Shown here: in pieces, positions 1 to 33,039 of the stretch
Numbering within the stretch: position 1 is the stretch's first letter
Layout: each line of letters opens with the position of its first letter
Source of the DNA: an uncultured Bacteroidota bacterium
GTDB taxonomy: Bacteria; Bacteroidota; Bacteroidia; Flavobacteriales; Flavobacteriaceae
Direction: 5' to 3'
NCBI GenBank assembly: GCA_903819815.1
Contig: CAIJFC010000191.1
Coordinates: forward strand, 1-33,039
Length of the DNA stretch: 33,039 nt
The notes under the pieces: model-generated
What the model was told of the DNA's origin: nothing
The model's input: the letters and a program-made list of their open reading frames with translations, nothing else
The model's database searches: none
Program-made: the position numbers and the translations under genes

Positions 1-47
1 ATTAAGTTAATTTAAAATTAATATTATTCAAACTAAAAAAACTATTT

Positions 48-596
48 ATGAAAACTATTGTTAAATATTCATTATTAATTGTTTCTATATTCACTATTTC
101 TTCTTGTGGATCAGGTAAAGTTTCTGCAACTGAAAATGCAAAAGAAATTGTTTTGCCAATAAAAAATTTCCAATCTGATAAATCTTTTTTTAGATCAATT
201 TCTAGTGGAACAAGTCCAAATATGTCTTTTGCGAAAGAATTAGCTTTTAAAAACGCAGCTAACGAAATTGCAAAAACAATCGATGTAAGAGTAAAATCTT
301 TATTAGAAGATTATGCAAGACAATCGGAAATAGACTCTTCAATAGATTATAAGTCGGAAGCAGAGCGTATGGCAACAATTTCGACAGATCAATCATTAAA
401 AAATGCTAAAATTGTTCAAGAAAAAATATTTCAAAACCCTGATAAAACCTATACTTACTGGGTTGGAGTTGAATTGAGCAAAGAAGATGTTTTTAATACA
501 TTGAAAAACAACATTTCATCGTCAAAAATAAAAGCACTTCATGCTGAAAAAGTTGATTTTAGAGAAACGTTCAACAAGAATTTTGAAGAAAAATAA
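48..596 (+). CDS. LPP20-like lipoprotein
   Basis: ORF with lipoprotein signal (MKTIVKYSLLIVSIFTISSCGSG); LPP20-like pattern AKELAFKNAANEIAKTIDVRVKSLLEDY ... KTYTYWVGVELSKEDV. Confidence 0.75.
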   Translation: MKTIVKYSLLIVSIFTISSCGSGKVSATENAKEIVLPIKNFQSDKSFFRSISSGTSPNMSFAKELAFKNAANEIAKTIDVRVKSLLEDYARQSEIDSSIDYKSEAERMATISTDQSLKNAKIVQEKIFQNPDKTYTYWVGVELSKEDVFNTLKNNISSSKIKALHAEKVDFRETFNKNFEEK

Positions 597-597
597 T

Positions 598-2547
598 ATG
601 AAGAAAATAATTTTTTCTTTAATCGGGCTGTTTTTGTTAAATGCTTGTTCCTCTTCTTTAAACAAAAACAGCAAACAACCAAAATGGTTGAGCGAATCCT
701 ACAGGAACATGGTATTTCCCTCGGATCAATATTATGTAAATTTTGACCAAAAAAAATTATCTGATTTTTCATCTAAATCTGAGAAAGATAAAAAGAATGA
801 ATTTAGTAGAGATTTGGAAACGCAATTGGTAAAACAAATTGTAGATAAGATTTCGTTTTCTACTTCGTCCTCAGAGCTTCAAACAGAAAATAAAAAAATA
901 GATTACATCTCTTCCGTACTTCGCGAATCTTCACAATCGGCTTCTGCTACTTTAGTTGGAAAAAAGGAAGAATATTATCTAGACAAATCAAATAAGACTA
1001 TTTCGGCTATTATTTATGTTAAAAAATCGGACTTAGCCAAAGGTTATAAATCGACTTTAAATTCGAAAATAGATTTATTAAAGAGTAAAATTGACCAATA
1101 TTTGACTAGTAATTTGCAAGATGTTAAATCTCCGTTAAGTGAAATCAATTCGGAAATTAAATCGATTCAAAATGATATTGAAATTTATACCATTATCATT
1201 TCCGGAACCGATTCGAATTTGATGGATAAATACAATAATATGTATTCATCCTATTCAAAATTGAATGCTTCTTTTGGCAATGATTCTAAAATAATTGATA
1301 ATTTAATAAATGAAGCAGATCAATTGTATCAAAACGAATCTAGTTTTGAAAGCATTATAGCAAAATTAAATGAAGCTTTATTATATGATGCTAATAATGC
1401 CAAAGTACTTGGTAAAATTAAAGACTATAAATCGAAATGGACTTTAAAGTTAACTTCAGAATTAAATTCGAAAACTAGTAACAAAGATTATTTATCAGCA
1501 ATTAAAATTTTAGATAAATTAGTTGTAGTTGATCAAAATAACGATACTGTTTATAGAGAAAAGCAAAAGAATTTAATTGAAGATTATTTTAGAGAAACCG
1601 TTTTTAACATCAAAAATTTAGTAAAAAATGGTTCGTTAAATGAGGGTTTAAAGCAATTAAATGATATTTCTAAATATTCTTATGTTGACCTTGATGAATT
1701 TAATAATATAAAATCACAATTGGAAGCAATTAGTATTGACAATGCAATTGGTACTATTGAGAATCACATTTACAATAAAAATTATGAACTTGCCGCAAGC
1801 GTTTGTAAGAGAAATTTGATTTTATATCCAAAAAACAAAAAATTAAAACAATTGTTTGAAGAAGTTTTAACTTTAGTTGCTGAAAATAAGAAAGAAGAAT
1901 TAATGAAAACTCGACCAACGAGATATGTAGTTGAGTTAAATTATAGTTTATCTCATTTGCCTGAAGTAATTCAAGATAAAAACAATCCCAATTTACCACC
2001 TTTGGATGTTTCTAAAATTAAAATAAATAATCAATTCAAAAATTTTGAATTAGGGTTGTATAAAAAAATTCATATAAAGGATAAGAATACAAACTTTAGT
2101 GATAAGCATAAATTTTCTTATTCTCAAATTGGGGTTAGAGTTGGTTATTTAGATCTTTCTAAGCAGCCATTTTACAATTATTTTAGTTCATCGCAAAACA
2201 CTTATTATTTTAAAGAAAGTAAAATAACTCAGATAGAAGCAAGTTTTATTTGGCATAGTTTTTTTATGTTTAATATAGGTTATTTAACGGAAACATTACC
2301 TGAAATTAAACCAGATTTCAGTATTGTTAGTAAAGAAAACAGCTATTTATGTTCCACAATTGGATTGAGAATTCCTTTTGATTTTATTCATTTAACAGCC
2401 GATGTTACCGGATATTCGAATGGAAGCGAAATCACGAAAGTTTATGCCAAAGCTGGAGTTTCTATAAATATTGGATTTAGTAAAAAATTTAACGGAGAAG
2501 ATAAAAAGTATATTGAAAACGAAGTTTCTATAATCAGAAATAATTAA
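598..2547 (+). CDS. Lipoprotein with N-terminal LPP20-like region, helical/TPR-like middle and C-terminal predicted beta-barrel region
   Basis: ORF track starts at 541, but the internal Met at 598 begins a clear lipoprotein signal (MKKIIFSLIGLFLLNACSSS) 1 nt after the upstream stop; C-terminus has alternating amphipathic strands (SQIGVRVGYLDL, IEASFIWHSFFMFNIGYL, VYAKAGVSINIGFSKKF). Confidence 0.75.
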   Translation: MKKIIFSLIGLFLLNACSSSLNKNSKQPKWLSESYRNMVFPSDQYYVNFDQKKLSDFSSKSEKDKKNEFSRDLETQLVKQIVDKISFSTSSSELQTENKKIDYISSVLRESSQSASATLVGKKEEYYLDKSNKTISAIIYVKKSDLAKGYKSTLNSKIDLLKSKIDQYLTSNLQDVKSPLSEINSEIKSIQNDIEIYTIIISGTDSNLMDKYNNMYSSYSKLNASFGNDSKIIDNLINEADQLYQNESSFESIIAKLNEALLYDANNAKVLGKIKDYKSKWTLKLTSELNSKTSNKDYLSAIKILDKLVVVDQNNDTVYREKQKNLIEDYFRETVFNIKNLVKNGSLNEGLKQLNDISKYSYVDLDEFNNIKSQLEAISIDNAIGTIENHIYNKNYELAASVCKRNLILYPKNKKLKQLFEEVLTLVAENKKEELMKTRPTRYVVELNYSLSHLPEVIQDKNNPNLPPLDVSKIKINNQFKNFELGLYKKIHIKDKNTNFSDKHKFSYSQIGVRVGYLDLSKQPFYNYFSSSQNTYYFKESKITQIEASFIWHSFFMFNIGYLTETLPEIKPDFSIVSKENSYLCSTIGLRIPFDFIHLTADVTGYSNGSEITKVYAKAGVSINIGFSKKFNGEDKKYIENEVSIIRNN

Positions 2548-2559
2548 AAAATGAATATT

Positions 2560-4266
2560 ATGAAAAAAATTACAGTTCTTTTAGTGGTATTACAATTGTT
2601 TGCAAGTTGTAGTTTGTTTAAATCATCAAATGATTTAGAATTAATTCCTTTTGAGCAAAAAGGAAAGTATGGATATTTTGATTTAGAGGGTAAAATTGTT
2701 ATCAACCCTCAATTCGCTTTTGCAACTGCTTTCAGAGAAGATTTAGCATTAGTAAGATTATCTGGGGATGATGGAAAATGGGGTTATATTGATAAAAAAG
2801 GAAAATTTGTAATTAATGCCACTTACAAAGATGCCACTGTTTTTCAAGATGGTTTAGCTTGGGTGGTTACAGATAATGCTGCTCCTTCAGCAATTGATAA
2901 AGATGGGAAAATTAAATTTACCCTAAAACAAGCTAATGATGTGAAATTATTTTCAGAAGGTTTAGCAGGTTTTTCTGTAAAAGACACCACCAATAACGAA
3001 ACTTGGGGATTTGTAGATAAATCTGGAATTTCAACTGTAAACCCACAATTTTTTGACATTGGAGATTATAGCGAAAGTAAATGTGCGGTAAAAAATAAAG
3101 AAGGAAAATGGGGATTTATAGATAAATCAGGAAAAATTGTTATTAATTATCAATTTGATGAAGTTGAAAAATTTAATAACGGTAAGGCGGTTGTTTATTT
3201 AGACAATAAAGCAGGTGTTATTGATGAGGATGGTAAATACACTGTTAATCCTCAGTATAAAAGCGCTCAAAATGATGGTGATTTATTCTTGATTGCTCAA
3301 GAAGACAAATATGGCTGGTGTGATGAAGAAGGAAAGTTTGTTATTAATCCACAATTTGATTCAGCTCAACCATTTAACGATAGTAAATTAGCATGTGTTG
3401 AAAGTGGAAATAAGTATGGTTATATTGATAATGCGGCTAAAATTATGATTAATCCACAATTTGATTACGCCTCTCCATTTTTTGGAAAAGTGGCATTGGT
3501 TAAATTAGGAGATAAATTTGGATTGATCGATGAGGAAGGAAAATATAAAGTAAACCCTCAGTTTGATGGAATCGGACTTGATGTATTTGCATTTTTCAAC
3601 AATACTAGTATCAAACAATCTATTACAACAGATTTCTTGGATGTAAATGCTATACTTAATGTAATTAATATTGAGCGTCCAGAAAACCTTAGTTTTAATG
3701 ATGGATTTAATTCTATCATAACAAAATTAAATAAAACTGCTGATGATTTCAGCGCTTATGATACTAATCATTCTGTATTTACTTATAAAAAAATAAACAA
3801 TGATGCCTCTTATTCATTTATGTTTACTGGGAATGTAAAAGCAATGAATAATGACACGTACGAGTTTTATATTACAGATGAAAAACCTCAAACTTTTGTT
3901 TATTCAATTAATTTGCATGGAAAAGCATATGGAAAAGCGGAATCTATTCAAAAAGCATTAGAAAACAAATTAACAGGTTTTACCAATGTTAAAAAAGGAT
4001 ATGCGCAAGGTAGATATGCTAGTATTTTTAAAGGACCAAATTCTTATGTAATTACATGGAATACAGGTGATAGCGAGCCGTTATTTTATATTTGCAACAA
4101 AAATTTTGACATAACTCACTTTTCAAGTTTAATTGTAGCAGATAAGGAAAGTTCTTACACGGAAGAAAGTGATTACGTAGAAGAACCTGGTTATGCTGCT
4201 GACTCAACTGCTGCTCCTGCTTATGATGCACCTGCTGCTGAGGCGGCAGCTCCAGCTGCAAAATGA
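2560..4266 (+). CDS. WG-repeat lipoprotein (about nine WG repeats) with Ala/Pro-rich C-terminal tail
   Basis: Lipoprotein signal MKKITVLLVVLQLFASCSLF (start 2560; alternative 2551); repeats such as KYGYFDLEGKIVINPQF, KWGYIDKKGKFVINATY, KYGWCDEEGKFVINPQF; tail AADSTAAPAYDAPAAEAAAPAAK. Confidence 0.85.
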   Translation: MKKITVLLVVLQLFASCSLFKSSNDLELIPFEQKGKYGYFDLEGKIVINPQFAFATAFREDLALVRLSGDDGKWGYIDKKGKFVINATYKDATVFQDGLAWVVTDNAAPSAIDKDGKIKFTLKQANDVKLFSEGLAGFSVKDTTNNETWGFVDKSGISTVNPQFFDIGDYSESKCAVKNKEGKWGFIDKSGKIVINYQFDEVEKFNNGKAVVYLDNKAGVIDEDGKYTVNPQYKSAQNDGDLFLIAQEDKYGWCDEEGKFVINPQFDSAQPFNDSKLACVESGNKYGYIDNAAKIMINPQFDYASPFFGKVALVKLGDKFGLIDEEGKYKVNPQFDGIGLDVFAFFNNTSIKQSITTDFLDVNAILNVINIERPENLSFNDGFNSIITKLNKTADDFSAYDTNHSVFTYKKINNDASYSFMFTGNVKAMNNDTYEFYITDEKPQTFVYSINLHGKAYGKAESIQKALENKLTGFTNVKKGYAQGRYASIFKGPNSYVITWNTGDSEPLFYICNKNFDITHFSSLIVADKESSYTEESDYVEEPGYAADSTAAPAYDAPAAEAAAPAAK

Positions 4267-4347
4267 GATTGAGCAGATTAGTATTTATTGACCAACAAAT
4301 AGCTTCACTTTTAATTATAGAAAATCATTTTCTTTGATGTTTTTATT

Positions 4348-7300
4348 ATGAAAAAAAAATTATTAATTACTTTCCTAATTGTTTTTAGCATTCAATTACA
4401 AGTAAATGCTCAATTTCGTCAACTTCGTTTAGCAAATGAAGAATTGGTTAAAGAAAATTTTGACAAGAAAAAAGCGTTTGAAAAAATTGAAAAATATGAA
4501 AAAGAATATGGTTTAAAGCCTGAATCTAAATATATTAGAAGCAAATACATGCGTAAAGTTTCTGATAACATTCAAACGATTGACAGTGCGTACACCTATT
4601 TTTTAGAGGCATATAGTGGTATAGAATACTATGACACAAAAGTGAAAGAAGAACTTTGTAAGGATATTCTTTTATGTGAGACAAATAATACCATGGAAAA
4701 CAATGAGTTTGAATTGTTTTTATTTTCAAGATATACAAAAGAAAAAAATTTAACCATAGTAGAATCATTTATTGATAAATACCCTAGAAATATTTTCTAC
4801 AATAAAGCGATTAACGTTCGAGATAGCTTGGAATTTGAAAAAGTAAAGCCATTAAATGATGAATTTGTTTTGAATGAATTCTTGAAAAAAAGGCCAAATT
4901 CCAAGTTTTATTATACTGCCGAAGATTTGATGTATACTGTCGCATTTACCAAGGCGAAAGAGTCAAATTCAGTTGGAAAATACAAAGATTACATTAAGAC
5001 GTACCCAAATTCTCCTAAAATTAAGGAAGCAATTGACTTTGTAAGTTCTAAAAATTGGGAAGAAATAGAATCAAAAAATAATAGAGATTTATTTCAAAAG
5101 TTTGTGGATGATTATCCATCAAGCAAATATGTTGGACAAGCAAACCAAAAAATAGAAGATATTGATTGGAATGCGGCTCTAGTTTCAGATAGTTTGTCCA
5201 ATTTTGAAGAATTTGCCTCCAACTATCCAAACTCTTCTAAAATAGAATTAGCCAACAGTAAAATTAAAGAGTTCAAAGAGGTTGTTTTACCTTATTTAAC
5301 TAAAAATAAAAAATATACCTTACTAAATATTGGTACACTAAAATTTATTGGAGACGTAGAATATGATTCTATGACAGCATTGCCAAAAGGCAAATTCATC
5401 GTTTCTAAATATAATAAATACGGTGTAATTGATATTTTAGCCAATAAAATTATACCAACTACTTACGATTGTATAGAAAATTCAGGGGATTTTTTCATCA
5501 CTAAATTAGGGAAAAATTATGGCGTTTTAAATGATCAAGGTCAAAAAATTGTAGATTTTTCTTTCGAATCTATTACTAAAACAGCAAATAATAACTTTAT
5601 AGTTACTAAAAATATTAATAATGTTAAAAGTACTGTTGGGTTAATTTCATCCAAAGGAGAAGGAATTTTAGAAGCCATTTACACCTATATTTCTGAAGTG
5701 GATGCAACAACATTTAATGTAACATTTAATAACCAATGCTACCTTATTGACCAGAGTGGAACTGTAATATCTCAAAAATACACTTCCTTAGATCCATTAA
5801 GTTATGTGTCTAGTACAAATTTATATTTAAAAGCAGGATTAAAAAACAAACAAGGTTTGATAAATATAAAAGGAGAAGTTGTTATTCCATTATTATATGA
5901 GTCATTAAATGAAGCCGGAGATTATATTATTGTAAGCAATACCATTCCTAAAGTGGGTAGTCGTTATGGAATTATTGACCAAAAAGGAAAAGTGGTTTTA
6001 GAGCTTAAATATAAAAGTATTTATTTTTGTGGAAACAATTTATTTTCAATTAATACCAATAACTTACCAAAATCTACTGTTAATGATTGCAAATTATACA
6101 GTTTGACTTCCAATTCATTTTTAACAAAAGACAGTTTTGATTCTATTAATCAAGTTGAAAATGGATTGTTAATGGTTGAAAAAAATGAACTTGTAGGTTA
6201 TATTAACGAACTTGGTGAAACGGTAGTAAGCCCTGTTTATCAACCTTATTATGGAGAAGAAAGAGGTACTGGAGGAGATGGAGGAGATGGAGGAGAAGAA
6301 AAATGTTATGTTGGATTAAATAGTGATGAGAACATTGCTAATAATGACATTTATAATAAAACAGAATTATTACTAGTTCAATTAGATGAAAAAATTGGGT
6401 ATATCAACTTTAAAGGGGAAATAATTATTCCAATAATCTACACCTATGGCAGTAATTTTTACAAAGGCATGGCTTCAGTTTCTGACGAAAATCAGAACAA
6501 GAGCATTATTGATACCAAAGGGAAAGTTATCTTGGAAAATGCAGAAATAGTGTATTATTACAACAATTCAAAATATGCAATTGCGAAACAAGAAAATTCG
6601 TTTTATAAAATAGATACTGAAACGCATAAAGCGGAGCTATATACTTTAATGAAGGAAATGGATTACATCGATCATTACAAAAAATATAAGATTATTACCT
6701 ATAAAGATGTGCTAGTTTATGTGACTTCTAAAGATCAAATATTAATGGCCAAAGGAATTGATTTTTCTGATTATAATTACAATAAAAAAATAGAGGTAGC
6801 TAGAAATTTTTATTATTCAGCAGAATACGATCAAGCTATTTCAGAACTTAAGTCATTGTTTAATGAAAAAAGTGATGTTTACGATGTTCCATTATTATTA
6901 GGAAAATGTTACAAAGAAAAAGGCGACACCTATTCAGCTATTGATTATTTTAACCAAGCCGTTGCTATAGATCCTAATAATACCGAAGCATACAGCGAAA
7001 GATATCAATTGAATTGGAAAAGAGATTATTGGAGTGATTCAAAAAATGACATTGTAAAATTAATAAGCCTAAGCAGTGAATTTGACGAATCATTAACGTT
7101 TAGTTTAGGATATTGCAATAGTAAACTAAATAATTATAATGAGGCATTTGAAAATTATACTAAACTATTAAAATTCAATCCTAAACATTCCACAGCTTAT
7201 AATAATAGAGGAGTAATTTACGGAATTAGAGGCGACCATCAAGCCGCCCTAAGCGATTACATGAACGCCTTAAAAAATAGTAAATATGAAGACGACGAAT

Positions 7301-7440
7301 CCAAAGGTTTGTATCTCAATAATGCTGCAAATGAGCTCAATAAACTAAATAAAAAAGCGGAAGCCTGTGTATATTGGTCTAAAGGTGCCGCATTAGGAAA
7401 TGCTGAATGTATTCGTAATAAAAAATATAATTGCAAGTAA
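4348..7440 (+). CDS. Secreted WG-repeat and TPR protein
   Basis: Signal peptide MKKKLLITFLIVFSIQLQVNAQ; N-terminal 'YPNSSK' helical repeats, WG repeats (KYGVIDILANKIIPTTY, RYGIIDQKGKVVLELKY, KIGYINFKGEIIIPIIY), C-terminal TPRs (GDTYSAIDYFNQAVAIDPNNTEAY). Confidence 0.85.
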   Translation: MKKKLLITFLIVFSIQLQVNAQFRQLRLANEELVKENFDKKKAFEKIEKYEKEYGLKPESKYIRSKYMRKVSDNIQTIDSAYTYFLEAYSGIEYYDTKVKEELCKDILLCETNNTMENNEFELFLFSRYTKEKNLTIVESFIDKYPRNIFYNKAINVRDSLEFEKVKPLNDEFVLNEFLKKRPNSKFYYTAEDLMYTVAFTKAKESNSVGKYKDYIKTYPNSPKIKEAIDFVSSKNWEEIESKNNRDLFQKFVDDYPSSKYVGQANQKIEDIDWNAALVSDSLSNFEEFASNYPNSSKIELANSKIKEFKEVVLPYLTKNKKYTLLNIGTLKFIGDVEYDSMTALPKGKFIVSKYNKYGVIDILANKIIPTTYDCIENSGDFFITKLGKNYGVLNDQGQKIVDFSFESITKTANNNFIVTKNINNVKSTVGLISSKGEGILEAIYTYISEVDATTFNVTFNNQCYLIDQSGTVISQKYTSLDPLSYVSSTNLYLKAGLKNKQGLINIKGEVVIPLLYESLNEAGDYIIVSNTIPKVGSRYGIIDQKGKVVLELKYKSIYFCGNNLFSINTNNLPKSTVNDCKLYSLTSNSFLTKDSFDSINQVENGLLMVEKNELVGYINELGETVVSPVYQPYYGEERGTGGDGGDGGEEKCYVGLNSDENIANNDIYNKTELLLVQLDEKIGYINFKGEIIIPIIYTYGSNFYKGMASVSDENQNKSIIDTKGKVILENAEIVYYYNNSKYAIAKQENSFYKIDTETHKAELYTLMKEMDYIDHYKKYKIITYKDVLVYVTSKDQILMAKGIDFSDYNYNKKIEVARNFYYSAEYDQAISELKSLFNEKSDVYDVPLLLGKCYKEKGDTYSAIDYFNQAVAIDPNNTEAYSERYQLNWKRDYWSDSKNDIVKLISLSSEFDESLTFSLGYCNSKLNNYNEAFENYTKLLKFNPKHSTAYNNRGVIYGIRGDHQAALSDYMNALKNSKYEDDESKGLYLNNAANELNKLNKKAEACVYWSKGAALGNAECIRNKKYNCK

Positions 7441-7441
7441 T

Positions 7442-8524
7442 ATGAAATACCTGTTTTACCTTTCTCTTTTATTTATTTTTGAGGGGTTAAATGCCCAAAC
7501 AGATTCGAACAATAAAGAAGCAGATCTTTTTTATAAAGATGATAATTCTAATAGTAATCCTCAAAATAATCCGGTTAATAAAACTAATAATACAGCGCTT
7601 CAAACTAAAAAATACAGTTTTGAAAAGTCTAATTTTAGTGATTTTATAACTAACAATAAACCCATTTTTTTAACTGGAAAATCTTCTAAGCCTATTAAAA
7701 ATTCGGATTATTATAGTGATGATAATACTCAGTTATGTTATAATTCTATTTATGAAGTTGAAAATTATTCAAATGAACTTCGAAAGATTCCTCTTACCGA
7801 GAGAGACATTTTATATTTTTCAAAAATTATAAATGATGCTGTTATTGAAGCAAAATCAAACGACAAAACATATTATGTGTACAAAGTTGCATTTGATTAT
7901 AATCAAGTAAGTAGCACCCCAATGGAGTTAAATGACGACTTTTTAACACCAGTAAATCTCTATTTTTCCAACTTTAAAAACAATTCTTCAATTCAGCAAT
8001 CGGTTAAGTGTTTTGTTAAAACAAGGTTAGACGAGTATAACTGGAAAAGCGAATTTGATAAAGAAGATTATGTCAATTTAGTCACTCAGAAAATCGTAAA
8101 TAATTTAAAGGGGGATATAGGTCAAAACGGCAACTCTTATTACAAAATTTACGAAGGAATATTTGGAAACTATAACTTTGAAGGTACTACCTATGACGTA
8201 GAATTGGCTCAACAAATTGGAGTTTCGGATTTCTTTACTAACGACTTTGATTATAGATTGTATTATAAAGGAGATAGAAATTATAATAATTATATTCAAA
8301 GCAATTTAGAATTTAAATGCAATCCTACCGTTGCCAGACAAATTGCTGATCTTTTTGATTCTGAAAGAAAATTAAATATAAAATTAGAATTAATTCCAAC
8401 TTCTTCTAATTCTAATTTGTGTATTTGCAGTAGTTGTTATGAAAACAATTTTATGATTAAATCATTGGTTATTTGTCCCGATACCAATTTTAGCGAAAGT
8501 AATTCTATTCGAATTTATTTTTAA
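7442..8524 (+). CDS. Secreted protein of unknown function
   Basis: Start corrected to 7442 (MKYLFYLSLLFIFEGLNAQ, signal peptide), 1 nt after the upstream stop; C-terminal LCICSSCYE cluster. Confidence 0.65.
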   Translation: MKYLFYLSLLFIFEGLNAQTDSNNKEADLFYKDDNSNSNPQNNPVNKTNNTALQTKKYSFEKSNFSDFITNNKPIFLTGKSSKPIKNSDYYSDDNTQLCYNSIYEVENYSNELRKIPLTERDILYFSKIINDAVIEAKSNDKTYYVYKVAFDYNQVSSTPMELNDDFLTPVNLYFSNFKNNSSIQQSVKCFVKTRLDEYNWKSEFDKEDYVNLVTQKIVNNLKGDIGQNGNSYYKIYEGIFGNYNFEGTTYDVELAQQIGVSDFFTNDFDYRLYYKGDRNYNNYIQSNLEFKCNPTVARQIADLFDSERKLNIKLELIPTSSNSNLCICSSCYENNFMIKSLVICPDTNFSESNSIRIYF

Positions 8525-9135
8525 TGTTCATGAAATGGGCTTTCATTTTCATTCTAAATATAAGTGCTTTTTCTCAATCCGATCCTTGTTTTTATTTTCA
8601 ACAACAAACTAAGGAAAAGTTAACGGTAATTTCAAGTAAAATAGAAGCAGTAGAGAATCCATTTTACTTATCAAAAAAAGAACTATTAAGCATTGTTGTC
8701 CCTGAATATATTATGTATTCAATTTCAATGAATGACTTAGAAGTGATTCTAGTAAAATCAAATCTAGTGTTTAATAATAATAATTTTGATTTGTCTTTTG
8801 GCCCTTTTCAAATGAAAATAAGTTTTATTATTAATACTTTAAGTCAGGCGCCTTTAAGCATTATAAATGATCCAATATTATTAAAAATAAAAAACGATAC
8901 AAAAGCGATAACTTCTACCCAAATCGATTATTTAAATAAAATTGAAACCCAATGGAAAGTGTTGTGTCTATTTGAATATTGCAATAAAAAGACGTATGAA
9001 AAATATTCTTTAAATGGACTTTATACACTATATAATAGGGGAGACATCAATAAAAAAGCAACTATTTTCAAAAAAATAAAATGCAAAAACAGCACTTATG
9101 AAGAGTGGTGCGCTGAATTTCTCCGACTCCTGTAA
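8524..9135 (+). CDS. Small secreted protein with lysozyme-superfamily-like signature (tentative)
   Basis: TAATG overlap with upstream gene (alternative start 8530); signal MKWAFIFILNISAFSQ; VVPEYIMYS...NDLEV...FDLSFGPFQMKISF. Confidence 0.6.
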   Translation: MFMKWAFIFILNISAFSQSDPCFYFQQQTKEKLTVISSKIEAVENPFYLSKKELLSIVVPEYIMYSISMNDLEVILVKSNLVFNNNNFDLSFGPFQMKISFIINTLSQAPLSIINDPILLKIKNDTKAITSTQIDYLNKIETQWKVLCLFEYCNKKTYEKYSLNGLYTLYNRGDINKKATIFKKIKCKNSTYEEWCAEFLRLL

Positions 9136-9182
9136 TTAAAAATTAATCAATAAAAGAATGGAATATAACAACAATAAACGAG

Positions 9183-10625
9183 CTATTTTTTATCAATAAA
9201 TAAAATTTGATTTGGCTTTATTTTATTGTTACGCAATTTATTTCTTTTTTTTAAGGCAACAATACTGATGTTGAATTTCTCAGCAATTTCTCCTAATGTA
9301 TCTCCGCTTTTTACTTTATAAGTAATTTTTTTGATTCGTTTTAAAATCACTTTGGCAGGAACTACTTCTACAGCAACTGCTGTGTCTACAGCAATAGTAT
9401 CAGGTTCTATTGGGTCTTCAAAATTTAATTCTGTACTTTCAGGGTTCTCTATTAAATAGGAATTGCATTTTTTTAAAGCTTCAATTAATAACGTTCCTTT
9501 TAATTCCGAACCTTTACCGTTTAAGTGAATTCCATCATTCATTGTTAATTTATTTGCCTGCCAAAGATCCATTGAACGAGCCCCGCCTGAAACCAAATAC
9601 CAATCCCAAAAACCACATTGATTTTCATAAGCAATGGTTTTTACCATTTGAGAAAAATCTTTGCTTGCAGTAACATTTCGTTTTCTAAAATTCATGTCTT
9701 GTGCAGAAGTTAGAATGATAGAAGCACTAGGATTTGCCTTTTTTACTTTTGTTATCACTTTTTCAATTTCAGATTTTAATTGTTCTGGAATTTTATTGGT
9801 ATATAAAAAATCGTTAGTTCCATAATCCACAATAACTAAATCTGGATTTAAATAAGCTGCTTGCTCTTCATATTTATCTTCATATAAAACAGATTTGTAT
9901 TGACAAGCTCCAACTCCAGCATTGTGCCAAACGGCAGCAGAATCATCTGAATTTGACAATGACATTCCGTATAAAGTAAATTGATTTTGAATTTCATTAG
10001 TTTTATTTAATAAAAATTTAATTTTACTAAATTTAGATGGTAATTGGTATTTTAAAACATCGCCAGTTTTCGATAAAAACACAGCAGCAATGGTATCGGC
10101 TATAATAATTGGCTCGTAACTTTCGGCTATATTTGAATAAAAAACAGTTAAAATAGTGTTTTGTGATGAAGGCGATTTATTAAAAGAAATTTCAAATGTA
10201 GCTTTATCATCCTCTGTTTTTGCCGACATACCCCGTACTCCTAAAGTCAATTTTGGAGGTAGAATATAGCTCTTTCCATAAGTCCAAGTTCCGGAATGTG
10301 TCGATTTGTAAAAACTGGCATTGTACGATTTTACAATCGAAAATGGCTGAATAAGTCCAATTCCTCCATCTCCCAATAATTCTTGAACTAATTGACGACA
10401 CTTATTTGGTAAATTCTCATTTTGAAGATGACTATCGCCTAAGTGCAAGACCGAAAATCTTTTATTTGAATTCCAATTACTATAAAATGTATTTAGAACC
10501 TTTGAATCTTTAAATTGAATAGCATTAAAATCGTTCTTGATAAATGATTGTTCTGTGGTTTGACTAAAAATCAAACCACATAACATCAATAAAAATATAG
10601 TAATAATAGATTGTTTACTTTTCAT
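9183..10625 (-). CDS. SGNH/GDSL-family hydrolase or acyltransferase with C-terminal LysM domain
   Basis: SGNH blocks VLHLGDSHLQNE, IVDYGTNDF, NDGIHLNGKG; C-terminal LysM ITYKVKSGDTLGEIAEKFNISIVALKKRNKL...ILFI. Confidence 0.87.
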   Translation of the reverse strand: MKSKQSIITIFLLMLCGLIFSQTTEQSFIKNDFNAIQFKDSKVLNTFYSNWNSNKRFSVLHLGDSHLQNENLPNKCRQLVQELLGDGGIGLIQPFSIVKSYNASFYKSTHSGTWTYGKSYILPPKLTLGVRGMSAKTEDDKATFEISFNKSPSSQNTILTVFYSNIAESYEPIIIADTIAAVFLSKTGDVLKYQLPSKFSKIKFLLNKTNEIQNQFTLYGMSLSNSDDSAAVWHNAGVGACQYKSVLYEDKYEEQAAYLNPDLVIVDYGTNDFLYTNKIPEQLKSEIEKVITKVKKANPSASIILTSAQDMNFRKRNVTASKDFSQMVKTIAYENQCGFWDWYLVSGGARSMDLWQANKLTMNDGIHLNGKGSELKGTLLIEALKKCNSYLIENPESTELNFEDPIEPDTIAVDTAVAVEVVPAKVILKRIKKITYKVKSGDTLGEIAEKFNISIVALKKRNKLRNNKIKPNQILFIDKK

Positions 10626-11994
10626 TTTTTGTCTTTACTAGAGTGTCTTTTTTTATTTTAACAGACTCTGTTTTGGATGGAGTAATATTAAAATTTGAAT
10701 TTAAAAATTTATTTTCCTGATAAGTGGTATAAGATGAATTAATTACGAATACATTATGAGCAAATATGATATTATCGATGCTGTATTTTTTCATAATATT
10801 CTTAATGTTTGATTTTAAATAGCGATAATCTACTATGTAAACATCTTCATAATGGGCGCAAAGAAAAGGAGAAAATGCATTTCCATAAGAGTCTTTAATG
10901 ATAAGTATTTTTTTGCCATTTTTTACATCCGATTTAATATGCATCATTGGGTAATCGCCTCCTAAAAAAACGCCATACGAATTACCGCCTCTTGCATATT
11001 CTGAATATAATTTTGTCTTTTTTTCAATGGTTAAATTTTCATTGAAGTAGGTTGCCTTGGTAGTATTTGGAATTTTAAAATATTCTACATAATCTTTATT
11101 TTGTTTTAAATCTTCACTACGTGTAAAATTATATAATGTCCCAATAAAGTTATTGATTTTTTTAATTTCGAACTTTTCAATTGCTAGCGGTTCTATTCCT
11201 GCAGAACCACAAAAAGCTAGGTATGCATAGTATGCGCCGCGTCCTGTCCAATGATGATCGGTATTAAACTGAATATATTCATCTTGATGTTTTTCTAATT
11301 CGTCATAGGCTTTTACACATTTTATTGACGGATTCATTATGCTGTATAAGTAATTTATACTGGTTTTCTCGCGGTCCTTTTTAAAAGAATTAGGTAAATT
11401 AAAATCTGACCCTACAGGAATTGCCATGCAATAAACGTTTACATTTGGCCCCAGTGCTGTTTTATAATTTGAAATTAAAGCAGCAAATTTACTTAGCTTT
11501 TTCCTCGATCCATTGTAAATTTGAATCGCTTTACTTTTATAAACAATTACCGAGTTTATATTTTCATATGCCTCACTTGTGGTATCAATTGCCGTTGAAT
11601 CGTTTAACATTTCATCACCCTTTTTGGCATTATAACCATCCTTTTTATTTGGGGTTACCTTAATTATTGTTGTTTTTGGAAGCGCTTTTGTTTTCGTAAA
11701 ATATTGTATTTCATCATTTTTAATTCCTTTGTATTTTTTTATTTCAGTAGCTAATTCAATGATATCATTTCTATAAATAAAATTATCAGAGTAATACAAA
11801 TCAATGTCTTCAAAATATTTTCCGGACAATAAACGCTCTTCAGTTAATACTGGAAATTGTTTTAAAGCTCTTTTTTCATCCACAGATATTTTTTCCTTTG
11901 GTAAAACAAGAAAAAGCACCCCAACTGTAATCAAAATGATTACAAAAAGAAAGGAGTTTAGTCTCAAATAAAGGTTTATAAAAAATGTTTTCAT
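10615..11994 (-). CDS. DHHW-family protein (AlgJ/AlgX-like SGNH acetyltransferase)
   Basis: N-terminal TM; FNTDHHWTGRGAYYAY and ILIIKDSYGNAF motifs; 11-nt overlap with the downstream SGNH-LysM gene. Confidence 0.85.
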   Translation of the reverse strand: MKTFFINLYLRLNSFLFVIILITVGVLFLVLPKEKISVDEKRALKQFPVLTEERLLSGKYFEDIDLYYSDNFIYRNDIIELATEIKKYKGIKNDEIQYFTKTKALPKTTIIKVTPNKKDGYNAKKGDEMLNDSTAIDTTSEAYENINSVIVYKSKAIQIYNGSRKKLSKFAALISNYKTALGPNVNVYCMAIPVGSDFNLPNSFKKDREKTSINYLYSIMNPSIKCVKAYDELEKHQDEYIQFNTDHHWTGRGAYYAYLAFCGSAGIEPLAIEKFEIKKINNFIGTLYNFTRSEDLKQNKDYVEYFKIPNTTKATYFNENLTIEKKTKLYSEYARGGNSYGVFLGGDYPMMHIKSDVKNGKKILIIKDSYGNAFSPFLCAHYEDVYIVDYRYLKSNIKNIMKKYSIDNIIFAHNVFVINSSYTTYQENKFLNSNFNITPSKTESVKIKKDTLVKTKNEK

Positions 11995-11996
11995 AA

Positions 11997-13400
11997 TTAA
12001 AATCGGAAGTAAATAAATGGATTATACGAACTTCCAACTAATAATATTACAGAGCAAGTTAGTAAAAATACATTTAGAACTATTGTTATTAAAGGAACAA
12101 AATGATTTAATGCAGAAATTGAATTTATGAATTTATAAAACCAAGTATATATTGGAACACAAAGAATAAATGCCAATCCAAGCCAATAGATATTTTCAAA
12201 GAACATGTTTTCTACTTCTAAAGTATAAAGCTCTTGGTTCGTGAAATTAAACAATAATTTCATGAAATAAATTAACTGATTAAAGTCGGTGAAGTAAAAA
12301 ATTGCCCATCCTATTATTATAAAAAATAAGGCATAAATGTGGGTAATAATCCTAGGCAGTCTTTTTAAAATGGTATTTAAAAGTACTTTTTCAATTAATA
12401 ATAATATTCCAAAATACATTCCCCAAATTATAAAATTCCAACTGGCGCCATGCCATAACCCGGTTAAAGCCCAAACGATAAGAATATTCCTGAAAATGTA
12501 TTTTTTATTTCCCCCAAGTGGAATATATACGTAATCTTTGAAAAAAGTTCCTAATGAAATATGCCATCTTCTCCAAAAATCCGTTATTGAAGTAGATATA
12601 TAAGGGTATTTAAAATTTTCATGATAATGAAATCCAAACATCCATCCCATTCCAATGGCCATGTCAGAATAGCCTGAAAAATCAAAATAAATTTGGATAC
12701 TATAAGTTATAATTCCAAGCCATCCGCCTAAAACAGTAATAGTTGTCAAATCGCTAGATAAGTAGTGGGAACAAATTTCTCCGGCAATATTTGCAATGCA
12801 AACTTTTTTGAATAGACCTATACAAAATCTGGATACACCATTATTAAAATCAGTCCAACTAAATATTCGTTCATTGATTTCTTGTGCAATATGAGAATAC
12901 CTTACAATTGGTCCTGCAACTAATTGATGATAAAGAGATACGAATAATAAGAAATTTAGAAATGATTTCTGAGCTTTTACCTCCCCTCGATAAACATCGA
13001 TGGTATAGGATATAGTTTGAAAAGCATAAAAAGAAATTCCAATTGGCATTAAGAAACCAGGTTCTTTGAAGTTTAAATTGGTGATAGCATTTACATTTTG
13101 TACAATAAAATCAGAATATTTAAATGTAATTAAAATACCTAAATTAAAAATCAAAGTACTGTAAAGACCTAATTTAGCAATTGGTTTGCCAAAATGCTTT
13201 TCTATAAAAAGCCCATTTATATAATCTATAAATGATGATAAAATTAATAAGCCGACCCAAATTGGTTCGCCCCAAGCATAAAATAGTAGCGAAAAAAGAA
13301 CTAAAATTATATTTTTTATTTTTCTGTTTTTTACACTGAAATAGAAAATTAAATTTAGAGGGAGAAATAAAAAAATAAAAAATAAACTAGAAAATACCAT
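11997..13400 (-). CDS. MBOAT family O-acyltransferase (AlgI-like)
   Basis: Polytopic membrane protein; DFWRRWHISLGTFFKDYVYIPLGGN and ALTGLWHGASWNFIIWG motifs. Confidence 0.92.
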   Translation of the reverse strand: MVFSSLFFIFLFLPLNLIFYFSVKNRKIKNIILVLFSLLFYAWGEPIWVGLLILSSFIDYINGLFIEKHFGKPIAKLGLYSTLIFNLGILITFKYSDFIVQNVNAITNLNFKEPGFLMPIGISFYAFQTISYTIDVYRGEVKAQKSFLNFLLFVSLYHQLVAGPIVRYSHIAQEINERIFSWTDFNNGVSRFCIGLFKKVCIANIAGEICSHYLSSDLTTITVLGGWLGIITYSIQIYFDFSGYSDMAIGMGWMFGFHYHENFKYPYISTSITDFWRRWHISLGTFFKDYVYIPLGGNKKYIFRNILIVWALTGLWHGASWNFIIWGMYFGILLLIEKVLLNTILKRLPRIITHIYALFFIIIGWAIFYFTDFNQLIYFMKLLFNFTNQELYTLEVENMFFENIYWLGLAFILCVPIYTWFYKFINSISALNHFVPLITIVLNVFLLTCSVILLVGSSYNPFIYFRF

Positions 13401-13614
13401 TATAAATTTTTAAATGTCTAAGTGTTTTGCGCGCTTTGAATTGTGTCAAAATCTCATATTTTTTGCCAAAAATAATACTTTTTATCTTATAAAGAATACT
13501 ATTATTTTTGTCGGTGAAAATGCACCTCTGAGTAGCATTCCCTTTTTTAATTGAAAAATCAAGATATTACGCCTTAATTTCAGTTACAATACAAAAATCG
13601 TATAAAGATTATAA

Positions 13615-13655
13615 CAAAAAATCCCTAACTACTTAATTTATAAGTGATTAGGGAT
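13615..13655 (-). terminator. Rho-independent terminator downstream of tRNA-Phe
   Basis: Imperfect hairpin atccctaactactt/aagtgattagggat followed on the minus strand by a T-run. Confidence 0.75.
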
Positions 13656-13663
13656 GTTTTTTG

Positions 13664-13736
13664 TGGTACCTCCAGGGTTCGAACCAGGGACACATGGATT
13701 TTCAGTCCATTGCTCTACCAACTGAGCTAAGGTACC
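13664..13736 (-). tRNA. tRNA-Phe (anticodon GAA)
   Basis: Reverse complement folds as a cloverleaf: GGTACCT acceptor, GCTC-AGTTGGTA-GAGC D arm, ATGGA-CTGAAAA-TCCAT anticodon arm, CCTGG-TTCGAAC-CCTGG T arm, AGGTACC+A; CCA not encoded. Confidence 0.97.
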
Positions 13737-13750
13737 TCGCTTAGCGGGGG

Positions 13751-13780
13751 CAAATATAGTACGATTTTTAATTTATACAA
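13751..13780 (-). promoter_or_regulatory. Bacteroidota-type promoter for tRNA-Phe (TTG-N19-TATATTTG)
   Basis: Minus strand reads TTG TATAAATTAAAAATCGTAC TATATTTG just upstream of the tRNA; matches the TTG/TAnnTTTG consensus. Confidence 0.75.
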
Positions 13781-13833
13781 AACAATTATTAAAAAAAATC
13801 TATTCGTACCTTTACAGCATCTAATTATAAATT

Positions 13834-14595
13834 ATGCTTTTAGCAATCGATATTGGAAATACCAGAATTAAAGTAGCTGTATTTGAGGGATCTACCCTTA
13901 TAGAACCGTTTTATTTTAATAGTGCAAACCTTCAAAATGAGCTCTATTTTATTTTAAATAAATATAAAAAAGTATCGGAACTAGTTGTTGCCTCGGTTGG
14001 AAATATCCCCAAAGAAGCCTTTTCGGAATTTGAAAGCCAAGTTAATATTCATTTTATTTCATCTAATTTCCCTTTTACCTTCAATAATAACTATTCAACG
14101 CCAAATACATTAGGAATAGACCGAATGGTATTAGCTAATGGAGCGGTTCTGAAATATCCCAAACAAAACCGTTTGGTAATTGATGCTGGAACCTGTATAA
14201 CTTATGATTTTATTGATGAAAATGACAATTATCTTGGGGGTGCAATTTCACCAGGAATACGATTGAGATATGAATCGCTACACAATTATACCGCTAAATT
14301 ACCGTTATTAAAATTAGAATTTTTAAGTGATGAAAATTCAGAAACAGAAGAAATTCCTTTGATAGGAAATTCAACTTCTGAAGCCATAAATTCAGGTGTA
14401 ATAAACGGTGTAATAAAAGAAATAGAGGGGTTTATTTCTCAATATGAGGCAGTTTATCCTAAATTTATTATAATTTTAACGGGTGGAGACACAGAATTTT
14501 TGGCTAAACGATTAAAAAATACCATATTTGCCAATTCAAATTTCTTATTAGAGAGTTTGAACCAAACTTTTCAACACAAAATCAAAAATGATTAA
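13834..14595 (+). CDS. coaX: Type III pantothenate kinase
   Basis: MLLAIDIGNTRIKVAVFEG, LGIDRMVLANGA, DAGTCITYDFIDENDNYLGGAISPGI. Confidence 0.95.
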   Translation: MLLAIDIGNTRIKVAVFEGSTLIEPFYFNSANLQNELYFILNKYKKVSELVVASVGNIPKEAFSEFESQVNIHFISSNFPFTFNNNYSTPNTLGIDRMVLANGAVLKYPKQNRLVIDAGTCITYDFIDENDNYLGGAISPGIRLRYESLHNYTAKLPLLKLEFLSDENSETEEIPLIGNSTSEAINSGVINGVIKEIEGFISQYEAVYPKFIIILTGGDTEFLAKRLKNTIFANSNFLLESLNQTFQHKIKND

Positions 14596-15847
14596 AAAAC
14601 TTATAGTACCCATTTTTTTATTTTTTACTTTAATTTCATTTGCCCAACAAGGAACTTCCTCACCTTATTCTTTTTATGGAATTGGAGATGTTAAATTTAA
14701 AGGAACTGCAGAAAATCGCGCCATGGGAGGATTGACTATTTATTCGGATAGCATTCACTTGAATTTTCAAAATCCCGCATCGTATTCTAATCTTAAATTA
14801 ACCACTTTTTCATTAGGCGGAACCTATCTAACAACCGATTTAGAAACTAATTCTCAAAGCGAAAAAGCCAGAAGAACTGCAATAGATTACTTAGCAGTAG
14901 GACTCCCTTTTGGGAAATTTGGAGTGGGTTTTGGATTAATGCCGTATTCATCGGTGGGTTATAATATTCAATCAAACACAGTGGCTACAGCAACAAATCC
15001 TCAAGAAATTAAACAATATTCAGGAACGGGCGGTATCAATAAAGTGTTTTTTGGCGTTGGTTATGCTCTTACTAAAAAATTAAGCATCGGTATTGATTAC
15101 AGTTATAATTTTGGAAAAATTCAAACCTATTCTTTCCGATTTATCGAAGGTTTGCAATACGGTTCTAGAGAGAAAAACTTATCAGACATTACGGGTGGAT
15201 TATTAAATGCTGGTTTAACATTCAATACGCCAATCAATAAAAAATTAAACGGATTTGCAAGTTTAACGTATTCGCCAGATTCAAAATTAAGCTCTTCAAA
15301 CTTTAGAAATATTGCTACAATTCAGTATTCATCAACGGGTGCCGAAATTCTTGTTCAGCCATCAGATATTGATGTTGCCAATACTACCATCACTTTGCCT
15401 TCTAAATTAGCAGTAGGTTTTGGAATAGGTCAAAATAAAAAATGGATGCTTGGAACGGAAATTACATTCCAAAAAAGCAGCAATATGGGCAACCGATTCA
15501 ATGATATCAACAATGTAAATTACGAAAACGCTACTAGATATTCGTTCGGTGGTTTTTATATTCCAAATTATAATTCCTTTTCAAAATACTACGAGAAAAT
15601 CATTTATAGAGCCGGTATAAGATATGAAAATACGGGATTGATAATCAACAATACTTCAATAAAAGATTATGGAGTGACCGCTGGCGTTGGATTACCCCTT
15701 ATTGGTGTGTTTTCTAATGTTAATATTGGAGTTGAATACGGACAAAGAGGAACTACTTCTGCCAATTTAGTTCAAGAAAATTATACAAATATTACTATCG
15801 GGTTTTCACTTAACGATAAATGGTTTCAAAAAAGACGTTTCTATTAG
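14588..15847 (+). CDS. Putative outer membrane beta-barrel protein
   Basis: Signal peptide ending SFAQ; repeated beta-strand pattern (FGVGFGLMPYSSVGYNIQ, FFGVGYALTKKLSIGIDYSYNFG); 8-nt overlap with coaX. Confidence 0.75.
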   Translation: MIKKLIVPIFLFFTLISFAQQGTSSPYSFYGIGDVKFKGTAENRAMGGLTIYSDSIHLNFQNPASYSNLKLTTFSLGGTYLTTDLETNSQSEKARRTAIDYLAVGLPFGKFGVGFGLMPYSSVGYNIQSNTVATATNPQEIKQYSGTGGINKVFFGVGYALTKKLSIGIDYSYNFGKIQTYSFRFIEGLQYGSREKNLSDITGGLLNAGLTFNTPINKKLNGFASLTYSPDSKLSSSNFRNIATIQYSSTGAEILVQPSDIDVANTTITLPSKLAVGFGIGQNKKWMLGTEITFQKSSNMGNRFNDINNVNYENATRYSFGGFYIPNYNSFSKYYEKIIYRAGIRYENTGLIINNTSIKDYGVTAGVGLPLIGVFSNVNIGVEYGQRGTTSANLVQENYTNITIGFSLNDKWFQKRRFY

Positions 15848-15900
15848 AAGTAAATTAGTCTAATTTGATTTTTTTTTTAGATTTAAAACCGTCCTCAATC

Positions 15901-16455
15901 ATGACATTCAATATTTTCACAATAAGAAAAATCGGACTTTTACTTCTATCGGTAATGGCCTTATTTTCTTGTGAAAGTAATTTTAAGGAAGTTCAAAAAC
16001 AAAATTTCTCAGAGTTTGCTCCTACTGGTGAGGCCGATGATTTCAATATGAAATATACTGATTCGGGTAGAATAAAATCAATATTGATTAGCCCTAAAAT
16101 GCTAGATTATGCCTCGGTGACTTACCCATTTACAGAATTTCCAAAAGGAATAAATGTAACTTTATTTGATCTAAACAATAAAAAAACATTTGTAACTTCA
16201 AATTATGCTGTTTCCTATAAAGTACCCAATTTAATTGATTTACAAGGAAATGTGAGAATCACAAATGAAATGGGGCAAGTATTAGAAACATCACAATTGT
16301 ATTTTGATCAAAAAAACGAGTGGTTTTATACCGAAAAAAAGTTTAAATTTACAGACCCGAAAGGTGTTTCCTATGGCGAAGGAATCGATTTTAGCAAAGA
16401 TTTTAAAATTGTAAATTCGCAAAGTATAACTGGAGAAATCGATCAGGCTAATTAA
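15901..16455 (+). CDS. lptC: LPS export ABC transporter periplasmic protein LptC
   Basis: Start corrected to 15901 (MTFNIFTIRKIGLLLLSVMALFSCES); TSNYAVSYKVPNLIDLQGNVRITNEMGQVLETSQLYFDQKNEWFYTEKKFKFTDPKG is LptC-like. Confidence 0.82.
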   Translation: MTFNIFTIRKIGLLLLSVMALFSCESNFKEVQKQNFSEFAPTGEADDFNMKYTDSGRIKSILISPKMLDYASVTYPFTEFPKGINVTLFDLNNKKTFVTSNYAVSYKVPNLIDLQGNVRITNEMGQVLETSQLYFDQKNEWFYTEKKFKFTDPKGVSYGEGIDFSKDFKIVNSQSITGEIDQAN

Positions 16456-16466
16456 AATTATTAAAA

Positions 16467-16661
16467 ATGAAATATTTAAAATACACCCCTTACATTTATC
16501 TTTTTGCTGCATTTTTCTTTGTTTACAAAGCATTAGAGGTTTGGAGCCCAAACTCTCAAGAGCATTTACTTTTTTATGGCATTGCCACTCTATCACTGCT
16601 TATGTTTTTCTTCAGAAGACATTATGCAAAAAAATTCGAAGCAAGAAAAAATTCAAAATAA
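16467..16661 (+). CDS. Small membrane protein (two predicted TM segments)
   Basis: 64 aa, hydrophobic segments YIYLFAAFFFVYKAL and LLFYGIATLSLLMFFF; tightly placed between lptC and the CBS gene. Confidence 0.7.
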   Translation: MKYLKYTPYIYLFAAFFFVYKALEVWSPNSQEHLLFYGIATLSLLMFFFRRHYAKKFEARKNSK

Positions 16662-16664
16662 TTT

Positions 16665-17924
16665 ATGGAAATCACAATTATCATTATATGTTTGATATTA
16701 TGTGCGTTTTTCTCAGGAATGGAAATTGCTTTCATTTCTTCCAATAAAATATACCTTGAGATAGAAAAAAAACAAGATAATTTCCTTTCTCAAATATTAT
16801 CAAAATTAACTGAAAAACCATCTCAGTTCATCGCTACTATGCTCATTGGAAACAACGTAGCATTAGTGGTATATAGTTTTTTCATGGGCGAACTTCTAAT
16901 GGGTTGGTTTAAAACCATTGGATTTGAATTTTCTAGTTTAATTGATTTATTAATACAAACAATACTTTCAACTTTAATTGTATTAATCACTTCTGAATTT
17001 TTACCAAAAGTTTTTTTTCAAATTTATGCCAATAGTTTTGTAAAGTTTTTTGCAATTCCAGCCTATTTTTTCTACCTGCTTTTTTATTTTGTTTCCACTT
17101 TTATCATGTGGATCTCTGATACCATTTTGAAACGATTTTTTAAAACCGAAGGCGATTTTGTGCCCTTATTTTTCAGCAAAGTAGAACTAGGAAATTATAT
17201 TTCTGAGCAAATGAATCATTTTGAAGATCATGAAACGGTAGATTCTGAAATCCAAATTTTTCAAAATGCACTTGAATTTTCTGGTGTTAAAGCCAGAGAC
17301 ATTATGACGCCCAGAACCGAAATTGCAGGAGTTGATCTCCTTGATTCTATTGATGATTTAAAGGAAATTTTTATAAAAACAGGCTATTCTAAAATCATGG
17401 TTTATCAAAATTCTTTGGATGATTGTATAGGATATGTTCATTCATTTGAGTTATTTAAGAAACCAAAAACTATTAAATCAATATTAATTAGGGTGGAATT
17501 TATTCCTGAAACTATTTTTATAAAAGAAGCGTTAGATTTATTAATAAAGAAAAGAAAAAGTGTTGCGGTTGTTTTAGATGAACATGGTGGAACATCAGGA
17601 ATCATAACTATAGAAGACATAGTAGAAGAACTTTTTGGCGAAATTGAAGACGAACACGATTCAGAAGAAATTCGAATAGAACAAGAAATTGAAGAAGGGG
17701 TTTTTCTATTTTCAGCTAGATTAGATGTAGAGTACATAAATCAAACCTACAAACTCAATATTCCCGAAAGCGATTCCTATGGAACATTAGGAGGATTTAT
17801 TGTAGATCACACCAAAGAAATCCCACAAAAAGGAAATAAAATTAGCATTGGAAACTATAATTTTGTAATTGAAGAAGCTTCAAATAATAAAATTGAATTA
17901 GTTAAAATGTCTATAAATGACTAA
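16665..17924 (+). CDS. Hemolysin/CNNM family protein (DUF21-CBS-CorC_HlyC)
   Basis: N-terminal TM DUF21 (FFSGMEIAFISSNKIYLE), CBS pair (ARDIMTPRTEIAGVD; VAVVLDEHGGTSGIITIEDIVEELFGEIEDEHD). Confidence 0.93.
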   Translation: MEITIIIICLILCAFFSGMEIAFISSNKIYLEIEKKQDNFLSQILSKLTEKPSQFIATMLIGNNVALVVYSFFMGELLMGWFKTIGFEFSSLIDLLIQTILSTLIVLITSEFLPKVFFQIYANSFVKFFAIPAYFFYLLFYFVSTFIMWISDTILKRFFKTEGDFVPLFFSKVELGNYISEQMNHFEDHETVDSEIQIFQNALEFSGVKARDIMTPRTEIAGVDLLDSIDDLKEIFIKTGYSKIMVYQNSLDDCIGYVHSFELFKKPKTIKSILIRVEFIPETIFIKEALDLLIKKRKSVAVVLDEHGGTSGIITIEDIVEELFGEIEDEHDSEEIRIEQEIEEGVFLFSARLDVEYINQTYKLNIPESDSYGTLGGFIVDHTKEIPQKGNKISIGNYNFVIEEASNNKIELVKMSIND

Positions 17925-17993
17925 TATTAAAAAAATAAGGTAATTTATTGCAAAAATATAACTTTACAACTATTATAATTAAATAGATAATTG

Positions 17994-18001
17994 TATTTTC
18001 G
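17994..18001 (+). promoter_or_regulatory. Possible -7 element TATTTTCG upstream of the PPIase gene
   Basis: One mismatch to TAnnTTTG, 30 nt before the start codon; no clear TTG -33 element. Confidence 0.3.
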
Positions 18002-18031
18002 CAGACAGAATTTTAAATAACAAAATAAAAA

Positions 18032-20134
18032 ATGGCAGTTTTACAAAAAATTAGACAACGTTCACTTCTTCTAATATTAATAATTGGATTTTGTTTACTA
18101 GCTTTTATAGTAGGTGATCTTTTTAACAATGGAGGATTTTCAAGTTCTTCAAAAGATGTAGGTAGTATTAATGGAAAAGGAATTTCATTTGAAGATTTCA
18201 GAATTAAAGTTAGTAATGTAGAAAAAAGTGGGCAAGGAACTACTTCAACTCAAGCCGCAAATAGAGTCTGGGAAGAAGAAGTTTCAATTGCTTTATTAAC
18301 CGCAGAATTTGACAAATTAGGAATCAGAGTGGGTGAAAACCACATTATGGAGATTTTCAAGGCGGATCAAAATATCGGTCAAAATCCAACTTTTTTGAAT
18401 GCAGCTGGAAAATTTGACGTAGCAAAATTTAAAGAATTCTTCAAAGCGAATCCTGATCAAGCTCAAAATCTAAAAGAAAGAGAGAAAAGTGCCGCGCTAA
18501 ATGCGAAGTTTCAAATATATAATTCGTTAATTAAAGCAGGAGTTTACACAACGGATAGTGAAGGTAAATTCAAATACGGAATGGAGTCTAACAAAGTTAA
18601 CTTTGATTATGTTTCTGTTTTATTCTCTACAATTAAAGATAGTGACGTTAAAATTTCTGACGAAGAAATTACTAACTACATGAAAACAAAGGAGAAAAAA
18701 TACAAAGCGGAAGAATCTCGTGAAATTCAATACGTTTTAATTGAAGATAAGGCATCGCCAGAAGATGAAACAGAAGTTAAAACCTCAGTTACGGCTTTAT
18801 TGTCTCCAAGAGTTGAATACAACAAAGAAACAAGTAAAAATGACACTGTGCCAGGATTTAAAGGAGCTCCTGATCCAGTTGATTTCGTAAATTCGAATTC
18901 TGACAAACCTTACGATTCAACTTATGTAGCCAAAAAAGATTTGCCAGCTCAATTCGCTGAACAATTATATAACTTGGCGCCAGGAGAAGTTTTTGGACCT
19001 TATACAAATAATAATTTTGTATGTCTTTCTAAATCTTTAGGTAAAAAAGCAGGTGCTCAGGTAAAATCAAGTCACATTTTAATTAGCTGGGTAGGTGCTG
19101 AAAGAGCAGCTCCAAAAGAAAACAGAACTAAAGAACAAGCAAAAGTTAAAGCCGAAGGGATATTGGCGCAAGCATTAGCAAATCCAGGAATGTTCCAAAT
19201 AGTAGCATTTACAAATTCTGAAGATCCTTCAGTTCAACAAAATGGTGGTGACATGGGTTACATTTCAAGTGATGCGAACTTTGCTAAAGGGTATAAAGAT
19301 TTCGTATTCTCTAATCCTGTTGGAAAAATTGGGTTGGCTGAAACTGAATTTGGGTATCATATTATTAATGTAACTGACAAGCAAGATGCCGTTCGATTGG
19401 CAACAGTGGCTCAAAAAATCGAACCTTCTGAAGCTACAACAGATAAAATTTACACGAAAGCGGTAAAATTTGAAATGGATGCAACTGAAGGGGATTTTGA
19501 TAAAGTGGCTAAAGCTGCAAAACTTCAAACCAATCCTTCTATTAAAGTAAAAATAATGGACGAAACTTTTGGAATACTCGGAAACCAAAGACAAATTGTT
19601 CGTTGGGCTTTTGAAGGTGAAACTAACATTGGCGATGTAAAAAGATTTGAAGTGCCTAATGTTGGAAATGTAATTGCAAAAGTAAAAGCAGTATTTGAAG
19701 CGGGTTTAACTCCAATTGCTGATGCAAGACCAATGGTAGAGCCAATCTTGAAAAATAAGAAAAAAGCAGAAATGATCAAAGCTAAAATGAAGGGTGCTAC
19801 TTTAGAAGCTATTGCAAATGCAAATAAAACTCAAGTAAAACCAGCGGCTGATGTAACTCTTGAAAATCCAACTTTACCAGGTGTTGGTCAAGAAGCAAAA
19901 GTAGTAGGAATAGCTTTTGCATTAAAAGGAAACTCAATTTCTGCACCAATTGAAGGTAACTTAGGAGTTTATGTGGTGAAAACTAAAACGGTATTTACTG
20001 CACCTGCTATTAAAAGTTATAAAGATTATGTAGCTAAATTAAATTCTCAAAATGCTTCAGCTTCAGGAAGAATTATTCCTGCTTTGAAAGTTGATGCTAA
20101 AATTGAAGATAATAGATCACAATTCAATTACTAG
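18032..20134 (+). CDS. Peptidylprolyl isomerase (PpiD/SurA-like, membrane-anchored)
   Basis: N-terminal TM (SLLLILIIGFCLLAFIVGDLF), SurA_N-like region, parvulin domain (KSSHILISWVGA...NGGDMGYISSDANFAKGYKDFVF...ETEFGYHIINVTDK). Confidence 0.92.
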   Translation: MAVLQKIRQRSLLLILIIGFCLLAFIVGDLFNNGGFSSSSKDVGSINGKGISFEDFRIKVSNVEKSGQGTTSTQAANRVWEEEVSIALLTAEFDKLGIRVGENHIMEIFKADQNIGQNPTFLNAAGKFDVAKFKEFFKANPDQAQNLKEREKSAALNAKFQIYNSLIKAGVYTTDSEGKFKYGMESNKVNFDYVSVLFSTIKDSDVKISDEEITNYMKTKEKKYKAEESREIQYVLIEDKASPEDETEVKTSVTALLSPRVEYNKETSKNDTVPGFKGAPDPVDFVNSNSDKPYDSTYVAKKDLPAQFAEQLYNLAPGEVFGPYTNNNFVCLSKSLGKKAGAQVKSSHILISWVGAERAAPKENRTKEQAKVKAEGILAQALANPGMFQIVAFTNSEDPSVQQNGGDMGYISSDANFAKGYKDFVFSNPVGKIGLAETEFGYHIINVTDKQDAVRLATVAQKIEPSEATTDKIYTKAVKFEMDATEGDFDKVAKAAKLQTNPSIKVKIMDETFGILGNQRQIVRWAFEGETNIGDVKRFEVPNVGNVIAKVKAVFEAGLTPIADARPMVEPILKNKKKAEMIKAKMKGATLEAIANANKTQVKPAADVTLENPTLPGVGQEAKVVGIAFALKGNSISAPIEGNLGVYVVKTKTVFTAPAIKSYKDYVAKLNSQNASASGRIIPALKVDAKIEDNRSQFNY

Positions 20135-20152
20135 AAATAGTTTAAAATTATA

Positions 20153-20184
20153 AAAAAACCCGTCAATTTATTGACGGGTTTTTT
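20153..20184. terminator. Bidirectional Rho-independent terminator
   Basis: aaaaaacccgtcaa-ttta-ttgacgggtttttt perfect inverted repeat between convergent genes. Confidence 0.9.
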
Positions 20185-20201
20185 GTTGCTTTAAACTGAA
20201 A

Positions 20202-21110
20202 TTATAGTATCATATCTTTATAGTAAACGAAAGTTTCAAAACCTTTATTTTCAAAATAGGAGGTTGGGTTTTCATTGGAAACGACCAAAACAAAATCACC
20301 ACCCCATGCCCCTAGACTTTTTATTGAACCATCAAAATCAGAGAATAAATTTTCTTTTACCGTTGGAAGTTCTAAAACTTCACTCATTATATTTTCGTGC
20401 TTTTGAAGCAATTCTTTTAATTTTTCTAAAGAAGTTACTTCGGCAATTTCAATTGTAATTTTGTTGATTTCGGGAAAAATGGCACTCAAATTATTTTGTT
20501 TTTTATAATACGACGCAATTGCAGATTTGCTACTTTGCTTTTGATTCAAATAAACAAAATATAAATTATTAGAAAAAGCAGGATTGAAATTCACTATTTC
20601 AACTTCGGGTTTTCCATCAATTATTTGATAAAATATAGGAGAATCATTTTGAGCGCACGCAATATCATAACCACTACCGCCAAAACTGTTTTTAAGCAGC
20701 TCAAAAGCATTAATTTTCAACCATTGCGCAATATTATTTATTAAAGTCGAAGAGGTTCCTAAACCCCAAAATTTCGGAAAGGTAAGTTTTGTTGAAATAG
20801 AATAACCTTCAGACGAATTTAGAAACTTTGGATTTAATAAAAAAGCTTCATGCAAAATCTTAATTAATGTTTCTCTTTCCGATTCATTATCATTATTAAA
20901 ATCAATAATCTCCTTGAAGGATATAGTTTCTTCAAACCACAAACTATTGTCATAATCAAAACTTGCCCAATGAATTTGTCCTACGGCACCAGTAGTAATT
21001 TTTAGAAATTGCCCGTATTTTGTTGGCAATGCCAATGCTTTTGCTCCGTCAAGAACTAAATATTCCCCTGTGATTAAGAGTTTTCCGTTACTGTAAAATG
21101 TTTTTTCCAT
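20202..21110 (-). CDS. GYDIA family GHMP kinase (mevalonate-kinase-like)
   Basis: GGSGYDIACAQN signature; GLGTSSTLINNIAQ GHMP loop; likely start 21110 (MEKTFYSNGKLLITGEYLVLDGAKALALPT). Confidence 0.9.
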   Translation of the reverse strand: MEKTFYSNGKLLITGEYLVLDGAKALALPTKYGQFLKITTGAVGQIHWASFDYDNSLWFEETISFKEIIDFNNDNESERETLIKILHEAFLLNPKFLNSSEGYSISTKLTFPKFWGLGTSSTLINNIAQWLKINAFELLKNSFGGSGYDIACAQNDSPIFYQIIDGKPEVEIVNFNPAFSNNLYFVYLNQKQSSKSAIASYYKKQNNLSAIFPEINKITIEIAEVTSLEKLKELLQKHENIMSEVLELPTVKENLFSDFDGSIKSLGAWGGDFVLVVSNENPTSYFENKGFETFVYYKDMIL

Positions 21111-21137
21111 TTTTGTCAATGCGAGGAATGAAGCAAT

Positions 21138-22454
21138 CTATTTTCTTAATTTTTCAATAAATTCAACTGCGGCAGAATGAGAAACTAAAGTATCTTTGAA
21201 ATGATGTTTTATCAAAACCCGTTCTTCATCAGTAACCTGATATTGATTTAATATATTGTTGAGGTGCATTTTCATATGCCCTTCTTGAATTCCAGTTGTA
21301 GTTAACGAACGTAAAGCGGCAAAATTTTGTGCTAATCCAGCTACGGCAACCACTTCCATAAGTTCCTTCGCCGATGGTTTTTCTAGCATTTCTAATGACA
21401 ACTTCACCATTGGATGAAGAGAGGTTAAACCGCCAACTGTTCCTAAAGCCAAAGGAATTTCTATCCAAAAACTAAAAATTTCATCTTCAATTTTAGCATG
21501 GGACAAACTAGAATACTGTCCGTTTCTAGAAGCATAGGCGTGAATACCTGCTTCAACAGCGCGAAAATCATTTCCTGTTGCCAAAACTACCGCATCAACA
21601 CCGTTCATGATGCCTTTGTTGTGAGTTACTGCTCTGAAAGGCTCGACTTCAGCAATTTGAACCGCTTGAACAAATTTTTCGGCGAAAACTTCAGGATTTT
21701 CAATATTTTTATCTGCTAATTCGGCTACTTTACAAGAAACTTCTGCACGAACGATGCAATTGGGAACGTAATTCGACAAAATACTCATTACGACTTCAAT
21801 ATTTTTTTCGCTTTCAGTGAAATTAAAATAGGAATTAGCTTCTTCTTTCAGTGTTTTTGCAAATTGTTCTAAACACGAATTTATAAAGTTGGCGCCCATG
21901 GAATCTTTAGTCTCAAATGTGGCATGCAATTGATAATAATTTGGAATTAGACTGGTTTTATTTCTGAGCTCAATGGACAAAATTCCACCGCCTCGTTTTT
22001 GCATATTTTTGGTTACACTCTCGGTAGCCTCATAAAATTTATGATTAATTTCCTTGAAGAAATTTTCCAATTTTACTAAGTCGCCGTTGAATATAAAATG
22101 AACTTGCCCAATTTTTTCTGTATTCAAAACCATAGCTTTAAATCCGCCACGCGTGGCCCAATATTTTGCCGATTTTGAAGCTGCGGCTACAACCGAACTT
22201 TCTTCAATTGCCATGGGTATCGTTTTGTATTTTCCATTAATAAGAAAATTGGGTGCAACGCCCAAAGGCAAATAAAAATTCGTGATTGTATTTTCAATGA
22301 ATTCGTCATGCAGTTGTTGGATTTTTGAATCCGAATTCCAATATTTTTTTATAATAGAAATAGCTTCATTCGAATCAGAAAAATAGGCGTTTGCAATCCA
22401 ATTTATCTTCTCTTCTTTTGATAATTTTGAAAATCCAGCAATGGCATTATTCAT
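21138..22454 (-). CDS. Hydroxymethylglutaryl-CoA reductase, class II (degradative-type family)
   Basis: DSMGANFINSCLEQ, NKGIMNGVDAVVLATGNDFRAVEAGIHAYASRNGQYSSL, LGTVGGLTSLHPMVKLSLEML. Confidence 0.94.
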   Translation of the reverse strand: MNNAIAGFSKLSKEEKINWIANAYFSDSNEAISIIKKYWNSDSKIQQLHDEFIENTITNFYLPLGVAPNFLINGKYKTIPMAIEESSVVAAASKSAKYWATRGGFKAMVLNTEKIGQVHFIFNGDLVKLENFFKEINHKFYEATESVTKNMQKRGGGILSIELRNKTSLIPNYYQLHATFETKDSMGANFINSCLEQFAKTLKEEANSYFNFTESEKNIEVVMSILSNYVPNCIVRAEVSCKVAELADKNIENPEVFAEKFVQAVQIAEVEPFRAVTHNKGIMNGVDAVVLATGNDFRAVEAGIHAYASRNGQYSSLSHAKIEDEIFSFWIEIPLALGTVGGLTSLHPMVKLSLEMLEKPSAKELMEVVAVAGLAQNFAALRSLTTTGIQEGHMKMHLNNILNQYQVTDEERVLIKHHFKDTLVSHSAAVEFIEKLRK

Positions 22455-22476
22455 TTATGTAAATTATTAATTCATG

Positions 22477-22484
22477 CAAATATA
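22477..22484 (-). promoter_or_regulatory. -7 element TATATTTG upstream of the HMG-CoA reductase gene
   Basis: Minus strand TATATTTG matches TAnnTTTG, 22 nt before the start codon; no well-placed TTG -33. Confidence 0.5.
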
Positions 22485-22598
22485 CATTTTCATCAATTCT
22501 AATAAAATAACTTGCCTATGAAATTACATTTTAAGAAAAAAAAGGTGTTAATTTGATAAATTTTCACTAAAATTGAATGTTTTTTAAAAATCCCACTT

Positions 22599-24770
22599 AT
22601 GAAATTTATTTACAAATTTTCTTTATTATTCGTATTCGTCTCTTTTTCAGTTTTGGCCCAACAAAAAATAACTATTGAGTCGATTTATTCAGGTGCTTTT
22701 CGAGCTAAAGGAATGGATGATTTACAAGCATTAAAAAATACAAATCAATATACTGTTTTGAATTTTGATCGTACTTCAAGAAGTTTACAAATTGACCTTT
22801 ATGATTTTGCCACACTAAAAAAAGTTTCTACTTTAATCGATTCAAAAGACCATCAATTACTTGAAGGTATTGACAGTTATACTTTTAGTTCAGATGAAAA
22901 AACAATTTTAATTGCTACTAATTCAGATCAAATTTTTCGCCATTCATTTGTAGCCAATTACTTCTTATATGTTATAGCTACTAAAAAATTAACCCCATTA
23001 TTTGATTTTAAAATTCAAGAACCTACTTTTTCCCCTGATGGAACTAAAATTGCTTTTGCAAAAGAAAACAACCTATTCATTTATGATATCGCTTCGAAAT
23101 CAACGGAGCAAATTACATCAGACGGAGTTAGAAATTCAATTATTAATGGAATTACAGACTGGGTTTACGAAGAAGAGTTTGCATTTGTAAGAGCATTCGA
23201 TTGGAGTGGCGACAGTAAGAAATTGGCTTACATTCGTTTTGATGAAAGTCAAGTTCCTGAATTTTCAATGTCGATGTTTCAGAAAGATTTATATCCAACA
23301 ATTGAAACGTTTAAATATCCAAAAGCGGGCGAAAAAAATTCGGAAGTTTCCTTACATATTTATGATGTCGCTAAAGGAAATATTAAAAATATCGACTTAA
23401 AAAATTATTCCGATTTTTATATCGCAAGAATGAAATGGACAAATAACAGTAATGTGCTGTGTGCTCAAATATTAAATCGTCATCAGGATAATTTAGATTT
23501 ACTTTTTGTAGACGGAACTTCTGGAACTGCAAAAGTGGTGTTGAATGAAAAGGACAAAGCTTATGTTGATGTAACGGACAACTTGACATTTTTGAAAGAC
23601 AACAGTTTCATTTGGACTAGTGAAAAAGATGGTTTCAATCATATTTATGTTTATGATAAAAATGGGAAGCTAAAAAATCAAGTTACAAAAGGAAATTGGG
23701 AAGTAACGAATTACTATGGTTTTGACGAAAAAAACCAAACTATTTTTTATCAATCAGTAGAAAATGGTTCTATCAATAGAGACGTTTATAGAATTGGATT
23801 AAATGGAAAAAACAAAGTAAGATTGTCTGCCAACACCGGTACGAATAACGCTACGTTTAGTCCTAATTTTGAATATTTTATTTCAACCTTTTCAAGTGCT
23901 ACTCAGCCATCTAAATATACTTTAAATGATGCCAAAAACGGAAAAGAAATTCAAGTTATTGAAAACAATGAAGCATTAGCAAATAAAATCAAATCTTATA
24001 ATTTACCTTCAAAAGAGTTTTTTGTATTGAAAACGGAAAAAGGAAACGAACTAAACGCATGGATTTTAAAACCTAAAGATTTTGATCCTTCCAAAAAATA
24101 CCCCGTATTTATGTATCAATATTCAGGTCCAGGATCGCAACAAGTGAATAACGATTGGAACGGAACAGACGATTATTGGTTTATGATGTTAACCCAACAA
24201 GGCTATATTGTAGCTTGTGTTGACGGACGTGGAACAGGATTTAAAGGTGCTGAATTCAAAAAAGTAACCCAAAAAGAACTAGGAAAATACGAAGTGGAAG
24301 ACCAAATTGATGCCGCCAAAGTAATTGGAAATTATCCTTTTGTAGATAAAACAAGAATCGGTATATTTGGATGGTCGTATGGTGGTTTTATGGCTTCCAA
24401 CTGTATCATGAAAGGGAATGATGTTTTCAAAATGGCAATTGCCGTTGCTCCCGTTACCAATTGGAGATTTTACGATAGCATTTATACCGAAAGATACATG
24501 CAAACTCCTGCGGAAAATGCAAGTGGATACGATGAAAATTCGCCAATTAACCACGTTGATAAATTGAAAGGAAAATTTCTTTTAATTCATGGTTCCGGGG
24601 ACGATAACGTTCATGTTCAGAATTCTATGCAAATGATGGAAGCGTTAATACAAGCCAATAAACAATTCGATTCGCAAATTTACCCAGATAACAATCATGG
24701 TATTTATGGTGGAAAGACTAGAATTCAATTATATAATAAAATGACTAATTTTATTTTCAATAATTTATAG
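22599..24770 (+). CDS. S9 family peptidase, dipeptidyl peptidase IV
   Basis: DWVYEEEF (DPP-IV double-Glu motif), GWSYGGFMA nucleophile, GDDNVHVQN, NNHGI. Confidence 0.93.
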   Translation: MKFIYKFSLLFVFVSFSVLAQQKITIESIYSGAFRAKGMDDLQALKNTNQYTVLNFDRTSRSLQIDLYDFATLKKVSTLIDSKDHQLLEGIDSYTFSSDEKTILIATNSDQIFRHSFVANYFLYVIATKKLTPLFDFKIQEPTFSPDGTKIAFAKENNLFIYDIASKSTEQITSDGVRNSIINGITDWVYEEEFAFVRAFDWSGDSKKLAYIRFDESQVPEFSMSMFQKDLYPTIETFKYPKAGEKNSEVSLHIYDVAKGNIKNIDLKNYSDFYIARMKWTNNSNVLCAQILNRHQDNLDLLFVDGTSGTAKVVLNEKDKAYVDVTDNLTFLKDNSFIWTSEKDGFNHIYVYDKNGKLKNQVTKGNWEVTNYYGFDEKNQTIFYQSVENGSINRDVYRIGLNGKNKVRLSANTGTNNATFSPNFEYFISTFSSATQPSKYTLNDAKNGKEIQVIENNEALANKIKSYNLPSKEFFVLKTEKGNELNAWILKPKDFDPSKKYPVFMYQYSGPGSQQVNNDWNGTDDYWFMMLTQQGYIVACVDGRGTGFKGAEFKKVTQKELGKYEVEDQIDAAKVIGNYPFVDKTRIGIFGWSYGGFMASNCIMKGNDVFKMAIAVAPVTNWRFYDSIYTERYMQTPAENASGYDENSPINHVDKLKGKFLLIHGSGDDNVHVQNSMQMMEALIQANKQFDSQIYPDNNHGIYGGKTRIQLYNKMTNFIFNNL

Positions 24771-24836
24771 GAGTATATTTAAACTAATAATAATCAATCA
24801 AATTAACCAAAAACTAAATTAACAAATAACAAAAAA

Positions 24837-26528
24837 ATGAGTGAAACAGCAGTAAAAACAGGACATCCAAAAGGACTTTGGGTATTATTTGGAACAGAAA
24901 TGTGGGAACGTTTCAATTTCTACGGAATGCGAGCCATCTTAACCTTGTTCTTAGTAAATTCATTGATGATGAAAGAAGAAGAAGCGTCATTAATTTATGG
25001 TGGATTTTTAGGGCTTTGTTATTTAACACCAATGTTAGGTGGATTTATTGCCGATCGATTCTTTGGAAATAGAAATTGTATTTTACTGGGAGGTTTGATG
25101 ATGGCGATTGGACAATTTTTATTGTTTACAAGCGCAAGTGTGTTTGGAACAAATTTATCTTTGGCTAATACGTTAATGTGGTCAGCATTAGGAATTATCA
25201 TTTTTGGAAATGGATTCTTTAAACCAAATATTTCTTCAATGGTAGGAAGTTTATATCCAAAACAAGAAAAAACAAAGCTAGATACTGCTTTTACTATTTT
25301 CTATATGGGGATTAACTTAGGAGCTTTCTTAGGGCAAACTATATGTCCTTATTTAGGTGATGAAGTAGTAAATGGAGTTCAAAATGTTCACGCTTTTAAA
25401 TGGGGTTTCTTAGCCGCTTCAATTGCAATGCTAATAGGTACTTTAGTATTTTATGTATTAAAAAATAAATATGTAGTTACTCCAGAAGGAAAACCTCTTG
25501 GTGGATTACCAAAATATAATGACACTGCAGATTATGAAGAAGGCGAGTCACAAAGCGCTGTTTTTTCAACTAAATCTTTGATAGGTGCTGTAGTTGCTTT
25601 TGTAATATTGTTTTTTGCTTTTAGATTTCTATTAGATGGAGATAATTTTATTAAAACCATAATCTATCCAATTATTTATGCAAGTGGATTGACATTAGCT
25701 GGATTGATTGTTTCTGATAGTTCGTTGACTAAAGTGGAGAGAGATAGAATTTTTGTAATTTATATAGTTGGATTTTTTATTATATTTTTCTGGGCCGCTT
25801 TCGAACAAGCAGGTTCTTCTTTAACCTTTATAGCAGCAAATCAAACCGATCGAACTTTTATGTTTGGATGGCAAATGCCAGCTTCTATGGTTCAAGTTTT
25901 TAACGGAATTTTCGTTTTTGGTTTTGCATTACCATTCAGTATTTTATGGGATAAATTAAGAGCTAACGGAAGAGAGCCATTGTCTACAGTGAAACAATCA
26001 ATCGGATTGGGATTAATTGCTTTGAGTTATTTTATTATCGCTTACAACGTAAAAGATCTAGGAAATAGCGGATTATTAGCTATCAAATGGTTAATTCTTT
26101 TATATTTAATTCAAACATTTGCTGAATTGTGTTTATCACCAATCGGATTGTCATTGGTAGGAAAATTATCACCTAAACGTTTCGCTTCATTATTATTTGG
26201 AGTTTTCTTTTTGTCAAATGCTGCAGGTTATGCTTTGTCTGGAACTTTAGGTTCAATTATGCCAGCAACAGGAGATAAATTTTTGAAAGCAGAAAAACTA
26301 GGAATCGATTTACAAGGTGTTTTAGATAAAACAATAACTCCAACAACGGAACAATTGTCAATATTAGAAGTAAATCAAATTAGTCCAACTAACCCCGTAT
26401 TTGCTGGTTTTGAAATTCATAATTTATTTGAATTCTTCATGGTATTCGTAGTTTTAACAGGAGTTGCTGCATTGATTTTATTTGCTTTAACACCAGTAAT
26501 TAAAAAGATGATGCACGGCATTAGATAA
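24837..26528 (+). CDS. Peptide MFS transporter (POT family) 1
   Basis: EMWERFNFYGMRAILTLF (ExxERFxYY-like), FGNGFFKPNISSMVGSLY, FWAAFEQAGSSL. Confidence 0.94.
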   Translation: MSETAVKTGHPKGLWVLFGTEMWERFNFYGMRAILTLFLVNSLMMKEEEASLIYGGFLGLCYLTPMLGGFIADRFFGNRNCILLGGLMMAIGQFLLFTSASVFGTNLSLANTLMWSALGIIIFGNGFFKPNISSMVGSLYPKQEKTKLDTAFTIFYMGINLGAFLGQTICPYLGDEVVNGVQNVHAFKWGFLAASIAMLIGTLVFYVLKNKYVVTPEGKPLGGLPKYNDTADYEEGESQSAVFSTKSLIGAVVAFVILFFAFRFLLDGDNFIKTIIYPIIYASGLTLAGLIVSDSSLTKVERDRIFVIYIVGFFIIFFWAAFEQAGSSLTFIAANQTDRTFMFGWQMPASMVQVFNGIFVFGFALPFSILWDKLRANGREPLSTVKQSIGLGLIALSYFIIAYNVKDLGNSGLLAIKWLILLYLIQTFAELCLSPIGLSLVGKLSPKRFASLLFGVFFLSNAAGYALSGTLGSIMPATGDKFLKAEKLGIDLQGVLDKTITPTTEQLSILEVNQISPTNPVFAGFEIHNLFEFFMVFVVLTGVAALILFALTPVIKKMMHGIR

Positions 26529-26553
26529 TAATAAAAAATATTTTTATATCTTT

Positions 26554-26589
26554 CAAACCTACAAGAAACCCTTGTAGGTTTGTTTTTTT
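26554..26589 (+). terminator. Rho-independent terminator between POT1 and POT2
   Basis: CAAACCTACAAG-AAACC-CTTGTAGGTTTG (12-bp perfect stem) followed by T7. Confidence 0.88.
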
Positions 26590-26601
26590 AAATCAAAAAT
26601 T

Positions 26602-28260
26602 ATGTGGAAAAGTCATCCTAAAGCATTGCCTTACTTATTTTTATCTGAAATGTGGGAACGTTTTGGGTATTATTTAATGATCGGAATTTTTACTTTGTAT
26701 CTTAAAGATGTCGAAGCTGGTTTCGCTATGACAGAAAAAGAAGCTTCCGATTTGTACGGAACTTTTATTGCGTTGGTTTTTTTAACCCCTTTCATTGGCG
26801 GATTAATTGCCGACCGATATCTTGGTTATAAAAAATCAATCGTAATTGGTGGAATAATGATGGGTGCTGGTTATTTTATGATGGGAATTCATAGTTTGCC
26901 TATGTTATATCTTGCCATGACTTTAGTAATCGTTGGAAACGGTTTTTTTAAACCGAATATCTCTACTTTATTAGGTAATTTCTACAACGAAGACCAATAC
27001 AAAGAAAAGAAAGATGAAGGATACAACATTTTTTACATGGGAATAAATGTTGGTGCTTTCATTTGCAACTTTTTTGGTGCTGCTTTACAAATTTTACTCG
27101 GTTGGCAATATGCTTTCATGGCAGCAGGTCTAGGTATGTTTATTGGCGTTATTGTTTTTCTTTTAGGAACAAAACATTATGGCGATAAAACAGATAAAAA
27201 AGGAATTCAAGAAGGGGATATGCCATTTTCTAAAATTGTATTGTACATTTTAGTCCCATCAGTAGTTTTTGGAATTATTGGCTGGTTAATTAAAGGAGTT
27301 CAATCAGATATTAATTTGGATAGTGCAATTTTTGGTTCTGATAGTACGGATGCTTTTATTTTTGCGTGTCTTCCAATTGTTTACTTTTATGGAAGCCTCT
27401 ATTTTAAAGCAAAACAAGAAGAAAAAAGACCAATTGGAGCTTTGCTTTCTATTTTTGCTGTGGTAATTTTATTTTGGGCTGTTTTCAAATTAAATGGGTC
27501 GGCATTAAATACCTGGGCAGATAGATATACCGATAGACAAGTTACAGGAACTACAGAGAAAGTATTTTCTACTTTAGTTCAATCAAAAGAAATAACGTAT
27601 GAAAAAGCATCAACAGAATTATATGATGATAAGTTTCGACTTCAAAAAGAAAACGGAGAAGTAAAAAAAGTTGTTGATTATCCTGTTTATTTTAGAAATA
27701 CAAAAAACGAGACTTTACCTAAAGAAGGAAGTACGATAAGCGTCTGGGTTACTAGTTTAAGCCAATCAATAAATCCAGGCTGGGTTATTATTTTAACGCC
27801 GCTGGTAGTTGCTTTTTTCACCTTTTTAAGAAGTAGAAAAAGAGAACCCTCAACTCCAACTAAAATTGCATTTGGATTATTAATTTCAGCATTATCCGTA
27901 TTAGTAATGGTAGCGGCAGTTCATATTGGAACCAATGGAATGGAAAAAGTATCAGTATGGTGGTTGGTTGCTAATTATGGAATCATTACCATCGGGGAAT
28001 TATTCCTAAGTCCAATGGGATTATCGATTGTTTCAAAATTATCACCAAAAAATATCACTGCCTTAATGATGGGCGGATGGTTTTTATCCACCTCTATTGG
28101 AAATAAATTATCAGGTGTTTTAGCAAGTATGTGGGATCAATATGACGACAAAGCCAATTTCTTTTGGGTGAACTTCGGTTTATTAATGTTTGCAACCCTT
28201 TTAATGTTTGCCTTAGTGAAAAACTTAAATAAAGTGATGAAAGACCACGGAATCAATTAA
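26602..28260 (+). CDS. Peptide MFS transporter (POT family) 2, with large TM7-TM8 insertion
   Basis: EMWERFGYYLMIGIFTLY, VGNGFFKPNISTLLGNFY, LSPMGLSIVSKLSPKN; divergent TM7 FWAVFKLNGSAL. Confidence 0.93.
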   Translation: MWKSHPKALPYLFLSEMWERFGYYLMIGIFTLYLKDVEAGFAMTEKEASDLYGTFIALVFLTPFIGGLIADRYLGYKKSIVIGGIMMGAGYFMMGIHSLPMLYLAMTLVIVGNGFFKPNISTLLGNFYNEDQYKEKKDEGYNIFYMGINVGAFICNFFGAALQILLGWQYAFMAAGLGMFIGVIVFLLGTKHYGDKTDKKGIQEGDMPFSKIVLYILVPSVVFGIIGWLIKGVQSDINLDSAIFGSDSTDAFIFACLPIVYFYGSLYFKAKQEEKRPIGALLSIFAVVILFWAVFKLNGSALNTWADRYTDRQVTGTTEKVFSTLVQSKEITYEKASTELYDDKFRLQKENGEVKKVVDYPVYFRNTKNETLPKEGSTISVWVTSLSQSINPGWVIILTPLVVAFFTFLRSRKREPSTPTKIAFGLLISALSVLVMVAAVHIGTNGMEKVSVWWLVANYGIITIGELFLSPMGLSIVSKLSPKNITALMMGGWFLSTSIGNKLSGVLASMWDQYDDKANFFWVNFGLLMFATLLMFALVKNLNKVMKDHGIN

Positions 28261-28263
28261 ACT

Positions 28264-29748
28264 ATGGAAAAAGAACTTACATTAGAACAAATTCAAAACT
28301 TTAAAGGAAAATATCCAAAACAACTTTGGTATTTATTTACTGTAGAAATGTGGGAACGCTTCTGCTTTTATGGAATGCGTGGTGTATTAACCTTTTTTAT
28401 GGTTGATCAGTTATTATTAAAAGATGATGCCGCTAATTTGCAATATGGAGCAATTCAGGCATTTGTTTATGCGTTTACTTTTATTGGAGGAATCTTTGCG
28501 GATAAAGTTTTAGGCTTCAAAAAATCTTTATTTTTCGGTGGAATTGTAATGATTCTTGGAAATTTACTAATCGCATTTGCTCCTCAACAAATGTTCTATT
28601 ATGGAATAGCATTTTCAATTATTGGAACAGGATTTTTTAAACCAAACATATCTTCAATGGTTGGTGAATTATACCATGAAAAAGATCCGAGAAGAGATGC
28701 AGGTTACGGAATGTTTTATGCTGGTATAAATATTGGAGGACTGTTTGGAGGAGCTCTTTGTATTTATTTAGGAAAATTTCACTCTTGGACATTGTGTTTT
28801 TTGGCAGCTGCAATTGTAATGATTGCGGGATTAGTAACTTTTTTATTTACAAAAAAGCATCTTGGACCAATTGGAGATTCTCCACTTTTGGCCTTGCCAG
28901 AATCTAAAAGAAAAGTTAGAGAAATAGCAGTTTATGCTGGTTCGCTTTTAAGTATTCCATTTATTTATACAATGGTAATTAATACAGATTATACAGATTA
29001 CTTCATGTATACAATCGGAATAATTGCTATTGGATATTTTATTTTTGAATTATTAAAATTGGGAGAAGTAAGTTTGCAAAAAAAACTAATAGCTGCTTTT
29101 TCTTTTATCTTTTTCTACTTTTTATTTAATGCAATTTATGAACAAAGTGGAGGTTCATTATCACTTTTTGCCAAAGATAATTTAAATAATAATTTACTTG
29201 GATTCACAATTGATCCAAATATAGTAAACAATAGCTCCAATACTTTTTTTGTAATTATTTTAAGTCCTTTAATCGGATTATTATGGTTGTGGTTGGCAAA
29301 AAAGAAAATAGAACCTAATACATTAATTAAATTTGGAATAGGGTTTTTATTTCTTTCAGCTTCTTTCTTTTTATTTTATTACACTAAATTTTTTGCAAAT
29401 TTTGAAGGATTGACATCATTAAATCTTTTTACATTTGCCTATTTTGTGACTACAATTGGAGAACTTTGTCTAGGTCCAATCGGAATGTCTATAATAACAA
29501 AATTATCACCAAAAAGATTGTTTGGAATGATGATGGGATTATGGTTTTTAGCAAGTGCTTTTGGTCAATTAGCTGCAGGAAAATTAGGCGCAGCAATTTC
29601 ACAATCAAATGGTGGAACGACTTTGTTATCTAAATTGCAATCTTATACAGATGGATATTATACATTGGCTATTTACGCTCTAATTGCGGGTGTGATTTTA
29701 ATAGTAATTTCACCTTTTATTAAAAAATTAATGCAAGAAGTCAAATAA
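28264..29748 (+). CDS. Peptide MFS transporter (POT family) 3
   Basis: EMWERFCFYGMRGVLTFF, IGTGFFKPNISSMVGELY, AIYEQSGGSL, LGPIGMSIITKLSPKR. Confidence 0.94.
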   Translation: MEKELTLEQIQNFKGKYPKQLWYLFTVEMWERFCFYGMRGVLTFFMVDQLLLKDDAANLQYGAIQAFVYAFTFIGGIFADKVLGFKKSLFFGGIVMILGNLLIAFAPQQMFYYGIAFSIIGTGFFKPNISSMVGELYHEKDPRRDAGYGMFYAGINIGGLFGGALCIYLGKFHSWTLCFLAAAIVMIAGLVTFLFTKKHLGPIGDSPLLALPESKRKVREIAVYAGSLLSIPFIYTMVINTDYTDYFMYTIGIIAIGYFIFELLKLGEVSLQKKLIAAFSFIFFYFLFNAIYEQSGGSLSLFAKDNLNNNLLGFTIDPNIVNNSSNTFFVIILSPLIGLLWLWLAKKKIEPNTLIKFGIGFLFLSASFFLFYYTKFFANFEGLTSLNLFTFAYFVTTIGELCLGPIGMSIITKLSPKRLFGMMMGLWFLASAFGQLAAGKLGAAISQSNGGTTLLSKLQSYTDGYYTLAIYALIAGVILIVISPFIKKLMQEVK

Positions 29749-29799
29749 ATTTCCGATATTTCGGAACTATTTAAAGATATTAATTTAATATTCATTGAA

Positions 29800-30261
29800 A
29801 TGAAAAAAATACTTTTAACACTATTGTTTATTCTGGGTTCTTATGCCGTTGAAGCACAAGAATTAGTGTGGAATAATAATCTTAAAAATTCTATTGAAAT
29901 TTCTAATAAAACTAAAAAGCCACTTTTGCTTTTCTTTACAGGAAGTGATTGGTGCGGATGGTGCATTCGACTTCAAACAGAAGTATTTAAAACCCCTGAA
30001 TTCAAAAAATGGGCCAATGATAATGTGGTTCTAGTGGAATTGGATTTTCCAAGAAGAACCGTTTTAGCACCTGAAATTACAGAACAAAACAATCAATTGC
30101 AACAGTTTTTTGCCGTTCAAGGATACCCGACAGTTTGGTTTGTTAATGCAACACTAAATGACGGAAAAATCAATATGGACAAATTAGGCAACACAGGATA
30201 TTTGGCTGGCGGACCGAAAGTTTGGCTAGAAACTGCCAATGGAATTTTGAAAAAGAAATAA
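29800..30261 (+). CDS. Thioredoxin family protein (exported, CGWC active site)
   Basis: Signal peptide MKKILLTLLFILGSYAVEAQ; LLLFFTGSDWCGWCIRLQTEVF; GYPTVWFVN cis-Pro region. Confidence 0.9.
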   Translation: MKKILLTLLFILGSYAVEAQELVWNNNLKNSIEISNKTKKPLLLFFTGSDWCGWCIRLQTEVFKTPEFKKWANDNVVLVELDFPRRTVLAPEITEQNNQLQQFFAVQGYPTVWFVNATLNDGKINMDKLGNTGYLAGGPKVWLETANGILKKK

Positions 30262-30263
30262 AA

Positions 30264-32300
30264 TTAGTTAACCCTATAAAATCCCTTTTCTGCAGTAGCG
30301 TGAAAAGGGATTTTCTTTTTGGCACAAATTCCTTTCCAAAGTTGGATAGTGGTTTTAATATTGGAGGCATCTGCAACAATTAATTTCGGACGATTTATTT
30401 CAATTAATCGCTCTAAATTTATTTTTGGTGACTGCCTTAAAATAATAATGTCTGGATTTATTTCTTTTGAATAAATACCTAAACTATCAATCACCAATAT
30501 CTTTTTATCTTTGAAATAATACAAATTTTGAATTTTATTTATGCTATTTACTTTGCTGTTGTTGGCAATTAAGTACGATTTTAAAGAGGTATTGAAAGCT
30601 ATTTTATTAGTAATACTATCATTGCCATAAACCGCCACCTCATTTCCATTTCTCTCCGTAATGAGTGTATTTTTCCAGCTATTAAAAACAATCCATTCGT
30701 GTTGATTTTCAATTTCCAAGTGGGTTATGAATTGCGTCGATTGTAATAGCAACAAACTAAATAATGCAACTACAATTTTAGGATAAGTTGGTTTTTTAAA
30801 CAAAATAATAAGCGTTATTATTAGCAGGTACAAACAAAATAAGGTTTGCCAATTAATAGGAATATCCTTAATAATAAATTGCTCAAATGATGCCACCCAA
30901 TTGATAATTTTGTTCAAATAATAGATGCAAAATTCTAGTGATTTCATGGTTATAATCGGAACAAAATCAAAAGCTGCCAATACCATTACGAGAACTCCCA
31001 AGCCCATAATTACAATTAAAAATGGAATTATAATTAAATTAGTAATAAAAAACAAACCAGGGAATTGATGAAAGTAGAAAATACTCAGCGGAAAAGCACC
31101 GATTTGAGCTGCAAAAGACACCGTTAAAATGTCCCAAAAGTAATTGACAATTTTGTTTTTGGGTGTCCATATATTAGACAATAAAGGTTGTAGCCACAAA
31201 ATAAAAAATAGTGATAAGTAACTCAATTGAAATCCAACATCAAATAAAAAGTAAGGTTGAAAAAATAAAATTAGAAACATCGAAACTAATAAAGTATGGA
31301 AAATATTGGTACTTCTTTTTAAATACATTCCCACGGCTACAAACGAAAACATGGTTACAGAACGAATAACCGACGGTGAAAGTCCCGCCAAAATTGCAAA
31401 GCCCCAAAGACAAATTATAATTATGATTAATCGAATGGTGTTTCCTAGTTTGTTTTTTGGGATTGGTTTTAACAAAAATGTCAGAAATAGCAATATAAAT
31501 CCTACGTGCAGACCTGAAACTGACAGAATGTGAATTGCTCCAGCATATTGATAATCGTTTAGTATTTCTTTTGAAATATCTTGTTGTTGCCCTAATATAA
31601 GCGCGCTAACCACTTGTAATTCGTCTTTGGAAAAATTATTTTTTTCTAAGTTGGTTATTATTTTATTTCTAAGATGATCTGAATAATACCAGATATTTTT
31701 GTCAATTTTATCGTTAATTTTAATCGAATTGGTTTTGGCATAAATTTGAGCAAAAATAGATTTATTGTTCAAGTATTTACCATAATCAAATTGGTTTGGG
31801 TTTAGTGGGTTTTTATTTATTACAAGTTTGCCACTAATTTGAATTCGGCTCCCAATTTGAATTCTTGAATTTTCTTGGGTTTTTGGAATTTGTACTAGAA
31901 TTTTTCCAGAACAGTTTTTATTGTCAATTCTATTTACCAATCCGATAAATTTATCAGTTACAGAATTACTTTTTAATTTTTCCCTTACTACAACTTCTAT
32001 ACAGTGATTTTCATTTTCATTTAATATTAAATTTACATAATTACCATCATTATAGCGTTCATTATGAATTACTTGAGTTAAACATCCAATTAGAAAAAAC
32101 AAAATATAGGTGGCTATTCCAAAATAAATTTTTTGGATAAAATCTCGTTTTGATAAATATAAAGTCAAAATAAATGGAACGAGAAATATTCCTGTAATTA
32201 TGAAAGTAGTGGTTGGTTTTGGATTGAAATTGTAGGAAAATACAATTCCAAATATAAACCAGATGGTAATTTTCATTAAAGGAAATTGAAGTATTTTCAT
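30264..32300 (-). CDS. comEC: ComEC/Rec2 family competence protein (DUF4131 plus competence domain)
   Basis: GAIHILSVSGLHVGFILLFLTFLL, AGLSPSVIRSVTMF, N-terminal DUF4131-like region, polytopic membrane protein. Confidence 0.9.
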   Translation of the reverse strand: MKILQFPLMKITIWFIFGIVFSYNFNPKPTTTFIITGIFLVPFILTLYLSKRDFIQKIYFGIATYILFFLIGCLTQVIHNERYNDGNYVNLILNENENHCIEVVVREKLKSNSVTDKFIGLVNRIDNKNCSGKILVQIPKTQENSRIQIGSRIQISGKLVINKNPLNPNQFDYGKYLNNKSIFAQIYAKTNSIKINDKIDKNIWYYSDHLRNKIITNLEKNNFSKDELQVVSALILGQQQDISKEILNDYQYAGAIHILSVSGLHVGFILLFLTFLLKPIPKNKLGNTIRLIIIIICLWGFAILAGLSPSVIRSVTMFSFVAVGMYLKRSTNIFHTLLVSMFLILFFQPYFLFDVGFQLSYLSLFFILWLQPLLSNIWTPKNKIVNYFWDILTVSFAAQIGAFPLSIFYFHQFPGLFFITNLIIIPFLIVIMGLGVLVMVLAAFDFVPIITMKSLEFCIYYLNKIINWVASFEQFIIKDIPINWQTLFCLYLLIITLIILFKKPTYPKIVVALFSLLLLQSTQFITHLEIENQHEWIVFNSWKNTLITERNGNEVAVYGNDSITNKIAFNTSLKSYLIANNSKVNSINKIQNLYYFKDKKILVIDSLGIYSKEINPDIIILRQSPKINLERLIEINRPKLIVADASNIKTTIQLWKGICAKKKIPFHATAEKGFYRVN
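30278..30314 (+). terminator. Hairpin terminator for the thioredoxin transcript, inside the 3' end of comEC
   Basis: aaaatcccttttc-tgcagtagcgt-gaaaagggatttt: 13-bp perfect arms, followed by ctttttgg. Confidence 0.7.
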
Positions 32301-32328
32301 TCTCCTAATGTAGTCTTTTTATTAGACT

Positions 32329-32997
32329 TTAAAAGGAAGTATAAACTCGGTTTACTTGAGCGAAAGTTCTTTTGTAATATGCATCTTTGGTGGAAGATAT
32401 TTTTACCCCATTTGAAGAAGAAGAATGAATAAATTTAATTTCATTTTCCAATACTTCCACAACCATTCCAACATGATTTATTATTTTCCGGCCATTGGTT
32501 TTGAAAAATATTAAATCCCCTTTTCTGATTTCATCGGGTTTCAAAACAGTACCTAAATTTGACATTTCATTGGATGATCTAGGTAGTAATATATTAAATT
32601 TACTAAAAGTATAAAACATTAATCCAGAACAATCAAAACCATTTGGAGTGGTCCCGCCCGTTCTATAATTTACACCTAAATTTGCTGTAGCGGTATTAAT
32701 TAATTGCTCAGCTAAATAACTTGAATCATTATTGTTAACAATATAATCTTCTGAGTTTTCATTAGTACTTAACCTGCTTTTTATGTCAACTTTTTGACTT
32801 GTTTCTGAAGTTGCTGTTTCAATTTTATTTTCAAGAACTTTCTTCTTTTTCTTCTCAGGTTTTATAACTACTGAGTTTTCAGGTTTTTTGTATAAACCCT
32901 GTTTTTCAGCCTCAGATTTAGAGGTAACTATCACTGAAGTTGTTTTACAACTAGTAAATACGATGAACAATAATAAAATAAGGATGACTTTTTTCAA
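32329..32997 (-). CDS. C40 family peptidase (NlpC/P60) lipoprotein
   Basis: GFDCSGLMFYTF (Cys), INHVGMVVE (His), lipoprotein signal KKVILILLLFIVFTSCKTT; the ORF track start 33015 is a TTG, an internal TTG at 32997 is preferred here. Confidence 0.87.
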   Translation of the reverse strand: MKKVILILLLFIVFTSCKTTSVIVTSKSEAEKQGLYKKPENSVVIKPEKKKKKVLENKIETATSETSQKVDIKSRLSTNENSEDYIVNNNDSSYLAEQLINTATANLGVNYRTGGTTPNGFDCSGLMFYTFSKFNILLPRSSNEMSNLGTVLKPDEIRKGDLIFFKTNGRKIINHVGMVVEVLENEIKFIHSSSSNGVKISSTKDAYYKRTFAQVNRVYTSF

Positions 32998-33039
32998 GGC
33001 TATTATTTTATGCAAATTTATGCAATTATTTTTAATCGG

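Follow-up and report, generated by a model that had tools for sequence, protein, structure and literature searches.

A rare accessory island beside tRNA-Phe joins six exported envelope proteins to a predicted MBOAT-SGNH acyltransferase cassette in Bacteroidota

At the very start of a contig from an uncultured Bacteroidota bacterium, six consecutive genes (g1-g6) encode exported proteins, raising the question of what kind of envelope system they belong to and where that system begins and ends. The window (the whole stretch of DNA analysed here) is the entire contig C191, 33,039 bases long, of a draft genome (G000; 366 contigs, 86% complete) whose gene content suggests a Flavobacterium-like member of the Flavobacteriaceae, and the sequence 5' of g1 is therefore missing. 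An earlier note on this DNA had described the six genes as a self-contained cell-envelope assembly that may extend upstream. All six plus-strand open reading frames are indeed present between positions 48 and 9135 (Table 1), with the spacings originally given (1, 12, 81 and 1 nt, then a TAATG overlap), and every one carries an export signal: g1-g3 are lipoproteins, and the Sec signals of g4-g6 end in A-Q or S-Q, which fits the Bacteroidetes Q-rule for the ends of such signals (PMC5837995). Orthologues in the same order in a second genome (G035), with amino acid identities of 71-87% and dN/dS of approximately 0.07-0.16 (about 0.16 for g5 and g6 versus 0.07-0.12 for g1-g4), indicate that g1-g6 are real proteins, all of them under purifying selection. 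Conservation of the gene order, which had been put forward as a check, extends to all six genes in this one other genome, and to g1-g3 only in a third (G129).

Table 1 Positions and main characteristics of the features in the window.
Feature	Position	Strand	Characteristics
g1	48..596	+	lipoprotein of 182 aa with an SSC lipobox; remotely related to an LPP20-like lipoprotein of 194 aa
g2	598..2547	+	649-aa lipoprotein, NAC lipobox
g3	2551 or 2560..4266	+	WG-repeat lipoprotein, ASC lipobox; PF14903, 8 repeats, 1.6e-59
g4	4348..7440	+	Sec-exported protein of 1030 aa; N-terminus TPR-like, then WG repeats and TPRs at the C-terminus
g5	7442..8524	+	360-aa Sec-exported orphan; conserved C-x-C-x2-C (Cys 327, 329, 332)
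g6	8524 or 8530..9135	+	201-203-aa Sec-exported orphan
GDSL-LysM protein, SGNH/GDSL hydrolase-fold	9183..10625	-	PF13472 7.9e-14; C-terminal LysM 1.2e-12
DHHW-family SGNH protein	10615..11994	-	PF14286 2.6e-58; TDHHW (245), KDS (367)
Predicted MBOAT O-acyltransferase	11997..13400	-	PF03062 1.4e-27; C-terminal FIYFRF
tRNA-Phe terminator hairpin	13616..13662		copies in G035 flank the nine-gene block
tRNA-Phe (gaa)	13663..13736	-	nine-gene island on its 3' side

Extent of the island and its insertion site

The left boundary was read in G035, where the locus lies on contig C6 (the same contig as L005, from a metagenome assembly labelled 'Bacteroidetes bacterium'), since the contig of G000 starts at g1. 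There, g1 is preceded by a Bacteroidota-type promoter (TTG-N19-TAATTTTG, L005 position 9379), a terminator, and unrelated genes encoding type IX-secretion-tagged and other exported proteins, contradicting the proposed upstream extension; the CsgG/LpoB-like gene that had been suggested as an immediate upstream neighbour is absent from this genome. A scan for consensus sigma-70 promoters and terminators gave matches no more frequent than in shuffled sequence. A 47-nt match between the start of the window and contig C237 was dismissed, as it corresponds to the A+T-rich leader of another gene.

Downstream of g6, three minus-strand genes converge on the run, encoding a GDSL-LysM protein, a DHHW-family protein and an MBOAT, and between the MBOAT gene and coaX lies tRNA-Phe. 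The terminator hairpin of this tRNA is found on both flanks of the block in G035, and at no more than one site in each of seven other genomes searched. In a close relative (G160) the island is absent and an amylase gene, 92% identical to the left-flank gene of G035, is contiguous with tRNA-Phe and coaX. Other genomes carry different cargo at the same position: an fn3/repeat protein with an AraC regulator in G166, and a MerR-type HTH protein with a ParB-N/DNA methylase in G218. No integrase is present among the nine genes of the island. The view that these nine genes, from 48 to 13400, constitute a single accessory island at the tRNA-Phe/coaX site is well supported, and the island has probably moved horizontally.

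This island is rare. Among 200 genomes of the same genus, g2 is found in three (G000, G035 and G129), with no further carriers among 398 genomes sampled from the order, and the DHHW gene in four (the same three and G124, plus one weak match), a co-occurrence whose probability would be 3e-6 for independent genomes, a condition that does not apply to relatives. The contig of G124 ends inside the GDSL gene, so this genome cannot count against the linkage. The two halves are convergent in the window and in G035 and tandem in G129, in which the order MBOAT-DHHW-GDSL-glucosaminidase-g1-g2-g3 runs in one direction at another locus, away from the tRNA-Phe/coaX of that genome and without g4-g6 beside it. 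The core genes SurA, CorC and coaX of G129 are only 61-72% identical to those of the window. On a SurA tree of 24 genomes the three carriers are scattered, so that no fewer than three gains or losses are needed, and four genomes without the set (G166, G160, G218 and G109) fall among G000 and G035; the drafts are 77-97% complete, so that any single absence is uncertain, but all the absences together are not.

Taken together, the coinciding rarity, the linkage maintained despite rearrangement, the patchy distribution and the single site argue that the cassette belongs with g1-g6. The link is well supported for g1-g3 and weaker for g4-g6, which are known from two genomes only. The notion of a self-contained six-gene set does not hold, since the three convergent genes lie in the same island, are rare in the same way and stay linked to the set in G129, and g1-g6 thus sit with recognisable enzymes. 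The earlier note had sensed a real, rare system yet taken only half of the unit; its description of a rare, coherent cell-envelope gene set, undescribed within the literature searched, is borne out.

An alternative that we consider rather unlikely is that two independent cargoes accumulated beside tRNA-Phe, with g1-g6 forming a separate outer-membrane lipoprotein/WG scaffold unrelated to the cassette. The site is variable, as the other genes in G166 and G218 attest, the halves are convergently transcribed (and hence are not one operon), and they diverge at different rates; these points are met by the presence of g1-g3 beside the cassette at another locus in G129 and by the coincidence of two sets that are each rare (three and four of 200 genomes). 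Identities toward G129 are 88% for the MBOAT, 75% for the DHHW protein and 72% for the GDSL protein, versus 54-55% for g1-g3, so that the cassette is more alike, and g1-g3 less, than most of the core genes tested. This would follow from a later transfer of the cassette than of g1-g3 or from rapid evolution of g1-g3, and given the unequal divergence the two may not always have moved as one.

The six exported proteins

The first two genes had been labelled as LPP20 lipoproteins, an assignment that finds indirect support at most, as neither matches the LPP20 family (PF02169) up to an E-value of 1. The small lipoprotein g1 (86% identical in G035 and 55% in G129, dN/dS ~0.08) finds its 194-residue remote homologue at E 0.088, and its comparison with the LPP20 profile gave a probability of 68, much of it from the signal peptide and lipobox region, and was not counted as evidence of membership. 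A neighbourhood of the CsgG-like/LPP20 kind occurs only in three other genomes, around distant homologues of g1, where we read a 544-residue protein as CsgG-like. In g2, helical repeats (residues ~145-430) are followed by a beta-rich C-terminal domain of ~210 residues, the beta-barrel-like domain of the earlier note, which from its sequence appears to be a run of amphipathic strands. The modelled N-terminal domain (beta-alpha-alpha-beta-beta, low confidence, pLDDT ~50) is possibly LPP20/SHS2-like; the g2 model had no match in the PDB at E 0.001 or better, and the helical repeats are its sole confident part. The resemblance to LPP20/FlgP/FlgT-like lipoproteins (PMC12222027) lies in the clear LPP20 lipoprotein that adjoins the homologue of g1 and in the compatible order of elements predicted for the g2 N-terminus, whereas g1 and g2 themselves lack a family match.

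The WG-repeat labels of g3 and g4 were confirmed (PF14903, eight stretches in g3, as listed in Table 1, and four in g4 at 1.7e-23), as was the TPR label of g4 (4e-16). The C-terminal domain of g3, a protein 87% identical in G035 and 55% in G129, belongs to no known family. Full-length g4 is found only in G000 and G035 among 12 genomes searched, and the same two genomes are the only carriers of g5, which has no family match, among 60 relatives. The lysozyme-like signature attributed to g6 found no counterpart in Pfam, NCBIfam, the PDB or phage sequences; the structure model of this protein (pLDDT 45) gave no fold match at that quality, and its DFSxGxFQMKxSF-type pattern occurs in no other genome among 198 and in no viral contig. 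A phage or plasmid origin of g6 was likewise rejected (no phage match and one meaningless plasmid match).

The acyltransferase cassette and its relatives

The cassette of three minus-strand genes shows the sequence hallmarks examined for an MBOAT-SGNH acyltransferase, namely the MBOAT histidines, the acyl-shuttle hexapeptide and the Ser-Asp-His triad motifs. The conserved-histidine motifs of the MBOAT are WRRWH at 276 and LWHG at 315, and in both the window and G129 the protein ends in FIYFRF, an instance of the hexapeptide FXYXXF. The KDS and TDHHW catalytic motifs of the DHHW protein are invariant in four genomes, and the blocks of the GDSL-LysM protein (GDSH at 63, GTND at 269 and DGIH at 364) are all kept. 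In PatA/PatB, the tyrosine of the MBOAT C-terminal peptide is acetylated, and its SGNH partner then receives the group (PMC12148441), while the DHHW protein PatB1 acetylates a wall polysaccharide with defined roles for the KDS and TDHHW motifs (PMC9487903). The cassette would thus be a known kind of acyltransferase, with a group that is probably acetyl.

Several described systems resemble the cassette. As in PatA/PatB peptidoglycan O-acetylation (PMC12148441), an MBOAT with a C-terminal FXYXXF adjoins an exported SGNH protein, but the partner in the island is of the DHHW family and is accompanied by a second, GDSL-LysM protein. The DHHW protein shares PF14286, KDS and TDHHW with PatB1 of Bacillus cereus, a secondary cell wall polysaccharide O-acetyltransferase (PMC9487903), from which the island differs in its Gram-negative host, its gene neighbourhood and its likely polymer. 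Alginate and cellulose acetylation (AlgIJFX, WssF-I) also combine an MBOAT with SGNH proteins, whereas the island has no polymer synthase and does have a LysM domain. To our knowledge, six linked envelope genes are not known from Pat systems. Nearer in phylogeny, MBOAT-GDSL sets that lack g1-g6 occur in many members of the order, and G000 itself has another such set on contig C97. This cluster and that of G053 (glucosaminidase-SGNH-MBOAT-SGNH, with a glucosaminidase as in G129) have MBOATs 31-34% identical to that of the island and one or two GDSL(LysM) proteins, but neither g1-g6 nor a match to the DHHW protein of the window. The six genes are thus not generally required, and would specialise a common machine instead of being essential to it.

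A possible role in polymer acylation

The explanation we favour, tentatively, is an accessory MBOAT-SGNH polymer-acylation island directed at peptidoglycan, with g1-g6 as outer-membrane and periplasmic partners. As the other half of the island is a known type of acylation machine, g1-g6 are most likely its undescribed partners; the identity of the acyl group, its substrate, and the location and role of g1-g6 are what we infer. The MBOAT would load an acyl (probably acetyl) group onto the tyrosine of its own C-terminal FIYFRF, from which the serine of the DHHW protein would accept it for transfer to a glycan in the periplasm, and the GDSL protein, with its LysM domain, may serve as a second transferase or as an esterase on the same glycan. 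The mature termini of g1-g3 (CGSGK, CSSSL and CSLFK) lack the acidic signal for surface export of lipoproteins (PMC5080379), and these proteins therefore probably face the periplasm. The favoured explanation would accordingly have g1, g2 and g3 as three inward-facing lipoproteins, g4 as a WG-TPR scaffold, and g5 and g6 as small exported proteins, which together might position the reaction or link the outer membrane to the modified wall. The substrate we favour is peptidoglycan because of the LysM domain, the glucosaminidase neighbours in G129 (where it lies between GDSL and g1) and in G053, and the lack of a glycan synthase.

It is improbable, in our estimation, that the cassette instead acylates a surface polysaccharide or exopolysaccharide, with g1-g4 as the outer-membrane side in the manner of the TPR and beta-barrel proteins of alginate and cellulose export. 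DHHW and AlgX-type SGNH proteins do target secondary wall polymers and alginate (PMC9487903), and in g2 helical repeats are joined to a C-terminal domain rich in beta strands; however, that domain has only ~210 residues and is predicted from sequence, the GDSL protein bears a LysM domain, and neither a glycosyltransferase nor a polymer synthase is found in the island. Very unlikely is a competition or defence cargo, in which g5 or g6 would be an exported toxin or wall hydrolase and the lipoproteins would provide immunity or delivery: the island is patchy and adjoins a tRNA, and g5 and g6 are the faster-evolving small exported orphans, but anti-phage and defence models gave no match, the island holds no toxin or secretion-system gene, g6 has no lysozyme match and all the genes are under purifying selection.

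A further reading, of which we are doubtful, is a horizontally moved module for envelope remodelling, with an MBOAT-DHHW-LysM acyltransferase that acts by way of LPP20-like and WG-repeat lipoproteins assembled into a complex at the outer membrane. If real, the module would provide a first pathway for WG-repeat proteins and an undescribed outer-membrane arm of polymer acylation. The kind of acyltransferase is known; its tie to a set of LPP20-like and WG lipoproteins in a mobile island is undescribed in the literature searched. Hardly any pathways have been assigned to WG-repeat proteins or to small LPP20-like lipoproteins, common as both are, and their linkage to a chemically understood acyltransferase offers a testable hypothesis of their role. 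It also points to wall acylation as an accessory trait of Bacteroidota that strains may exchange at a tRNA hotspot.

Remote g1 homologues

Three same-genus genomes (G090, G138 and G023; loci L019, L020 and L021) encode a remote homologue, 194-202 aa long, of the lipoprotein gene g1, from which two lipoprotein genes are transcribed divergently, one for a TPR protein of 544 aa and the other for an LPP20 protein of 452 aa; this neighbourhood is possibly a second LPP20 system.

MBOAT sets and their neighbours

The window's own genome, G000, has another MBOAT set on contig C97, which is preceded by a CapA-like gene and in which the MBOAT protein ends in QPFIYFQF. In G124, the gene for an exported repeat-rich protein (>2400 aa) adjoins hflX and the acyltransferase cassette.

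Coordinates of the features
Feature	Locus	Position
POT-family peptide transporters x3 in succession, preceded by a DPP IV-type peptidase	window	24837-29748
MerR-type HTH protein and ParB-N/N6-methylase (G218)	L063	9600-12290
Repeat-rich protein (G124)	L027	5743-13017
264-aa SGNH-like; MBOAT; GDSL-LysM (G000, C97)	L127	6014-9750

Cargo at tRNA-Phe

In G218 the HTH protein and methylase immediately adjoin tRNA-Phe, an arrangement which suggests that the site occupied by the nine-gene island also serves a mobile element.
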